Shown: in pieces, positions 1 to 64,000 of the stretch
How positions within the stretch are numbered: position 1 is the stretch's first letter
Layout: the number at the start of each line of letters is the position of its first letter
From: Elioraea sp.
GTDB taxonomy: Bacteria; Pseudomonadota; Alphaproteobacteria; Acetobacterales; Acetobacteraceae
DNA length: 64,000 bases
Direction: 5' to 3'
Assembly (NCBI RefSeq): GCF_022842375.1
Contig: NZ_JALHPR010000016.1
Span: 1 to 64,000 of the forward strand
Program-made: the position numbers and the translations under genes
The notes under the pieces: generated by a model
The model's database searches: none
Told to the model about the DNA's origin: nothing
The model's input: the letters and a program-made list of their open reading frames with translations, nothing else

Positions 1-306
1 GCCGCCGCGCGCGAGGCTGCGCGCCCGTGCCGTGGCGAAGGCCGCATCCGAGACCGCTCCTGCCTTGGCGAGCCGTGCGACCACGCGCGCGACGGCGGCG
101 CGACCGGCGGCGACCGCCTCTGCCGCCTCGTCGTCCACCAGGTCAGCGGCACGGGCCCAGCGCGTCACGCGGTTGGTGAGCACCCGCGCGAGGCCCGCCT
201 CGGTCGTGGCGTAGCGCGCGAGATGCGCGAGTGCTGCCTCGTGCAGCGTGGCTTCGGTGGGGCGTGCGGGGAGACGCCCATGTCTGTTCTGGCTGCGCGG
301 GGGCAT
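1..306 (-). CDS. recX: Regulatory protein RecX, C-terminus cut by window edge
   Basis: Reading the minus strand from an ATG at 306 gives 102 codons with no stop before the window edge. The translation has the RecX pattern: an ALAHLARYATTEAGLARVL helix, then RVTRWAR, then VVARLAKAGAVSDAAFATA and a closing RARSLARGG. RecX proteins consist of repeated three-helix units and modulate RecA filaments during recombination and SOS repair. The alphaproteobacterial form typically has this 'LERYASS..NLRRVL.RRV' N-terminal repeat, which matches well. The C-terminal repeats lie outside the window, so length and completeness cannot be judged. recA is not visible nearby. Confidence 0.82.
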   Translation of the reverse strand, partial: MPPRSQNRHGRLPARPTEATLHEAALAHLARYATTEAGLARVLTNRVTRWARAADLVDDEAAEAVAAGRAAVARVVARLAKAGAVSDAAFATARARSLARGG

Positions 307-441
307 GGCGGCAGCATGCCAAGGCCGGAATCCCAAGGCCAGCGCCCATGCCCGGCATCGGCGTGGGGCCGCCATGCGTGCAGGAACCTTGGCGGAAGCG
401 GCGGGTTTGGCCTGCAACGCCACACGCGGAGGACACGAGAG

Positions 442-591
442 ATGACTACCGTCGAGATGCTTGCCCTGCTGTTCGCCTTCACCATGGTGGGCGGGATCGC
501 CTTTTTCCTGATTGGCGACACGGGGCTCTGGCGTGTCGTGCCGGGTGCTAGGAAGCCGGGCTCCACCGACTACGACGACAACACGCGCTGA
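442..591 (+). CDS. Small single-pass membrane protein
   Basis: A 49-residue protein starting MTTVEMLALLFAFTMVGG. Residues 4-26 form one hydrophobic segment, and the tail is short, polar and acidic (TDYDDNTR). A GGAGGA-like ribosome site lies about 10 bases before the ATG. Codon use matches the neighbours, with strongly GC third positions. A compact hairpin follows the stop. I do not recognise the family; it could be a small membrane subunit or an orphan microprotein. It lies alone between the divergent recX and argD. Confidence 0.55.
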   Translation: MTTVEMLALLFAFTMVGGIAFFLIGDTGLWRVVPGARKPGSTDYDDNTR

Positions 592-600
592 CGCCACCCT

Positions 601-620
601 GCCCTTCCGTTCGGGAGGGC
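601..620 (+). terminator. Strong hairpin after the small membrane gene
   Basis: GCCCTTCCG and CGGGAGGGC face each other across two bases. The nine pairs include one G-U. The hairpin sits 10 bases past the stop codon of the small gene. No T-run follows, so it may act as an intrinsic terminator of the GC-rich type or simply protect the 3' end. Confidence 0.45.
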
Positions 621-760
621 GGGGAACCGCCTGCATCGCTGCGCCGGGAGCGCTGCAGGGCCGTGCAAGCGGTTCATTTGACTTCGGCCGCACCGCTCTT
701 CACTCTCTCCGCTTCCCCGGAATGGACCGTGGGACCTGAACAAGGACAGAGGACAGAGCC

Positions 761-1969
761 GTGATCGCCGCCCTGATGCCGACCTACAACCGCGCCGACC
801 TAGCCTTCGAGCGGGGCGAGGGTGCGCGTCTGTGGACGGAGGATGGCCGACGATTCCTCGACTTCGGCTCCGGCATCGCGACCTCGAGCCTCGGCCACGC
901 GCACCCGCACCTCGTCGCCGCCATCGCCGAGCAGGCGGGCAAGGTGATGCATGTCTCGAACCTCTACCGGGTTCCGCAGGCTGAACGGCTGGCGGCGCGC
1001 CATGTGGCGGCGTCCTTCGCTGACTCGGTCTTCTTCTGCAACTCGGGCGCCGAGGCGAACGAGGGCATGATCAAGGCGATGCGCAAGACCATGGCCGAGA
1101 CGGGCCGTGGTGAGCGTTTCCGCTTCGTCACCTTCGAGGGCGCCTTCCATGGCCGCACGCTCGCCACCCTCGCAGCCACCGGCAACGCCAAGTACCTCGA
1201 AGGCTTCGGCCCGAAGGTCGACGGATTCGACCAGGTTCCCTTCGGCAACATGAACGCCGTGCGCGACGCGATCGGCCCAGCCACCGCCGGCGTGATCATC
1301 GAGCCGGTGCAGGGCGAGGGCGGGGTTCGCCCCGCCGAACTCCGCTTCCTCCGCGAACTGCGGGCGACGTGCGACGAGTACGGCCTCCTGCTCGGCCTCG
1401 ACGAGGTGCAGATCGGCATGGGGCGTTCGGGCAAGCTCTGGGCGCACCAGTGGGCCGGCATCGAGCCTGACGTGATGTCGTCGGCCAAGGGCATCGCCGG
1501 TGGCTTCCCGCTTGGCGCCATCCTGGCGAAGGAGCATGTGGCGAAGCACCTCAAGCCCGGTACGCACGGCACGACCTATGGCGGCAACCCGCTCGCCTGC
1601 GCGGCCGGCAACGCGGTGCTCGACATCGTTCTCGCCCCCGGCTTCCTCGACGGCGTCGACCGTGTCGCGCGACATCTCTGGCGCGGCCTGCTCGCGCTGG
1701 CGGCGAAGCGGGGCGAGATGGTCGAGGACGTGCGCGGTGCCGGTCTGCTGCTCGGCATCAAGCTGCGCGAGGGTTTCCTCAACGCCGACCTCCAGGCTGC
1801 GGCGGTGGCCGAGGGGCTTCTCACGGTCGCTGCCGGTCAGAACGTTCTCCGCCTCGCTCCGCCGCTCATCATCACCGAGGCAGAGGCTGACGAGGCGATC
1901 GATTGCCTCGACCGGGCGCTGAACCGCCTTCGCGCCGCTGCCGCGGCACCGAAGGCTGCGGCGCAATGA
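761..1969 (+). CDS. argD: Acetylornithine aminotransferase
   Basis: Class III PLP aminotransferase of 402 residues, the usual size. It transfers an amino group from glutamate to N-acetylglutamate semialdehyde in arginine synthesis, and the same enzyme type can serve lysine synthesis. Visible signatures are NSGAEANE near residues 94-101, [12 protein letters not shown] near 177-188, [10 protein letters not shown] at 213-222 and the PLP lysine K243 in [11 protein letters not shown]. The start is GTG, preceded by AGGACAGAGGACAG; an in-frame ATG five codons later is the alternative. It is the first gene of an arg operon. Its stop overlaps the argF start as ATGA, which suggests translational coupling. 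The argD-argF-hslO order is common in alphaproteobacteria. Confidence 0.93.
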
Positions 1970-2994
1970 ACCTGCAGCGCGCGGTCCGGCTCAAGCCGGC
2001 CGCGTCAGGAAAGGGGGAGCCAAAGGGAGAGCCGGCCTCGGCTCCCCCGACCCTGCTGCCGCCGCGCCATTTCCTCGACCTGGCTGACCTGCCTGAAACC
2101 GAGCTCCGCCGCATGCTCACCCTCGCCACGGCCTTCAAGGCGCGGGAGGGGGTTCTCGCCGATCGGCCGTTGGCCGGCCGTACCCTCGCGCTGATCTTCG
2201 AGAAGCCGTCGACGCGCACGCGTGTGAGCTTCGAGGTGGCGATGCGCCGCCTCGGCGGGGATGTGGTGGTGCTGTCGGCGCGCGAGATGCAGCTCGGCCG
2301 CGGCGAGACGGTGGCCGATACCGCGCGCGTGCTGTCGCGCTACGTCGATGCGATCATGCTTCGAACCGATAGCGAATCGAAGCTGCAGGAGCTTGCCTCT
2401 GCCGCGACGGTGCCTGTGATCAACGGGCTGACCGACATGTCGCATCCCTGCCAGCTGATGGCGGATATCATGACGTTCGAGGAACATCGTGGCCCGATCC
2501 GCGGTCGCACCGTGGCCTGGTGTGGCGATGGCAACAACGTCGCGCGGAGCTGGATCCACGCCGCCGCGCGCTTCGGCTTCACCCTCCGCCTCGCCACGCC
2601 CGCTGGACTTCAGCCGCCGCAGGAGGTGCTCGACTGGGCCGCCGCGGAGGGCGCCGCGATCGTGCTGACCGAGAGCCCGGAGGAGGCCGTGGCCGGCGCC
2701 GATGCGGTCGTGACGGATACCTGGGTGTCGATGAACGATGCGCCTGGCACCAACCGCCACAACCTGCTTCGCCCATTCCAGGTGAACGAGGCGCTGATGG
2801 CCAAGGCAGCGCCCGGTGCCGTGTTCCTCCACTGCCTTCCCGCCCATCGCGGCGAGGAGGTGACCGACGGCGTGCTCGACGGCCCGCAGAGCGTGGTGTT
2901 CGACGAGGCCGAGAACCGCATGCATGCCCAGGCCGGCGTGCTGGCCTGGTGCCTTGGCGTCGAGGATGCGGCGCCAGCAACCGCGGCCCGATGA
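1966..2994 (+). CDS. argF: Ornithine carbamoyltransferase
   Basis: 342 residues. It makes citrulline from ornithine and carbamoyl phosphate. The carbamoyl-phosphate motif STRTR is at residues 82-86, SHPCQLMAD at 159-167, and the ornithine-side HCLP at 289-292, so all hallmark residues are present. The conserved fold begins at FLDLADL near residue 36. The first 35 residues are a low-complexity extension (Lys/Pro/Gly/Ala) that most family members lack. The start chosen is the ATG overlapping the argD stop; no other in-frame ATG occurs before residue 50, inside the fold. The stop overlaps the hslO start in the same way. Confidence 0.93.
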
Positions 2995-3941
2995 GCCCGC
3001 ACGATATTCCCGATCACGCCGAGAAGCCTGTTCCCGACCTGACCGTTCCGAACGCGGTTCGTCCCTTCTACCTCGAGGGCGCTCCGGCCCGCGGCCAGCT
3101 CGTCCGCCTCGGCCCGCTTGCCGATGCCCTGCTCTCGCGCCACCCGATGCCCGATGCCGTCACCGCCCTGCTCGGCGAGGCGCTGGCGCTGACCGCGGGG
3201 CTGGCCGCTGCGCTGAAGTTCGAGGGCAGCTTCTCGCTCCAGGCACGCGGCGACGGGCCCGTCTCGATGCTGCTGGCCGATTGCACGGCGGCCGGCGCGC
3301 TCCGCGGCTACGCCAAGCTCGATGCCGCCGCTGTTGCCGCGCTCGATGCCAACCCCTCCGCCGCGCGGCTGCTCGGGGCGGGCCATCTTGCCTTCACGGT
3401 CGACCAGGGACCTGACATGGAGCGCTACCAGGGCATCGTGCCGCTTGAGGGCGCGAGCCTGTCGGATCTCACCCACACCTGGTTCCGCACCAGCCAGCAG
3501 GTGGAAGCCGCGGTGAAGCTTGCCGCCGCGCCGACGCCGCAGGGCTGGCGCGCGACGGCGCTCCTGCTCGAGCGCATCGCCTTCGAGGGCGGGGAACAGC
3601 GCTTCGTCGGCTCGCCGGAGGAGGAGGAGGAGGCCTGGCGCACGGCCGTGACGCTCGCCGGCTCCGCCACGGCGGCCGAGATGCTCGACGATGCGCTGGC
3701 CCCGGAGCGGCTGCTGTGGCGGCTGTTCCATGAGCTCGGGCCGAAGGCGCAGGGGGCGAAGCCCGTGTCGTTCGGCTGCCGCTGCACGCGTGAGCGCATC
3801 GGCCTGATCCTCGCCGGCTTCGGCACCGATGACCTCGATCACATGGAGCAGGATGGCGCCATCACCGTCACCTGCGAGTTCTGCAACGTTGACTTCCGCT
3901 TCACCCGCGGCGATGTCGAAGAGGCTGGCGACGCAGCCTGA
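2991..3941 (+). CDS. hslO: Redox-regulated chaperone Hsp33
   Basis: 316-residue Hsp33 family holdase. It is activated in the cytoplasm by oxidation and protects unfolding proteins during oxidative stress. The C-terminal redox switch is visible as C263-x-C265 and C295-x-x-C298, which bind zinc in the reduced state. The N-terminal region around [15 protein letters not shown] matches the family entry strand. An acidic run (EEEEEE region near residues 210-224) precedes the linker. The start is the ATG overlapping the argF stop, so it is coupled to the arginine genes; this linkage is conserved in related bacteria though the functional reason is unclear. Confidence 0.92.
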
Positions 3942-3999
3942 GCCCTGTTGCCGCGTTGCCGGTCGACGTGCCGTGCCGAGAACCGTTCCGGGGGGGACC

Positions 4000-4854
4000 A
4001 TGCAGCGACCTGTCACCGCAGCACGCCTCGTTGCAGCCTTCGCGGCTGTCGCGCTGCTCGCCGCCTGCGCCGACGAGGCGCCGCCGCAAAGCTTCACGCC
4101 GCGACCGTTCGACTATTCGCACCTCACCCCGCTGAAGCTCGATGTCGCCCGCGTCGAGGTGGTCGAGGCGTACCGCGCGCCGCGCATGCCACCGAACATG
4201 GACCACCGCGCCCCGATCGAGCCGCGTGTGGCGCTGCTGCAGATGGCACGTGATCGCGTCCAGGCCTGGGGCACCGATGGGGTGGCCACCGTCACGATCA
4301 CCGATGCCGCCCTGGTCGAGGAGAGGCTGGAACGGTCCAGCGGCATCGCGAGCCTGTTCGCCGCCCAGCCGTCGGAGCGCTACACGCTCCGCCTCGCCAT
4401 CACGCTCGACGTGCAGAATGGCGGGGCGCTGCGCGGCGGCGGCATCAACGGCCGTGCCGAGGCGCGCATCAGCCGCACCCGCACGCTGAATGACGATGCG
4501 ACGCTGGCCGACCGCGAGCGTGCGTGGGACGAGATGGTGCGCCAGGCGATGGACGATCCGCGCGGCATGAATGTCGAGTTCGAGTTCCAGGTGCGCCAGG
4601 CGTTGCGCAGCCTGCTGGTGCCCGAGGGCACCATCCGCCCCAACCCCGCTGCCGTCGAGGTGCAGGATCTTGGCGCGCCGGGGTCGCGGCCGGCGCCTGC
4701 CGGGGCGCAGCCCTCGTCAGGCCCGCGCGAGCTCACGCCGTCCGCCCCGTCGCCTGCCCCCGCAAACCCTGCTGCGCCGCCGGCCGGACTTCAGCCGGGC
4801 CCTGGCGGAACGCCGGGCATGGGCACGCTCGGCACCATGCCCGTCCAGCGCTGA
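4000..4854 (+). CDS. Conserved proline-rich lipoprotein
   Basis: 284 residues starting MQRPVTAARLVAAFAA, with the lipobox LLAAC giving a lipidated Cys23. The mature part has a mixed alpha/beta region up to about residue 210 and then a proline- and alanine-rich tail, which looks extracytoplasmic and unstructured. A run of seven G just upstream serves as part of the ribosome site. No enzymatic motif is visible. Such lipoproteins next to hslO and a RidA gene occur in Acetobacteraceae, but their role is unknown to me. Confidence 0.75.
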   Translation: MQRPVTAARLVAAFAAVALLAACADEAPPQSFTPRPFDYSHLTPLKLDVARVEVVEAYRAPRMPPNMDHRAPIEPRVALLQMARDRVQAWGTDGVATVTITDAALVEERLERSSGIASLFAAQPSERYTLRLAITLDVQNGGALRGGGINGRAEARISRTRTLNDDATLADRERAWDEMVRQAMDDPRGMNVEFEFQVRQALRSLLVPEGTIRPNPAAVEVQDLGAPGSRPAPAGAQPSSGPRELTPSAPSPAPANPAAPPAGLQPGPGGTPGMGTLGTMPVQR

Positions 4855-4874
4855 TCCAGAAGGAGAACGTCGCC

Positions 4875-5267
4875 ATGCCGCTTCCCGTGTTCCGCAACCC
4901 GCCATCGGTCCATTCCACAGGGGGCCGCTACAGCCACATCGCCGAGGTGAGCGGGGCTGCGCGCTGGGTCCACCTCGCCGGTCAGGTCGGCAAGCGGCCT
5001 GACGAGACAATCCCCACCACGACGGGCGAGCAGGTGGAGGCTGCCTTCGCCAACATCCTGGCGCTGTTGGCCGAGCTGGGCATGGGGAAGGCCAACATCG
5101 TGAAGATGGTGACCTATCTCGTTGATGCGGCTGACATACCTGCCTATCGCGAGGCGCGGCTGAAGATGATGGGGTCTGACAACGCCCCCGCGACGACGCT
5201 GCTGGTCATCGCCGGCCTCGCCACGCCCGAGTACAAGGTCGAGATCGAGGTGATCGCCTGCGAGTAG
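4875..5267 (+). CDS. RidA family protein
   Basis: 130-residue YjgF/YER057c/UK114 domain, cytoplasmic with no signal peptide. Family members hydrolyse reactive enamine/imine intermediates released by PLP enzymes. Typical segments are WVHLAGQVG, VEAAFANILALLAELGM and VKMVTYLVD. The catalytic arginine of canonical RidA (in a 'P.R..V.V..L' motif) is not conserved: the matching stretch reads APATTLLVIAGLA. This is therefore one of the Rid subfamilies with a different or unknown activity. It has a strong AGAAGGAG ribosome site and sits 20 bases after the lipoprotein stop. Confidence 0.85.
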   Translation: MPLPVFRNPPSVHSTGGRYSHIAEVSGAARWVHLAGQVGKRPDETIPTTTGEQVEAAFANILALLAELGMGKANIVKMVTYLVDAADIPAYREARLKMMGSDNAPATTLLVIAGLATPEYKVEIEVIACE

Positions 5268-5292
5268 GCTGGGGCAGCGTGGCGGCGATCGT

Positions 5293-5346
5293 GAACCGCC
5301 GGTTTCTTGCAGCCGCCCCGTTCCTTGAAACCGCCCCGTTCCTTGA
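5293..5346 (+). repeat. 18-bp tandem repeat upstream of rpe
   Basis: Two 18-base units (5311-5328 and 5329-5346) with core CCGCCCCGTTCCTTGA are identical except for one base. A third, degenerate copy (ACCGCCGGTTTCTTG) lies just before. The array fills the gap between the ridA-like gene and rpe, about 30 bases before the rpe start. GGCGG/CCGCC arms at 5281-5300 could also form a weak hairpin ending the upstream gene. Confidence 0.7.
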
Positions 5347-5377
5347 TGCATGGGGCCCCTGCCGCTAGAACCTCGCG

Positions 5378-6052
5378 ATGGAAGAGCCTCCGGTCCGAAT
5401 CGCACCCTCCCTCCTCGCCGCCGATTTCGCGCGGCTGGCCGAGGAGGTGCGCGCGGTCGAGGCCGCCGGCGCCGACTGGCTGCACCTCGACGTGATGGAC
5501 GGGCACTTCGTCCCCAACATCACCTTCGGGCCGGCTCTCGTGAAGGCGATCAAGCGGGTGGCGACGAAGCCGCTCGACGTCCACCTCATGATCGCCCCCG
5601 CCGATCCGTTCCTTGCCGCCTTCGCAGAAGCCGGAGCGGATGTCATCACCGTCCACCCCGAAGCCTCGCCGCACCTGCACCGCACCCTGCAGGCAATCCG
5701 GGCGCTCGGCTGCAAGGCGGGGGTGGCGCTGAACCCTGCGACGCCGATCTCGACCGTGAAATGGGTTCTCGACAGCGCCGACCTGATCCTGGCGATGACG
5801 GTGAACCCAGGCTTCGGCGGCCAGGCCTTCATCGACAACCAGCTTGGCAAGATCGCTGCCCTCCGCCGGCTGATCGACAGCACCGGACGCGCCATCCACC
5901 TCCAGGTCGATGGTGGGGTGACGGCCACGACGGCGCCGCGCGTGCGCGAGGCTGGGGCCGACGTGCTGGTCGCCGGCACGGCCGTGTTCGCAGCACCTGA
6001 CTACGCCGCCGCGATCGCCGCGCTCAAGGCGCCATTGACCGTGGTCGCCTGA
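5378..6052 (+). CDS. rpe: Ribulose-phosphate 3-epimerase
   Basis: 224-residue TIM-barrel enzyme interconverting ribulose 5-phosphate and xylulose 5-phosphate in the pentose phosphate pathway. The family signatures are all present: [13 protein letters not shown] near the start, [17 protein letters not shown] with the catalytic aspartate and metal ligands, [17 protein letters not shown] and LQVDGGV near the C-terminus. The length is normal. The heparinase-like gene follows 10 bases later, so the two are probably cotranscribed; an rpe-heparinase-purH order is seen in related Rhodospirillales. Confidence 0.95.
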
Positions 6053-6062
6053 TGGGGGGCGC

Positions 6063-7697
6063 GTGATGACGGGCCCCGACAGCCTCGACCCGCGCAACTG
6101 GCTCCGGGCCGCCTCGCGCCTGTTCGGCCGGCTGCCGCAGATGCCGGTCCGCATGGGCAAGCTGCCCGACGCGCCTGCCATTCCGGTGCGTGACCCCTGG
6201 GTCGGCGACCCGCAGGCCGGCGCGCGCATCCTGAAGGGCGAATACGCCGTCGAAGGCACCGCCCGGCCGCTCGATGCCGCGCAGTGGGGCGGCGAGGGCG
6301 CTGCCGTCTGGGCAGCGTCGGCGCATGGGTTCCTCTGGCTGCGTGAGCTTCGCGCCGTCGGCTCCGATGCCGCACGGATGAAGGCCCGCGCGCTCGCCTC
6401 GGCCTGGATCGCGGGGGCTGGGCGGAATGCGCCGGGGGCTGTGGCCGTCACAGGACGTGCCGATGTCCTGGGCAATCGCGTTTCGCAGCTCCTGTCGCAC
6501 TGGGACTTCCTCGCCGAGAGCGCCGACGACGCGTTCCGTGCGGCGGTGATGGCGCAGGTGGTGGAGGATGCGCGCGCACTCGCCGCCGCCCTGCCGGCCG
6601 AGCAGATGGACGCGCGCGCCTTCGCCGCCCTGCGCGGCCTCGCTGTGGCCGGTGTCGCGCTGCCTGGGGCGGAGGCCTATCTCGCCCGCGCGATGCGTTT
6701 CCTCGACCAGGAGATCGCCCGCCAGGTGCTGCCCGATGGCGGGCATGTCGAGCGGAGCCCCGCCGCGCTGCTCGCCGTGCTGCAGGACCTGCTGGAGATT
6801 CGCGGCCTCCTCGGCGCGGTGCGACAGGAAGCGCCGGAGACGCTCGCTGCCGCGATCGATCGCATCGCACCCGCGCTCGCGGCGCTCAGGCATGGCGATG
6901 GCGGGCCTGCGCTGTTCAACGGCGCGCGCGATGAGCTGATGGCCCCGCTGACCGCTGCCTTTGCGCAGGCCGCCTCGCGTGCCCGCGCGGCACAGCGCCT
7001 GCCGGAGATGGGCTTCCAGCGCCTTGCCGCTGGCCGCACCGTGCTGGTGATCGACACCGGCGCTCCGGCCGGGAAGGGGCTCGACCGGCTGGCGCATGCC
7101 GGCACGCTGGCCTTCGAGATGTCGATCGGGCGCGACAGGCTGATCGTCAATTGCGGCGCGGCACCGGCGGCGACGGCGACCTGGCGCGATGCGCTGCGCG
7201 CGACGGCCGCGCACTCGACGCTCGTGATCGCCGACGTCAACTCGTCCGAGCTGAAGGGAGACGGGCTTGGCCGACGGCCCGAGCAGGTGTCGGTGCAGCG
7301 CCACGAGGCGAACGGCGCGCACTGGCTGGACGCCAGCCACGATGGCTGGAAGAAGCCCTTCGGCGCGATCCACCGCCGACGCCTCTATCTCGGCGAAAGC
7401 GGCGAGGATGTGCGCGGCGAGGACAGCATCGAGGCAGCGACGCCGCAGCCCTACGCCATCCGTTTCCACCTCCACCCCACGGTCGATGCGAGCCTGCAGC
7501 AGGATGGCTCGGGCGTGCTGCTGCGCACGCCATCGGGCATCGGCTTTGTCCTGCGTGCGGAAGGAGCCAAGCTCGCGCTCGAGGAGAGCATCTATGCCGG
7601 TGGGGCAGAGCCGCGGCGGAGCGAGCAGGTGGTTCTCTCCGGCACGCCCGATGACGGGCCCTGCCTCGTGAAATGGGCCATCAGCAAGCTCGGGTGA
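6063..7697 (+). CDS. Heparinase II/III family protein
   Basis: 544 residues. The N-terminal half is alpha-helical (alpha/alpha toroid type). The C-terminal half is beta-rich and matches the heparinase II/III-like domain, including the GASQ-like segment HWLDASHDGWKKPFG and the IHRRRLYL motif. Relatives include polysaccharide lyases, but many members of this lineage-specific group are uncharacterised and found beside purH. No signal peptide is evident, which is odd for a lyase and argues for a cytoplasmic role or unusual export. GTG 6063 or ATG 6066 may be the start. asnB and a glycosyltransferase follow, suggesting surface polysaccharide metabolism. Confidence 0.8.
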   Translation: MMTGPDSLDPRNWLRAASRLFGRLPQMPVRMGKLPDAPAIPVRDPWVGDPQAGARILKGEYAVEGTARPLDAAQWGGEGAAVWAASAHGFLWLRELRAVGSDAARMKARALASAWIAGAGRNAPGAVAVTGRADVLGNRVSQLLSHWDFLAESADDAFRAAVMAQVVEDARALAAALPAEQMDARAFAALRGLAVAGVALPGAEAYLARAMRFLDQEIARQVLPDGGHVERSPAALLAVLQDLLEIRGLLGAVRQEAPETLAAAIDRIAPALAALRHGDGGPALFNGARDELMAPLTAAFAQAASRARAAQRLPEMGFQRLAAGRTVLVIDTGAPAGKGLDRLAHAGTLAFEMSIGRDRLIVNCGAAPAATATWRDALRATAAHSTLVIADVNSSELKGDGLGRRPEQVSVQRHEANGAHWLDASHDGWKKPFGAIHRRRLYLGESGEDVRGEDSIEAATPQPYAIRFHLHPTVDASLQQDGSGVLLRTPSGIGFVLRAEGAKLALEESIYAGGAEPRRSEQVVLSGTPDDGPCLVKWAISKLG

Positions 7698-7713
7698 GCA
7701 CGGAGAGCGGCCG

Positions 7714-9606
7714 ATGTGCGGCATCGCGGGGCTGTTCCTGCGCCGGGCGGAGGACCATGCCGCGCTGATTGCCCGCGCCCTCGCGATGGGTGACGCGATC
7801 GCCCATCGCGGGCCCGATGGCGATGGCCAGTGGGCCGAGGCCGAGGCGGGGCTGGCGCTCGCGCACAGGCGGCTGGCGATCATCGATCTCTCGCCAGGTG
7901 GGGCGCAGCCGATGCACTCGGCCTGCGGCCGCTACGTCATCAGCTACAACGGCGAGCTCTACAACTACATCGCACTCCGCAACGAGCTCGTGGCCGAGGG
8001 CGTGGTGGTGGAAAGTGCCTCCGACACGGCGGTGCTGCTTGCCGCCATCGCGACATGGGGTCTTGCGCGAACGCTGCCGAAGCTGGACGCGATGTTCGCC
8101 TTCGCGCTGTGGGACAGGCGCGAGCGGGCGCTCACGCTCGTGCGCGACCATGCCGGCATCAAGCCGCTGGCCTGGGCCGCGACGCCCGAGGGCGTGTTTT
8201 TCGGCTCTGAGCTCCGCGCGCTCGCGGCTGGCGGGGTTCGCGCCGGTATCGATGGTGGCGCGGTCGCCGCCTATCTCCGCCTTGGCTGCGTGCCTGCGCC
8301 GATGACGGTGTTCGAGGGTGTGCGCAAGCTGCCGCCGGGTGGATACGTGACGTTCGGCATGGACGGAACGGTCACGGAACGGCGCTGGTTCGACATTGGT
8401 GCCCTTGCCCGCGATGCCGGGCCGCTCGCGATCGATGGTACCGAAGCGGCATCGCGCGTCGATGCGCTGCTGGAACAGAGCGTGCGTGCGCAGCTCGTCG
8501 CCGATGTCGGCGTCGGCGCGTTCCTCTCGGGTGGAGTGGACAGTTCCTCCGTCGTCGCCGCGATGGCGCGCGCCGCACCGGGCAAGGCGCATGCCTTCAC
8601 CATCGGCTTCGACGATGCGGCGTACGACGAAAGTGCGGAGGCCGCCGCGATCGCGGCCCGGCTGGGCGTTCGCCACACCATCCTGCGCGCGACCGGCGCC
8701 GAGGCCGTGGCCCTCGCGCCTGAGCTGCCCGCCCTCTACGACGAGCCTTTCGCCGACAGCTCCGCCCTGCCGACGCTGCTGCTGTCGCGCCTGACGCGCG
8801 GGCACGTGACGGTCGCGCTGTCGGGCGATGGCGGGGATGAACTGTTCGGCGGCTATCGGCGCCACCGCCTTGCCGCCGGCCTCTGGCAGCGCGCCGCGCG
8901 CATCCCCTTCCGCCGCACGCTTGCCGGTGCCATCGGTGCGGTGCCGCCGCGTGCGTGGGACGCAGCCCTTGGCTGGCTTCCCGGTGCGCCGCGCCGGCCG
9001 GGCGAGACGTTGCACAAGACCGCAGCCGTGCTGGCTTCGCGCGACCTCGATGCGGCCTATGCACGGCTCGTCTCGTCGTGGGACGAGGGCGAGACGATCG
9101 CCACGCATGCGGCCCCGCCCGACCTTCCGCTTGCCCTGCCCTCCGAGCCGCTCGCACGGATGCGCGCGCGCGATGCCGCCACCTACATGCATGACGACGT
9201 GTTGACCAAGGTCGATCGCGCCTCGATGTCTGTGGCGCTCGAGGTGCGGGTGCCGATGCTGTCGCCGGCGATGATCGCGCTCGCCTTCTCGCTGCCCGCA
9301 CCACTGCTGGTACGCGCCGATGGCGGCAAGGCGGTGCTGCGTGACGCGCTTGCCCGCCACATCCCGCGCCCGCTGTTCGAGCGCGAGAAGACCGGCTTCA
9401 GCTTCCCCGTCGGCGCCTGGCTGCGCGGCCCGCTGCGCGGCTGGGCCGGTGACCTGATCGGCTCGCGCGCGCTCGCGCAATCGGGGCTGGTCGATACCGC
9501 AACGATCCGCGCGGCGTGGGATGAGCACCAGGCAGCGCGGCGTGATCGTGCGCCCGCGCTCTGGACCATCGCGATGCTCGCCGGCTGGCTCGAGGAGCGC
9601 AGATGA
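7714..9606 (+). CDS. asnB: Asparagine synthase (glutamine-hydrolysing) type
   Basis: 630 residues, the usual AsnB length. The N-terminal glutaminase domain begins MCGIAGLF with the nucleophile Cys2. The C-terminal synthetase domain carries the pyrophosphate loop SGGVDSS near residue 272 and SGDGGDELFGGYRRH. It forms asparagine or, in some paralogues, amidates sugars or acids in polysaccharide or secondary pathways. The strict coupling to a glycosyltransferase (ATGA overlap) and the upstream heparinase-like gene favour a surface-glycan role, although ordinary asparagine synthesis cannot be excluded. Confidence 0.88.
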   Translation: MCGIAGLFLRRAEDHAALIARALAMGDAIAHRGPDGDGQWAEAEAGLALAHRRLAIIDLSPGGAQPMHSACGRYVISYNGELYNYIALRNELVAEGVVVESASDTAVLLAAIATWGLARTLPKLDAMFAFALWDRRERALTLVRDHAGIKPLAWAATPEGVFFGSELRALAAGGVRAGIDGGAVAAYLRLGCVPAPMTVFEGVRKLPPGGYVTFGMDGTVTERRWFDIGALARDAGPLAIDGTEAASRVDALLEQSVRAQLVADVGVGAFLSGGVDSSSVVAAMARAAPGKAHAFTIGFDDAAYDESAEAAAIAARLGVRHTILRATGAEAVALAPELPALYDEPFADSSALPTLLLSRLTRGHVTVALSGDGGDELFGGYRRHRLAAGLWQRAARIPFRRTLAGAIGAVPPRAWDAALGWLPGAPRRPGETLHKTAAVLASRDLDAAYARLVSSWDEGETIATHAAPPDLPLALPSEPLARMRARDAATYMHDDVLTKVDRASMSVALEVRVPMLSPAMIALAFSLPAPLLVRADGGKAVLRDALARHIPRPLFEREKTGFSFPVGAWLRGPLRGWAGDLIGSRALAQSGLVDTATIRAAWDEHQAARRDRAPALWTIAMLAGWLEERR

Positions 9607-10727
9607 AGATCGCGCAGCTGACAAACGTCGACTTCTCGTTGACGCATTTCCTGCTGCCGCTGATGCGCGAGTTGCGCGCGCGCGGGCACGAGGTGGTCGG
9701 CCTCTGCGCCGATGGGCCGAAGCTCGCACCCGCGCGGGAGGAGGGCTTCCGGATCGAGCCGATCCCCTTCGCCCGCAGCGCCAACCCCGCCGCCAACCTG
9801 CCCGCCTTCCTCGCCCTGCTGCGCCTGTTCCGGCGCGAGAGGTTCGACCTGCTGCACGTGCACACGCCACTCGCAGGCCTCGTCGGCCGCATCGCCGGGC
9901 GCATGGCCGGCATCCCGCGCATCGCCTACACGGCGCACGGGTTCTACTTCCACGAACGCATGCGCCCTTCCGCCTATCGCGCACACGTGCTGCTTGAACG
10001 GTTCGGCCGCGGCTTCACCGATGTGCTGATGACGCAGAGTGCCGAGGATGCCGAGACGGCCGTCGCCGAGCGCATCGCACCTGGCGGGGCCGTGACGGTG
10101 ATCGGCAATGGCGTCGACCCCGCCCTGTTCCGCCCCGGCACGGCGGCGGAGCGTGAGGCCGCGCGCGTCGCGCTCGGCGTGTCCCCCGGCGAGGTCGTCG
10201 CCATCATGGTCGGGCGGATGGTGGCGGAGAAGGGCTATCCGGAGCTGTTCGCCGCACTTTCCCGCACGCCTCGGCTCGTGCTCGCCTGCATCGGCACCCG
10301 GCTCGAGAGCGATCATGAGGGAGCGGTCGATGCCGCGCTGGCCGCCGCGCAGAGTGACCCTGCGACGGCCTCTCGGCTGCGCCTGCTCGGCTACCGCACC
10401 GATGTCGCCGCTCTGCTGCGCGGGGCGGATCTGTTCGTCCTGCCCTCACACCGCGAAGGCATGCCGCGCGCGATCATCGAGGCGATGATGACGGGGCTTC
10501 CCGTGGTCGCGACGCGCATCCGTGGGGCGCGTGAGATCGTGGCCGACGGCGCGACGGGCCTGCTCGTGCCGGTGCGCGACGAAGCGGCCCTTGCTGCTTC
10601 GCTCGCGCGGCTGGTGGACGATGCGCCGCTGCGCCTGGCGATGGGCGAGGCCTCGCTCGCCCGCGCCCGGGCGGAGTATGACGAGGCGCAGGTGATCGCG
10701 CGCCAGATTGCCCTTCTCGGCCTATGA
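9603..10727 (+). CDS. Glycosyltransferase family 4
   Basis: 374-residue GT-B fold enzyme. The N-terminal part shows LLHVHTPLAGLVGRIAG and YTAHGFYFHE. The C-terminal nucleotide-sugar site shows VGRMVAEKGYPELFAAL and the EX7E region HREGMPRAIIEAMMTGLPV. It would transfer a sugar from an NDP-sugar to a lipid-linked or glycan acceptor at the inner membrane face. Donor and acceptor cannot be read from sequence. The start overlaps the asnB stop, so the two proteins are made together. Confidence 0.88.
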   Translation: MKIAQLTNVDFSLTHFLLPLMRELRARGHEVVGLCADGPKLAPAREEGFRIEPIPFARSANPAANLPAFLALLRLFRRERFDLLHVHTPLAGLVGRIAGRMAGIPRIAYTAHGFYFHERMRPSAYRAHVLLERFGRGFTDVLMTQSAEDAETAVAERIAPGGAVTVIGNGVDPALFRPGTAAEREAARVALGVSPGEVVAIMVGRMVAEKGYPELFAALSRTPRLVLACIGTRLESDHEGAVDAALAAAQSDPATASRLRLLGYRTDVAALLRGADLFVLPSHREGMPRAIIEAMMTGLPVVATRIRGAREIVADGATGLLVPVRDEAALAASLARLVDDAPLRLAMGEASLARARAEYDEAQVIARQIALLGL

Positions 10728-10772
10728 TGCGCTGACCCTGCCTCCGCAACGACCCGCCATGCCGGAAACACG

Positions 10773-12350
10773 ATGACAGACACGCCCCTTCCCATCCGCC
10801 GCGCGCTCCTCTCCGTCTCCGACAAGACGGGCATCGTTCCCTTCGCGGCCTTCCTCGCCGGCCTTGGCGTCGAGCTCGTCTCGACCGGGGGAACCGCCCG
10901 GGCGCTGCGCGAGGCAGGCCTGCCGGTCCGCGACGTGGCGGAGCTCTCCGGCTTCCCCGAGATCCTCGATGGCCGGGTGAAAACGCTGGTCCCGCAGGTC
11001 CATGGCGGCCTGCTCGCGCGTCGCGATGATCCGCACCACATGGCGGCCCTGGCCGAACACGCGATCGGGCCGATCGACCTGCTCGCCGTGAACCTCTACC
11101 CGTTCGAGGCGACGGTGGCGCACGGCGCCGGCTTCGACGAGTGCGTGGAGAACATCGACATCGGCGGCCCGGCGCTGATCCGCGCGGCGGCCAAGAACCA
11201 CGCCTTCGTCACGGTGCTGACCGATCCCTCGCACCTCGCCCTGGTGCGGGAGGAGATCGCCGGGCGCGGCGGCACGATGCTGGCGACGCGCCGGCGGCTG
11301 GCGGCGGAGGCCTATGCGCGAACGGCGGCCTATGACGCGGCGATCGGGCAGTGGTTCGCCACCGCCAACGGCGTCACCTTCCCGCCGCGGTGGAGCGTTG
11401 CCGGCGCGCTGGGGCAGACGCTGCGCTATGGCGAGAACCCGCACCAGGTCGCTGCCTTCTACCGCACCGATTCGCGACCCGGCGTTGGAACGGCGACGCA
11501 GGTGCAGGGCAAGGAGCTCAGCTACAACAACATCGCCGATACCGATGCGGCCTATGAATGCGTCGCCGAGTTCGCCGAACCTGCGATCGTCATCGTCAAG
11601 CACGCCAATCCATGCGGCGTGGCGACCGCACGCACCCTCGCGGCGGCGTGGGATGCAGCACTTCGATGCGATCCCGTGTCGGCCTTCGGCGGCATCGTCG
11701 CCGCAAACCGCATGCTTGACGAAGCCGCCGCCGAGCGGATCGCGGCGATCTTCACAGAGGTGGTGATCGCACCCGACGCGACCGCTGCGGCCAAGGCCGT
11801 TTTCGCGCGGAAGAAGAACCTCCGCCTGCTGCTCGCCGGCGGGCTGCCCGATCCCGCCTCGCCTGGCATGGCGTTCCGCACCGTCTCCGGCGGCTTCCTC
11901 GTGCAGTCGCGCGACGGCGGCCATGTCGATGTCGGATCGTTGCGGGTGGTGACGAAACGTGCACCGACGCCGGGCGAGATGGGGGACCTCGTCTTCGCTT
12001 TCCGCGTCGCCAAGCACGTGAAGTCAAATGCCATCGTCTACGCTAAGGCGGGAGCTACGGTGGGCATCGGCGCCGGGCAGATGAGCCGGGTGGACAGTGC
12101 GCGCATCGCTGCGTGGAAGAGCGCCGAGGCAGCGAAGGCGGCGGGTACTGCCGAGCCGCTGGCCAAGGGCTCCGTCGTCGCATCCGATGCGTTCTTCCCC
12201 TTCGCGGATGGGCTGATCAGCGCGGCGGAAGCGGGTGCGACAGCGGTGATCCAGCCTGGCGGATCGGTGCGTGATGCCGAGGTGATCGCGGCGGCTGACG
12301 AGCGGGGCCTGGCGATGGTGTTCACCGGCATGCGGCATTTCCGCCATTGA
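10773..12350 (+). CDS. purH: Bifunctional AICAR formyltransferase/IMP cyclohydrolase
   Basis: 525-residue PurH catalysing the last two steps of purine nucleotide synthesis. The N-terminal cyclohydrolase domain (about residues 1-145) has the MGS-like fold with [15 protein letters not shown] and [15 protein letters not shown]. The C-terminal formyltransferase carries K276HANPCG, the signature lysine-histidine pair. It ends FTGMRHFRH, the typical PurH terminus. The gap to the glycosyltransferase is 45 bases. The following rmuC-like gene overlaps its stop. Confidence 0.96.
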
Positions 12351-13480
12351 GCGTGGATGAGCTTCTCGCGCGCTGGCCAGAATGGGCGCCGCTCGCGCTT
12401 GGCCTCCTGCTTGCCGTTCTCGTGCTCGCGCTGCTGCGCCGGCCTACGGTTCCACCAGAGCTGCTCGCAGCCCTTGCCGCGCTGCGCGACCAGCAGGCCA
12501 TGCAGGGCGGCAGGCTCGACCAGATCGGGCGTGACCAGCAGGTGCAGGCGATGGCGATCAGCGCGCAGGAGACCGCGCTCGCCGATCGCCTGGCCGCGCA
12601 GCAGCTGGCCCTTGGTGCCGCCGTCGATACGCTGAACGAACGGCTGAATGCGAAGCTCTCGTCATCGGCCGAGGCGACTCTCGAGAGCCTCGGCAAGGTC
12701 GGCGAACGGCTGGCGGTGATCGACCGCGCGCAGGAGACGATCACGGCACTTGCCGACCAGGTGACGGGGCTCACGAACCTGCTCGGCAACAAGCAGGCGC
12801 GCGGGGCCTTCGGCGAGGCGCAGCTCGAGGCGCTGGTGCGCGACATGCTGGCCCCCTCCGACTATGCGTTCCAGGTCACGCTCGGCAACGGCAACCGCGT
12901 CGATTGCCTGCTCAGGCTCGCCGATCCGCCGGGGCCGATCGGGGTCGACAGCAAGTTTCCGCTGGAAGGCTTCCGCAGGCTGCGCGCGGCGGAGGATGAT
13001 GCCCAGCGCCTCGTCGCCGCGCGGCAGTTCCGGGCGGATGTGCTGAAGCACGTGCGGGATGTCGGCGTGAAGTACATCGTGCCGAACGAGACGGCCGACA
13101 GCGCGCTGCTGTTCGTGCCGTCGGAGGCGATCTACGCGTTGCTGCACGCCGAGTTCGAGGATGTGGTGGAGGAGGCGTTCCGCCTGCGCGTGTGGATCGT
13201 CTCGCCGACGACGATGATGGCCATCCTCAACACCATGCTGGCCGTGATGCGCGACGTGCGGATGCGCAAGGAGGCCCGCACGATCCAGGCGCATGTGGGG
13301 AAGCTGGCCGGCGACGTGTCGCGCCTCTCCGAGCGCGTGTCCAATCTCAAGCGGCATTTCGAGCAGGCGGAGAAGGACATCGAGCAGATCGACATCTCCG
13401 CCACCTCCGCATCGCGCCGGGCCGCGCAGATCGTTGCCGTCGAATTCGACGATCCTCCAACGCTTCCGAAGGCGGAATGA
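12347..13480 (+). CDS. rmuC: DNA recombination protein RmuC
   Basis: 377 residues with an N-terminal membrane anchor ([15 protein letters not shown]), a coiled-coil stretch to about residue 130, and the nuclease-like RmuC core. The core includes [18 protein letters not shown] near 147, the [12 protein letters not shown] motif and [14 protein letters not shown]. RmuC limits rearrangements at inverted repeats. The start is either TTG overlapping the purH stop or GTG six bases later; both are plausible and differ by two residues. The next gene overlaps its stop as ATGA. Confidence 0.88.
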
Positions 13481-14721
13481 GCGCGCAGGCCGTCTCGGCC
13501 TTCGGGCTGGTTGCACTCGCTGCACTTGCCTGGGCCTGGGGGCGGGTGCGGGGGCCTGCCGCGATTCCCTGGCGGCTTGTCATCATCGGGCTGGCCGCGC
13601 AGGTGGTGCTGGCGGCGGCGATGCTGCACCTGCCGCCGCTGCGTGCCGCCCTCGGCGCGGTCGGCGGGGCGGTCGATGTGCTGGCGCGGGCGACGACGGA
13701 GGGAACGTCGCTCGTCTTCGGCTATCTCGGCGGCGGGCCGTTGCCGTTCGTGGAAACCGCACCGGGCGCCTCCTTCATCCTTGCCTTCCGGGCGCTGCCG
13801 CTCATCCTCGTCGTCGGCGCACTCGCGGCCCTGCTCTACCATCTCGGCATCCTGCCGCTCCTTGTGCGGGGGATGGCGGCGCTGCTGTCGCGCGGCTTCG
13901 GGCTTGGTGGTGCGGCGGGGTTCGCCACGGCGGCGAACGTGTTCGTCGGCATGGTGGAGGCGCCGCTGCTCGTGCGCCCCTACCTCGCCGCGCTGCCGCG
14001 CGCGGACCTTTTCGTCGTCATGGTCGCGGGGCTCGCGACGATCAGTGGCAACACGCTTGCGGTCTATGCGCTGTTCCTGCGTGACGTGCTGCCCGATGCC
14101 GCCGGGCAGCTGCTCGCCGCGAGCCTGGTCAGCGCGCCGGCCGCGGTGCTGGTCGCGCGGCTGATGCTGCCGGCGGAGGCCGATGCGACGGTTGCGGCGG
14201 AACAGCCACCGCCCAGGCTCTATGCCGGGGCGATGGAGGCGATCGTGCGCGGCACCGCCGATGGGCTCGCCATCATGCTCGGCGTGATCGCGGCACTCAT
14301 CGTGTTCATCGCCCTTGTCGCCCTTGCCAACGCGGCCCTCGTGCCGCTGACGGGCGTCACGCTCCAGGCCATGGCGGCGTGGCTGATGCGGCCCATGGCA
14401 CTTCTGATCGGCATCCCCGTGGCGGATGCGGTGGAGGCGGGGCGGCTGCTCGGCCTCAAGCTCGTGATCAACGAGTTCGTGGCCTATCTCGAGTTCGGAA
14501 CGTCCGGAGCGGCGCTGTCGGAACGATCGCGCATCATTCTCGTCTGGGCGCTGTGCGGTTTCGCCAACCCAGGCTCGATGGGCATCATCGTCGGCGGCAT
14601 GAGCACGCTGGTGCCGGAGCGGCGTGGCGAGATCGCTGCCCTCGGGCCACCGGCGCTGGTGGGCGGCACGCTCGCCTGCTGCATGACCGGGGCCGCGGTG
14701 GGAATTCTGATCCCTGCCTGA
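13477..14721 (+). CDS. Concentrative nucleoside transporter (NupC/CNT family)
   Basis: 414-residue integral membrane protein with about ten hydrophobic segments. CNT hallmarks include the GAAGFATAANVFVGMVEAPLL block and the central SGNTLAVYALFL, followed by the VINEFVAYLEF and LCGFANPGSMGIIVGGM motifs of the transport core. It would import nucleosides with H+ or Na+. The start overlaps the rmuC stop. Proximity to purH may reflect linked purine supply, though this could be coincidental. Confidence 0.88.
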   Translation: MSAQAVSAFGLVALAALAWAWGRVRGPAAIPWRLVIIGLAAQVVLAAAMLHLPPLRAALGAVGGAVDVLARATTEGTSLVFGYLGGGPLPFVETAPGASFILAFRALPLILVVGALAALLYHLGILPLLVRGMAALLSRGFGLGGAAGFATAANVFVGMVEAPLLVRPYLAALPRADLFVVMVAGLATISGNTLAVYALFLRDVLPDAAGQLLAASLVSAPAAVLVARLMLPAEADATVAAEQPPPRLYAGAMEAIVRGTADGLAIMLGVIAALIVFIALVALANAALVPLTGVTLQAMAAWLMRPMALLIGIPVADAVEAGRLLGLKLVINEFVAYLEFGTSGAALSERSRIILVWALCGFANPGSMGIIVGGMSTLVPERRGEIAALGPPALVGGTLACCMTGAAVGILIPA

Positions 14722-14817
14722 TCACACGCTTGCGTGAGCCTGCATCTTGGACCCGTACATGGGGGGTTCATCTTCCGGGCCGACACTCCATGTCCGAACG
14801 CAGCAGGAGAGTGGCCG

Positions 14818-14916
14818 ATGACCGAACTGATTCTCGCTGGGCTGCTTGGATTGGCCGCTGCCGCGGCGGCCTTGCGCCGCCCCGCAGCGCCTTTGCGGGT
14901 CCGCCGGCGCCGCTGA
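14818..14916 (+). CDS. Putative 32-residue hydrophobic peptide
   Basis: MTELILAGLLGLAAAAAAL followed by an arginine-rich tail. The ATG has a CAGGAGAG ribosome-site candidate eight bases upstream. One hydrophobic helix with a positive C-terminus fits a small membrane peptide. The Ala/Leu/Arg composition also arises by chance in GC-rich DNA, so it is only a possibility. Confidence 0.3.
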   Translation: MTELILAGLLGLAAAAAALRRPAAPLRVRRRR

Positions 14917-14926
14917 ACGTCAGGTA

Positions 14927-14971
14927 GGCCCGTTTCACGCTGGCCCGCTTCAGGCTGGCCCACTTCAGGCT
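14927..14971 (+). repeat. Three 15-bp tandem units at the recR 3' end
   Basis: Units GGCCCGTTTCACGCT, GGCCCGCTTCAGGCT and GGCCCACTTCAGGCT follow one another exactly. The recR stop codon (TGA on the minus strand) lies inside the unit nearest the gene. The array occupies most of the space after the recR end and may influence recR 3' end formation or be a decaying microsatellite. Confidence 0.75.
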
Positions 14972-15573
14972 GGCCGGCGCGAGGCGAGGGCTGCCGTGAG
15001 CGTTCCGTCATCGAGATAGCCGAGCTCGCCGCCGACGGGCACGCCGTGTGACAGGCGCGACAGCGCTATTCCGCTCTCACGCAGTCGCTCGGCGACGTAA
15101 TGCGCCGTCGTCTGCCCGTCCACCGTCGCCGATGTGGCGAGGATCACCTCGCGAACTCCACCGGCTGCGACGCGCCTGACCAGCCCCTCGATCGCGAGAT
15201 CATCCGGCCGCTGGCCGGCGAGTGCGGACAGCGTGCCGCCGAGCACGTGGTAGACGCCCTGGTGCGCATGGGCGCGTTCGAGCGCCCAGAGATCGCCCAC
15301 CGTCTCGACGACGCAGATCGTCGCCCTGTCGCGCCGTTCATCGGCGCAGAGGCCGCAGGGGTCGGTCGTGTCGAGATTGCCGCAGACCGAGCAGGGGCGG
15401 ATCGCCTCCGCCGCCGCTGCCATCGCCTCGGCCAGCGGCCGCATCACGCTGTCGCGCTTCTGCAGCAGCGCGAGCGCTGCCCGCCGCGCGCTGCGCGGCC
15501 CCAGGCCCGGCAGCTTGCCGAGCAGCAGGATCAGCCGCTCGAGCTCTGGCCCCATGAGACCGGGTGGCGCCAC
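14965..15573 (-). CDS. recR: Recombination protein RecR
   Basis: 202 residues, a typical length. [20 protein letters not shown] is the N-terminal helix-hairpin-helix. [16 protein letters not shown] is the four-cysteine zinc finger, and the TOPRIM domain runs from [14 protein letters not shown] to [12 protein letters not shown]. RecR acts with RecF and RecO to load RecA on gapped DNA. The long ORF opens with GTG four bases after the ybaB stop; the ATG 18 bases downstream (15555) matches usual RecR N-termini better and may be the real start. It is last in the ffs-dnaX-ybaB-recR block. Confidence 0.93.
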
Positions 15574-15577
15574 GGGA

Positions 15578-15901
15578 TCAGAACGGCAGCTTGAGCCCCG
15601 CGGGGAGGTTGAGCCCGCCCGTCACCTTGCCCATCTCCTCCGCCGTCATCGCTTCCGCCTTCGCCTTGGCGTCCGCGAGGGCCGCGACGACGAGGTCCTC
15701 GAGCACCTCGATCTCGGCCGGGTCGGCCAGCACCTTGTCGATCTTGAGGCGCTTGACCTCGCCCTTGCCGTTCATCGTCACCTGCACCATGCCGGCGCCG
15801 GAGGCGCCCTGCACCTCTGCCTGGGCGAGGCGCTCCTGCATCTCCTGCATGCGCCCCTGCATCTCCTGCGCCTGCTTCATCATGTTGGCCAGGTTCTTCA
15901 T
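15578..15901 (-). CDS. ybaB: YbaB/EbfC nucleoid-associated protein
   Basis: 107 residues. The N-terminal helix is rich in Met and Gln ([20 protein letters not shown]) and drives dimer tweezers. The core strands [17 protein letters not shown] and the family terminus [12 protein letters not shown] are clear. It binds DNA non-specifically and is nearly always cotranscribed between dnaX and recR. The start overlaps the dnaX stop as ATGA. Confidence 0.92.
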
Positions 15902-17775
15902 GCGTCCTCGTCTCCGCTCAGCTCTGGGTCGATGCCTGAATCAAGGTGGGGGTCGTTCTGGTCAGGCAAGGGTGCGGCGTCGCGGATCGCCTCGATCGTC
16001 GCACCGGGGAAGGTGCTGAGGATGGCACGCACGAGCGCATCCTGCTCCACCTCCGCGCGCACTCTGGCCGCGTTGGCCTGTTCGACCTCGGCGAGCGTCG
16101 GCGCCCCGGCTTCGGTCGAGACGGCGACGGTCCAGCGCCGCCCTGTCGCTTCGCTGAGCAGGGCGGCGAGGCGCGGCGAGAGGTCACGCGGCGCATCGGC
16201 ATCGGGGCGGATCTCGAGAAGCCCGTCCTCGACGCGCACGAGATGCACGCGGCTGGTGATGATGGCCGCAAGTGTCGCCTCGCGCCTGGCGATGGCGAGT
16301 GCGGCGACGTCGGCCAAGCCTGTGATGGCGATCGCGTCGGTTGCCGGCGCGGGTGCAGGTTGCGGGGCAGCGACCGCCTCGACGCGACCCCCGCCGGCGA
16401 TGGCGCGAAGGCCCCCGCCACCCCCACCGCCGCCACCCCCACCGCCACCACCGCGCGGTGCCGGCGCCGCACCGGCACTGCCCTCGGTGCCGAGGCGCCG
16501 GATGATGTCGCCGGGCGTCGGCATGTCGGCGACATGGGCGAGGCGGATCAGCACCATCTCGGCCGCGGCCAGCCTGTCGGGCGCCTCGTTCACCTCTGCC
16601 GTGCCCTTCAGCAGCATCTGCCAGGCGCGGCCAAGCTGCGGCAGCGGCAGGGCAGCGGCGAGAGCGGCACCGCGCGTACGCTCGGCTTCCGACAGCGCCG
16701 CGCGTTCGGCGAGCGCAGGCGCGAGCTTGATGCGCGTGACGGTGTGGGTGATGCCGAGCAGGTCGGTGATGATGATGCCGGGGTCGGCGCCGACGGCGTT
16801 GCCCTCCGCCAGCAGAGCGAGTGCATCGGCCACGCGGCCCGTCATCACCGCCTCGAACAGGTCGAACACCGCCTCGCGGTCAGCGAGCCCGAGCATGTCG
16901 CGGACGGAGGCTTCGGTGACGGTCGTGTCGCCGGCGAGTGCGATCGCCTGGTCGAGCAGCGACAGCCCGTCGCGCACCGAGCCGTCGGCGGCGCGGGCGA
17001 GCAGGCGGAGCGCACCATCCTCGACGCTGGCACCTTCCTTCACCGCAATGCCGCCGAAATGCGCCGCCAGGTGGTCGGCCGCGATGCGGCGGAGGTCGAA
17101 GCGCTGGCAGCGCGAGAGGACGGTGACGGGAACCTTGCGAATCTCGGTGGTGGCGAAGATGAAGCTCACATGCGCGGGCGGTTCCTCGAGCGTCTTCAAC
17201 AGCGCGTTGAAGGCGTTGCGCGAGAGCATGTGCACTTCGTCGATGATGTAGACCTTCTGCCGCGCCGAGAGCGGGCGGAAGCGGACGCCTTCGATAATCT
17301 CGCGGATATCGTCCACCCCCGTGCGGGAGGCGGCGTCCATCTCCATCACGTCGGTATGGCGGTCCTCTGCGATGGCGCGGCAATTGGCGCAGACGCCGCA
17401 GGGCGTGATGGTGGGGCGGTCGTTCGTTCCGTCGGCGCCCAGGCAGTTCAGTGCGCGGGCGATGATGCGTGCGGTGGTGGTTTTCCCCACGCCGCGCACG
17501 CCTGTGAGCATGAAGGCATGGGCGATGCGGCCGGAGGCGAAGGCGTTGGTGAGCGTCCTCACCATCGCCTCCTGGCCGATCAGCGCGTCGAAATCCTGGG
17601 GCCGGTACTTCCGCGCGAGGACGCGATAGGGCGTCGGCGCTGCCGCTGCCGGCAGGGGCGCCGCTGGGTGAATGGATGCAGGCGCATCGCCGAACAGCCC
17701 CGGCCCATCCTGGGGGGGGGCATCCTGGGGCGACGGCGCCTCTTCCTCCGGCGTCTCTCCGAACAGGTTGGCCAT
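15898..17775 (-). CDS. dnaX: DNA polymerase III subunit gamma/tau
   Basis: About 625 residues from the preferred ATG (MANLFGETPE); a GTG four codons upstream at 17787 is the alternative. AAA+ clamp-loader features are the P-loop VRGVGKTTTARII, a zinc module C..C..C (CGVCANC), the Walker B DEVHMLS and LSRCQRF. The first 50 residues before YRVLARKYRPQDFDALIGQ are an unusual Pro/Ala-rich extension containing a nine-base C tract. A run of fourteen glycines after the ATPase core is encoded by a 15-bp tandem duplication. The rest of the C-terminus is the tau-specific part. Nothing resembles the A-rich slippery site of E. coli dnaX. Confidence 0.93.
   Translation of the reverse strand: MANLFGETPEEEAPSPQDAPPQDGPGLFGDAPASIHPAAPLPAAAAPTPYRVLARKYRPQDFDALIGQEAMVRTLTNAFASGRIAHAFMLTGVRGVGKTTTARIIARALNCLGADGTNDRPTITPCGVCANCRAIAEDRHTDVMEMDAASRTGVDDIREIIEGVRFRPLSARQKVYIIDEVHMLSRNAFNALLKTLEEPPAHVSFIFATTEIRKVPVTVLSRCQRFDLRRIAADHLAAHFGGIAVKEGASVEDGALRLLARAADGSVRDGLSLLDQAIALAGDTTVTEASVRDMLGLADREAVFDLFEAVMTGRVADALALLAEGNAVGADPGIIITDLLGITHTVTRIKLAPALAERAALSEAERTRGAALAAALPLPQLGRAWQMLLKGTAEVNEAPDRLAAAEMVLIRLAHVADMPTPGDIIRRLGTEGSAGAAPAPRGGGGGGGGGGGGGGLRAIAGGGRVEAVAAPQPAPAPATDAIAITGLADVAALAIARREATLAAIITSRVHLVRVEDGLLEIRPDADAPRDLSPRLAALLSEATGRRWTVAVSTEAGAPTLAEVEQANAARVRAEVEQDALVRAILSTFPGATIEAIRDAAPLPDQNDPHLDSGIDPELSGDEDA
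16415..16444 (-). repeat. 15-bp tandem duplication encoding poly-glycine in dnaX
   Basis: The 15-base unit CCGCCACCCCCACCG (plus-strand reading) occurs twice back to back and encodes ten of the fourteen consecutive glycines linking DnaX domains. It keeps frame, so gain or loss of a unit would change linker length by five residues without breaking the gene. Confidence 0.85.
17712..17720 (-). repeat. Nine-base homopolymer tract in dnaX 5' coding region
   Basis: Nine consecutive G on the plus strand (C on the coding strand) lie near codon 20 of dnaX, in the APPQDGP extension. Tracts of this length are prone to replication slippage, and a one-base change would shift the frame of an essential gene. 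A sequencing error is also possible, but the published reading is in frame. Confidence 0.8.
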
Positions 17776-17817
17776 CGCATCCCGCACGCGAGGGAAAAGG
17801 TGGGAGGCCCATAGGGT

Positions 17818-17913
17818 GGGAGATTGGCGAACGACCCGGGCAAGAACCCGTTACGGCTGCTTCCTTCCGGACCTGACCGGGTTGGCGAGGAGCCCGTCCG
17901 CCACCAACCTCCC
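17818..17913 (-). ncRNA. ffs: Signal recognition particle RNA (4.5S type)
   Basis: The minus strand contains the near-invariant SRP core GGTCAGGTCCGGAAGGAAGC, including the GGAAGG/AGCAGCC hairpin that binds Ffh. The ends GGGAGGTTGGTGGCG and CGCCAATCTCCC pair to close a single long hairpin of about 96 nt, the bacterial small SRP RNA form. The RNA joins Ffh to target nascent membrane proteins. It sits directly upstream of dnaX on the same strand, the usual alphaproteobacterial arrangement. Confidence 0.93.
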
Positions 17914-17919
17914 ACAACG

Positions 17920-17948
17920 GATGTAGCATGCCATGCCCGTCCCGGAAC
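17920..17948 (-). promoter_or_regulatory. Candidate ffs promoter
   Basis: Upstream of the inferred RNA 5' end at 17913, the minus strand reads TACATC at -12 to -7 and GTTCCG 17 bases before it. Spacing is ideal for a sigma-70 promoter; the -35 match is weak. Confidence 0.35.
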
Positions 17949-18003
17949 ACCCCCGCCCGGCGCACAAGGCGGGAACCGCCATGCCTCTCCCGCGTTTGAT
18001 CAT

Positions 18004-18037
18004 CGTTCATGCGAACAGGAGGCGTTCATGCGAACAG
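18004..18037 (+). repeat. Repeated GTTCATGCGAAC element upstream of a small gene
   Basis: CGTTCATGCGAACAG occurs twice, 19 bases start to start. Each copy contains inverted GTTC/GAAC arms around ATGC, so the pair resembles tandem operators, roughly two helical turns apart. They lie between the ffs promoter region and the ORF starting at 18054. The GTTC-N7-GTTC spacing of alphaproteobacterial LexA boxes is not met. Confidence 0.5.
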
Positions 18038-18053
18038 CAGGGACAGGATGGCC

Positions 18054-18251
18054 ATGACCACATCGCCACGCCCGAAGCCCAAGCCTGGCGCGGATGATCC
18101 CGCCGGTCCCCCCGATGCGCCGGGCCGTCCGGACAGCGGCCGCCTCGTCACCGAGGAGGTGCTGGAGGAGGGCCTGCCGGAGGACGAGAAGCGCGAGGAT
18201 GCGCCACCGCCTGCAGCACACCCACCATCGCCACGCGCCCCGCGCCGGTGA
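18054..18251 (+). CDS. Small charged proline-rich protein
   Basis: 65 residues starting MTTSPRPKPKPGADD. The composition is Pro, Ala, Asp, Glu and Arg with no hydrophobic core, so it is probably disordered. An upstream in-frame ATG lies two codons earlier. The central VTEEVLEEGLPEDEKRED segment is acidic and could form a helix. Family unrecognised. It lies on the opposite strand to ffs and directly before nudC. Confidence 0.45.
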   Translation: MTTSPRPKPKPGADDPAGPPDAPGRPDSGRLVTEEVLEEGLPEDEKREDAPPPAAHPPSPRAPRR

Positions 18252-18311
18252 CGCCGCGCGCCCGAGCGCATGGACGGCGGCTGCCGGTCGTGGCACGGTC
18301 GTCTCACACAC

Positions 18312-19244
18312 ATGCCGCCCGCCACGCGCCCCAACGCCTACACCGGAAGCCCGATCGACCGCGCCGCGAACCGGCGCGACGATGCGGCATTCATCGCTGC
18401 TGCGCTGGCTGACCCTGCAACGCTGTTCGCCCCCGTATGGCGCGCGAAATCACTGCTTCGCGGCGTCGAGGCGGGCGCGCCCGAAGCGGTTCTCGTGACC
18501 ACGCTCGCGGCAGCGACAATGGGGATCGAGCAGCGCCCGCACGGCTTCCTCGGCCTCTGGGGCGAACGTGCCGTGTTCGCGCTCGACCTCTCCGCTGAGG
18601 AGGACCCCGCCCCCCTGCTCGCGGAGTTGGGCGGCGTCGCTTTCACCGATCTGCGCCAGGTGGCGGGGCAGCTCGACCCGCTCGAGGCCTCCGTCCTCGC
18701 GCATGCACGGGGGCTGATGCACTGGCGCACGCGGCACGGGTTCTGCGGCGTCTGCGGCGGGGTGTGCGCGCCCCGCTCCGCCGGCAATGCAATGGTCTGC
18801 ACGCAGTGCGGGGCAGCGCATTTCCCGCGCACCGACCCGGCCGTCATCATGCTCGTCTCCCACCGCGACGCTGGCGGGGAGGAGCGTTGCCTGCTCGCCC
18901 ACAGCCATCGCTTCCCGCTGGTGAAGATGTATTCGACGCTCGCCGGCTTCGTCGAGCCAGGCGAGAGCCTGGAGGAGGCGGTGGCGCGCGAGGTGTTCGA
19001 GGAGGCCGGCGTGCGCGTGCGCGACGTCACCTACCACTCGTCGCAGCCCTGGCCGTTTCCCTCCTCCATCATGCTCGGCTTCTACGCCGTGGCCGATGAC
19101 CCGACGCTGACGGTCGATGGTGAGGAGTTGCAGGATGCGCGCTGGTTCACGCGGGCGGAGTTGCGCGACATCGATGCGCTCGGCCTTCGCCTGCCGCGGA
19201 TCGACAGCATCGCCCGCCGCCTGATCGAGGATTGGATCGCATGA
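18312..19244 (+). CDS. nudC: NAD(+) diphosphatase / NAD-cap decapping Nudix enzyme
   Basis: 310 residues from MPPATRPNAYTGSP. NudC hydrolyses NADH to NMNH and AMP and can remove NAD caps from RNA. A four-cysteine zinc ribbon (CGVCGGVCAPRS... CTQCG) precedes the Nudix domain. The Nudix box starts GFVEPGESLEEAVAREV near residue 213 and ends FEEAG. The NudC-specific SQPWPFPSS follows near residue 245. An ATG 42 bases upstream is in frame but its extra residues do not look conserved. The stop overlaps the start of the next lipoprotein gene. Confidence 0.92.
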   Translation: MPPATRPNAYTGSPIDRAANRRDDAAFIAAALADPATLFAPVWRAKSLLRGVEAGAPEAVLVTTLAAATMGIEQRPHGFLGLWGERAVFALDLSAEEDPAPLLAELGGVAFTDLRQVAGQLDPLEASVLAHARGLMHWRTRHGFCGVCGGVCAPRSAGNAMVCTQCGAAHFPRTDPAVIMLVSHRDAGGEERCLLAHSHRFPLVKMYSTLAGFVEPGESLEEAVAREVFEEAGVRVRDVTYHSSQPWPFPSSIMLGFYAVADDPTLTVDGEELQDARWFTRAELRDIDALGLRLPRIDSIARRLIEDWIA

Positions 19245-19618
19245 GGGGCGCGGCTGTCCTGCTTTTGCTCGCGCTTGCCGGGTGCACGACGCGTGCGTTT
19301 CCCGCGCCCGAGGGCGTGGCGTCCAGCGATCCCCGCCTTGCCGAATGCCGGCGCGAGGCGGCGTCCTCGCCACGCGCGAAGGAGATCGGCCGCAGCATGC
19401 CGCCACCGACCTTCGGCGACGCCTATGCCCGCGCGCTCGAGGACCTACGGAACGCCGAACTTGACGCCTTCAACGACTGCATGGTGAGGACGGGCGCGAT
19501 CGCCCGGCCCGCGAGCGGCGTCGAGCGCGTGCGCGCCCCGTCCTTCGACCCGCGGCCTGCCGAGAGCCCCGGCAGCGCACTCGGCCAGGCGCCACGGCCA
19601 GCACCCGTCGGGTATTAG
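19241..19618 (+). CDS. Small lipoprotein
   Basis: 125 residues with signal peptide MRGAAVLLLLALAGC and lipidated Cys15. The mature part has two further cysteines, in AECRREA and NDCMVRTG, which could form a disulphide, and then a Pro/Ala/Arg-rich tail. The start overlaps the nudC stop, so the two are coupled. Small Acetobacteraceae lipoproteins of this type are sometimes misannotated by similarity; I see no enzyme motif. Confidence 0.75.
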   Translation: MRGAAVLLLLALAGCTTRAFPAPEGVASSDPRLAECRREAASSPRAKEIGRSMPPPTFGDAYARALEDLRNAELDAFNDCMVRTGAIARPASGVERVRAPSFDPRPAESPGSALGQAPRPAPVGY

Positions 19619-19667
19619 AGCCTGCTCCGTTTGGACGGATCATGCTCCAGCCGTTCCTTGCGAGGAC

Positions 19668-20417
19668 ATGGCTGACCCGATCCCCTATGCCGCCCTGCTC
19701 ACCACGACCTTCCTGCTGGCCGGGGTCGTGAAGGGCGTGATCGGGCTCGGGCTGCCGACCGTGGCGATGGGGCTGCTCGGGCTCGCCATGCAGCCAGTCG
19801 AGGCGGCCGCCCTGCTGCTGGTGCCTTCGCTCGTGACGAATGTTTGGCAGCTGCTGGCCGGCCCGCGTTTCGGTGCCCTACTGCGCCGGCTATGGCCGAT
19901 GATGGCAGGCGTCGTCGCCGGTACGCTGGCGGGGGCCGGGGTGATTGCGGGCACGGCGGTGGGGACCGCGACGGCATTCCTCGGCGCGGCGCTCGCGGCC
20001 TATGGCATGGTCGGGCTGGCGAAGTTGCGGCTGCGGGTGCCGCCCGCGGCCGAGCGCTGGGCAGGGCCGCTCGTCGGCACGGCAACAGGGCTGGTCACCG
20101 GCGCGACCGGTGTCTTCGTCATCCCCGCCGTGCCTTATCTTGGCTCGCTCGGGCTGGCGCGGGATGAGCTGGTGCAGGCGCTCGGCCTGTCCTTCACCGT
20201 CTCCACCCTGGCGCTCGCCTGCGGCCTCGCGCTGCATGGGGCTCTCCCGCTTGCGGCCTCGGCGGCCTCGCTGCTCGCGGTGCTGCCGGCGCTGGCGGGC
20301 ATGGCGCTCGGCGGCTGGCTGCGGGCACGGGTGCGGCCGGAGACCTTCCGGGTCTGTTTCTTCGTGGGGCTGCTGGCGCTTGGGGGCCAACTCATCTGGC
20401 GAGGCGTCGCGTCTTAG
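19668..20417 (+). CDS. TauE/SafE (TSUP) family permease
   Basis: 249 residues, about eight membrane segments. The two half-repeats are visible: FLLAGVVKGVIGLGLPTV in the first and GLVTGATGVFVIPAVPYL in the second. TSUP proteins export sulfite or sulfonates or carry other small anions. Substrate unknown here; no sulfur-metabolism gene is adjacent. It converges on pheA. Confidence 0.85.
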   Translation: MADPIPYAALLTTTFLLAGVVKGVIGLGLPTVAMGLLGLAMQPVEAAALLLVPSLVTNVWQLLAGPRFGALLRRLWPMMAGVVAGTLAGAGVIAGTAVGTATAFLGAALAAYGMVGLAKLRLRVPPAAERWAGPLVGTATGLVTGATGVFVIPAVPYLGSLGLARDELVQALGLSFTVSTLALACGLALHGALPLAASAASLLAVLPALAGMALGGWLRARVRPETFRVCFFVGLLALGGQLIWRGVAS

Positions 20418-20432
20418 CGGCCAGGGCCACCG

Positions 20433-20465
20433 CCGGAGTCTGCTCCGGGTCGAACCCCGATTTTT
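20433..20465 (+). terminator. Terminator candidate after the TSUP permease
   Basis: CCGGAG-TCTG-CTCCGG forms a six-pair stem. An overlapping CGGGT/ACCCCG stem is followed directly by ATTTTT. It lies between the convergent TSUP and pheA genes. Confidence 0.5.
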
Positions 20466-20481
20466 CGTCGCATTTCAGTGC

Positions 20482-21333
20482 TTAGTCGCCCGCGCCCATC
20501 TCGTCGCGGTAGGGGTGCATCGGGTAGACGCCGAGGATGCGGGTCTCGCGCGAGAAGAACTGCAGCTCCTCGAGCGCACGCCGCAGCGGGCCCTGCTCGG
20601 GGTGGCCCTCGACGTCACACAGGAACTGCGTCGCGGTGAAGGCGCCGCCGACCATGTAGCTCTCGAGCTTGGTCATGTTCACGCCGTTGGTCGCGAAGCC
20701 GCCGAGCGCCTTGTAGAGCGCTGCCGGCACGTTGCGGACGCGGAACACGAAGGTCGTCATCAGCCCCGGCGTCTCGGGTGGCGGCGGGGCGGCCTCGCGC
20801 GCCATCACGTAGAAGCGCGTCGTGTTGTGGGCCGCGTCCTCGACATTCCTGCGCAGGATCTCGAGGCCGTAGATCTCTGCCGCGAGGGAGGAGGCGATGG
20901 CCGCATCCTCCGTCCCGCCCATCTGCGCCACATGCTCGGCGGCACCGGCCGTGTCGGCCTCGATCACGGGCGTCAGGTTCAGCTCGCGGATCACGTTCCG
21001 CACCTGGCCCAGCGCAACGGCATGGCTGCGGGCACGCTTCAGTCCGGCGATCGTCGCCCCCTTCGGCGCGAGCAGGCAGTGCTCCACACGCTGGAACTGC
21101 TCGCCGATCACATGCAGGAAGCTGTCGGGCAGCAGGCGGTGGATGTCCGGCACGCGGCCGGCGAGGCTGTTCTCGCAGGGCAGCATGGCCAGCCTCGCCT
21201 GGCCCTCGCGCACGGCCACGATCGCATCCTCGAAGCTCGGGCAGGGCAGGGTGTCGAGGCCGGGATAGGCGTTGCGGCAGGCGAGGTCGGAATAGGCGCC
21301 GGGAACGCCCTGGAAGGCGATGCGGTCGGTCAC
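20482..21333 (-). CDS. pheA: Prephenate dehydratase
   Basis: 283 residues, monofunctional (no chorismate mutase domain). It converts prephenate to phenylpyruvate in phenylalanine synthesis. The catalytic part starts IAFQGVPGAYSDLA and includes LPCENSLAGRV and the NTTRFYVM signature with the essential threonine. A C-terminal ACT domain (about 190-275) with GALYKALGGF-like and KLESYMVGG segments would give allosteric control by phenylalanine. Its ATG overlaps the kdsB stop. Confidence 0.94.
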   Translation of the reverse strand: MTDRIAFQGVPGAYSDLACRNAYPGLDTLPCPSFEDAIVAVREGQARLAMLPCENSLAGRVPDIHRLLPDSFLHVIGEQFQRVEHCLLAPKGATIAGLKRARSHAVALGQVRNVIRELNLTPVIEADTAGAAEHVAQMGGTEDAAIASSLAAEIYGLEILRRNVEDAAHNTTRFYVMAREAAPPPPETPGLMTTFVFRVRNVPAALYKALGGFATNGVNMTKLESYMVGGAFTATQFLCDVEGHPEQGPLRRALEELQFFSRETRILGVYPMHPYRDEMGAGD

Positions 21334-22070
21334 GCGGTGTGTCCCTCAAGAAGAACGCGGGCGCGGGCAAGATCCTCGGGCGTGTCGACGCCGAAGGGGG
21401 CGGTGGCGATGCGCGCGCAGGCGATGGTCATCCCCGCCTCCATGGCGCGGAGCTGTTCGAGCTTTTCGCGGAGTTCGAGGCCCGAGGGCGGCAGCGCCAC
21501 GAACCGTGCGAGCGCTGCCCGCCGCCAGGCATAGATGCCGATGTGGTGCCAGAGCGGGCCGGAGCCGAACGGCACCGGCAGGCGGGAGAAGTAGAGCGCG
21601 CGCGCCGTCTCCGCTCCCTCGGCGAATACCACCGCCGCCTTGACGAAATTGGGCGCCGACGCCTCCGACGCGTCGTGGATCGCCGTCACGAGCGTCGCGA
21701 TATCGATGGCCGGGTCGGCGAGCGGGGTGAGCACGGCGCGGATCGCGGCCGGGTCGAGCGTCGGCAGGTCGCCCTGGAGGTTCACCACCACGTCGTGTTC
21801 CCCAGCAGGGTCGAGTGCGGCGAGTGCGGCGAAGCAGCGGTCGGAGCCGGAGGGGAGGTCAGGGTCGGTCATCACCGCCACGCCGCCGGCGGCGCGCACC
21901 GCGTCGGCGATCTCGGCCTCGGCGCACGCCACCGCGACGGGGCCGACGCCGGCCTCTCGGGCACGGTCGAGTACATGGGCGATCATCGGCCGCCCCGCGA
22001 TGGCGGCAAGCGGCTTGCCCGGCAGGCGGGAGGAGGCCATGCGGGCCGGGATGAGGACGATCGGGTTCAC
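21330..22070 (-). CDS. kdsB: 3-deoxy-manno-octulosonate cytidylyltransferase
   Basis: 246 residues from a GTG start (NPIVLIPARMASSRLPGKPL directly follows). It activates Kdo as CMP-Kdo for lipopolysaccharide core synthesis. Signatures are the nucleotide-binding N-terminus, VVNLQGDLPTLDP and HIGIYAWRRAAL. The reading frame is open for 49 further codons upstream, but that sequence is not conserved-looking, so the GTG is preferred. The stop overlaps the pheA start. The cytochrome-kdsB-pheA neighbourhood is typical of alphaproteobacteria. Confidence 0.92.
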   Translation of the reverse strand: MNPIVLIPARMASSRLPGKPLAAIAGRPMIAHVLDRAREAGVGPVAVACAEAEIADAVRAAGGVAVMTDPDLPSGSDRCFAALAALDPAGEHDVVVNLQGDLPTLDPAAIRAVLTPLADPAIDIATLVTAIHDASEASAPNFVKAAVVFAEGAETARALYFSRLPVPFGSGPLWHHIGIYAWRRAALARFVALPPSGLELREKLEQLRAMEAGMTIACARIATAPFGVDTPEDLARARVLLEGHTA

Positions 22071-22216
22071 CGGTGGGCGCTTTCGGCAGCGAGAAGGGTT
22101 GAGACCATCGGGGCGATGCCCTAATGGAATGCGGTAATCGATAGGCGCGATCCTGGGAAGCCCCCCACGTGGCGGGGCAAGGCTGCGTCTCCGCCGAGCA
22201 GGGATGGTGTGAACCA

Positions 22217-22756
22217 ATGAGCATGGAAGTGAACAAGGCCTTCGCCGCGCTCTTGCTGGCGGGTATCCTGTTCATGGTGACGGGCATCCTGGGTGATGCG
22301 CTGGTCCACCCCAAGCGTCTCGAACAGTCGGTCCTGCAGATCGCTGCCGCGCCGGCCGCGCAGGCACCGGCAGCCGCCCCCGCCGCCGCGGCGATCGAGC
22401 CGATCGGCCCGCTGCTGGCTGCCGCCAACCCGCAGAACGGCCAGACCATCGCCCAGCGCCAGTGCGCCGCCTGCCACAGCTTCAACCAGGGTGGGCGCAA
22501 CGGCGTCGGCCCCAATCTCTGGAGCATCGTCGGCGCGCCGCATGCGCATGCCGAGGGGTTCAACTACTCCGCCGTCATCGCCGGCATGAAGGCCACGCCC
22601 TGGGACTACGAGGAGCTGAACAAGTTCATCGCCGCCCCGCGTGCCTATGCGCCAGGCACACGCATGGCGTTCAACGGCATCGCGTCCGCCAGCCAGCGGG
22701 CTGACCTGATCGCCTATCTCCGCAGCCTCGCCACCGAGCCGAAGCCGCTTCCCTGA
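22217..22756 (+). CDS. Membrane-anchored c-type cytochrome (CycM type)
   Basis: 179 residues. An uncleaved N-terminal helix (AALLLAGILFMVTGILGD) anchors an Ala/Pro-rich linker and a class I cytochrome c domain. Haem attachment is C83AACH87 and the axial methionine is probably M150 in GTRMAF. It would carry electrons between the bc1 complex and a terminal oxidase on the periplasmic face. ATG 22217 and ATG 22223 are both possible starts. It is divergent from kdsB, with 146 bases between them for two promoters. Confidence 0.9.
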   Translation: MSMEVNKAFAALLLAGILFMVTGILGDALVHPKRLEQSVLQIAAAPAAQAPAAAPAAAAIEPIGPLLAAANPQNGQTIAQRQCAACHSFNQGGRNGVGPNLWSIVGAPHAHAEGFNYSAVIAGMKATPWDYEELNKFIAAPRAYAPGTRMAFNGIASASQRADLIAYLRSLATEPKPLP

Positions 22757-22768
22757 GGGAGGCGGGCC

Positions 22769-23578
22769 GTGACGCATGATCTCGACGCCTGCGCCCGGGT
22801 GGCGGAGGCTGCGGCCGATGTCGCGGCCGCTGTCATCCGCCCCTTCTTCCGCGAGCGCATCGGCATCACCCGGAAGGGCGATTCGAGCCCCGTAACGGCG
22901 GCTGACCGTGCTGCCGAGCAGGCAATTCGCGCGGTGCTGGCGGAGCGCTTCCCCGATCATGGCGTGATCGGCGAGGAATTCGGGGCGGAGCGGGCCGACC
23001 GTTCCTTTCAATGGGTGCTCGACCCGATCGACGGTACGAAAAGCTTCATCACCGGCCGTCCGTGCTTCACCACGCTGATCGCGCTGCTTGATCGCGGCAT
23101 TCCGGTGCTTGGGCTGATCAACCAGCCGATCACCGGTGAGCGTTGGCTCGGCCTCGCGGGCCGCGAGACGCGGTTTACCGCGCCTGCCGGCTATGGCGCA
23201 CCCCCTCCTGGTTCGTGGGCACGGACGCGAGAGGGGGTGGTGCTGGCCGAGGCGCAGCTCTCCTGCACCACGCTCGACCTCTTCACCCCCGAGACCCGAC
23301 CGCGCTGGGAGCGTCTTGCCGCCCGCGTCGGCCAGGTGACGTGGGGCGGCGACGCCTATGCGCATGGGCTGCTCGCCCTCGGCGGCGTCGATCTCATCGC
23401 CGAGACAACCTACAAGATCTGGGACTGGGCGGCACTCGTTCCTGTCATCGAGGGGGCGGGCGGCGTCATCACGGACTGGAACGGCGCGGCACTCAGGCCA
23501 GGCGCCGATGGCTCGGTGCTCGCGGCGGGTTCCGCGGCGCTGCACGGCGCGGCACTCGGGGTGCTGGCGGAAGCGTGA
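22769..23578 (+). CDS. hisN: Histidinol-phosphatase, IMPase type
   Basis: 269-residue inositol-monophosphatase superfamily member. Metal motif one is WVLDPIDGTKSF with D85, the earlier glutamate is in GVIGEEFG, and motif two is WDWAALVPVIEGAGG. The FITGRPCFTTLIAL segment resembles the HisN branch, which dephosphorylates L-histidinol phosphate in histidine synthesis. Inositol or other sugar-phosphate phosphatase activity is the alternative. The start is GTG, 12 bases after the cytochrome stop. Confidence 0.82.
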   Translation: MTHDLDACARVAEAAADVAAAVIRPFFRERIGITRKGDSSPVTAADRAAEQAIRAVLAERFPDHGVIGEEFGAERADRSFQWVLDPIDGTKSFITGRPCFTTLIALLDRGIPVLGLINQPITGERWLGLAGRETRFTAPAGYGAPPPGSWARTREGVVLAEAQLSCTTLDLFTPETRPRWERLAARVGQVTWGGDAYAHGLLALGGVDLIAETTYKIWDWAALVPVIEGAGGVITDWNGAALRPGADGSVLAAGSAALHGAALGVLAEA

Positions 23579-23640
23579 GGAGCCTGTCATGCCGGTGAGG
23601 AAACTGGCGTGAGCGTTATGCGCGGGCGCGGCAATCTCCC

Positions 23641-23670
23641 TTGCGGCGCGCATTGTCTGGCATGATCTAT
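23641..23670 (+). promoter_or_regulatory. Candidate promoter for the Yej operon
   Basis: TTGCGG followed after 17-18 bases by GATCTAT, in a locally AT-richer gap 35 bases before the binding-protein start. The -10 match is modest. Confidence 0.3.
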
Positions 23671-23704
23671 TCGCCTCCGGAATTTCGAGGCAGGAGGGCT
23701 TCCG

Positions 23705-25555
23705 ATGCGTCGGCGTGAGATCGTTACCGCTTCGCTGGCGGCACCGTTCGCGGCTGCCCTTCCCCTACCCGGCCTGGTGCGGGCGCAGGGTGCCTCCCGC
23801 CGCACGCATGCGCTGAGCCTGCTCGGCGAGCCGCGCTATCCGCCCGACTTCAAGCACTTCTCCTACGTGAACCCGAACGCGCCCAAGGGCGGCGAGGTCA
23901 CGCTCGCGGCGATCGGCAGCTTCGACAGCTTCAACCCCTTCATCGTGCGCGGCGTGGCGGCGGCCGGCATCGGTGCGCTGTGGATGACGCTGCTGAAGGG
24001 CTCTCAGGACGAGGCCTCGACGGAGTACGCCAACCTCGCCCGCGAGGTCGAGATCGCCAATGACGGCACCTGGGTGGCGTTCGAGCTTCACCCCGATGCG
24101 CGCTGGCATGACGGCCGCGCCATCACCGCCGACGATGTGGTCTGGACCTTCACGACGCTGCGCACATCCGGCCGGCCCTTCTATCGCGCCTATTGGGGCG
24201 ACGTGACGGAGGTTGCTGCCGAAGGCCAGCGCCGTGTGCTGTTCCGCTTCCGTGATGGCGGCAACCGCGAGCTGCCGCTCATCCTCGGCCAGCTCATGGT
24301 GCTGCCGAAGCACTGGTGGGACGGGCGCGACTTCACCCGCCCGCTGCTCGAGGCGCCGCTCGGCGCCGGCGCCTACCGCATCGATGGCTTCGAGGCGGGG
24401 CGGACGGTGAACTACCGCCTGGTGCGCGATTTCTGGGCGCGGGACCTGCCGACCGAGAAGGGCACCGACAATTTCGCGCTGATGCGCTACGAATATTTCC
24501 GCGACGCAACGGTCGCGTTCGAGGCGTTCAAGGCGGGGCAGATCGATTTCCGCTCCGAGAACATCGCGAAGGAGTGGGCCACCGGCTACGATTTCCCCGC
24601 CCGCCGCCGCGGCCTCGTGAAGCTCGACGAGATCCGGCACGAGCTGCCTACCGGCATGCAGGGCTTCGTGATGAACATCCGCCGCCCGCTGTTCCAGGAC
24701 CGGCGCGTGCGCGAGGCGATGATGCTGGCCTTCGACTACGAATGGTCGAACCGCAACCTGTTCTTCGATGCCTATGCGCGCACGAGCTCCTATTTCTCCA
24801 ACTCCGAGCTCGCCTCCTCCGGCCTGCCCGCGGGCGAGGAGCTCGCACTGCTCGAACGCTTCCGCGGCAGGGTTCCGGCGGAGGTGTTCACCACCGAGTT
24901 CAAGCTTCCGGTGACCGACGGGTCGGGGAACAACCGCGACAATCTCCGCCGTGCGCTGACGCTTCTGCAGCAGGCGGGCTGGACGGTGCGCAACCAGAAG
25001 CTGGTGAACAGCCAGGGCCAGGCCTTCACCTTCGAGATGCTGCTCTCCTCGCCCTCGTTCGAGCGCGTCGCACTGCCCTATGCGCAGTCCCTCAACCGCC
25101 TCGGCATCGAGATGCGCACGCGCACGGTCGATACCGCGCAGTACCAGGCGCGCACCGACGCGTTCGACTTCGACATGACCGTGGACGTGTTCGGCCAGAG
25201 CCTGTCGCCCGGCAACGAGCAGCGCGACTACTGGACCTGCGAGAAAGCCAGGATGGAAGGCTCGCGTAACTCCATCGGCGTGTGCGACCCGGTGGTGGAC
25301 GAGCTGGTCGAGCTCGTGATCAGCGCGCCGGACCGCGAGGCGCTGATCACCCGCACGCGTGCGCTCGATCGCGTGCTGCTCTGGGGCCACTACGTGGTGC
25401 CGCACTGGCACTCGCGCGTGTTCCGCGTCGCCTTCTGGGACAAGTTCGACCGCCCGGCGACACCGCCGCGCTACGGCCTCGGCTTCGACACCTGGTGGGT
25501 GGATCCGGTGCGCGAGGCGCGGGTGGCATCGGAACGTCGCTCGGGCGGCGGCTGA
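23705..25555 (+). CDS. yejA: ABC transporter substrate-binding protein, YejA type
   Basis: 616 residues, SBP family 5. The N-terminus [15 protein letters not shown] is a probable export signal with paired arginines. Mature features include [27 protein letters not shown], and the [19 protein letters not shown] strand typical of peptide binders. The FKHF..VNP..PKGG opening is characteristic of YejA-like proteins, which bind oligopeptides including microcin C in enterobacteria. It is the first gene of a four-gene importer operon with its own promoter region. Confidence 0.88.
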
Positions 25556-25571
25556 GGCACCCAAGCCGAGC

Positions 25572-26678
25572 ATGGGGGCTTATCTTCTCCGGCGCCTGTT
25601 GCTCGTGATCCCGACGCTGTTCGGGATCATGGTGATCAACTTCGCCGTCATCCAGTTCGCGCCGGGCGGGCCGGTCGAGCAGATGATCGCCGAGTTGCGC
25701 GGCACGGCCGTGTCGGCAACGGAACGGATCACCGGCGGGCAGGGCGAGACGCTGCGCGCACCGGACCAGAATGTCGCCGGGGGAGGAACGACCGAGAGCG
25801 CCTATCGCGGCGCGCGTGGCCTCGACCCTGCGATCGTGAAGGAAATCGAGGCGATGTTCGGCTTCGACAAGCCGCCGCTGACGCGGTTCGTCGACATGAT
25901 GACGAGCTACCTCACCTTCGATTTCGGGCGCAGCTTCTTCCGTGACAGGTCCGTCATCGAGCTCATCCTCGAGAAGATGCCCGTCTCGATCTCGCTCGGG
26001 CTCTGGACCACGCTGCTCGTCTACCTGATATCGATCCCGCTCGGCGTGCAGAAGGCGGTGCGCGACGGCTCGCGCTTCGACCTCTGGACATCGGCCGTCG
26101 TGCTGGTCGGCTATGCCATCCCCGGCTTCCTGTTCGCGATCCTGCTCGTGGTGCTGTTCGCCGGCGGGTCGTTCCTGCAATGGTTCCCGTTGCGAGGATT
26201 GACGAGCCCCGGCATTGCCGAGATGAGCTTCGGCGCGCAGGTGGTGGACTATTTCTGGCACCTCGCCCTGCCGATCACGGCGATGGTGATCGGCGGCTTC
26301 GCCTCGCTGACGCTGCTGACCAAGAACTCGTTCCTTGATGAGATCAACAAGCAATACGTGATGACGGCGCGCGCCAAGGGGGCGTCGGAAACCCGCGTTC
26401 TCTACGGCCACGTGTTTCGCAACGCGATGCTGCTGATCATCGCGGGATTCCCGTCCGCCTTCATCGGCATCCTGTTCACCGGCGCGCTGCTGATCGAGAT
26501 CATCTTCAGCCTCGACGGGCTTGGCCTCCTCGGCTTCGAGGCGGCGATCAGGCGCGACTATCCGGTGATGTTCGGCACGCTCTACATGTTCACGCTGCTC
26601 GGCCTCGTCATGCAGATCGTGGGCGACATCATGTACACCATCGTCGATCCGCGGATCGACTTCTCGGCCAGGCGCTGA
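25572..26678 (+). CDS. yejB: ABC peptide transporter permease, YejB type
   Basis: 368 residues starting [20 protein letters not shown]. Six membrane helices are expected. The region [14 protein letters not shown] after helix 1 and the large loop to residue 130 are typical of YejB. The cytoplasmic coupling motif is near [20 protein letters not shown]. The start follows the binding-protein stop by 16 bases. Confidence 0.9.
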
Positions 26679-26684
26679 GGGGCG

Positions 26685-27719
26685 ATGCCGCTCTCACCGC
26701 TGAACCAGCGCAGGCTCGCGAATTTCCGGGCCAACCGCCGTGGCCATGCGAGCCTGTGGCTGTTCGCCGCGCTGTTCCTGTTCACCCTGTTCGCGGAACT
26801 CATCGCCAATGACCGCCCGCTGCTCGTGCGGTTCGACGGGTCGTTCTACGTTCCCGTGCTCGTCGACTATCCCGAGACGACCTTCGGCGGCTTCTTTCCG
26901 ACCACGACCGACTACCATGACCCCGAGGTGCAGAGCCTGATCAACGAGAAGGGCTGGATGGTGTGGCCCGCCATCCCGTACCGTTACGACACCGTGGTCA
27001 AGAACCTGCCCGTTCCGGCACCCGCACCGCCCTCCTGGAACAACCTGCTCGGCACCGACGACCAGGCGCGTGACGTGTCCGCACGCATCATCTACGGCTT
27101 TCGCATCTCCATCCTGTTCGGCTTCACGCTGACCATCGTCTCCTCCATCATCGGCGTCGCAGCAGGTGCCGTGCAGGGCTACTACGGCGGGTGGGTCGAT
27201 CTCGGCTTCCAACGCTTCATCGAGATCTGGTCGGGTCTGCCGACGCTCTACCTGCTCATCATCCTCGCCTCGATCATCACGCCGACATTCTGGATCCTGC
27301 TGATCTTCCTGCTGCTGTTCTCGTGGATGGGGCTCGTCGGCGTCGTCCGCGCCGAGTTCCTGCGCGGGCGGAACTTCGACTACGTGCGGGCCGCCAAGGC
27401 GATGGGCATGTCGGACGTGCGTGTGATGCTGCGCCACATCCTGCCGAACGCGATGGTGGCGACCCTGACCTTCATGCCCTTCATCCTCGCAGGCTCCGTC
27501 ACCGTGCTGACCAGCCTCGACTTCCTTGGCTTCGGCCTGCCGCCAGGCTCTCCCTCGCTCGGGGAGCTGCTCTCGCAGGGCAAGAATAACCTCCAGGCAC
27601 CGTGGCTCGGCATCACCGGGTTCATCGTTCTGGCCCTGCAACTGACGCTGCTGACCTTCATCGGCGAGGCGGTGCGCGATGCGTTCGACCCGCGCAAACT
27701 GCCGGGAGGCGGGCGCTGA
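26685..27719 (+). CDS. yejE: ABC peptide transporter permease, YejE type
   Basis: 344 residues. The N-terminal NQRRLANFRANRRGHASLW leads into helix 1, and a long periplasmic loop carries DRPLLVRFDGSFYVP and FPTTTDYHDPEVQ, both typical of YejE. The coupling loop reads YVRAAKAMGMSDVRVMLRH. It forms the transmembrane pore with YejB. The stop overlaps the ATPase start as TGATG. Confidence 0.9.
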   Translation: MPLSPLNQRRLANFRANRRGHASLWLFAALFLFTLFAELIANDRPLLVRFDGSFYVPVLVDYPETTFGGFFPTTTDYHDPEVQSLINEKGWMVWPAIPYRYDTVVKNLPVPAPAPPSWNNLLGTDDQARDVSARIIYGFRISILFGFTLTIVSSIIGVAAGAVQGYYGGWVDLGFQRFIEIWSGLPTLYLLIILASIITPTFWILLIFLLLFSWMGLVGVVRAEFLRGRNFDYVRAAKAMGMSDVRVMLRHILPNAMVATLTFMPFILAGSVTVLTSLDFLGFGLPPGSPSLGELLSQGKNNLQAPWLGITGFIVLALQLTLLTFIGEAVRDAFDPRKLPGGGR

Positions 27720-29362
27720 TGAACAAGCGGGTGACCGAACCGTTGCTGACGGTCAGCAATCTCGGCGTGACCTTCCGCGCGGGGACGAAGGACATCGTCG
27801 GCGTCGAGGGTGCCTCGTTCACCCTCGATCGCGGCGAGACGCTGGCGCTGGTCGGCGAGAGCGGGTCGGGCAAGTCGGTCACGGCACTCTCGGTGCTCCA
27901 GCTCCTGCCCTATCCCGCGGCGCGGCACCCGGAGGGATCGTCGATCAGGCTCGCAGGGCAGGAGATGATCGGTGCGGAGCTCGGCACGCTGCGCGAGGCG
28001 CGCGGCGGCATCGCAGGGATGGTGTTCCAGGAGCCGATGACGAGCCTGAACCCGCTGCACACGATCGAGCGGCAGATTGTCGAGGCGGTGCAGCTGCACC
28101 GGCCTCTCTCGCTCCCGGCCGCCCGCGCGCGGGCGGTGGAGTGCCTCTCGATGGCCGGCTTCGCCGATGCCGCCAACCGCCTCGGCGCCTTTCCGCACCA
28201 GCTCTCCGGTGGGCAGCGGCAGCGTGTGATGATCGCGATGGCGCTCGCGAACGACCCGGCACTGCTGATAGCGGATGAGCCGACGACGGCGCTCGACGTC
28301 ACGATCCAGGCGCAGATCCTGAAGCTTCTTGCGGAATTGAAACAGCGCCTCGGCATGGCGCTCCTGCTCATCAGCCACGACCTCGCGATCGTCCGCCGCT
28401 ACGCCGATCGTGTCTGCGTGATGCAGAAGGGCCGGATCGTCGAGCAGGGGCGCGTGGCGGATGTGTTCGACAATCCCCAGCACCCCTACACCCAGATGCT
28501 GCTCGCGGCAGAGCCCAAGGGCATGGCCGCACCGGTGGCCGCGGATGCGCCCGAGGTGATGGCGGGCGAGGATGTGAAGGTGCATTTCCCGATCCGCCGC
28601 GGCCTTCTCCGCCGCACCGTCTCGGTGATCAAGGCGTGCGATGGCATCTCGGTGCGCGTGCGCGAGGGCGAAACGGTCGGCCTCGTCGGCGAGAGCGGCT
28701 CGGGCAAGACGACGATGGGGCTCGCCCTGCTCGGGCTTGAACGGTCCGAGGGCATGATCCGCTTCGAGGGGCGCCCGATCCAGGGCCTCGACCGTTCCGC
28801 GATGCGACCGTTGCGCCGGCGGATGCAGATCGTGTTCCAGGACCCGTTCGGCTCCCTCTCGCCCCGCATGTCGATCGCCGAGATCATCGGCGAGGGGCTG
28901 GCGATCCACGAGCCGGGGCTTGATGCGGCGGCACGCGGCCGCACGGTGCGGGCAGCCCTCGATGAGGTCGGGCTCGACCCGGGTTCCGCCGATCGCTATC
29001 CGCATGAATTCTCCGGCGGGCAGCGCCAGCGCGTCGCGATCGCCCGCGCGCTCGTGCTCAAGCCACGCTTCATCGTGCTGGACGAACCGACCTCGGCGCT
29101 CGACATGTCGGTGCAGGCGCAGATCGTCGCGCTGCTGCGCGGATTGCAGGAACGGTATCGCCTCGCCTATCTCTTCATCAGCCATGACCTCAAGGTGGTG
29201 CGCGCCATGGCGCATCACGTCGTGGTGCTGAAGGATGGCCGGGTGGTCGAGCAGGGGGAGACGCATACGGTGATGGACGCGCCACGCGAGCCGTATACAC
29301 GCGCGCTGATGGATGCCGCCTTCTCGCTGAAGGCGACCGAGGGCGGCGTGGTGCGGAGCTAG
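27719..29362 (+). CDS. yejF: ABC peptide transporter ATPase, fused two-domain YejF type
   Basis: 547 residues with two complete nucleotide-binding domains. Each has a Walker A (GESGSGKS near residue 45; GESGSGKT near 323), a signature loop (LSGGQRQRV near 161; FSGGQRQRV near 430) and a Walker B ending ADEPTTALD or LDEPTSALD. The C-terminal oligopeptide-transport helix ends near HPYTQMLLAAEP in the first half. It powers import by YejABE. All catalytic elements are intact in both halves. Confidence 0.93.
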   Translation: MNKRVTEPLLTVSNLGVTFRAGTKDIVGVEGASFTLDRGETLALVGESGSGKSVTALSVLQLLPYPAARHPEGSSIRLAGQEMIGAELGTLREARGGIAGMVFQEPMTSLNPLHTIERQIVEAVQLHRPLSLPAARARAVECLSMAGFADAANRLGAFPHQLSGGQRQRVMIAMALANDPALLIADEPTTALDVTIQAQILKLLAELKQRLGMALLLISHDLAIVRRYADRVCVMQKGRIVEQGRVADVFDNPQHPYTQMLLAAEPKGMAAPVAADAPEVMAGEDVKVHFPIRRGLLRRTVSVIKACDGISVRVREGETVGLVGESGSGKTTMGLALLGLERSEGMIRFEGRPIQGLDRSAMRPLRRRMQIVFQDPFGSLSPRMSIAEIIGEGLAIHEPGLDAAARGRTVRAALDEVGLDPGSADRYPHEFSGGQRQRVAIARALVLKPRFIVLDEPTSALDMSVQAQIVALLRGLQERYRLAYLFISHDLKVVRAMAHHVVVLKDGRVVEQGETHTVMDAPREPYTRALMDAAFSLKATEGGVVRS

Positions 29363-29366
29363 GGCG

Positions 29367-29819
29367 GTGGCGGATCGTCGTGTTCGTGATGCGCATGCCA
29401 AGCTCGTGCGTCTGGTTGCCGAGAAGCGGCTCATGCTCGGCGTCAACATCGGGCTGATGAGCCGGCCAGGCAGCCCCGTGTTCCGCCGGATCGAGACGGC
29501 GCTGCCCATCTTCATCGGCATCATGGGCACGATCGGCGGGGTCGCCATCGGCGGCCTGCCGCTCGGCATCGTCGCGCTCATGGCGGGGCTCGGCGTTTGG
29601 TTCCTCGTCATCCTCCCGCGGATGAAGGACCAGGTGTACGAGCGCACCGTCGGCTATGCCACGAGCGAGCCTGATGCCTTCGTGAAGGTGTGGGATGCCG
29701 GCGCCGTGACGCTCTCGCGCGACGGCGAGGAGTGCCGGCCACCTGACGGCGACTGGATGGAGTTCGTGCGCCAGAGCAGGACGCGCGAGGAACAGGACAA
29801 GGAGGACGGGTTGTCATGA
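29367..29819 (+). CDS. Conserved two-helix membrane protein of unknown function
   Basis: 150 residues, GTG start four bases after yejF. A basic N-terminus is followed by two closely spaced hydrophobic segments (about residues 47-65 and 66-86, IFIGIMGTIGGVAIGGLPLG and IVALMAGLGVWFLVI), then a soluble charged C-terminus. No family recognised. The spacing suggests cotranscription with the Yej importer and translation coupled to it, but a transport role is only a guess. Confidence 0.65.
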   Translation: MADRRVRDAHAKLVRLVAEKRLMLGVNIGLMSRPGSPVFRRIETALPIFIGIMGTIGGVAIGGLPLGIVALMAGLGVWFLVILPRMKDQVYERTVGYATSEPDAFVKVWDAGAVTLSRDGEECRPPDGDWMEFVRQSRTREEQDKEDGLS

Positions 29820-29829
29820 GGCGTCTGGC

Positions 29830-30762
29830 ATGAACGCGCTTCTGGTCTCGACCAAACCGGCGACCATGCAGGTCTGGCGCGAGGAACTGCTGGCACTGGA
29901 CCCGGGCCTCGACATCCGCCTCTTCCCCGACACCGGGCCGGTCGAGGACATCGCCGCGGCGGTGACGTGGAACCACCCGCCGGAGGATCTCCACCGCTAT
30001 CCCAACCTCAAGCTGCTGATCAGCATGGGTGCTGGCGTCGATCACCTGTTTCGCCCGCCGGGGCCGCCGCCTGGCGTTGCCGTGGTGCGCCTGGTCGATC
30101 GGCTGCTGACGACAGCGATGAGCGAGTACGTGATGCTCGCCGTCCTCCGCCACCATCGGCAGGACGAGGGCTACCGCGCTCTCCAGGCCGCGCGCGTGTG
30201 GGACGAGCTTCCCGCACCCGACACCGAGGCAACGCGCATCGGCATCCTGGGCCTCGGCAATCTCGGGGCGGATGCGGCGCGCAAGCTTGCGGCCCTCGGC
30301 TTCCGCGTCGCCGGCTGGTCGCGCACGCCCAAGGAGCTTCCCGGCATCGAGACGGTTTCAGGACAGGACGCGCTGCTGCCGTTTCTTGCGCGAACCGATA
30401 TCCTGGTCTGCCTCTTGCCGCTGACGCCGGAGACGGAGGGCCTCGTCAATGCGCGCACGCTGGCCGCTTTGCCGCGCGGGGCCTACGTCATCAACCCCGC
30501 GCGCGGCGGGCATGTCGTTGAGGAGGACCTCCTCGCCGCCCTCGACCAGGGGCACGTCAGCGGGGCGACGCTCGACGTGTTCCGCACCGAGCCGCTGCCG
30601 CAGGACCACCGCTTCTGGGCGCACCCGAAGGTGATCCTCACCCCCCACGCGGCCTCGATCACGATCCCGCGCAGCGTCGCGCCGCAGGTCGTGGACAATC
30701 TCGCGCGGCTGCGCGAGGGGCGGCCGCTGGCCAACGTGGTGGATGTTTCGGTCGGATACTGA
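29830..30762 (+). CDS. Glyoxylate/hydroxypyruvate reductase A-like dehydrogenase
   Basis: 310-residue D-2-hydroxyacid dehydrogenase of the GhrA branch. The NAD(P) fold GILGLGNLGADAARKL is near residue 137-152. The catalytic arginine is in NPARGGHVVEEDL and the catalytic histidine in VILTPHAAS. It reduces glyoxylate or hydroxypyruvate to glycolate or glycerate. The substrate-side motif LLISMGAGVDHL matches GhrA relatives. It starts 10 bases after the preceding gene and ends before an AT-richer gap. Confidence 0.88.
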   Translation: MNALLVSTKPATMQVWREELLALDPGLDIRLFPDTGPVEDIAAAVTWNHPPEDLHRYPNLKLLISMGAGVDHLFRPPGPPPGVAVVRLVDRLLTTAMSEYVMLAVLRHHRQDEGYRALQAARVWDELPAPDTEATRIGILGLGNLGADAARKLAALGFRVAGWSRTPKELPGIETVSGQDALLPFLARTDILVCLLPLTPETEGLVNARTLAALPRGAYVINPARGGHVVEEDLLAALDQGHVSGATLDVFRTEPLPQDHRFWAHPKVILTPHAASITIPRSVAPQVVDNLARLREGRPLANVVDVSVGY

Positions 30763-30883
30763 ATACAGGATGCCGCTCGCGGCAGCGCAATGCATCGCTG
30801 CATGGGGTGCTTGCGAATTTGTATCGTTCTGTTTTCACGACGACGCAGCTGAAACCCAGGCGATGACGGAATCTGTTAACGAA

Positions 30884-30913
30884 AAGGCCCGGCACCTCAC
30901 GGTGCCGGGCCTT
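30884..30913 (-). terminator. Intrinsic terminator of the marR-like gene
   Basis: A perfect 13-pair stem, AAGGCCCGGCACC against GGTGCCGGGCCTT, closes a four-base loop. On the minus strand the stem is followed by TTTTCGTT, and it lies 23 bases past the regulator stop. It could also help stop plus-strand transcription coming from the dehydrogenase. Confidence 0.85.
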
Positions 30914-30936
30914 CTCACATGCCTTGGCGGCTGGCG

Positions 30937-31305
30937 TCAGCCGGCGCGCTTCATGTAGCCGCGGCCCGTGCCGTTCGCCTCGCCCATGATCTTGCGCATC
31001 TCGCGAAGGAAGGCGGCGCCCTTCAGGGTCTGCTGCACGATGACGCTGCGGCGATCCTGCGGATCGACCTTGCGGCGGGCGAGGTCGAGCTCGCCGAGCC
31101 GGTCGAGCGCGCGGGTGATGGCGGGCTTGGAAACGTTCAGCTCCTGCGCGAGGCCGCGCACGGTGTGGGGGCCTTCCGTCATGTAGACGGTCAGGAACAC
31201 GCCGAGCTGGCGGGCGGAGAGATCCGGCCCATCGCGGCGGACCAGCGACACGATGGTCTCACGCAGAACGGAAAGCAGGTGCTCGCTGGCGGGATTGGCT
31301 GCCAT
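30937..31305 (-). CDS. MarR-family transcriptional regulator
   Basis: 122 residues from MAANPASEHLLSVLRETI. A winged helix-turn-helix runs across LSARQLGVFLTVYMTEGP, HTVRGLAQELNVSKPAITRA and the wing KVDPQDRRSVIVQQT. The open frame extends 22 codons upstream (to 31371), but that sequence covers the AT-rich control region and is unlikely to be coding. It ends at a strong terminator and stands alone, so its targets are probably elsewhere. No ligand clue. Confidence 0.85.
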   Translation of the reverse strand: MAANPASEHLLSVLRETIVSLVRRDGPDLSARQLGVFLTVYMTEGPHTVRGLAQELNVSKPAITRALDRLGELDLARRKVDPQDRRSVIVQQTLKGAAFLREMRKIMGEANGTGRGYMKRAG

Positions 31306-31389
31306 GTCATTGTCCTCATGCAAGTGTGGCGGCACCGTTACGGGCCACCGCGTGACTGTCATGTATTCCATTGCACCGGAAAAAACAGT

Positions 31390-31435
31390 CCCCGGAACGA
31401 AAAAGTTCCCGGTGCGTGGCCAAAAAAGGTCACGC
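31390..31435 (-). terminator. Double hairpin between aminopeptidase and marR genes
   Basis: Two hairpins lie in tandem on the minus strand: GCGTGACC-TTTTTT-GGCCACGC (seven of eight pairs), then GGAAC-TTTTTC-GTTCC extended by two further pairs. A TTTTTT run follows the second. The position, 40 bases after the aminopeptidase stop, fits a double terminator that also insulates the marR-like gene. It may instead be part of the marR leader. Confidence 0.6.
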
Positions 31436-31475
31436 CTGCGTCAGGACAGTGTTGCTTGGGCGTCATGACCAGTGT

Positions 31476-32855
31476 TCACCTCGCGGCAAAACGCGCCGCG
31501 AGCCCATGGAAAACGGCCCGCAAGGCCGTTGCCTCTCCACCCTCGGGCCTGCCCGCGCGACTCTGATCGTTCCATGCGTAGAGGTCGATATGCGCCCAAG
31601 GGATGGCAGGGGAGACGAAACGTTGAAGGAACAAAGCGGCCACCACCGCACCGGCATGCGCGTTGCCGGCGACGTTGTTCAGATCCGCCGCGCGGCTGTC
31701 GAGCCATGGCGCATAGCCCTGCCAGAGCGGCAGGCGCCAGAGGGGGTCCTCCGCCGCCCTGCCGGCTGCAAGCAGCGCATCGGCAAGGCCGTCATCATTG
31801 GCAAACAGCGCCGCGAGATCGGGTCCGAGGGCGACGCGCGCAGCGCCCGTCAGCGTCGCGAAATCGATCAACGCGGCAGGATTTGACGCATCGGCATCCG
31901 CCAGAAGGTCGCACAGTACGAGGCGCCCCTCGGCATCGGTGTTGCCGACCTCGACCGTCAGCCCCTTCCGCGTGCGCACGACATCGAGAGGCCGCATCGC
32001 ATGCGCACCGATCGCGTTCTCGACGGCACCGACAAGGAGCCTCAGCCTGACTGGAAGCTTCGCCTGCATCACCAGCCGCGCAACGCCGAGTGCGACGGCA
32101 GCACCCCCCATGTCCTTCTTCATACGTAACATGCCGGCTGGCGGCTTCAGGTCGTAACCGCCCGTATCGAACACGACGCCCTTGCCACAGAGGACGACGA
32201 GCGGCGCGTCCGCTTCACCGCCGTTCCAGGCAAGGTCCGCCACCACGGGCGGACGCGCGCTGCCACGCCCGACCATCGCGATCGTCGGATAGGCAGCCTC
32301 CAGCGCATCGCCGGTGATGAGCGACACTGTCGCCCCCTCGGCCCTGCCAGCCCCGGCTACCGCCTCGGCGAGTTCCGCCGGCCCAAGAACGTTCGCCGGG
32401 TGGTTGATCAGGTCGCGCGTCGCCCACACGGCCTCTGCCTCTGCCACGGCGAAGCCGGCGCCTGCCGGCACGACGAGGCGCGCTGTGTTCTTCGCCGGCT
32501 TGAAGCGGCCGTAGCGATAGGCGCCAAGCGCCCAGCCGAGTGCTGCTGCCTCCGCCCCATCACGGCCTGGCGCGAGCCGCCAGGTGGTTCCCTCCGGCAG
32601 CGCGGTTGCCGCGGCGGCGAACGCGGCGCGCGGCGAGGTGCCGTCGCCGAGGCCGAGCAGTGCGCCGGCAATGCCACCCTCGCCCGGCACAAGGGCGATT
32701 TCACCCTGCTTGGCGACAAATCCTGTCGCTCCCACGAAGTGCCGCGCCGAGTCGGGCAACGACGCCAGAACCTGGTTCAGGTCCGATGCCGCCACGGCGT
32801 GCAGGGGGCGGCTCTCTGCGTCCGGAGTGGATGTTGGGGCGAAGCAGGGAAGCAT
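31476..32855 (-). CDS. M17 leucyl aminopeptidase family protein
   Basis: 459 residues. The C-terminal half has the M17 signature NTDAEGRLVL near residue 303, the zinc and catalytic lysine region VVFDTGGYDLKPPAG, and MKKDMGGAA near 243. It removes N-terminal residues from cytoplasmic peptides with two metal ions. The N-terminal domain is divergent and begins MLPCFAPTSTPD. The frame remains open far upstream (to 34004), but that is antisense to the exporter gene and not coding. The start chosen has a GAGGTGACACG region just before it. Confidence 0.9.
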   Translation of the reverse strand: MLPCFAPTSTPDAESRPLHAVAASDLNQVLASLPDSARHFVGATGFVAKQGEIALVPGEGGIAGALLGLGDGTSPRAAFAAAATALPEGTTWRLAPGRDGAEAAALGWALGAYRYGRFKPAKNTARLVVPAGAGFAVAEAEAVWATRDLINHPANVLGPAELAEAVAGAGRAEGATVSLITGDALEAAYPTIAMVGRGSARPPVVADLAWNGGEADAPLVVLCGKGVVFDTGGYDLKPPAGMLRMKKDMGGAAVALGVARLVMQAKLPVRLRLLVGAVENAIGAHAMRPLDVVRTRKGLTVEVGNTDAEGRLVLCDLLADADASNPAALIDFATLTGAARVALGPDLAALFANDDGLADALLAAGRAAEDPLWRLPLWQGYAPWLDSRAADLNNVAGNAHAGAVVAALFLQRFVSPAIPWAHIDLYAWNDQSRAGRPEGGEATALRAVFHGLAARFAAR

Positions 32856-33032
32856 CGTGTCACCTCTGCGCGGCCGGCGAATGTTCCGTGCCGGGAACGG
32901 CCGCGTCCGCTCGCCCCGCAGCGTCATCGTGAGAGCGCGCGGATAGCGAAACCGCGCCCACTGCGCAATGGCTCCCCCCCACATGGCTCCCCCACATGGT
33001 CCTCCGGCGCAGGACGGGGTAAGCCTGCTTGG

Positions 33033-33983
33033 GTGAGGGAGCACGCTGCACAGACCAATGACGCTTGCCCCGCGCGCACGCGGCTGCGTGCCGCGGCGCT
33101 GCTCTCCGCCGCCTGCCTGTTCTGGGCGGGAAACTTCGTGCTTGGCCGCGCCGCTGCCGGCGAAGTGCCGCCCGTCGGCCTCGCCTTCTGGCGCTGGGCC
33201 ATGGCGGGGGCGGTGCTCGCACCATTCGCCGCGCAATCGCTCTGGGCATCGCGGGCAGAGCTCTGGCGCCATCGTGGCCTGTTCGCCGCTCTCGGCCTCT
33301 TCGGCGTCGCGAGCTTCAACTCGCTGACCTACCTCGCACTCGGCTACACCGAGGCGATCAACGCGGCGCTGACCAACAGCCTGATTCCCGTTGCGATCAT
33401 CGTCGCGGCATTCCTGCTCGATGCCGAGCGGCCGCGCGGCGTGCAGGTCGCGGGGCTGGTGCTGTCGCTCACCGGTGTGGCCGTCATCGTCGCGCGTGGC
33501 GACGTCACCGCCCTCGCGGCCCTCAGGGTGAACAGCGGCGATCTCATCATGCTCGTCGCCGTCATCGCCTGGGGCCTCTACACGGTGCTGCTGCGCCGCG
33601 TGCCGGCTGGCCTTCGCGCCGCCCTCGGGCCGATGGGGCTGCTCGCGGCGACGATCATGTTCGGCCTGCCCATCATCGGCCTGACACATGCGCTCGAGCT
33701 GCTGCTTGGCGGCATCGCCATGCCGGTCGATGGCGTGTCGCTCGCCCTCGTCGCCTATACGGCGCTGTTCGCCTCGATCGCCTCCTATCTCTGCTGGAAC
33801 GGCGGCGTCGCCTTGATCGGCCCCGCCGCGGCCGGCCCGTTCCTGCACCTGATGCCGCCCTTCTCGGCACTGCTTGCGGTGCCACTGCTGGGTGAGCGTG
33901 TGCTGCCCTATCACGGCGTCGGGCTCGCGCTGATCGTCGCCGGCGTCGCGCTGGCGGGGCGCCGGGGAGGGGCGCGCCGATGA
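33033..33983 (+). CDS. EamA/DMT family transporter
   Basis: 316 residues, GTG start. Ten membrane helices in two EamA repeats are expected: LSAACLFWAGNFVLGRAAAG starts the first and GDLIMLVAVIAWGLYTVLLR the second. Typical motifs are YTEAINAALTNSLIPV and LLGERVLPYHGVGLALIVAGV. Family members export metabolites such as amino acids. Coupled to the next EamA gene by an ATGA overlap. No substrate clue. Confidence 0.85.
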   Translation: MREHAAQTNDACPARTRLRAAALLSAACLFWAGNFVLGRAAAGEVPPVGLAFWRWAMAGAVLAPFAAQSLWASRAELWRHRGLFAALGLFGVASFNSLTYLALGYTEAINAALTNSLIPVAIIVAAFLLDAERPRGVQVAGLVLSLTGVAVIVARGDVTALAALRVNSGDLIMLVAVIAWGLYTVLLRRVPAGLRAALGPMGLLAATIMFGLPIIGLTHALELLLGGIAMPVDGVSLALVAYTALFASIASYLCWNGGVALIGPAAAGPFLHLMPPFSALLAVPLLGERVLPYHGVGLALIVAGVALAGRRGGARR

Positions 33984-34891
33984 GGCTGAGGAGCATGTCA
34001 CCACTCTCCGGCATCGGGCTGATGCTGGTGGCGATGGGGCTGTTCGCTGTCGTCAGCGCCTGCGGCAAGGCGGTGCTGTCGCTCGGCCTGCCGCTGCCAC
34101 TGTTCATGCTGTCGCGCGCGGTGCTGACGCTGCTGTTCCTCTCGCCCTGGCTTGCCCGCCGCGGCGGCGCCGGGCTGCTCGCGACGCGGCGGCCGTGGAT
34201 GCATCTCGGCCGCGGCATCTGCGGCGTTCTCTCGATGGGGCTCTCCACCCTCTCGCTCTCGCTGATTCCCCTTGCGGATGCGATCGCGCTGAACCAGGCG
34301 CGGCCGCTCTGGCTGCTCGTGATCGCTGTGCTGTTCCTCGGCGAGAAGGTGGGCTGGCGTCGGCCGCTCGCGGCGATCGTCGGCTTCGCGGGCGTGATGG
34401 TGGTGGCGTTCGGTGACCGTGGCGCGGGGGTGGGCATGGGGCTGAACGCAGGCACGATCGCCGCCCTCACGGGCTCGATCGCCGGTGCTGGCGTCGGCGC
34501 CTTCGTCCGCCGCCTGGCGGCGTCGGGCGAGCCGCCGTTCCGCGTGGTGTTCCTCTACGCCGTGATCAGCCTCGTGGTGTGGACGGTGCCAAGCCTGGCC
34601 GTGTGGCAGACGCCGACGCTGCCTCAGGCAGGCTACCTGGTGGTTGCGGCCGTGGCGGCGATGGCGGGGGATTTCTGTGCCTCCCTTGCCGCAAGGCGGG
34701 CCGAGGCGAGCCTGCTCGCGCCGGTGGAGTTCGTGCAGGTGCCGCTCGGTGCAGCAATCGGCTTCGCGGCGTTCGGCGAGAGGCCGGGTTGGCCGCTCTT
34801 TGCCGGGGCAGCGCTCATGACGCTCTCGGTCGCCTACATTGCCCGCCGCGAGGCGCAACTGGCCCGGGCGAGGGCGCTGGAGGGCAGTTAG
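33980..34891 (+). CDS. EamA/DMT family transporter
   Basis: 303 residues, paralogous in fold to the preceding exporter but clearly different in sequence. It has LMLVAMGLFAVVSACGKAVL near the start, LIPLADAIALNQARPLWLLV and VEFVQVPLGAAIGFAAFGE in the second half. An internal ATG (MSPLSG) five codons in is an alternative start. The stop codon TAG shares bases with the stop of the convergent lipoprotein gene. Confidence 0.85.
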   Translation: MRLRSMSPLSGIGLMLVAMGLFAVVSACGKAVLSLGLPLPLFMLSRAVLTLLFLSPWLARRGGAGLLATRRPWMHLGRGICGVLSMGLSTLSLSLIPLADAIALNQARPLWLLVIAVLFLGEKVGWRRPLAAIVGFAGVMVVAFGDRGAGVGMGLNAGTIAALTGSIAGAGVGAFVRRLAASGEPPFRVVFLYAVISLVVWTVPSLAVWQTPTLPQAGYLVVAAVAAMAGDFCASLAARRAEASLLAPVEFVQVPLGAAIGFAAFGERPGWPLFAGAALMTLSVAYIARREAQLARARALEGS

Positions 34892-35352
34892 CCTCTGAGC
34901 GGCGTCAGGCGGGTGCGGTCGCCCTGCAGGATCGTCACCTTGTCGCCGACGCGGAAGCCCTCGTCATTGGTCTGCACCACCGCGATCGTGCCGCCACCAG
35001 CGACCTCGATGATGAACTCCGTCGCGGTGCCGCCCGTCGCCGCACGCTCGGCCGCGCTGCCGGCAACGCCGCCGATGACCGCGCCGGCAACCCCGGCGAG
35101 AAGGTTCGAGCGCCAATCGCCGCCGATGAAGCTGCCGCCGACGCCGCCCGCGGCAGCGCCGACCAGCGCGCCGGTGTTCCCCTGGCCCTGGACCTGCACG
35201 CTGCGCATCGAGACGATCGTTCCCGTGCTCACGCTCGAAGCCCGGTTGATCTGCTCGCGCGAATAGGTGCTGCCGGTGTTGGCGGGGGCACATGCTGCCG
35301 TGGCGAGCCCGAGCAGCAGAACGGCCAGAAGCGGTTTCGCAGTCGCACGCAT
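34888..35352 (-). CDS. Glycine-zipper outer-membrane lipoprotein, SlyB/Pcp type
   Basis: 154 residues with signal MRATAKPLLAVLLLGLATAAC and lipidated Cys21. The middle is a glycine-zipper 2TM segment (GALVGAAAGGVGGSFIGG and LLAGVAGAVIGGVAGSAAE). The C-terminus is a small beta domain with IIEVAGGGTIAVVQTND and GDKVTIL, as in SlyB. The family sits in the outer membrane and supports envelope stability. An ATG 22 codons upstream is in frame but would place the signal peptide internally. Confidence 0.88.
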   Translation of the reverse strand: MRATAKPLLAVLLLGLATAACAPANTGSTYSREQINRASSVSTGTIVSMRSVQVQGQGNTGALVGAAAGGVGGSFIGGDWRSNLLAGVAGAVIGGVAGSAAERAATGGTATEFIIEVAGGGTIAVVQTNDEGFRVGDKVTILQGDRTRLTPLRG

Positions 35353-35592
35353 GTCATGCCTCACCATGGCGAGCCAGGGGATCGTACCACGCAATGGCAC
35401 TCTGTGGCCCATGAGCAACAGGAGAGCGTCGCCGTGGCGGAATTGCGACCCTTGATGCCTTCACACGCTTGGCAGGGTCCAGCCATTGGTTGTAGCCATT
35501 TATCGGCCGTTTTTGAACGTGACCATGAAGGTTGCGTCAGAGTGTATTTGCTGCGCTGCAAAAACCGGCGGCGTGGCGAGGAGAGGGGTGGC

Positions 35593-36720
35593 ATGGATCG
35601 CGTGGCTGGCTGGCGTCGTCTTCCGGTCGTCCGGGGCCTCCGCGTCTTCGCCACCTGCCTGGCGCTCGCCGCCCTGTCGGCCTGCGGCGGCGGTGGTGGG
35701 CAGCCCACGGTCCACTCCTCCAGCCCGCGCGACTATTCGCCCCCCGGCCCGGCGCACGACCCCTGGGGCCCCTACATCGTCGAGGCGTCAGCCCGCTACG
35801 ACGTGCCGCAGACCTGGATCCGCGAAGTCATGCGCGTCGAGAGTGCCGGGCGGCCGATGGCGCTGTCCGGCGCTGGGGCGATGGGGCTCATGCAGGTGAT
35901 GCCCGCGACATATGCCGAGCTTGCCAACCGCCACGGGCTCGGGCCTGACCCGTACTATCCGAAGGACAACATCCTCGCCGGTACCGCCTATCTCCGCGAG
36001 ATGTACGACCGTTTCGGCAACCCGGCCTTCCTCGCCGCGTATAATGGCGGGCCTGGCACGCTCGATGGCTACCTCGCCGGGCGCCGCGGCCTGCCGAACG
36101 AGACACGCAACTACGTCGCCAAGATCGCGCCGGCGATCGCGGGCACCCACCCGCGCAACCGTGCCGATGCAGCCGTGTACCAGCACGCCGCGCTGCCGGT
36201 GAACATTCCCGCCGGCCCACGTCGCGCCGGGCGCCAGCCGACACAACTCGCCGCCTACACCCCGCCCCGGCCGCCCGCGTCACCGCCGCAGCGCATCGCC
36301 GCCGCGCCCGCACTGGCACCCGTCACTGCGCCGGTGCGTGAGCCGGCCGTGTTGGTCGCCTCCGCCCGCGTGCCGCTGCAGCCCCAGCCCCAGCAGCAGG
36401 GCGGCTTCCGCCTGATCGCCTCGGCAAACGCCGCCCCCTCGGCGCCGCGCCCTGCCTCGCTGACTGGAGCCTGGGCGATCCAGGTCGGCGCGTTCCAGGC
36501 CGAGTCCCAGGCCCGCAGCGCGGCCGACGCCGCCCGCCGCGCAGCACCGGACCTGCTCGCCACCGCGCGGCATGATCTTCGCCCCGTGCGGACGTCGGGC
36601 GGCACGCTCACCCGCGCCCGCCTTGCCGGGCTTTCCGCAGAGGCCGCGATCGCTGCCTGCCAGCGCCTCGAGCGCAGCAACCAGAACTGCGTCGCCCTCT
36701 CGCCCGACGCGCAGGGCTAG
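35593..36720 (+). CDS. Lytic transglycosylase with SPOR domain
   Basis: 375 residues starting MDRVAGWRRLPVVRG. A lipobox-like ALSACGGGGG follows the signal. The SLT domain (about 55-190) has the catalytic glutamate E83 in MRVESAGRP, the GLMQVMPATYAELA motif and AAYNGGPGTLD. A Pro/Ala-rich linker leads to a C-terminal SPOR domain (about 292-372, WAIQVGAFQAESQARSA) that binds denuded septal peptidoglycan. It likely cleaves the sacculus at division sites. The strong GAGGAGAGGGGTGGC before the ATG decides the start. Confidence 0.9.
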   Translation: MDRVAGWRRLPVVRGLRVFATCLALAALSACGGGGGQPTVHSSSPRDYSPPGPAHDPWGPYIVEASARYDVPQTWIREVMRVESAGRPMALSGAGAMGLMQVMPATYAELANRHGLGPDPYYPKDNILAGTAYLREMYDRFGNPAFLAAYNGGPGTLDGYLAGRRGLPNETRNYVAKIAPAIAGTHPRNRADAAVYQHAALPVNIPAGPRRAGRQPTQLAAYTPPRPPASPPQRIAAAPALAPVTAPVREPAVLVASARVPLQPQPQQQGGFRLIASANAAPSAPRPASLTGAWAIQVGAFQAESQARSAADAARRAAPDLLATARHDLRPVRTSGGTLTRARLAGLSAEAAIAACQRLERSNQNCVALSPDAQG

Positions 36721-36836
36721 CGCCTCCCCTCCCCGGTTGTGCAGCCCCCGGTTGCTCCGCTGGCGCGTGCGCGGCATGCTGCGGCCCGTGCATGACGCAG
36801 CGCGCCAAGACAAGGTGACAGCGGGGGAAACAACTC

Positions 36837-37226
36837 GTGTCAGAAACAAAAACCGGACCCGGGCCCGAGGCCCGCTTCCGTGCCTTCCTCGCCGAGGGCC
36901 GGTTCATGATCCAGCGGAGTGTCTCGACCGGCACGCACGTGTTCTACCCGCGCGTCGCCGCCCCCGGCACGGGCGAGACCGATTTCGCCTGGGTCGAGGC
37001 GTCCGGCATGGGAACGGTGTATGCGACCACAGTAACGCGGCTTCGCCCCAACGCCGACGGCACGCCGGCTGATTACAACATCGCCATCGTCGCGCTCGAC
37101 GAAGGGCCGCGGATGATGAGCCGCGTCGAGGGCATCGCACCCGACAAGGTGACGATTGGGCTGCGCGTGAAGGCGCGGATCGCCGAGGTCGACGGCGCGC
37201 CCAACCTCCTGTTCGACCCGGCCTGA
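36837..37226 (+). CDS. DUF35-type OB-fold protein without zinc cysteines
   Basis: 129 residues, GTG start. The OB-fold part, FAWVEASGMGTVYATTVTR to DGAPNLLFDP, matches the C-terminal domain of the DUF35 family. These proteins pair with thiolase-like enzymes; in steroid side-chain degradation the pair forms an aldolase. The N-terminal rubredoxin-like zinc ribbon normally carries two CxxC pairs. Here the equivalent positions read QRSVSTGTHVFYPR and VAAPGTGET, and the protein contains no cysteine at all. The thiolase-like gene follows 13 bases later, so the two proteins probably form a complex. First gene of a long operon. Confidence 0.8.
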   Translation: MSETKTGPGPEARFRAFLAEGRFMIQRSVSTGTHVFYPRVAAPGTGETDFAWVEASGMGTVYATTVTRLRPNADGTPADYNIAIVALDEGPRMMSRVEGIAPDKVTIGLRVKARIAEVDGAPNLLFDPA

Positions 37227-37239
37227 GGGGGAACGATCC

Positions 37240-38391
37240 ATGGCGCATACCCTCCGCGGCAAGGCGGCGATCGTCGGCATCGGCACGGCAGGTACCGGCG
37301 AGGCGCCGGGCAGGAGCGCGATCGAGCTCCTCGCCGAGGCATCGATCGCGGCCGTCGCCGATGCCGGCCTCACGCTCGCCGATGTCGATGCGATCTTCAC
37401 CGCGACCTCGGTTCACGCCTTCCCGACGCTGTCGGTCGGTGAATATCTCGGCATCCGCCCGAAGTATTTCGACGGCACCAATGTCGGCGGCTCCAGTTTC
37501 GAGGCGCACCTGCTGCACGCAGCCCTCGCACTCGATGCGGGGCTGTGTGACGTCGCGCTGATCGCCTATGGCTCGAACCAGCGCACGGCGGGGGGCAAGC
37601 TCGTCTCGATGTCGGAGCAACAGGTCTGGGAGGCGCCGTTCAAGCCGCGCCACCCGATCACGGCCTACGCGCTCGCCGCCTCCCGCCACATGCACGAATT
37701 TGGTACCACGCGCGCGATGCTGGGCGAGGTTGCGGTGGCGGCGCGTGCCTGGGCAAACCTCAACCCGCACGCCTTCGCCCGCGGCCCGCTCAGCCTCGAG
37801 GACGTGCTGAAGAGCCGCCTGGTGAGCGACCCGCTGTCGGTCCTCGATTGCTGCCTCGTCACCGATGGCGGGGCTGCCTGCATCATGACGCGGGCCGATC
37901 GTGCGCGGCACCTGAAGCAGAAGCCCGCGTACTTCCTCGGCGGCGCCGGCGCGCAGTGGCACCGCACCATCTCCTCGATGCCCGACCTCACCATCACCGC
38001 GGCATCGGAGAGCGGCCCGCGCGCCTTCGCCCATGCCGGGATGACGCCGGCCGATGTGCATCTCGCGATGCTCTATGACGCCTTCACCATCAACACGATC
38101 CTGTTCCTCGAGGATCTCGGCTTCTGCCCGAAGGGCGAGGGCGGGCGGTTCGTGCAAGATGGTGCGATCGCGCCTGGCGGACGTCTGGCCGTGAACACGA
38201 ACGGCGGTGGGCTGTCCTGCGTCCATCCCGGCATGTACGGCATGTTTCTTATCGTCGAGGCGGTGCAGCAGCTGCGCGGGCGCGCGGGTGAGCGGCAGTT
38301 GCCCACCTGCGATGTCGCGCTCGTGCACGGCAACGGCGGCACGCTCTCGAGCCAGGTGACCGCACTGCTCGGCTCCGACGCCACGCTCTGA
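37240..38391 (+). CDS. Thiolase-like protein lacking the nucleophilic cysteine
   Basis: 383 residues with the thiolase fold of the SCP2/lipid-transfer branch. The position of the acylated cysteine in true thiolases reads FDGTNVGGSSFEAHLL, with glycine-serine instead of cysteine. The C-terminal loops NTNGGGLSCVHPGMYGMF and LVHGNGGTLSS are conserved-looking, including the histidine. Enzymes of this kind paired with DUF35 proteins act as retro-aldolases (for example Ltp2 with ChsH2) or have no known activity, rather than as acetyl-CoA acetyltransferases. GTG of the ligase gene follows two bases after its stop. Confidence 0.85.
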   Translation: MAHTLRGKAAIVGIGTAGTGEAPGRSAIELLAEASIAAVADAGLTLADVDAIFTATSVHAFPTLSVGEYLGIRPKYFDGTNVGGSSFEAHLLHAALALDAGLCDVALIAYGSNQRTAGGKLVSMSEQQVWEAPFKPRHPITAYALAASRHMHEFGTTRAMLGEVAVAARAWANLNPHAFARGPLSLEDVLKSRLVSDPLSVLDCCLVTDGGAACIMTRADRARHLKQKPAYFLGGAGAQWHRTISSMPDLTITAASESGPRAFAHAGMTPADVHLAMLYDAFTINTILFLEDLGFCPKGEGGRFVQDGAIAPGGRLAVNTNGGGLSCVHPGMYGMFLIVEAVQQLRGRAGERQLPTCDVALVHGNGGTLSSQVTALLGSDATL

Positions 38392-38393
38392 GC

Positions 38394-40508
38394 GTGCGGC
38401 ACTTCGCATCGCTCGACCCCCTGGTTGCCCCGCGCAGCATCGCGGTGCTTGGCGCGAGCCAGGACCCGCTGCGCATCGGCGGTCGGCCGATTGCCTACAT
38501 GCTGGCCCGCGGTTTCTCGGGCCCGATCCTGCCGGTGAACCCGAACCGCGACACGGTGCAGGGGCTGCGCGCCTACCCGACGCTCGCCGATGCACCCGGC
38601 GAGGTAGATGCCGCGGTCATCGCCGTGCCGGGGGCGGCTGCGGAACAGGCGGTGGCCGACTGCATCGCCCGCGGCGTGAAGGCCGCGATCATGTTCACCG
38701 CTGGCTTCGCCGAGGTAGACGAGGCGGGAGCCGCGGTGCAGGCGCGCTTCACCGCCGCGGCGAAGGCGGCGGGCATGCGGCTGCTCGGGCCCAACTCGCT
38801 CGGCCTCTTCAACGCGCGGCTGGGCTACTACCCGATCTTCTCCTCCAGTTTCGAGAATGGCTGGCCGAACCTGGGCCGTATCGGCATTGCCAGCCAGTCG
38901 GGCGCCTACGGCACGCATCTCTTCGCCATCGCGCGTGACCGCCGCCTCGGCACGCCCGTCCTCGTCACCACCGGCAACGAGGCTGACGTGACGCTGGGCG
39001 AAGCGATCGGCTGGCTCGTCGAAGACCCCGACACCGACGTGATCGTTGCGTATTCGGAAGGCGTTCGCGACGCGCCCTCCTTCCTCGCCGCGATCGAGAC
39101 GGCGCGTGCGGCGCGCAAGCCCGTGGCGATGATCAAGGTCGGCCGTTCCGCCCTCGGCGCGCGGGCGGCGCAGAGCCATACCGCCTCGATCGCCGGCGAC
39201 GATGCCGTGACCGATGCCGTGCTGCGCGATGCGGGCGTGCATCGCGCGCGCAACACCGAGGAGCTGCTCGACATCGCCGAGGTGGCGGCGCGTCGCATCT
39301 ATCCCGTGGGCAACACGCTTGGCGTCGTCACCATCTCGGGTGGGGCCGGCGTGCTGATCTCCGATGCGGCGGAGGCGGTTGGGCTTGCCATGCCACCGAT
39401 GCCGGCGGAGGCGCAGGCGCGGCTGAAGGCGCTGGTGCCGTTCTGCAACCCGTCCAACCCGGTCGACTGCACCGCGCAGGCGTTCAACGACATGTCGGTG
39501 ATCGGCCGCTTCGCCGGCAGCATGCTGGGCGACGGGGGATACGCGAGCGCGATCGCCTTCTTCACCCAGGTCGGCGCTTCGCGCTCCATCGCGCCTTCGT
39601 TGCGCGAGCAGCTCGATCGCACCATCGCCGCGTTCCCTGACCGACTGTTCGTTCTCTCCGTGACGGGCCCGCCGGAGACGATCCGCGCCTGGCAGGATGG
39701 CGGCTACCTGGTGTTCGAGGACCCGACGCGGGCGGTGAACGCACTCGCCGCGATGGGCCGCTTCGGCGAGGCGTTCTGCCGCCTGCCCGCGGCACCGCTG
39801 CCGTCGCTCGACGAGCCGGCACTTCCCGCGACATCGCCGGATGAGGCAGGGGCGAAGCGGCTTCTCGCCGCCATCGGCATCGCCAGCCCTGAGGAGGAGG
39901 TGTGCACCACTGCCGACGCCGCAGTCGCGGCGGCCGGGCGCCTGGGCTATCCGGTGGTGCTGAAGCTCGTCTCGCCCGATGTGCTGCACAAGAGCGAGAT
40001 CGGCGGCGTCAAGCTCGGGCTTGCCGATGCGGGAGCGGTTCGTTCCGCCCGGGATGAAATCATCGCCGCTGCCGCGCGTCACGCGCCCTTGGCCCGCGTC
40101 ACCGGTGTTCTCGTCTCGCCCATGCTCACCGGCGGCGTCGAATGCGTGATCGGTGTTGCTCGCGACCCCGTGTTCGGCCCCGTTGCGATGGTCGGGCTTG
40201 GCGGCATCTTCGTCGAGGTGATGCGCGACGTTGCCTTGCGCCTCTGCCCGTTCGGCGAGGCGGACGCGGAGGCGATGATCCGTTCCTTGCGCGGCTTCCC
40301 GCTGCTCGATGGCGCGCGCGGGCGACCGCGAATGGATGTGCCTGCGCTGGCTGACGCGCTCTCGCGCCTTTCGCGCTTCGCCGCCGCTGCCGGGCCGAGG
40401 CTCGCGGGTGTCGAGGTGAATCCGATCATGGTGCTGCCGAAGGGGCGCGGCGCCATCGCACTCGATGCCGTCATCACGCTGGAGGAGCACGATGCCACTC
40501 GATCCTGA
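38394..40508 (+). CDS. ADP-forming acyl-CoA ligase (acetate-CoA ligase family)
   Basis: 704 residues, GTG start. The domains run in order: CoA-binding (about 1-130, SIAVLGASQDPLRIGGRP), succinyl-CoA ligase-like with the phospho-histidine loop QSHTASIAGDDAV near 260, and ATP-grasp (from about 480, GYPVVLKLVSPDVLHKSEIG, then VGLGGIFVEVMRDVALRLCP). Such fused ligases make acyl-CoA from an acid, CoA and ATP, releasing ADP. The acid is unknown; operon context suggests activation of the pathway substrate. Its last 17 bases overlap the next gene. Confidence 0.88.
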   Translation: MRHFASLDPLVAPRSIAVLGASQDPLRIGGRPIAYMLARGFSGPILPVNPNRDTVQGLRAYPTLADAPGEVDAAVIAVPGAAAEQAVADCIARGVKAAIMFTAGFAEVDEAGAAVQARFTAAAKAAGMRLLGPNSLGLFNARLGYYPIFSSSFENGWPNLGRIGIASQSGAYGTHLFAIARDRRLGTPVLVTTGNEADVTLGEAIGWLVEDPDTDVIVAYSEGVRDAPSFLAAIETARAARKPVAMIKVGRSALGARAAQSHTASIAGDDAVTDAVLRDAGVHRARNTEELLDIAEVAARRIYPVGNTLGVVTISGGAGVLISDAAEAVGLAMPPMPAEAQARLKALVPFCNPSNPVDCTAQAFNDMSVIGRFAGSMLGDGGYASAIAFFTQVGASRSIAPSLREQLDRTIAAFPDRLFVLSVTGPPETIRAWQDGGYLVFEDPTRAVNALAAMGRFGEAFCRLPAAPLPSLDEPALPATSPDEAGAKRLLAAIGIASPEEEVCTTADAAVAAAGRLGYPVVLKLVSPDVLHKSEIGGVKLGLADAGAVRSARDEIIAAAARHAPLARVTGVLVSPMLTGGVECVIGVARDPVFGPVAMVGLGGIFVEVMRDVALRLCPFGEADAEAMIRSLRGFPLLDGARGRPRMDVPALADALSRLSRFAAAAGPRLAGVEVNPIMVLPKGRGAIALDAVITLEEHDATRS

Positions 40509-41352
40509 CTGGCTGCTCCGCTACCCGATCCCCGAGGTGAGCGAGACGCGCACGCGCAAGGACACGATGCTCTACGCGCTCTCCATCGGCCTCGGGCACG
40601 ACCCGATGGACGATTGGCAGCGCCGTTTCGTGACAGAACCGAAACTCCTGGCGTTGCCGACCATGGCCGTCGTGCTCGGCTATCCCGGCTTCTGGCTCGG
40701 CAGGCCCGACACGGGGGTGGATGCGACGCGGCTTGTGCATGGCGAGCAGTCGATCATCCTGCACCGCCCGCTGCCGGTGGAGGGAGCGGTGATTGGCCGC
40801 TCGCGCGTGACCGGCCTGGTCGATCGCGGCGCGGGCAAGGGCGCGCTGCTCTATTCCACGCGCGAGGTGTTCGATGGCGATGGCAACGCGCTCGCCACGC
40901 TCGACAGCACGACGTTCCTGCGTGGCGATGGCGGCTTCGGTGGTGCCGCGGGCCCGGTGAAGCAGCCGCACCCGATCCCCGATCGTGCGCCGGACGCGAC
41001 GCTCTCGCTCGGTACGCGGCCGGAACAGGCACTGCTCTACCGGCTCAACGGTGACCTCAACCCCCTGCACGCAGACCCCGCCGTCGCTGCCAAGGCGGGG
41101 TTCCCGCGCCCGATCCTGCACGGGCTCTGCACCATGGGGGTGGTGGGCCACGCGCTCGTCCGGCTCTGCTGCGCCGGCGCTCCGGAACGGATGCGACGGC
41201 TCGACCTTCGCTTCTCGGCCCCCGTGTTCCCGGGCGAAACGATCGTGACGGAGGTGTGGGAGGAGGGGCCTGGCCGCTTCGCCTTCACCGCGCTGGTGGC
41301 CGAGCGCGAGACAATGGTCATCAACAATGGCCTCTGCGAGGTGTCGCCGTGA
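40492..41352 (+). CDS. MaoC-like dehydratase, double hot-dog
   Basis: 286 residues. The C-terminal hot-dog domain has the hydratase 2 motif YRLNGDLNPLHADPAVAAKA and GFPRPILHGLCTMG, with the catalytic Asp and His. The N-terminal half is a second, degenerate hot-dog including the YALSIGLGHDP segment. Family members hydrate 2-enoyl-CoA to 3-hydroxyacyl-CoA of the R form, often for branched or bulky acyl groups. It complements the crotonase-type hydratase later in the operon, which would yield the S form. The ATG overlaps the ligase end by 17 bases. Confidence 0.88.
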   Translation: MPLDPDWLLRYPIPEVSETRTRKDTMLYALSIGLGHDPMDDWQRRFVTEPKLLALPTMAVVLGYPGFWLGRPDTGVDATRLVHGEQSIILHRPLPVEGAVIGRSRVTGLVDRGAGKGALLYSTREVFDGDGNALATLDSTTFLRGDGGFGGAAGPVKQPHPIPDRAPDATLSLGTRPEQALLYRLNGDLNPLHADPAVAAKAGFPRPILHGLCTMGVVGHALVRLCCAGAPERMRRLDLRFSAPVFPGETIVTEVWEEGPGRFAFTALVAERETMVINNGLCEVSP

Positions 41353-42044
41353 TCGACAAGTTCGTCCGCTCCACAGCGGAGGCGCTCGCGGGCGTGAGGA
41401 GCGGGGCGACGATCCTGATCGGCGGGTTCGGCCAGGTGGGAACGCCCAACGCACTGATCGAGGCGCTGTCGGAGGCTGACCTGCGCGACCTCACCGTCGT
41501 CTGCAACAACGCGGGCACGGGAACGCACGGGCTTGCGCGCGTCATGGCCGAGGGCCGCGTGGCGAAGATCATCTGCTCCTATCCGCGCAGCGCAGGCTCG
41601 GTCGTGCTCGAGGAGCTGTACCGCGAGGGCAGGATCGCGCTCGAGATCGTGCCGCAGGGAACGATCGCGGAACGGTTGCGCGCGGCGTCGGCCGGGCTTG
41701 CCGCATTCTACACGCCGACCGGCGTCGGCACGGCACTCGCCGAGGGCAAGGAGACGCGGGAGTTCGATGGACGCACCTACGTCCTCGAACACGCGCTGAA
41801 GGGCGATGTGGCGCTGATCGAGGCCTGGTGCGCGGATCGGTGGGGCAACCTGACCTATCGCCGCGCAGGCCGGAACTTCAACCCGGTGATGGCGATGGCC
41901 GCCGACCTCACGATCGCGCAGACGCAAACCGTGGTGGAGCTCGGCGCCCTCGACCCCGAGGCGATCGTCACCCCTGGCGTGTTCGTGGACCGTGTCGTGC
42001 ATATCCCCTACGGTGAGCCGGATCTCGGCAAGCCCCTCTATTGA
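41349..42044 (+). CDS. CoA transferase subunit A
   Basis: 231 residues, GTG start overlapping the previous stop. SGATILIGGFGQVGTPNALI is the family I CoA-transferase alpha signature, and NNAGTGTHGLARVMAEGRV and ALIEAWCADRWGNLTYRR are also typical. With the B subunit it moves CoA between acids such as succinyl-CoA and a 3-oxoacid. It groups by motif with 3-oxoacid/3-oxoadipate CoA-transferases; the actual acceptor is unknown. Confidence 0.9.
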   Translation: MIDKFVRSTAEALAGVRSGATILIGGFGQVGTPNALIEALSEADLRDLTVVCNNAGTGTHGLARVMAEGRVAKIICSYPRSAGSVVLEELYREGRIALEIVPQGTIAERLRAASAGLAAFYTPTGVGTALAEGKETREFDGRTYVLEHALKGDVALIEAWCADRWGNLTYRRAGRNFNPVMAMAADLTIAQTQTVVELGALDPEAIVTPGVFVDRVVHIPYGEPDLGKPLY

Positions 42045-42057
42045 TGGGAGTGGACCG

Positions 42058-42717
42058 ATGGACGCGATCATTGACGCAAAGCCGCTGAACCGCCCGCAGA
42101 TGGCAGCGCGCGTGGCCGCCGACATTCCCGAGGGCTGGGTGGTCAATCTCGGCATCGGCATCCCCACCCTGGTGGCTGACCATGTGCCCGAGGATCGCGA
42201 GGTGATCTTCCACAGCGAGAACGGCGTCATCGGTGTCGGGGCCGCGCCGGCGGACGATGCGCGCGACCCGTGGCTGATCAATGCCGGCAAGCAGCACATC
42301 ACGCTGCGCGCGGGCGGCGCCTATATGCACCACGCCGACAGCTTCGCGCTGATCCGCGGCGGGCATCTCGACCTCTGCGTGCTCGGCGCCTTCGAGGTGG
42401 CGGTGAACGGCGACATCGCGAACTGGTCGACCGGCGCAAACGAGAAGGCACCGGCCGTCGGTGGAGCGATGGATCTCGCCGCTGGTGCCAGGCGACTCTG
42501 GGCGGTGATGGAGCACACGACGAAGGATGGCCGCGCGCGGCTCGTGCAGCGCTGCTCCTACCCGCTGACCGCGCTCGGTGCGGTCAAGCGTATCTACACC
42601 AACCTCGCGGTGATCGACGTAGCACCCCACGGTTTCGTCGTGCGCGAGATGATCGCGGGCATGACGCTCGACGCATTGCAGGCGCGGAGCGACGCGAAGC
42701 TCCACCTTCCGGCATGA
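42058..42717 (+). CDS. CoA transferase subunit B
   Basis: 219 residues. WVVNLGIGIPTLVADHVP is the beta-subunit signature, and HSENGVIGVG carries the catalytic glutamate E54 that forms the enzyme-CoA thioester. Because that glutamate is present, this is a real transferase and not a ring hydrolase of the IpdAB kind, which lacks it. The ATG lies 13 bases after subunit A. The stop overlaps the dehydrogenase start. Confidence 0.9.
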   Translation: MDAIIDAKPLNRPQMAARVAADIPEGWVVNLGIGIPTLVADHVPEDREVIFHSENGVIGVGAAPADDARDPWLINAGKQHITLRAGGAYMHHADSFALIRGGHLDLCVLGAFEVAVNGDIANWSTGANEKAPAVGGAMDLAAGARRLWAVMEHTTKDGRARLVQRCSYPLTALGAVKRIYTNLAVIDVAPHGFVVREMIAGMTLDALQARSDAKLHLPA

Positions 42718-43826
42718 CGGCCCCAGATGCGATGGGCGTGGCGGATGATCGCGCCGACGGCATCCGCCTGCTGCGCGACAGCGCTGCGGCAATCGTCCCG
42801 CGCGGTGGCCCGCTCGGGCGCATCCGCGCGCTGCGTGACACCGAGGCGGGGTTCGACCGCGCCGTTCTCGGCGAGATGGGGGCGTTTGGCTGGCTCGGCC
42901 TTCGCGTGGCGGATGAGGCGGGCGGTGTCGGGCTTGGCATGGCAGAGCTCTGCGCCCTGGCCGAGGAGATGGGACACGGGCTGGCGCCGGAGCCGCTCGT
43001 CGCGGTTGCTGCCATCGCCGCCCCCCTGGTGCCGGAGGAGGATGTGATCGCCGGCGTGCGCGTGCTGCTGCCTGCCTGGGCCGAGCGGCCGCACACGCTT
43101 GACCCCGCCGGCACGACGATGGCCGCGATCGATGGCGCGACGCTGCGCGTGACAGGGCGAAAGATCGCCATTCCGATGGCAGCGGGGGCGGATGGCTTCC
43201 TGGTCACGGCGCGGGAGGGCGATGCGCTCTCCGTCGTCATCGTCGAGAACGGCGCGCCTGGCGTCACGCTCACGGTCGAAGCCACCGTCGATGGCGGGCA
43301 CATGGGAACGCTCACGCTCGAGGCGGCACGCTGCGTGCGCGTGGCCGAGGATGCCGGGCCCCGCATCGCGCGGCTGCTCGACGAGGCGGCGGTGGCGACG
43401 GCCGCCGAGCTCGTCGGCGTGATGGACCGTGCATTCGCGCTGACGCTCGACTATCTCGGCACGCGCCAGCAATTCGGCAAGCCGATCGGGTCGTTCCAGG
43501 TGCTGCAGCACCGCGCGGCCGACCTCAAGATCCAGATCGAGCTCTCCCGTGCGGCGGTGGGCCATGCAGCGGCGGTGTGCGATGCGTCCGCGCCCGCGGC
43601 GCAACGATCCGCCGCCGTATCGCTCGCGAAGGCGCGGGCATCGGATGCGGCGATGCTCGTCACCCGGCAGGCGATCCATCTCCATGGCGGCATCGGCTAT
43701 ACCGACGAGGCGGATATCGGCCTGTTCCTCCGCCGCGCCATGGTTTTGGCCGCGAGCTGCGGTACGGCCGCGGCGCATCGCCGCCGCTATGCCGCCGCCG
43801 CACCGCCGCTGGATCTTGACGCATGA
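42714..43826 (+). CDS. Acyl-CoA dehydrogenase, small-subunit type
   Basis: 370 residues, ACAD fold. The N-terminal domain contains GWLGLRVADEAGGVGLGMAE, and the C-terminal FAD part contains TRQQFGKPIGSFQVLQHRAAD and QAIHLHGGIGYTDEADIGLF. That last motif, without the YEGT glutamate of medium-chain enzymes, is typical of the smaller partner in two-subunit dehydrogenases (FadE28 or PimD style). The middle beta domain is short on the usual FAD/acyl contacts. It probably works with the large-type ACAD two genes downstream. Overlaps the CoA-transferase and hydratase genes at both ends. Confidence 0.88.
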   Translation: MTAPDAMGVADDRADGIRLLRDSAAAIVPRGGPLGRIRALRDTEAGFDRAVLGEMGAFGWLGLRVADEAGGVGLGMAELCALAEEMGHGLAPEPLVAVAAIAAPLVPEEDVIAGVRVLLPAWAERPHTLDPAGTTMAAIDGATLRVTGRKIAIPMAAGADGFLVTAREGDALSVVIVENGAPGVTLTVEATVDGGHMGTLTLEAARCVRVAEDAGPRIARLLDEAAVATAAELVGVMDRAFALTLDYLGTRQQFGKPIGSFQVLQHRAADLKIQIELSRAAVGHAAAVCDASAPAAQRSAAVSLAKARASDAAMLVTRQAIHLHGGIGYTDEADIGLFLRRAMVLAASCGTAAAHRRRYAAAAPPLDLDA

Positions 43827-44596
43827 TCGCGACGGAGCCCGTGATCGTGTCGCGTGACGGTGCGATCGTCACGCTCACGCTGAACTGGCCTGAGCGGCGC
43901 AATGCCCTCTCCGTCGCAATGCGGCACCGGCTCGCCGATGCGATCGAGGAGGCGGAGGCTGACCGGTCGGTGCGAGCGCTCATTCTCACCGGCACGGGCG
44001 AGCATTTCTGCGCCGGCGGCGACCTCACCGGCATGCATGTCGAGAGCGTCGCCGAGGGGCGGGAGCGGATGCGCCATGCGCACCGGCTCATCCGCCTGAT
44101 GGTCGGCGCGCGCATGCCCATCGTCGCTGCCATCGAGGGGTGGTGCGCAGGGGCCGGTATCTCGCTCGCCTGCGCGTCGGATCATGTCGTTGCGGGGGCA
44201 GAGGCGAAGTTCCTCGCGAGCTTCGGCAAGGTCGGCCTGCTGCCCGACCTCGGGCTTCTGCACACGCTGCCCGCGCGCGTCGGCCAGGCGCGGGCGCGTG
44301 AGATGCTGCTGTTCGCCGAGGCGCTTGACGCGCCGCGTGCCGAAGCCGTCGGCCTGGCTGACCGCGTGGTGCCGTCGGGCACGGCACTCGCGGTCGCGCG
44401 CGAGCGAGCCGCGGTGCTCGGTGCGCTGGCGCCGATGACGCTGGCCTTGACGAAGGCGGTGCTGGCCGACGGACTGGAGGAGGCGTTGGCGCGCGAGCGT
44501 GACCTGCAATCGGCGCTCTATCTCACGCCTGACCATGCCGAGGGCAAGGCGGCGTTCCTGGAGAAGCGCCCACCCCGTTTCGGAGAAGGATCGTAG
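43823..44596 (+). CDS. Enoyl-CoA hydratase/isomerase family protein
   Basis: 257-residue crotonase. The oxyanion-hole strands are ALSVAMRHRLADAIEEAE followed by GTGEHFCAGGDLTGM, and IEGWCAGAGISLACASDHVV. One of the two catalytic acidic positions is clear at LPDLGLLHTLP; the other is not obvious, so isomerase or other crotonase chemistry is possible. It lies between the two ACAD genes and overlaps the first. Confidence 0.88.
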   Translation: MIATEPVIVSRDGAIVTLTLNWPERRNALSVAMRHRLADAIEEAEADRSVRALILTGTGEHFCAGGDLTGMHVESVAEGRERMRHAHRLIRLMVGARMPIVAAIEGWCAGAGISLACASDHVVAGAEAKFLASFGKVGLLPDLGLLHTLPARVGQARAREMLLFAEALDAPRAEAVGLADRVVPSGTALAVARERAAVLGALAPMTLALTKAVLADGLEEALARERDLQSALYLTPDHAEGKAAFLEKRPPRFGEGS

Positions 44597-44597
44597 C

Positions 44598-45767
44598 ATG
44601 AACGAGATGATACGTTCCGAGCCAGGCGACCTGGACGCGCTTCCCGACGATGCCTTCCGCGCCCATGTGCGCGCCTGGGTGCAGGCGAGCTGCCCGCCCG
44701 AGCTGCGCCACCCGCCGAAGCGGCTGCACTGGTCCGAGACGAAGCCCTGGTACATGGCGCTCGCCAAGCAAGGCTGGCTGGCGCCTGGCTGGCCGCGCGA
44801 GCATGGGGGCCTGGGCCTGTCGCCCGCCAAGCAGATCATCTTCATCGAGGAGATCGAGCGTCACGGCGCGCCCCGCACCAACGACATGGGTGTGACGATG
44901 ATCGGCCCGCTCCTCATCCGCTACGGCACCGATGCGCAGCGGGAACGGTTCCTGCCGCGCATCCTCGCCGGCGAGGACATCTGGTGTCAGGGCTACTCCG
45001 AGCCCAACGCAGGCTCCGATCTCGCGAGCCTGCGGACCGAGGCCGTGCTGGAGGGCGACCACTACGTCGTCAACGGGTCCAAGATCTGGACGACGCTTGC
45101 CGATGACGCGAACTGGATCTTCCTGCTCGTGCGCACCGACCGCGCCGCGAAGAAGCAGGACGGGATCTCGTTCCTGCTGGCGCCGATGGACAGCCCCGGC
45201 ATCATCGTGCGCCCCATCGTCACGCTCGACCGGCATGACGAGTTCTGCGAGGTGTTCTTCGACAACGTGCACGTGCCGGCCGGGAACCTGGTGGGAGAGC
45301 CCAACAAGGGCTGGTCGATGGCCAAGGCGCTGCTCGGCTTCGAGCGCATCTTCCTTGGCTCGCCCAAGCAATCGACCTACGCGCTGGCCAAGCTCGCGCA
45401 GGTGGCCGAGCACATGGGCGTGGCCGACGACCCCGTGTTCGCCGACCGGTTCACGCGGCTGCGCATGGACCTCGACGACCTGAAGGCACTCTACGAGACG
45501 CAGGTGGCGAAGCTTCGCCGCGGCGAGGAGCTTGGCCCCGACGTTTCGATGCTGAAGGTGTGGCAGAGCGAACTCTACCAGCGCATCGCCGAGACGGCGT
45601 TCGAGATCGCCGGCGAGGAGGGCGTGATGCTGAACCCGATCGGCGGCAACCGCGCGCTGAACCCGGCGGCCGCGTTCATCCAGAGCCGTGTCGTCTCGAT
45701 CTATGGCGGATCGAACGAGATCCAGCGCAACATCATCGCCAAGAACGTTTTGGGACTGCCGGGGTAG
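44598..45767 (+). CDS. Acyl-CoA dehydrogenase, large-subunit type
   Basis: 389 residues. FAD/acyl-binding strands read GYSEPNAGSDLASLRTEA and VNGSKIWTTLADDANWIFLL. The C-terminus reads VVSIYGGSNEIQRNIIAKN, with glycine where MCAD-type enzymes have their catalytic glutamate (YEGT). This form matches the larger partner of heteromeric ACADs (FadE29, PimC), which place the base elsewhere. It follows the hydratase stop by one base. With the small-type ACAD it would introduce the double bond for the hydratases. Confidence 0.9.
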   Translation: MNEMIRSEPGDLDALPDDAFRAHVRAWVQASCPPELRHPPKRLHWSETKPWYMALAKQGWLAPGWPREHGGLGLSPAKQIIFIEEIERHGAPRTNDMGVTMIGPLLIRYGTDAQRERFLPRILAGEDIWCQGYSEPNAGSDLASLRTEAVLEGDHYVVNGSKIWTTLADDANWIFLLVRTDRAAKKQDGISFLLAPMDSPGIIVRPIVTLDRHDEFCEVFFDNVHVPAGNLVGEPNKGWSMAKALLGFERIFLGSPKQSTYALAKLAQVAEHMGVADDPVFADRFTRLRMDLDDLKALYETQVAKLRRGEELGPDVSMLKVWQSELYQRIAETAFEIAGEEGVMLNPIGGNRALNPAAAFIQSRVVSIYGGSNEIQRNIIAKNVLGLPG

Positions 45768-45775
45768 GAACGATC

Positions 45776-47173
45776 ATGACACAGCTTTGGGCGCTATCCG
45801 CGGCCGCGCAGGCGCACGCCATCCGCACGCGCAGCGTCAGTGCGCGCGAGGTCGTCTCTGCCGTCCTGGCGCGGCATGCGGCGACGCATCGCGCGATCAA
45901 CGCCGTCATCGAGATGCGCGCCGACGAGGCACTCGCCGCCGCCGATGCGGCGGACGCGGCCGTTGCGCGCGGCGAGATGCTGGGGCCGCTGCATGGCGTT
46001 CCCGTCACCATCAAGGTGAATATCGACCAGGCAGGCTACGCCACCACCAACGGTGTCGTTGCGTTCAAGGACCAGATCGCGGCGGGCGACAGCCCCGTCG
46101 TCGCCAATCTCCGCCGCGCCGGCGCGATCCCAATGGGACGGACGAACACGCCCGCCTTCAGCTACCGCTTCTTCACCGACAATGCGCTGCACGGCCGCAC
46201 GCTGAACCCGCGCAACCCGGCGCTCACGCCTGGCGGATCGTCGGGCGGTGCGTCGGCCTCGGTTGCCGTCGGTGTCGGCTCGATCGCGCATGGCAACGAT
46301 CTCGGCGGCTCGATCCGCTATCCTGCCTATGCGGTCGGCGTTGCCGGCATCCGCCCGAGCTTCGGGCGCGTGCCGGCGTTCAACGGCACGTCACCGGAGG
46401 AGCGGCCGATCACGCTACAGATGATGAGCGTGCAGGGCCCGCTTGCGCGGACGGTTGGCGACCTTCGCCTCGGCCTTGACGCGATGGCGCAGCCTGATGC
46501 GCGCGACCCCTGGTACGCTCCCGCGCCGCTCGATCTTCCACTCCCGCCGCGGCCCTGGCGCATCGCCTTCTCGACGCTCGGCGCCGATGCCCCCGTCGCT
46601 GCCGCGCTCCGCCAGGCTGCTGCCTGGCTCGCTGATGCCGGCTGTGCGGTCGAGGAGATCTCGCTGCCGCGCTTCGAGGAGGCGGCTGAACTCTGGCGCG
46701 GCCTGATCATGACGGAGGGTGATCGTGCCATGGTGCCGATCATCGAGAAATACGGCGATGCGGGGCTCAAGGCGGCCTATGGCGGGTGGGCCGCGAACGT
46801 GTCGCCGCTCGACGCCACGGCCTTCGCGGTCGGGCTCGCGAAGCGCACGGCGATCTGGCGGGAGTGGAGCGTGTTCCTCTCGGCCTATGCCGCGGCGTTG
46901 CTGCCCGTCTCGCTCGAACCACCCTTCCCGCAGGACCTCGACCAGCTTGGGGCGGAGGGTGGTGCGCGCATCCTTCGCGCGCAGGCGCCGCTCTACGTGT
47001 TCAACCTGCTCGGCCTTCCTGGCCTCTCTGTGCCGACGGCAACCGTGCATGAGGCCATCCCGCTTGGCGTGCAGATCGTCGCCGCCCGGTTCCGCGAGGA
47101 CATCTGCCTGACCTTGGGCGAGATCATCGAGGCGCGGGCGGGCGTGACGGCGCCGATCGATCCGGTATCATGA
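45776..47173 (+). CDS. Amidase signature family enzyme
   Basis: 465 residues. The Ser-cisSer-Lys triad is intact: lysine in PVTIKVNID near residue 80, serine in GGSSGGASASVAVG near 155, and the nucleophile in GNDLGGSIRYPA near 179. It hydrolyses an amide to acid plus ammonia. GatA function is unlikely because no gatB or gatC is nearby and the C-terminus differs. Placed at the end of the acyl-CoA operon, eight bases after the dehydrogenase, it could release the acid that the ligase activates. Confidence 0.9.
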   Translation: MTQLWALSAAAQAHAIRTRSVSAREVVSAVLARHAATHRAINAVIEMRADEALAAADAADAAVARGEMLGPLHGVPVTIKVNIDQAGYATTNGVVAFKDQIAAGDSPVVANLRRAGAIPMGRTNTPAFSYRFFTDNALHGRTLNPRNPALTPGGSSGGASASVAVGVGSIAHGNDLGGSIRYPAYAVGVAGIRPSFGRVPAFNGTSPEERPITLQMMSVQGPLARTVGDLRLGLDAMAQPDARDPWYAPAPLDLPLPPRPWRIAFSTLGADAPVAAALRQAAAWLADAGCAVEEISLPRFEEAAELWRGLIMTEGDRAMVPIIEKYGDAGLKAAYGGWAANVSPLDATAFAVGLAKRTAIWREWSVFLSAYAAALLPVSLEPPFPQDLDQLGAEGGARILRAQAPLYVFNLLGLPGLSVPTATVHEAIPLGVQIVAARFREDICLTLGEIIEARAGVTAPIDPVS

Positions 47174-47204
47174 CGGACGGCACCATCACCGGGGGACCAT
47201 CCGC

Positions 47205-47639
47205 ATGACACGCATCGCCTTTCTCGCTGCCGCAGCGCTCGTGGCGTTTCCCGCGCTTGCGCAGAACAGCGTCGTCTCGACGCCGCGCGCGCCTGCCGCG
47301 ATCGGCCCCTACAGCCAGGCCATCATGGCGGGCAACACGCTCTACCTCGCCGGTCAGATCGCGATCGATCCGGCGACGAACCAGGTGAAGGCCGGCACGA
47401 TCGAGGAGGAGACGAAGCTCGTCCTCGACAACCTCAAGGCCGTTCTCGAGGCGGCGGGGATGACGATGGCGAACGTGGTTTCGACCACGGTGTTCATGGC
47501 CGACCTGAACGAGTTCCCGCGCATGAATGGCGTCTACGCGACGTATTTCCCCGCCAACCCACCCGCCCGCGCCACGGTGCAGGTCGCAAGGCTGCCCCGC
47601 GACGTCAAAATTGAGATTGCAGCAATCGCGGTAAAGTAA
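47205..47639 (+). CDS. Exported RidA family protein
   Basis: 144 residues with a cleavable signal peptide (MTRIAFLAAAALVAFPALAQ) before a full RidA domain. The canonical catalytic arginine motif is present as ARATVQVARLP, along with LYLAGQIAIDP and NLKAVLEAAGM. RidA normally deaminates reactive imines in the cytoplasm, so a periplasmic location is unusual; several Proteobacteria carry such forms beside amino-compound catabolic genes. A GGGGGACC ribosome region precedes the ATG. It is the last gene before a strong inverted repeat. Confidence 0.88.
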   Translation: MTRIAFLAAAALVAFPALAQNSVVSTPRAPAAIGPYSQAIMAGNTLYLAGQIAIDPATNQVKAGTIEEETKLVLDNLKAVLEAAGMTMANVVSTTVFMADLNEFPRMNGVYATYFPANPPARATVQVARLPRDVKIEIAAIAVK

Positions 47640-47647
47640 GGAAACTG

Positions 47648-47690
47648 CCAGCGACGCTCCACGAGCCGCTGGCCCGTGGAGCGCCGCTGG
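47648..47690 (+). terminator. 16-bp inverted repeat between convergent genes
   Basis: CCAGCGACGCTCCACG and CGTGGAGCGCCGCTGG pair with one mismatch around an 11-base loop. It lies nine bases after ridA and before the convergent msrA. Further stems follow (GGCGCG-CTT-CGCGCC at 47713-47727 and GGCC-TTTA-GGCC at the msrA end). It probably stops transcription from both sides, although no T-run is present. Confidence 0.6.
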
Positions 47691-47763
47691 TAGATATTGC
47701 CGGCCTCCGGCAGCGGCGCGCTTCGCGCCGCGCGAGGAGGCAGCGGCCAGAGGCCGCCGGCCT

Positions 47764-48315
47764 TTAGGCCGCCTTCAAACGCGCCGCATACGCCTTGCGG
47801 AACTTGGCGACCTTGGGCGCGATCACCGCGCGGCAATAGCCGGCCCAGGGGTTGCGCTCGTAGTAGCGCTGGTGTTCGGCCTCGGCTGGCCAGAAGGTGG
47901 CCAGCGGGACCACCTCGGTCGTCAGCTTCGCGGGCCAGATGCCGGCTGCGTCCACCTCCGCCATCACGGCCTTCACCGCTTCGGCCTGTGCGTCGTCATG
48001 CGTCAGGACGATCGAACGGTATTGCGGGCCGACATCCGCCCCCTGCTGGTCCTTCGTCGTCGGGTCGTGGATGGTGAAGAACACGCGCAGGATGTCGGCG
48101 TAGTCGATCATCGTCGGGTCGTAGACGATCTGCACGACCTCCGCGTGGCCGGTGCGCTTGCCGCACACCTGCTCGTAGGTCGGGTCCGGCACGTGGCCGC
48201 CGGCGTAGCCGCTGGTCACCTCGGAGACGCCGCGGAGCTCGCGGAACAGCGGCTCGAGGCACCAGAAGCAGCCACCGCCGACCGTGGCCAGGGCGCGCAT
48301 CGTGTTTTCCGTCAT
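47764..48315 (-). CDS. msrA: Peptide methionine sulfoxide reductase MsrA
   Basis: 183 residues from MTENTMRALATVGGG. The catalytic C16 is in GCFWC, and GYAGGHVPDPTYEQVC, GHAEVVQIVYDP and AEAEHQRYYERNP are standard MsrA motifs. It reduces S-methionine sulfoxide in damaged proteins using thioredoxin. The open frame begins nine codons upstream (48342), but the internal ATG with GAGGGACCCGAC before it is preferred. No signal peptide, so cytoplasmic. Confidence 0.93.
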   Translation of the reverse strand: MTENTMRALATVGGGCFWCLEPLFRELRGVSEVTSGYAGGHVPDPTYEQVCGKRTGHAEVVQIVYDPTMIDYADILRVFFTIHDPTTKDQQGADVGPQYRSIVLTHDDAQAEAVKAVMAEVDAAGIWPAKLTTEVVPLATFWPAEAEHQRYYERNPWAGYCRAVIAPKVAKFRKAYAARLKAA

Positions 48316-48373
48316 GTCGGGTCCCTCCTTGGGGTTGCCCATCAGATGGGCGCGCCTCCACGCGCCGGGAAGG

Positions 48374-48403
48374 CCCCCGCGGTTACGACTCCGTGACCGG
48401 GGG
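48374..48403 (-). terminator. Hairpin after the Bug receptor gene
   Basis: CCCC plus CGGTCACG pair with CGTAACCG plus GGGG around a four-base loop with one bulge. It sits five bases past the Bug receptor stop on the same strand, ahead of msrA. No clear T-run. Confidence 0.5.
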
Positions 48404-48408
48404 AGGGG

Positions 48409-49368
48409 CTATTCCGGCTTGATGCCAGCCTCGCGCACCACCCGCGCCCAGGTCTCGGTCTCGGCCGCGAGCAGCGCGCCAAGCGCCTCGGGCGAGGAGG
48501 CTTCGAGCGTGATGCCACGCCGCGCGAAATCGGCCTTGAGCGTGGCATCGCCCATGGCCGCGACCACGGCACGGTTCAGCCGCGCGACGATGGGCGCAGG
48601 CGTCGCTGCCGGAACGAAGATCCCCTGCCAGAACTCCACCGCGTAGCCGGGGAGGGAGGCGGCCTCGGCCACCGTCGGCAGGTCGGGCGCTGCCGGGCTG
48701 CGGGCGGGAGAGGTGACGGCGAGGCCGCGCAGCTTGCCCTCCTGCACGAAGGGTAGCGCCTCGAGGATGGCGAGGAAGATGACCGGCACGCGGCCGGCGA
48801 TCACGTCAGCGGAGGCCTGGGCACCGCCACGATAGGGGATGTGGCCGAACTGGATGCCCGCGCGTGCGGCGAACAGTGCGCCCGCGAGGTGGTTCAGCGA
48901 GCCGACGCCCGTGCTCGCCTGGTCGATGCTGCCGGGGGCTGCGCGCGCGGCGGCGATCAACTCCGGCACCGTACGGAAGGGCGTGGCGGGGTTCACCGCG
49001 AGGATGAAGGCGCCGCGCGCGACCATCGAGACGGGTGCGAAATCCCGCTGCGGCGCATAGGCGAGCGTGGCCTGCAGCGCCGGGTTCACCGCGAGCGAGT
49101 TGATGCCCATCAGCAGCGTGTAGCCATCCGCCGACACGCGCGCGGCGTGCTGGTAGGCGACGTTCGCGCCCGCGCCGGGCCGATTGTCGATCACGATCGG
49201 CTTGCCGAGATCGGCCGCCATGCGGTCCGCCACCGCGCGGCTGATCGCGTCGGTCGTGCCGCCCGGCGGCAGCGGCACGATGAGGGTGAGCGGGCGTGTC
49301 GGGTAGTCCTGCGCCAGAGCGGGTACCGCGATGATCAGGGCAAGCAGGGCACCGGCTATTCGCTTCAT
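48409..49368 (-). CDS. Tripartite tricarboxylate transporter receptor (Bug family)
   Basis: 319 residues with a Sec signal MKRIAGALLALIIAVPALAQ. Bug signatures are PLTLIVPLPPGGTTDAISR, VIDNRPGAGANVAYQHAA and NHLAGALFAARAGIQFGHIPY. These periplasmic proteins bind carboxylates or similar small acids and hand them to TctA/TctB. No TctAB is in the window, so it may share a distant transporter or act as a sensor. It is the last gene of a Bug-RraA-Bug operon, overlapping rraA by ATGA. Confidence 0.92.
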   Translation of the reverse strand: MKRIAGALLALIIAVPALAQDYPTRPLTLIVPLPPGGTTDAISRAVADRMAADLGKPIVIDNRPGAGANVAYQHAARVSADGYTLLMGINSLAVNPALQATLAYAPQRDFAPVSMVARGAFILAVNPATPFRTVPELIAAARAAPGSIDQASTGVGSLNHLAGALFAARAGIQFGHIPYRGGAQASADVIAGRVPVIFLAILEALPFVQEGKLRGLAVTSPARSPAAPDLPTVAEAASLPGYAVEFWQGIFVPAATPAPIVARLNRAVVAAMGDATLKADFARRGITLEASSPEALGALLAAETETWARVVREAGIKPE

Positions 49369-50069
49369 GGAATGAGCTTCCTCTCATCGCTGCCAGCGGC
49401 GAACCAGGCGCGGTACTGCGCCATCGTCGCCTCGTTCGCGGGATAGAGGCCTGCCAGCGCCTCGCCGCGCTCGACGCGAAGCCTGATCCATTTCTCCACC
49501 GCATCCTGCTCGGCCGCTTCGGCGAGCACGGGGCCGGCCAGCGTGGCCGGCAGGACCACGACGCCGTCCTCATCCGCCATCACCGTGTCGCCGGGAAAGA
49601 TCGCGGCCCCGCCGATGCCGACGGGGCAGTTCATGTCGGCCAGCATGAGGCGGGTGAAGGAGGGCGGGGGGGCCGCGCCCTTGCAGAACACGGGCAGCCC
49701 CAGGCCGCGGATCTCGGCGGCATCGCGCACCGCGCCGTCCATCACCACGCCGGCGACGCTGAGCGCCTTCAGCCGTGCCGCGATCACGTCGCCGATCAGG
49801 CCAGTGTCGGCAACGCCCATGCCATCGAGCACCAGCACGTCCCCGGCCGTGAGCGTGGCGAGCACCGTGTGCATCAGGGCCTTGGTGTTCGAGAGGCTCT
49901 GTTCCGCCAGCCTGTCCTCGCGCAGCGGGACGTAGCGGGCGGTGACGGCACGGCCGACGAACCGGCAGCGGGAGGGGTCGAGCGCGGTGAGCCCGCCGCA
50001 ATGGGCGTTGCGGATGCCGTGCTTCTTGATCAGCAGCGTCGTGACCGTCGCCGTCGTTGCATCGGTCAT
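49365..50069 (-). CDS. RraA family protein (HMG/CHA aldolase-like)
   Basis: 234 residues. Signatures include VLVLDGMGVADTGLIGDV, GVVMDGAVRDAAEIRGL and the closing FPGDTVMADEDGVVVLP. The Arg-Asp pair of the RD-type aldolase/decarboxylase is in AVRDAAEI. Relatives cleave 4-hydroxy-4-methyl-2-oxoglutarate or decarboxylate oxaloacetate; RraA of E. coli instead inhibits RNase E. Sandwiched between two Bug receptors, a catabolic aldolase for an imported acid is likelier than RNA control. Confidence 0.85.
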   Translation of the reverse strand: MTDATTATVTTLLIKKHGIRNAHCGGLTALDPSRCRFVGRAVTARYVPLREDRLAEQSLSNTKALMHTVLATLTAGDVLVLDGMGVADTGLIGDVIAARLKALSVAGVVMDGAVRDAAEIRGLGLPVFCKGAAPPPSFTRLMLADMNCPVGIGGAAIFPGDTVMADEDGVVVLPATLAGPVLAEAAEQDAVEKWIRLRVERGEALAGLYPANEATMAQYRAWFAAGSDERKLIP

Positions 50070-50073
50070 CGTG

Positions 50074-51039
50074 TCATTCCACCTTCGCGCCTGAAGCCCT
50101 TACCACCGGCCCCCACTTCGCGCTTTCCGTCGCGACGAAGCGCGCGAACGCCTCGCCCACCAACGGGGTGGGCGTTACGCCAAGGTCGCGCAGCCGCTGC
50201 GCCACGGCGGGGTCGTTCACTGCCGCCGCAACCGCTGCCTCAAGCCTGGCGGCGACTGGGGCGGGAAGGCCGGCAGGTCCGATGATGCCGAGCCATGAGC
50301 CGGCGTCGAAGCCCGGGATGGTCTGCGACACGCGCGGCAGCTCGGGAGCGAGGTGGGATGGCTCGACAGTCGTCACGGCGATCGCGCGCACCTTGCCCTC
50401 GCGGGCGAGTTGAGCCCCCGTCACCATCGTGTCGACCATGAGCTCGACCCGGCCTGCCACGAGATCCGGGATCGCCTGGCCGGAGCCGCGATAGGTGACG
50501 GCGGGGATGTCGAGGCCGGCAGCGGTCTTGAGCATCTCCATCGCGAGGTGCTGCGAGGTGCCGGAGCCGGTCGACGCGTAGGAGAGCTTGCCCGGGTTCG
50601 CCTTTACGTACGCGATGAGGGAAGCAAGGTCAGTTGCCGGAACGGATGGGTGCGCGACGAGGATGTTCGGCAGCACGCCGACGAGGCCGATGAAGGCGAA
50701 GTCCTTGTCGGGGTCGAACGGCAGCCTGGCGTAGAGATGCTTGTTGATCGAGAGGATCGAGACCGAGCCAGTCCCGAGCGTATACCCATCGGGTGCGGCG
50801 CGGGCGACGGCCTCGGCGCCGATATTGCCGCCCGCACCCCCGCGGTTGTCGACCGCTACCGTCTGGCCGAGCGTGCGGCCCATGTGGTCGGCGACCAGCC
50901 GGGCCATCACGTCCGACGATCCGCCGGGCGCGAAGGGGACGATCATGCGGAGCGGTCGTGTCGGAAACTGGGCCTGCGCGGATGCTGCGCACGGCAGCGT
51001 CAGGGCTGCCGTCGCGCCGATGAATGTGCGGCGATCCAT
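50074..51039 (-). CDS. Tripartite tricarboxylate transporter receptor (Bug family)
   Basis: 321 residues. The N-terminus MDRRTFIGATAALTLPC has a twin-arginine pattern, so Tat export is possible. Bug motifs are MIVPFAPGGSSDVMARL, AVDNRGGAGGNIGAEAVA and HLAMEMLKTAAGLDIP. The open frame continues 66 codons upstream but lacks a signal there, so the ATG at 51039 is preferred. First gene of the operon with rraA four bases downstream. Confidence 0.92.
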   Translation of the reverse strand: MDRRTFIGATAALTLPCAASAQAQFPTRPLRMIVPFAPGGSSDVMARLVADHMGRTLGQTVAVDNRGGAGGNIGAEAVARAAPDGYTLGTGSVSILSINKHLYARLPFDPDKDFAFIGLVGVLPNILVAHPSVPATDLASLIAYVKANPGKLSYASTGSGTSQHLAMEMLKTAAGLDIPAVTYRGSGQAIPDLVAGRVELMVDTMVTGAQLAREGKVRAIAVTTVEPSHLAPELPRVSQTIPGFDAGSWLGIIGPAGLPAPVAARLEAAVAAAVNDPAVAQRLRDLGVTPTPLVGEAFARFVATESAKWGPVVRASGAKVE

Positions 51040-51261
51040 TTCCTTCCTCCCGGGGAATTCGTTGCGGGAGGAAGCGTCCGCCGCGCGGACCGCCTCGTCA
51101 AGCGCGGGCGGCGCCGCCCGAGGCTGTCCGAGAACCCGCTGCCGTGAGTCGTGTGGCGCGGTTTTCGAGGCCCGGCGCGCAGCGGCCCCAAGGGCCGTGA
51201 GCACCGGAAGCACAGGAAACCAAAGCCAGACGGCCACGGCAGCTAGGATTGTCAGGCAGTC

Positions 51262-51699
51262 TCAGCGGACGAAGATGATCGTCACGCTCCGGTCGGCCTG
51301 GTTCTCGGCGCGGTCGCGCTGCATGCCGAAGGCAGCGGCTGGCGTGAATGAACCGAGCGTCTCGCGCCGCACGCCACGTTGGGTCAGCGCGTTGCGCACG
51401 GCGGTGATGCGCTGGTCGGCCAGGCGGCGGTTCGCCTCGGGCGAGCCGGTCGGCGAGGTGCGGCCGATCAGGCAGACCTCGTTCTTGAACGTTGCCGTCG
51501 CCTGGCGGGCCGCGCGCTGCACCACGGCTTGCGCGGCCTGGTCGAGGGCCGCGGAACCGACGCCGAAGAACACGACGAACTCCTCGCGGCCGGCATCGCC
51601 CGGCGACACTGCAGCACACTGGACCTGGGCGACGGCCGGCATCGCGCCTGCAAGCAGTGCTGCGGCGGCGCCGAACATGACGTTTCTGATGTGTGACAT
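51262..51699 (-). CDS. Small OmpA-like envelope protein
   Basis: 145 residues with signal peptide (MSHIRNVMFGAAAALLAGAM). The mature part starts with a cysteine-containing QVQCAAVSPG and continues as an OmpA C-terminal-like domain: EFVVFFGVGSAALDQAAQ, then RTSPTGSPEANRRLADQRI and VRNALTQRGV. Such domains bind peptidoglycan; here the usual 'GHTD..G...N..LS..RA' reads as a variant. No beta barrel is present, so it is a small periplasmic protein. Confidence 0.8.
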   Translation of the reverse strand: MSHIRNVMFGAAAALLAGAMPAVAQVQCAAVSPGDAGREEFVVFFGVGSAALDQAAQAVVQRAARQATATFKNEVCLIGRTSPTGSPEANRRLADQRITAVRNALTQRGVRRETLGSFTPAAAFGMQRDRAENQADRSVTIIFVR

Positions 51700-51854
51700 G
51701 AGTGTCGTTTCCCCTCGCTTCGGATGATGTGCCCCTTGGGGCCCTGCGATCCTAACGCGCAATTGCGGCCAGGGTTGCTACACTGGATTCGCTGATGCCG
51801 ACATATCGCAAGGGCCGCCGTGCACGATGCGGCCCACGGAAGGGAGACCGACCG

Positions 51855-53612
51855 ATGCCGGATGACGCAGGCGGCGATGCCGCGACCGGGCCCGGCCAGG
51901 CCGGTGGGATCGCGCCCGATGCCGCCGGGCTGAACCTCTACAGGGCCGACGGCGCGCTCGGGCCCCTGCTCGATCTCTGGATGGAGGCACCGCTCCGTGC
52001 CCATCTCGAACCGCATCTCGATGCGCTCGGCGCACTCGCCGGTGGCAGGCTCGATGCGCTGGCGCGTGACGCCGATCGCAACCCGCCGACGCTCGTGCCG
52101 CGTGACCGGTTCGGCAACGACATCGATGCCGTCTTGCACCACCCCGCCTATCGGGAGATGCAGGAGATCGGTCTCGGCCGGTTCGGGCTCGCGGCGATGA
52201 GCCACCGCGCCGGTGTGCTGGGCTGGCCCGCGCCGCTGCCGCCGATCGCGAAATACGCGTTCCAGTATCTCTTCGCGCAGGCCGAGTTCGGGCTGCTCTG
52301 CCCGATCTCGATGACCGATTCGATGTCCCGCACGCTGGCGCGGTTCGACCCGGTGCTCGCCGCCGCCTGGCTTCCCGCGCTCACGAGCCAGGACCCGGAT
52401 GCGTGGGCGACGGGGGCGATGTTCATGACGGAGAAGCGCGCGGGCTCCGATGTCGGCGCGACGGAGACGATCGCGAGTGCGATGCCCGATGGCACGTGGA
52501 GCCTCTCGGGCGAAAAGTGGTTCTGCTCCAACGCCGGCGCCGATGCGGCTCTGGTGCTGGCGCGTGCGCGCGGCGTGCCGGGAACGGCAGGGCTCGGCCT
52601 GTTCCTGCTGCCGCGCATGCTGCCGGATGGCAGGCGCAACCGCTGGCGTATCGTGCGGCTGAAGGACAAGCTCGGCACACGGTCGATGGCCTCAGGCGAG
52701 GTGGTGCTCGATGGGGCCGTCGCCTATCCGGTCGGTGACGTCACGCGCGGTTTCGCGCAGATGCTCGAGATGGTGAACGTCTCCCGCCTGTCCAACGGCG
52801 TACGTGCGGCCGGCATGATGCGGCGTGCGGTGATCGAGGCCTCGGTCGCTGCCGCGGGGCGTGTGGCGTTCGGCCGCAGCGTGGCCGATCATGCGAGCGC
52901 GCGACGGCAGCTGCTCAAGCTGCGCCTGCCGACGGAGCAGGCACTGAGCTTCACCCTTTTCACCGCCGATGTGATGGCGAAGGCCGATGCCGGCGATGCG
53001 GGTGCCGCGAAGGTGCTTCGCCTCGCCACGCCGTTGCTGAAGTTCCGCGCCTGCCGCGATGCGCGCAAGGTGGCCGGCGACGCGATGGAGATGCGCGGCG
53101 GCAATGGCTACATCGAGGACTTCGTCGAGGCGCGGCTGGTGCGCGACACCCATCTCGGCTCCATCTGGGAAGGCACCAGCAACGTCGTGGCGGAGGATGC
53201 GATCGCGCGTGCCGTCGGCCGCGCCGGTTGCCTCGGGCCTTTCGTCGTCACGCTCAGCGCGCTGCTCGCCGAAGTGCCGCTGTCTGTCGCCGGGCCGGTG
53301 TCGGAGGCGCTGCACCGCGCCGCCGCCTTCGCCGAGGAAGCTGCGGCCGAGGGCAATGGCACGCTGAACCGGCAGGCTGCCTCCGGCCTCTACCATGCGG
53401 CGACGGCGGTGCTGTTCGCGTGGGAGGGAACGATGTTGGCCGCGCGCGGCGGCGATGCGCGGCGGATCACGCTCGCGCGCATCGTGCTCGACCACCGCCT
53501 CTCGGCGCGCGACCCGCTGGCGCGCGGCGATCTCGTCGCCGAAGCGGCGCTCGCCGAAGCCTGGGTGGAGGACAGCGCCTTGACGCTTGCCGAGGCGGTT
53601 GCACTGGCATGA
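51855..53612 (+). CDS. Acyl-CoA dehydrogenase, AidB-like
   Basis: 585 residues, longer than classic ACADs because of an N-terminal and C-terminal helical extension, as in AidB. MFMTEKRAGSDVGATET and KDKLGTRSMASGEVVLDGA are core motifs. The C-terminal DTHLGSIWEGTSNVVAED carries the glutamate (WEGT) missing from the operon ACADs above. GGNGYIEDF and RDARKVAGDAMEMRGG are also AidB-like. It may act on long or unusual acyl-CoAs or in alkylation defence. An ATG 20 codons upstream is in frame; the one with GGGAGACCGACCG is preferred. Confidence 0.88.
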   Translation: MPDDAGGDAATGPGQAGGIAPDAAGLNLYRADGALGPLLDLWMEAPLRAHLEPHLDALGALAGGRLDALARDADRNPPTLVPRDRFGNDIDAVLHHPAYREMQEIGLGRFGLAAMSHRAGVLGWPAPLPPIAKYAFQYLFAQAEFGLLCPISMTDSMSRTLARFDPVLAAAWLPALTSQDPDAWATGAMFMTEKRAGSDVGATETIASAMPDGTWSLSGEKWFCSNAGADAALVLARARGVPGTAGLGLFLLPRMLPDGRRNRWRIVRLKDKLGTRSMASGEVVLDGAVAYPVGDVTRGFAQMLEMVNVSRLSNGVRAAGMMRRAVIEASVAAAGRVAFGRSVADHASARRQLLKLRLPTEQALSFTLFTADVMAKADAGDAGAAKVLRLATPLLKFRACRDARKVAGDAMEMRGGNGYIEDFVEARLVRDTHLGSIWEGTSNVVAEDAIARAVGRAGCLGPFVVTLSALLAEVPLSVAGPVSEALHRAAAFAEEAAAEGNGTLNRQAASGLYHAATAVLFAWEGTMLAARGGDARRITLARIVLDHRLSARDPLARGDLVAEAALAEAWVEDSALTLAEAVALA

Positions 53613-53705
53613 CTGCGCGCTTGCGAGATGACGTGCTGAATCCTTGGCCGCCATCATGGTGCCGCAGCCTCGTGCGACGGCTTCATCCAACACCAGGAGG
53701 GTTCC

Positions 53706-54389
53706 GTGATCAGACATCTCGCGCTTGCCGTCACCTTGCTCGCCGCGCCACCTGCTCTTGGGCCTGCGTTCGCGCAGGAGACGCTGCTCCGCCTCTCCGA
53801 GACGGCGGAGCGCACGGTGCGCGCGGACCAGCTCGTCGCCGTGATGCGTGCGCAGGCGACGGGCGGGTCGGTCGCTGCCGTGCAGGAGCAGGTGAACCGC
53901 CAGGTTGCCGCAGCGCTGGAGAAGGCGCGCGGGGTTCCCGGCATCACGGTCGCGACCGGCAGCTACTGGACCGGGCGCACGGGCGATCGACGCGAGCAAT
54001 GGCAGTCGAGCCAGGAGATCAGGTTGACCGCGACCGACGCCTCGCCCGCATTGCTCGATCTTGCCGGCGCGCTGCAGGCGCAGGGGCTTGCGGTCTCGCG
54101 CCTCTCCTACGAGGTGTCGCGCGGACTCGCGCGTCGCGAGCGCGAGGCGGTGACGGCAGAGGCGCTGGAGGGGCTGAAGGAGCGGGCGGAGCGCCTGGCC
54201 GGCGTGATGGGCATGACCTTTGCGGGCTTCCGCGAGGTCCGTGTCGATGCCTCCCGCTACGTGCCGCCGATGCCGCGCGCGATGGCCTCGCCCATGGCTG
54301 CCTCGGCCGCGCCGCCGCCGGCAGCAGAGCCTTCCGATGTTCCGATCACCGCCACGGTCGAGGGCGACGCGATCCTGAAGCCGAGGTGA
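53706..54389 (+). CDS. SIMPL domain periplasmic protein
   Basis: 227 residues, GTG start, with signal peptide ending GPAFAQ. The SIMPL (DUF541) pattern is ETLLRLSETAERTVRADQL, then IRLTATDASPALLDLAGAL and AVTAEALEGLKERAERLAG, with the closing ITATVEGDAILKP. The family forms oligomeric periplasmic rings of unclear role. Placed after the AidB-like gene; convergent with the methyltransferase with only three bases between stops. Confidence 0.85.
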   Translation: MIRHLALAVTLLAAPPALGPAFAQETLLRLSETAERTVRADQLVAVMRAQATGGSVAAVQEQVNRQVAAALEKARGVPGITVATGSYWTGRTGDRREQWQSSQEIRLTATDASPALLDLAGALQAQGLAVSRLSYEVSRGLARREREAVTAEALEGLKERAERLAGVMGMTFAGFREVRVDASRYVPPMPRAMASPMAASAAPPPAAEPSDVPITATVEGDAILKPR

Positions 54390-54392
54390 CGC

Positions 54393-55184
54393 TCATGCGG
54401 ATTTCGTTGCACGAACGGCGATCGCGGTCGCGGTGAAGCTTCGCGGGCCATCCGGGCTGCCGCTGCGATAGGCGGCCAGCACCGCCTCGCGCGCGATCAC
54501 CCGCTGCTCATCGGGCAGTGCTGCAAGGTAGGGGCCGAGCACGCCGGAATGGCCGCTCCACGCTGACCAGAACGTCGCGCCATCGGGGTATTCGACGCGG
54601 ATGGTGATCTCGCTCTCGACCATGACGGTGAGGCCGGCTGTGGCAAGCGTCGCCGCGATCCGACCGGGCCGTGCGAGGCGGATGCGGTAGAGCCTGTCGC
54701 GCATCTCTCCCCCGCCCGGCACCGCGAGTGCTACCGTGTCGGCGAGCAGGCGGAAGATCGGCATGCCGCCCGTCACGTCCCACATCGCGGCAGCGACCAC
54801 GCCGCCGGGGCGGACGACGCGGGCCAGTTCTGCTGCCGCAACATCAGGCTCCGGCGGGAAGGGGAGCACGAGCATCGCGAGCCCCGCATCGAACGACGCT
54901 GTCTCGAACGGCAGCGCCATCGCATCGGCCTCGATGAAGCGGGCCGTGGGCACCGCTGCCTGCGCAGCGGCGACGAAGCCGGGCGCGATGTCGATCCCGG
55001 TGATGCGGGCGGATGGATCGGCCTCGGCGAGCGCGACGGCCAGGTTGCCGGTGCCGCAGCCGAGATCGAGCACGGCAGCACCGCGCGGGATGTCGGCGAA
55101 GGCGAGGAACGGATCGGCCAGGCGGCGCGAGAGCCGCCCCATCGCACGGGAATAGGCCTCCGCATTGGCGGCGTAGGCGGTCAT
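54393..55184 (-). CDS. Class I SAM-dependent methyltransferase
   Basis: 263 residues. The SAM-binding motif VLDLGCGTGNLAVAL is near residue 38, followed by ITGIDIAPGFVAAAQ and GVVAAAMWDVTGG (motif III). The fold resembles UbiE/COQ5-like small-molecule methyltransferases, but no quinone genes are nearby. The start overlaps the stop of the upstream ATC-hydrolase-like gene, so a joint role is likely. Confidence 0.85.
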   Translation of the reverse strand: MTAYAANAEAYSRAMGRLSRRLADPFLAFADIPRGAAVLDLGCGTGNLAVALAEADPSARITGIDIAPGFVAAAQAAVPTARFIEADAMALPFETASFDAGLAMLVLPFPPEPDVAAAELARVVRPGGVVAAAMWDVTGGMPIFRLLADTVALAVPGGGEMRDRLYRIRLARPGRIAATLATAGLTVMVESEITIRVEYPDGATFWSAWSGHSGVLGPYLAALPDEQRVIAREAVLAAYRSGSPDGPRSFTATAIAVRATKSA

Positions 55185-55702
55185 GCGCCGCCGCCCGCGC
55201 TGCCTTCAAGGCTGTAGCGGAAATCGCAATGCGGCGCCCCGCCCATGATCGTCTGCGTGCGGGTGAGCTTCAGCCGCGGATCGTAGCCTTCGCAGAACGT
55301 TCCGTCGCGGTTGCATGAGAGTGCCGCGCCGAGATGGCCGATACCCATCGCCTTGTACGTCTCGGCATACCGGCAGCGGGTGACGTTGAAGGCGAACTCC
55401 GTCTCGGTCTGCTTCAGCACCTCGATGCGCAGCGCATCATCCTTCGTCCAGGCCGGAAGCGTGTCGACGAAGCTCTGGATGGACGTCTGCCCGCCCGGCG
55501 CCTTCTCGGCCCAGGCGGCACCGGCGGCGCGCGCCATGCGGATGACCGCGCGGGCGAGGATCTCGGTTGCCTTCCGTTCGCCGAGTTCGGCCGACATCTC
55601 GGCGTGCAGCTCCTTGGCGAAGGCCGCCTCGATGGCGCGTTGCCGCAGGATGCCGATGTCGTCGGCCCCGGTTGTCACACTGCTGGTTGTCGTGTCGCTC
55701 AT
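55181..55702 (-). CDS. L-2-amino-thiazoline-4-carboxylic acid hydrolase family
   Basis: 173 residues. The C-terminal signature is strong: FAFNVTRCRYAETYKAMG, then LGAALSCNRDGTFCEGYDP and TIMGGAPHCDFRY, a spaced set of cysteines and acids that defines this family. In Pseudomonas the prototype opens the thiazoline ring on the way to cysteine; most relatives are uncharacterised. The ORF could start 23 codons earlier, but MSDTTTSS with its preceding GCAGGCACCCC is preferred. It is coupled to the methyltransferase by an ATGA overlap. Confidence 0.82.
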   Translation of the reverse strand: MSDTTTSSVTTGADDIGILRQRAIEAAFAKELHAEMSAELGERKATEILARAVIRMARAAGAAWAEKAPGGQTSIQSFVDTLPAWTKDDALRIEVLKQTETEFAFNVTRCRYAETYKAMGIGHLGAALSCNRDGTFCEGYDPRLKLTRTQTIMGGAPHCDFRYSLEGSAGGGA

Positions 55703-55765
55703 GGGGTGCCTGCTTCTGTTCCGTCGCTCGTCGGGGCAGAGTAGCGCGGAACGAAGGAGGTCGCG

Positions 55766-55846
55766 ATGCACCGCTTCGGCGCATGGATGCTGCCGCTTGC
55801 CGTGATCGCGAGCCCTGCCGCGGCCGCCGTCGCGCAGGCCGCGTAG
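55766..55846 (+). CDS. 26-residue secretory-signal-like mini-ORF
   Basis: A full Shine-Dalgarno AAGGAGGT (55754-55761) sits four bases before an ATG that reads MHRFGAWMLPLAVIASPAAA and then AVAQAA before TAG. The peptide has a basic/polar start, a hydrophobic core and an Ala-rich cleavage-like end, so it looks like a bare signal peptide. It lies 56 bases upstream of a Bug receptor gene on the same strand. It could be a leader controlling that gene, a remnant of a decayed exported protein, or a real microprotein. Confidence 0.5.
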   Translation: MHRFGAWMLPLAVIASPAAAAVAQAA

Positions 55847-55902
55847 GCTTGCTGTTCCTCTCCCGCGGCGCGACAGTGCCCGAAACGCGGAGGAAATGAC
55901 CG

Positions 55903-56871
55903 ATGATCCGACGACGCACGCTGCTTGGCACCGCTGCCATGGGCCTCGCCTGCCCCGCCCTCGCGCAGGCCTATCCGACGCGGCCGGTGCGAATCATCGT
56001 TCCCTCCGCTCCCGGCGATGGCGGTGACAGCATCGCACGCCTCTACGCGCACTCCCTCGAGCGCAGGTTCGGCCAGGGCTTCGTGATCGAGAACCGCACG
56101 GGAGCAGGCGGGCGCATCGGCACCGAGGCTGCCGTGCGCGCGGCGGCCGACGGCTACACGCTGGTGATGGGCAATGCCGGCAGCCATGGCATCAACGCAG
56201 CGCTCTACCGCACCCTTCCCTACGACATCGCACGCGACTTCCAGCCGATCAGCCTGCTGGTCGAGGCGCCGAACGTTCTCGTCGTGAACAAGGCGAAGCT
56301 GCCGGTCGCTGACGTTGCCGCGCTGATCGCCAAGGCTAAGGCCGATCCCGGCGGGCTCAACTACGCCTCCGGTGGTCCTGGCACCTCGGCGCACCTGACG
56401 ATGGAGCTGTTCAAGTCACTCGCGGGCGTCGACCTTCAGCACGTGCCTTTCCGCGGCGCGGGCCCCGGGCTCCAGGCGCTGGTGTCGGGAGAGCCGCCGG
56501 TGATGTTCGTGAACCTTCCCCCCGCCATGGCCTTCATCCGCCGCGGCGAGCTCCAGGCGCTTGCCGTCACCTCGGCCGCGCGCACGCCCGATCTGCCCGA
56601 CGTTCCGACGGTGGCCGAGAGCGGACTTCCCGGCTTCGAGACGATCGCCTGGTTCGGGCTGCTGGCACCTGCGGGAGTACCGCGCGCGGTGGTCGATACG
56701 CTGCACGCCGCCTGCGTCGAGATCTCGGGGATCCCCGACGTGGTCGAGAAGGTGCGGCTGATCGGCGGCTTCCCGCGCGCCAGCACACCCGAACAGTTCC
56801 AGGAGCGCATCGTCGCCGACATCGCCAAGTGGCGGCGCCTCGTTGCGGAGAAGAACCTGGCGCAGGAGTAG
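55903..56871 (+). CDS. Tripartite tricarboxylate transporter receptor (Bug family)
   Basis: 322 residues. The signal MIRRRTLLGTAAMGLACPAL has a Tat-like twin arginine. Bug motifs are VRIIVPSAPGDGGDSIARL, VIENRTGAGGRIGTEAAV and HLTMELFKSLAGVDLQHVPF. The PSAPGDGGD loop departs from the usual PPGGxxD, suggesting a different ligand. Likely operon with the enolase-superfamily gene five bases downstream, so the ligand may be that enzyme's substrate. Confidence 0.92.
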   Translation: MIRRRTLLGTAAMGLACPALAQAYPTRPVRIIVPSAPGDGGDSIARLYAHSLERRFGQGFVIENRTGAGGRIGTEAAVRAAADGYTLVMGNAGSHGINAALYRTLPYDIARDFQPISLLVEAPNVLVVNKAKLPVADVAALIAKAKADPGGLNYASGGPGTSAHLTMELFKSLAGVDLQHVPFRGAGPGLQALVSGEPPVMFVNLPPAMAFIRRGELQALAVTSAARTPDLPDVPTVAESGLPGFETIAWFGLLAPAGVPRAVVDTLHAACVEISGIPDVVEKVRLIGGFPRASTPEQFQERIVADIAKWRRLVAEKNLAQE

Positions 56872-56876
56872 GACGG

Positions 56877-58028
56877 TTGCGCATCGCCCGCATCGACTTC
56901 GCCGGCGTCAACGTCACGCCGAAGACGAACTGGTCGTTCCTCCGCGTCACCACCGAGGATGGGCTCAGCGGCATCGGCGAGGCGACGCTCGCCAACCACG
57001 AGGGCGCCCTTGCCGCAGAGGCCGAACGCCTGCCGCGCGCGCTCGTCGGCGCGGATGCGCGGGTGCGCAACACGCTCACCCGCGTGCTGCCCCACGCGCC
57101 CGCAGGCCTGGTGCGGCATGCGGTTCTATCCGCACTTGACCAGGCGCTGTGGGACATCGATGGCCAACGTGCGGGTGAGCCGATCCACCTCCGCCTCGGC
57201 GGCGCGGTGCGCGACAGCGTTGCCCTCTACGCCAACATCAACCGCGGCGTTGCCGAGCGGACGCCCACGGGCTTTGCCGTCGCCGCGCGCCGCGCGGTGG
57301 CTGATGGGTTCGCTGCCGTGAAGCTCGCGCCGTTCGATCCGTTGGTGTGGGAGGATGCGTCCTCCCCGCACTTCCGTGCGAGCTACGCACAGGGGCTCGA
57401 CCGCGTGGCTGCCGTGCGCGAGGCGGTGGGCGCTGGCATCGGCGTGATGGTCGACTGCCACTGGCGCTTTTCCGCAGGCGGGGCTGCAGCGGCAATTGCC
57501 GATCTCGCGCGGTTCTCGCTGCATTGGGTGGAATGCCCCGTGGCCGAGGCGAACCTCGCCGCGATCCGACGCCTGCGCGGCATGGCGAATGATCGCGGCA
57601 TGCGGCTCGCCGGCGCCGAAACCCTCGCGGGGCTTGCCGGCTTCGCGCCCGTGATCGCGGCGGAGGCGTATGACGTGCTGATGCCCGACATCAAGTATTG
57701 CGGCGGGCATGAGGAGATGCGGCGCATCGCAGCGCTGGCACAGGTCCACGGGATCGAGATCGCGCCGCACAACCCGACGGGGCCTGTCTGCCACGCCCAT
57801 TCGGTGCATGCGGCGGCGGCGATCCCGAATGCTGCGATGCTCGAGGTCCAGTTCGGCGAAACCCCGCTGTTCAACGGCATCATGGATGGCGAGGTTCCGG
57901 CAGCAACAGGCGGGCGCGCCACGCTGCCCTGCTCCCCTGGCCTCGGCTGTTCGCTTCGCGCGGGCATCGAGGCAGAACGTCCGTGGGTTCCGATGGAACG
58001 CGCCTGGCTCGATCCCCGCCTTGGATAA
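56877..58028 (+). CDS. Mandelate racemase/muconate lactonizing family enzyme
   Basis: 383 residues, TTG start with CAGGAGTAGGA before it. Enolase-superfamily barrel: metal ligands D in GVMVDCHWRF, E in WVECPVAEAN and E in LAGAETLAG. A C-terminal histidine lies in IEIAPHNPTGPVCHAHS. The PHNPxGP loop occurs in galactonate-dehydratase-like members, pointing to dehydration of a sugar acid rather than muconate cycloisomerisation. The usual KxK pair appears only as VKLAPFDP, so the base assignment is uncertain. Coupled to a Bug receptor upstream. Confidence 0.85.
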   Translation: MRIARIDFAGVNVTPKTNWSFLRVTTEDGLSGIGEATLANHEGALAAEAERLPRALVGADARVRNTLTRVLPHAPAGLVRHAVLSALDQALWDIDGQRAGEPIHLRLGGAVRDSVALYANINRGVAERTPTGFAVAARRAVADGFAAVKLAPFDPLVWEDASSPHFRASYAQGLDRVAAVREAVGAGIGVMVDCHWRFSAGGAAAAIADLARFSLHWVECPVAEANLAAIRRLRGMANDRGMRLAGAETLAGLAGFAPVIAAEAYDVLMPDIKYCGGHEEMRRIAALAQVHGIEIAPHNPTGPVCHAHSVHAAAAIPNAAMLEVQFGETPLFNGIMDGEVPAATGGRATLPCSPGLGCSLRAGIEAERPWVPMERAWLDPRLG

Positions 58029-58112
58029 GGGCCTCGGATAAGGCGACTTGGTTGATTGACGCCGCGCGTGCGCCGCAGCACGCTGCCCCTTCACGAGCGG
58101 GGAGAACGGGCG

Positions 58113-59687
58113 ATGCGCATGATCGGTTTCGGGGCTGCGATGGTGGCCGGCATGCTGGCGGCCGCCCCCCTGCATGCGAAGAGTTTCACCTGGGCGTTCA
58201 ACGCCGATATCCTCACGCTCGACCCGCACGCATCCAACAACACCTTCACCAACGCCTTCGCCAACAACATCTACGAAGGCCTGACGCGGCATAACGCAAA
58301 GATCGAGATCGAGCCCGCGCTGGCCGAGCGGTGGGAGATCGTCTCGCCGACGCTGTGGCGCTTCCACCTCCGCCGCGGCGTGGTGTTCCACGATGGAACC
58401 CCCTTCACGGCCGATGACGTGGTGTTCTCCTGGGCGCGGATGAACACGCAGGGCGCGCTCGTCCGCCGCACCATCGGGCCGGTGACGGAGGTGCGGAAGG
58501 TCGACAGCCACACCGTCGAGTTCGTCACATCGCAGCCGTACCCCGTGCTGCTCTCCTCGCTCACGCATTTCTTCGTCATGAGCAAGGACTGGGCGGAGAA
58601 GAACAACGCGACAACCTCTTCCAACCTCTCCGAACGCCAGGAAAGCCCTGCGAGCCGCAGCGCCAACGGCACAGGCCCGTTCCGCCTCAGGCTGCGCGAA
58701 GCCGACACGCGGACGGTGCTCGAAGCCAACGCACGCTGGTGGGACCGGCCGGCCCACAACCTGACGGAGGTGACCTACCAGCCGATCCGGAGTGCGGCGA
58801 CGCGCACGGCGGCCCTTCTCTCGGGCGCGATCGATGCGACCGTGGAACTGCCGCTGCAGGACATGGCGCGGGTGGAGAGCGACCAGCGCCTTCAGATCGT
58901 GCAGGGGCCCGAGCTGCGCACCATCTATTTCGGCTTCGACCAGTATCGCGATGAGCTGCTCTACAGCGACATCAAGGGCCGGAACCCGTTCAAGGACATC
59001 CGCGTCCGCCAGGCGGTGTACCAGGCGATCGACATCGAGGCGATCCGCCGCCAGGTCATGCGCGGCCAGGCCTGGCCGGCTGGCATGATGGCGAGCCCGT
59101 TCCTGACCGGCGCGCCGCAGGACCTGAACCAGCGCCTCTTCCCGTTCGACCCGGAGGCGTCGCGGCGCCTGCTGGCCCAGGCGGGCTATCCGGATGGATT
59201 CACCGTCGGCCTCTCCTGCCCGAATGATCGCTACGTGTATGACGAGCGGATCTGCCTCGCCACCATCGCCATGCTCGGGCGGATCGGTATCCGCGTGCAG
59301 CCGCAGATCGAGCCGCTGAACGTCTGGTCGCGCCGCGTGAACCAGCATGACGTGTCGATGTTCATGCTCGGCCATGCCGGGCTGCCGCTCGCCGATGCGT
59401 GGTACGTGCTATCGGAGGTGATCCACACAAAGTCGGCCACCACCGGCGGCTTGAACAGCGGCCGCTACTCCAATCCGAAGATCGACGAGCTCACCCAGGC
59501 CGCAAGCCGCGAGACGGACGAAACCAAGCGCCGCGCGCTGATGCGCGAGGCATTCGAGGTCGAGCGCCGCGACATCGGGCACGTGCCGCTGCACCAGCAG
59601 CCGATCGTGTGGGCGTCCAAGCGCGGCATCGACCTGGCGCAGGGGCCTGACAACCGCCTGCGGCTGTGGCTCGTTCGGATGCCCTGA
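58113..59687 (+). CDS. ABC transporter substrate-binding protein, family 5
   Basis: 524 residues with a Sec signal (MRMIGFGAAMVAGMLAAAPL). Typical peptide/nickel binder motifs are LTLDPHASNNTFTNAF and VVFHDGTPFTADDVVFSW. The closing region has MREAFEVERRDIGHVPLHQQ. No permease or ATPase gene is adjacent, so it must rely on components elsewhere. A clear GGGGAGAACGGG ribosome site fixes the ATG. The amidohydrolase follows 15 bases on. Confidence 0.9.
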   Translation: MRMIGFGAAMVAGMLAAAPLHAKSFTWAFNADILTLDPHASNNTFTNAFANNIYEGLTRHNAKIEIEPALAERWEIVSPTLWRFHLRRGVVFHDGTPFTADDVVFSWARMNTQGALVRRTIGPVTEVRKVDSHTVEFVTSQPYPVLLSSLTHFFVMSKDWAEKNNATTSSNLSERQESPASRSANGTGPFRLRLREADTRTVLEANARWWDRPAHNLTEVTYQPIRSAATRTAALLSGAIDATVELPLQDMARVESDQRLQIVQGPELRTIYFGFDQYRDELLYSDIKGRNPFKDIRVRQAVYQAIDIEAIRRQVMRGQAWPAGMMASPFLTGAPQDLNQRLFPFDPEASRRLLAQAGYPDGFTVGLSCPNDRYVYDERICLATIAMLGRIGIRVQPQIEPLNVWSRRVNQHDVSMFMLGHAGLPLADAWYVLSEVIHTKSATTGGLNSGRYSNPKIDELTQAASRETDETKRRALMREAFEVERRDIGHVPLHQQPIVWASKRGIDLAQGPDNRLRLWLVRMP

Positions 59688-59702
59688 CACCAGAGGACAC
59701 CC

Positions 59703-61133
59703 ATGACTGACATCCTGATCCGCGGCGGCACCGTCGTCGCGATGGACGAGGCACGCCGTGTGATCGAGGACGGTGCCGTCGCCATCACCGGTGACCGCAT
59801 CACAGCCGTCGGCCCGCGCGCCGAGGTCGAGGCCGCGCATGGCGGGGCGACGACCGTGATCGAGGCGAAGGGCCGCGCCATCCTGCCTGGCCTGATCGAC
59901 GGCCACGCCCATGCCGGCCATGCCCTCGTCAAGACGATGGGCGGCGGCGACAGCGCGGCGTGGTCAGAGGCGTGCCGCATCATCTACACCACCGCCTCCT
60001 CGCCCGGCTTCTGGCGCGCGGAAGCGCGGCTCGCGGCGCTCGAGCGGCTAAAGAACGGCGTGACCACCGGTGTCTCGCTGTTGGGCGGCGGCGACAGCGT
60101 GATGCGCGTCGATGACCCTGCCCATGGCGAGGCGCATGCGGCCGGCGTCGGCGAGGTGGGCATCCGCGCGATCGTCGCGGTCGGGCCGACCCGCCCGCCG
60201 CACCCTCGCCCCTACGCGTCATGGGACGGGCCGCGGCGGACCGACTATCCCGTGAGCTTCGAGCAGCAGGCCGAGGTGATCGGCACGCTGATCGAGCTGC
60301 TTCACGGCACGCAGGATGGGCGGATGGCGATCGCCACGCTCATGCCCGTCTATCGCGAGGCGACGCACGACGCGGCGCAGGTGGCGTTGATCGAACGACA
60401 GGGGCGCATCGTGCGCGATCTCGGTCGCAAGGCCGGCACGCTGTTCCACCAGGACGGTCACCAGAAGGGTTCCATCGCGATGGCGGAACGGATGTTCGGC
60501 CTCAACGGCACGGACGCGTTCTACAGCCACTGCACCGACCTGACCGAGGAGGATATCGAGAGTGCGGCGCGCACCGGCACGTCGATCGTGCACAACCCGA
60601 CCGCCATCGCCCAGGTGCGCGGCCACTGTCCGGTGCCGCTGCTGATGGAACGTGGCGTGACGGTGATGATCGGCTCCGACGGCACCGCACCCGATCGCGG
60701 CACCGACATGTTCCGCCACATGGTGATGTGCGCGCGGCTGCACCAGCGCGCGGCGCGCGACGAGCGGCTGATGCCGCCCGGCAAGCTGCTCGAGATGATC
60801 ACCACCGATGCCGCCAAGGGCCTCGGCATGGCCGATCGCGTCGGCTCGCTGGCACCGGGCATGAAGGCAGACGTGATCACGGTCGATCTCGCGACCCCGC
60901 ATGCCTACCCGCCGAACATGCCGGTGAACCGGCTGGTGTTCTTCGCCGGTGGGTCGGATGTGCGCGACGTGGTGGTCGATGGCCGCATCCTGATGCGCGA
61001 GCGCGTGGTCGCCACCGTGGACGAGACCGAGGTGCTGGCCGAGGCCGCCGCGGAGACGGAGACGATGCTGGAACGATCGGGGTTGCGCGCCATGATCCAC
61101 TGCGACCCGGGCTGGGGCCGCGTGCGGTTCTGA
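59703..61133 (+). CDS. Amidohydrolase, AtzA/TrzA-deaminase type
   Basis: 476-residue metal-dependent hydrolase. DGHAHAGH near residue 66-73 supplies two metal histidines, FHQDGHQKGS the next, and MIGSDGTAPDRGTDMF the aspartate. The SIVHNPTAIAQVRG loop is close to the HCPxSN loop of SAH/guanine deaminases and triazine hydrolases. The likely reaction is deamination or dechlorination of a heterocyclic or nucleobase-like compound. The preceding binding protein may deliver its substrate. Confidence 0.88.
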   Translation: MTDILIRGGTVVAMDEARRVIEDGAVAITGDRITAVGPRAEVEAAHGGATTVIEAKGRAILPGLIDGHAHAGHALVKTMGGGDSAAWSEACRIIYTTASSPGFWRAEARLAALERLKNGVTTGVSLLGGGDSVMRVDDPAHGEAHAAGVGEVGIRAIVAVGPTRPPHPRPYASWDGPRRTDYPVSFEQQAEVIGTLIELLHGTQDGRMAIATLMPVYREATHDAAQVALIERQGRIVRDLGRKAGTLFHQDGHQKGSIAMAERMFGLNGTDAFYSHCTDLTEEDIESAARTGTSIVHNPTAIAQVRGHCPVPLLMERGVTVMIGSDGTAPDRGTDMFRHMVMCARLHQRAARDERLMPPGKLLEMITTDAAKGLGMADRVGSLAPGMKADVITVDLATPHAYPPNMPVNRLVFFAGGSDVRDVVVDGRILMRERVVATVDETEVLAEAAAETETMLERSGLRAMIHCDPGWGRVRF

Positions 61134-61146
61134 TCGCCAGCATCTG

Positions 61147-62064
61147 ATGTTGTTCGGGGCCGATCTCTGGATCCCGATCACGGTCGCCGCCGCGCTGTTC
61201 CAGACCTGGCGCACGGCGTTGCAGCAGAAGCTGCGCGGGGCGCTCTCAGTCAACGCTGCGGCGTTCGTGCGCTTCCTCTACGGCGCTCCCTTCGCGCTCC
61301 TGTTCCTGCTGCTGTGGAGCGGGGCGACGGGGCAGTCCATCCCCGCGCCGAACGCGTGGTTCATGCTGCTGTGTGCCACGGGCGGGCTCGCGCAGATCAT
61401 CGGCACCTCGCTGCTGATCCGCGCCTTCGGCTATCGCAACTTCGCCGTCGGCACGGCCTATTCCAAGACCGAAGCCGTGCAGGGGGCTGTCGCTGCCTGG
61501 ATCATCCTCGGCGAGGCGCTGTCGCCGCTCGCCTGGGGCGGGGTCGCGCTTGGTGCGGCCGGCGTGCTGACGCTGTCGCTGCCGAAGCAGGGGATGGCGA
61601 TCGGCGATGTGCTGCGCTCGGCCGCGCAGCCCGCGGCGCTGTGCGGCCTCGGCGCCGGCGCGGGTTTCGCGATCGCATCGATCTTCTTCAAGATGGCGAA
61701 CTTCGCGCTGCCTGGCGATGACCCGATCCTGCGCGCGCTTGCGACGCTCACGGTGACGAACGTGCTGCAGACGCTGATGCTCGGCGCCTGGGTGGCGCGG
61801 GCCGAGCCCGAACAGTTTCGCCTCTCCTTCGCCTCATGGCGAAGCGCGGGCTGGGTCGGGCTTCTTTCCGCTGCCGGATCGTCATGCTGGTTCTCCGCCT
61901 TCGCGATGGCGCCTGTGGCGATGGTGCGTGCGCTGGGGCAGGTGGAGATGGTGTTCACGCTCGCCTTCTCGCGCCTCTATTTGCGCGAGGCGGTCCGCCG
62001 CGCGGATGTGAGCGGCCTGGTCCTCGTGGTGTTCGGCGTGGTGCTGATCCTGCTCGGGCGGTGA
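61147..62064 (+). CDS. EamA/DMT family transporter
   Basis: 305 residues with about ten membrane helices in two EamA repeats (FGYRNFAVGTAYSKTEAVQG in the first, FAMAPVAMVRALGQVEMVFT in the second). The ATG is 13 bases after the amidohydrolase. It may export a product of that pathway. It converges on a Bug receptor gene with six bases between stops. Confidence 0.85.
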   Translation: MLFGADLWIPITVAAALFQTWRTALQQKLRGALSVNAAAFVRFLYGAPFALLFLLLWSGATGQSIPAPNAWFMLLCATGGLAQIIGTSLLIRAFGYRNFAVGTAYSKTEAVQGAVAAWIILGEALSPLAWGGVALGAAGVLTLSLPKQGMAIGDVLRSAAQPAALCGLGAGAGFAIASIFFKMANFALPGDDPILRALATLTVTNVLQTLMLGAWVARAEPEQFRLSFASWRSAGWVGLLSAAGSSCWFSAFAMAPVAMVRALGQVEMVFTLAFSRLYLREAVRRADVSGLVLVVFGVVLILLGR

Positions 62065-62070
62065 GAAGGA

Positions 62071-63042
62071 TCAGTCCAGCTTTATTCCCCGCGCGGTGAT
62101 CACCCCGCCCCAGAGCGCCGTTTCGCGCGTGAGCCATTCCCGGAAGCTTGCCGGCCCGTCAGTGCGGATGTCGGCGCCGAGATTGGCAAGCCGCGTCGCG
62201 GTCGCCGGCTCGCGCATCGCCGTGGCGAAGGCGGTGTGGAGCTGGTTGATGATCGCCTCCGGCGTTCCGGCCGGTGCGAGAAGCCCCTGCCAGATGCCGC
62301 TCTCGGCAGCAGGCCAGCCAAGCTCGCCGAAGGTCGGCACGTCCGGCAGGTCCGCCAGCCGCCGCGGGCCGGTGACGGCGATGGCGCGCAGCCGCCCGTC
62401 CTTCACGAAGGGCAGCGTCGCGGTGGCACCATTGACGATCATCTGGCTCTCGTTCGCGACGGCTGCCTGGATGCCTTGCATGCCGCCGCGATAGAACACC
62501 TCCGTCACCTCCGTGTGCCAGTGCTGCACGACGACGATCGCGGTGAGGTGGTTCACGGCACCCACGCCCGAATGGGCAAAGTTGATCTTCCCCGGATTGG
62601 CCTTCGCGTAGGCAACCAGCTCGGCTGCGGTGTTCGCGGGCACGGAGGGGTGAACCGCCATGATGTAGGGCGCGTAGATCAGCATCGTCACCGGGGCGAG
62701 ATCGGTCGCGGGATTGTAGGTCAGCTTCGAGAAGAGGGCGGGCGCGGTCGTCAGGATGCCCGGGTCGGTCAGCAGCACGGTGGCACCATCGGGGGCTGAC
62801 TTCGCGACATGGTCGGCGCCCAGGTTCCCGGCCGCCCCGCCGCGATTGTCGACCACGACAGGCTGGCCGACCAGGCGCGCGAGGTCGTTCTGCACCAGCC
62901 GCGCGATCAGGTCGGAACTGCCGCCAGGCGGGAAGGGAACGACGATCCTGAGCGGGCGGGTCAGCGGCTGCGCTGTCGCCCCTCCGGCTGCAAGCAGGGC
63001 AGGGAGCGCGAGTGCGGCGCGACGCGAGAAAGCGTTCGTCAT
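62071..63042 (-). CDS. Tripartite tricarboxylate transporter receptor (Bug family)
   Basis: 323 residues. The signal MTNAFSRRAALALPALLAAG has a twin-arginine start. Bug motifs are IVVPFPPGGSSDLIARLV, VVDNRGGAAGNLGADHVA and NHLTAIVVVQHWHTEVTE. The start overlaps the mannonate-dehydratase-like stop, so the two are coupled. It probably captures a sugar acid or related carboxylate used by that enzyme. Confidence 0.92.
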   Translation of the reverse strand: MTNAFSRRAALALPALLAAGGATAQPLTRPLRIVVPFPPGGSSDLIARLVQNDLARLVGQPVVVDNRGGAAGNLGADHVAKSAPDGATVLLTDPGILTTAPALFSKLTYNPATDLAPVTMLIYAPYIMAVHPSVPANTAAELVAYAKANPGKINFAHSGVGAVNHLTAIVVVQHWHTEVTEVFYRGGMQGIQAAVANESQMIVNGATATLPFVKDGRLRAIAVTGPRRLADLPDVPTFGELGWPAAESGIWQGLLAPAGTPEAIINQLHTAFATAMREPATATRLANLGADIRTDGPASFREWLTRETALWGGVITARGIKLD

Positions 63043-64000
63043 GGTGACCTCCCGTATTCGTTGCCGAGTGCGCGGATGATCCCCGCGATGTAGCCGGTGG
63101 CGTAGGCGCGCGAGCGGTGGCCCCAGACCGTGTCGCCCTCGACATGGGGAACATGGTCATCGATCACGAACCCGTCGAAGCCTGCGTCACGCAGCGTGCG
63201 CAGGACCGCGACGGGATCGACCGTGCCTTCGTCGATGAACGCCTCCGCGAAGCGCGGCAGCGCGCCGGAAACCGAGCGGAGATGGACGTAGTGGATACGC
63301 CCCATCCGCGCGAAGCGGGCGAGCGCCGCCATCATCGTGTCCGCCCCACGCTCTGCCATCGTGCCGGTGCAGAAGGCGAGCCCATGGTGGGGACTGTCGG
63401 CGAAGGCGAGTGCACGATCGAACGCGGTCGCGTCGCGGAAGATGCGTGCGACGCTATCGAGCATCGGCACCGGCGGATCGTCCGGGTGCAGCGAGAGCTT
63501 CACGCCCGCCTCCTCCGCAACCGGCAGCACCGCGGCCATGAAGCGTTCCCAGTTCGCCCACATCGCGCTATCGTCACGGATCGGCAATATTCCGGTCTCG
63601 ATGCGCTGGCCGATCGCGTGGTCGTAGCCTGTGACCAGCGCGCCGCCGCGGCCATGGTCGGCCTTCGTGGTGCGCCACACGCCGTCGGGGATCCAGTTGT
63701 AGCCGAGCACGCCGATGCCGGCCTGGCCCATGGCACGGATCGTCGCCTTGAAATCCTCGATCTGCTCATCCGCCCCGGGAAGGCCGAGCATCGCCTTGGC
63801 GAGCAGGTTCGCCGGCACGCCTTCGATGCATTCGAGCGCCAGCCCGTGCGCGTCGACCGCCGCGCGAAGCTGGGCGAGATCGAGGGCGGACCAGCGCCGC
63901 GTCGGCGCCCGCGGGCCGGCGGACGCGGTGAACTGCCGGCCGAGGAAGGTGGTCCACCCCGGGCTGTCGAAATCGGGCTTGTTCACGGTGATGCCGGCGC
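63039..64000 (-). CDS. Mannonate dehydratase-like, N-terminus beyond window
   Basis: At least 320 residues are visible, running off the right edge. TIM-barrel metal residues typical of UxuA are histidine in KLSLHPDDPP, cysteine in LAFCTGTMAE, histidine in IHYVHLRSVSG and aspartate in FVIDDHVP. UxuA dehydrates D-mannonate to 2-keto-3-deoxygluconate. A GTG at 63986 could serve as a start. The residues before it (AGIT) continue a barrel strand without a stop, so the true start is probably outside. It overlaps the Bug receptor gene downstream. Confidence 0.82.
   Translation of the reverse strand, partial: AGITVNKPDFDSPGWTTFLGRQFTASAGPRAPTRRWSALDLAQLRAAVDAHGLALECIEGVPANLLAKAMLGLPGADEQIEDFKATIRAMGQAGIGVLGYNWIPDGVWRTTKADHGRGGALVTGYDHAIGQRIETGILPIRDDSAMWANWERFMAAVLPVAEEAGVKLSLHPDDPPVPMLDSVARIFRDATAFDRALAFADSPHHGLAFCTGTMAERGADTMMAALARFARMGRIHYVHLRSVSGALPRFAEAFIDEGTVDPVAVLRTLRDAGFDGFVIDDHVPHVEGDTVWGHRSRAYATGYIAGIIRALGNEYGRSP

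Follow-up and report, generated by a model that had tools for sequence, protein, structure and literature searches.

The window, i.e., the whole stretch of 64,000 nucleotides of DNA analysed here, encodes a thiolase-fold protein, P0001, without the nucleophilic cysteine. Judged from its sequence, P0001 is probably the catalytic subunit of a DUF35-dependent thiolase-fold retro-aldolase (C-C lyase) with a Tyr-His pair. This reading has computational support from the residue pattern, the fold, the phylogeny, the partner gene and the operon, and the best reading is that P0001 works like Ltp2 and Sal while being a member of neither family. By its residues, the active site of P0001 does not support the annotation as acetyl-CoA acetyltransferase. 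The gene and the codons of interest are:

37240 to 38391, plus strand: P0001, thiolase-fold protein without nucleophilic Cys, proposed retro-aldolase; ATG start, TGA stop, 383 aa
37477 to 37506, plus strand: codons of TNVGGSSFEA, residues 80-89; the codon of Gly84 (thiolase Cys column) is 37489-37491
38074 to 38085, plus strand: codons of YDAF, Tyr279-Phe282; Tyr279 has the catalytic base position of Ltp2 and Sal (roles: PMC12329534, partial text)
38224 to 38226, plus strand: codon of His329, the thiolase GHP histidine, aligned with Ltp2 Tyr344 and Sal Gln352

Family assignment

By score, P0001 is a full member of NF004811/PRK06158 'acetyl-CoA acetyltransferase' (658.2 bits, cut-off 421), and it matches Pfam PF22691 Thiolase_C_1 with 229.7 bits at a gathering cut-off of 28. 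The strict NF004811 cut-off is passed by 17 of 398 sampled genomes of the phylum. A reading of the DNA made from the letters alone had expected the label acetyl-CoA acetyltransferase and had called it unsupported; NF004811/PRK06158 indeed gives exactly that name, public records name relatives of P0001 acetyl-CoA acetyltransferase or thiolase, and Gly84 in the Cys column together with YDAF in place of the HDCF/NEAF motif bears out the objection. The nearest solved chains by sequence are 4u4e ("Thiolase"), 9myr (Sal) and 6ok1 (Ltp2), followed at greater distance by benzoylsuccinyl-CoA thiolases and archaeal thiolases. The host genome encodes three ordinary Cys thiolases at other places, all of which keep NEAF, and this rules out P0001 as the sole thiolase of the host genome.

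Active-site residues

P0001 was aligned with Sal, Ltp2, IpfD, 4u4e and one archaeal Cys-bearing thiolase, 7yvy (EAACASGG), and the nucleophile column falls on Gly84, so that the active-site loop TNVGGSSFEA at residues 80-89 lacks the thiolase Cys, as the sequence-only reading had stated. That reading had also described the C-terminal loops as kept, which is correct for His329 (SCVHPG) and for the glycine loop HGNGG at residues 363-367, but the HDCF-type histidine is replaced by Tyr279.

The pattern was followed in the best 80 of 585 confirmed loci, a sample leaning to close relatives, in which the orthologs are 57-78% identical to P0001. G83, G84, Y279, D280, A281, F282, H329, P330 and G366 are each found in 80 of 80 sequences (P0001 and 79 orthologs), G367 in 79 and R193 in 77 of these best 80 of 585. 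As 80 of 80 orthologs share the pattern (best 80 of 585 loci), sequencing error, pseudogene formation and chance are ruled out. R193 was aligned by eye with Sal Arg216, a CoA contact in Sal (PMC12329534, partial text). Alignment A2 contains 79 of the 80 genome loci and four paralogs; L095, in which the gene is split in two frames, was omitted.

Among 194 aligned homologs, a Cys at the nucleophile column occurs in 13, and residue 279 is then His (12) or Gln (1). Gly occupies this column in 175, with Tyr at 279 in 172 of them, and the remaining six show a different letter or a gap at position 84. Within the 172 Gly/Tyr rows, 154 combine Ala or Ser at 281 with a letter at 329, and this letter is His or Tyr in 152 of them. 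Neither Ala nor Ser at 281 can provide the acid that Sal uses. As the rows are related and not independent, these figures are to be read as counts and not as probabilities.

Fold and phylogeny

The AF2 model of P0001, built from alignment A2, has a mean pLDDT of 92.4 and a pTM of 0.93. In VIA-align, the model is tied between Sal 9myr (Z 54.1, rmsd 1.8, 373 aligned), 4u4e (53.6) and Ltp2 6ok1 (53.2). TbSLP reaches Z 53.0, and archaeal, acyltransferase, BbsB and SCP2-type rows range from 52 to 44, with 6esq nearest at 51.9; classical thiolases score at Z ~37. Function is not given by the fold alone.

An IQ-TREE phylogeny was calculated from 51 of the 194 aligned rows, picked to represent clades, with the catalytic columns removed and the root placed by choice on the Cys rows. 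It separates 41 Cys-free rows, 39 with Gly and 2 with Glu, from the 10 Cys rows with support of 100/100. P0001 falls into a clade of 21 rows (99/96), which all have Y-D-A/S-F and His and include 4u4e. The sister of this clade comprises 16 rows with Sal, Ltp2 and IpfD (97/92), and the node uniting the two is supported at 87/91. This placement in a sister clade rules out P0001 as a true ortholog of Ltp2 or Sal. A FastTree phylogeny of 115 rows agrees, and the IQ-TREE phylogeny is the one relied on because the catalytic columns were included in the FastTree calculation.

Comparison with known systems

The closest solved protein, 4u4e, is a putative thiolase from Sphaerobacter thermophilus with 52.7% identity to P0001 over 383 columns. 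It shares the clade, the GGSS loop, HPGMYG and the Tyr-Asp-x-Phe motif (YDSF), and differs by Ser for Ala281 and Tyr for Cys327. A literature search for 4U4E with thiolase found no function or publication for it.

Ltp2 from T. curvata acts as an aldolase together with ChsH2(DUF35) (6ok1), and the Tyr of its YDHF motif is the base and Tyr344 the acid (PMC12329534, partial text). For CtSal, which acts with Shy(DUF35) (9myr), it was reported that Tyr302 and Cys304 of YDCY are essential and that Gln352 corresponds to Ltp2 Tyr344; Gly replaces the thiolase Cys, from which the authors excluded thiolysis (PMC12329534, partial text). P0001 shares with both the fold, the Gly in the Cys column, the tyrosine of the YDxF/Y motif (Tyr279, equivalent to Sal Tyr302) and the presence of a DUF35 gene, at 34-36% identity, while the second catalytic residue, Tyr344 of Ltp2 or Cys304 of Sal, is absent. 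Compared with Ltp2, P0001 has YDAF instead of YDHF and His329 instead of Tyr344; compared with CtSal, it has Ala281 at the position of the acid Cys304 and His329 instead of Gln352. The Ltp2 system acts on a steroid C3 substrate and has a zinc ribbon in the partner, and the partner of CtSal has a C3H1 zinc finger (PMC12329534, partial text), whereas the partner of P0001 is without zinc Cys. The sequence-only reading had put forward a retro-aldolase role like that of Ltp2 as an alternative to thiolysis. The fold, the base tyrosine, the DUF35 partner, the phylogeny and the operon type speak for this proposal, but the second catalytic Tyr is His329, the His of YDHF is Ala281, and P0001 lies in a sister clade.

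The third system is IpfD/IpfE of the ibuprofen pathway, with IpfD picked on plasmid pIBU218 by its place beside dioxygenase genes, as the record says hypothetical protein. Like P0001 it has YDAF, a Gly in the Cys column and an OB protein encoded next to it; it differs by Tyr at the His329 column, with 37.6% identity to P0001. IpfD acts after a ring dioxygenase and not after a hydratase; in the pathway a retro-aldolase splits a dihydrodiol-CoA into propionyl-CoA and 4-isobutylcatechol, and an ipfD insertion mutant does not grow on ibuprofen; the ipfDE product is also called a thiolase in the same paper (PMC9195938, partial text). A second, Ltp2-like protein (YDHF and Tyr) with its own OB gene lies ~11.5 kb from IpfD on pIBU218 (L144:938-2092). 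Two of the thiolase-like enzymes studied here, each with its own OB gene, are encoded ~10 kb apart on the Sulfitobacter sp. SK025 plasmid L143 (19875-21026 and 29519-30664), and 23 of 28 listed Sulfitobacter and Pseudosulfitobacter plasmids have five or six tblastn places per record.

The DUF35/OB partner gene

The gene directly upstream of the P0001 gene encodes a DUF35 protein:

36837 to 37226, plus strand: DUF35/OB-fold partner protein (PF01796, OB_ChsH2_C); GTG start, 13 nt before the P0001 gene, Pfam E 3.2e-20

Its best solved relatives are ChsH2(DUF35) 6ok1_B and the Shy DUF35 protein 9myr_B, and P0001 is proposed to work together with it. A DUF35 gene lies next to the enzyme gene, in the same orientation, in 74 of the best 80 of 585 loci, in 69 at most 200 nt upstream and in five fused, and an HMM search finds a partner anywhere in the locus in 76 of these 80. 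No DUF35 match was found in L086, L091 and L099 despite full flanks (three of the best 80 of 585), which speaks against the retro-aldolase reading. The other non-adjoining cases are L102, which begins at the enzyme gene, L094, where the DUF35 gene is only found 8 kb away, and L095, where it lies 402 nt before the larger piece of the split gene.

The fusions, from Limnohabitans and other Comamonadaceae, are single open frames with the order DUF35-linker-enzyme (L078, L083, L085, L089 and L104). Their coordinates are L078:3634-5256, L083:651-2270, L085:6135-7757, L089:9533-11155 and L104:9545-11155, and their zinc cysteines are intact. The AF2 model of the L089 fusion, built on five near-identical rows, has a pLDDT of 30.7 and carries no information on docking.

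In the partner from the window all four zinc-ribbon Cys are lost, the positions being S28, T31, A42 and T45. Among 77 partner sequences including this one, 47 have four Cys, 27 have none and three have one. Every partner of the enzymes that are at least 70% identical to P0001 (ten loci, from L031-L110) is without the zinc motif.

The operon around P0001

The partner and P0001 genes open a run of ten genes (36837 to 47173), in which neighbouring genes overlap slightly or lie no more than 13 nt apart and which continues as follows:

38394 to 40508, plus strand: acyl-CoA synthetase of the ADP-forming type (Pfam CoA_binding_2, Succ_CoA_lig, ATP-grasp_5; 8wzu 4-hydroxybutyrate-CoA ligase (ADP-forming))
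40492 to 41352, plus strand: enoyl-CoA hydratase of the MaoC/MFE-2 hydratase-2 type (PF01575, PF22622; 7mku enoyl-CoA hydratase 2); second in-frame ATG at 40465
41349 to 42044, plus strand: 3-oxoacid CoA-transferase subunit A (TIGR02429 above cut-off)
42058 to 42717, plus strand: 3-oxoacid CoA-transferase subunit B (TIGR02428 above cut-off)
42714 to 43826, plus strand: acyl-CoA dehydrogenase, nearest solved chain 6wy8_A (Tcur3481)
43823 to 44596, plus strand: crotonase-fold enoyl-CoA hydratase/isomerase (PF00378)
44598 to 45767, plus strand: acyl-CoA dehydrogenase, nearest solved chains 4x28_A and 6wy8_B (Tcur3483)
45776 to 47173, plus strand: amidase (PRK07487), final gene of the run, also final in the same-genus operons L186 and L187

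The two dehydrogenases each match one subunit of the heteromeric 6wy8. The structures 6wy8 and 4x28 are of heteromeric steroid dehydrogenases, so that the gene layout is comparable to the removal of steroid side chains by dehydrogenase, hydratase and aldolase in this order, and by analogy the operon resembles steroid side-chain operons with a ligase, two dehydrogenases, a hydratase and a putative DUF35-aldolase pair. A Pfam search of the ten operon genes recognised no steroid ring-degradation gene. Speculatively, the 3-oxoacid CoA-transferase could act on a free 3-oxo acid formed by aldol cleavage. Scattered downstream of the operon, the window encodes several putative periplasmic binding proteins, by eye TctC/Bug-like, at 48409-49368, 50074-51237, 55903-56871 and 62071-63042.

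All ten genes occur in identical order in two genomes of the same genus (L186, L187); in conservation, the thiolase-like gene ranks first in one of them (93%) and second in the other (86%). More distant relatives contributed seven further stretches, of which three are complete short contigs (8-15 kb); these stretches have fewer of the ten genes, five of them OB and enzyme only. The OB, enzyme, synthetase, MaoC and dehydrogenase genes recur on an Actibacterium plasmid and on a P. aeruginosa plasmid. The P. aeruginosa locus tags are PA1015-PA1025, and the synthetase there has the name PauA. In the literature searched on these P. aeruginosa genes, including the partial texts of PMC10033279 and PMC9894557, no function of the thiolase-like gene was found. 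Relatives of the window genes were looked for in 52 loci with a length of 17 kb or more and were found for OB in 47 (by blast; HMM finds more), AcD2 in 44, ECH in 36, MaoC in 29, AcD1 in 19, synthetase in 13 and CoA-transferase A in five. The near-constant companion is thus the OB gene and not the whole operon, and with MaoC in 29 of the 52 loci the hydratase step may not extend to every member.

Proposed reaction and alternative explanations

In the proposed mechanism, the CoA thioester of a carboxylic acid would be formed first; the paired acyl-CoA dehydrogenases would then desaturate it, and the MaoC protein would add water. The resulting beta-hydroxyacyl-CoA would be bound in the cleft of P0001, where Tyr279 would remove the proton of the beta-hydroxyl group, so that the alpha-beta bond breaks and a ketone or aldehyde is released. 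His329, in place of Ltp2 Tyr344 or Sal Cys304, would then protonate the enolate to yield acetyl-CoA or propionyl-CoA. No acyl-enzyme would be formed because the Cys column holds Gly84. The residue pattern suggests that His329 is the likely acid, but it is the ordinary thiolase histidine and could serve another reaction. The substrate is probably a branched, cyclic or dicarboxylic acid and not a steroid in particular.

It is unlikely that P0001 acts after all as a thiolase or retro-Claisen enzyme, in a beta-oxidation like that of MFE-2/SCPx, in which an SDR would oxidise the hydroxyacyl-CoA and P0001 would cleave the 3-ketoacyl-CoA, with a Cys next to His329 as acceptor or by direct attack of CoA or water. 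The kept His329 and the MFE-2 type hydratase of the operon agree with such a route, as does Cys327 or Cys328, which flanks His329 in 78 of 80 orthologs (best 80 of 585 loci), and the Cys found one position earlier, at 326, in the related L013-type rows. Cys327 or Cys328 is also a candidate for the active-site cysteine elsewhere in the protein that the sequence-only reading had named as an objection to its own proposal, and it counts against the retro-aldolase reading. However, neither Cys327 nor Cys328 is present in L045, L092, 4u4e and the L011-/L012-type sequences, nor in Sal, Ltp2 and IpfD; Gly in place of the nucleophile and Tyr in place of the HDCF histidine occur in 80 of 80 (best 80 of 585 loci), and the P0001 clade is sister to known aldolases. 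An SDR match is found in the orthologous operons in 34 of the 52 loci with 17 kb or more, at 55% identity or above in 20 of these, and its nearest solved relatives are the MFE-2 type (3R)-hydroxyacyl-CoA dehydrogenases 2et6, 1zbq and 1gz6, which fits a 3-ketoacyl-CoA and thiolysis and speaks against the retro-aldolase reading. The 64-kb window gave no SDR match, whereas a 64% identical copy is encoded on contig C4 of the host genome beside another dehydrogenase and another synthetase and, by eye, also near a TRAP transporter. This copy could feed 3-ketoacyl-CoA to P0001 or could serve other chain-shortening rounds, as hydroxyacyl dehydrogenases do in steroid pathways.

That P0001 is a non-catalytic or differently acting subunit, e.g., a scaffold of the DUF35 complex, a decarboxylase or an acyltransferase, is considered improbable. 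The thiolase fold also serves in acyltransferases (the PhlC, MucABC and CsATase rows of VIA-align), and the Cys-free relative TbSLP was reported to be known only for a very slow malonyl-CoA decarboxylation (PMC12329534, partial text), but the full invariance of Y279, D280, F282 and H329 in 80 sequences (best 80 of 585 loci) argues for catalysis, and the genes around P0001 form a degradative operon. It is very improbable that P0001 belongs to the Ltp2 or Sal family as a true steroid side-chain aldolase and has its place in the breakdown of sterols or bile acids. The fold, the base Tyr, the DUF35 partner and the ChsE-like dehydrogenases would agree with it, yet the identity to Ltp2 and Sal is 34-36%, the clade is separate, the second catalytic residue differs and the ten operon genes include no recognised steroid ring-degradation gene.

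Classification and implications

With the retro-aldolase as the preferred reading, it is an evenly balanced proposal that P0001 and the 4u4e clade constitute a third, mostly non-steroid class of thiolase-fold retro-aldolases, with Tyr279 as base and His329 as acid. Members of this clade are found in Pseudomonadota, Actinomycetota, Bacillota and S. thermophilus, in many cases beside a DUF35 partner that has lost its zinc ligands, and are filed as acetyl-CoA acetyltransferase or thiolase. The sequence family of P0001 and one crystal structure are already public. In the literature searched, PRK06158 by name included, no biochemistry for the P0001 clade was found, nor its assignment to a third version of the active site.

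As NF004811 names these proteins acetyl-CoA acetyltransferase and public records use this name or thiolase, reconstructed pathways would contain a thiolysis step for which the active site gives no support. Should the aldolase reading be true, many degradative operons gain a C-C cleavage for acids that are not oxidisable to a 3-ketone, and one fold would have three acid-base solutions, Tyr-Tyr, Tyr-Cys and Tyr-His. P0001 is a possible non-steroid aldolase scaffold.

Further residue combinations were observed outside the orthologs. In the thiolase-like paralogs L094:10342-11478, L099:6906-8039 and L086:5996-7117, Glu stands in the Cys column, the motif is YDGF, and Arg replaces the GHP histidine. 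More distant relatives have YDCF with His (L153, L154, L156), YDNF with Tyr (L155, L157, L158) and YENF with Tyr (L164, L169).
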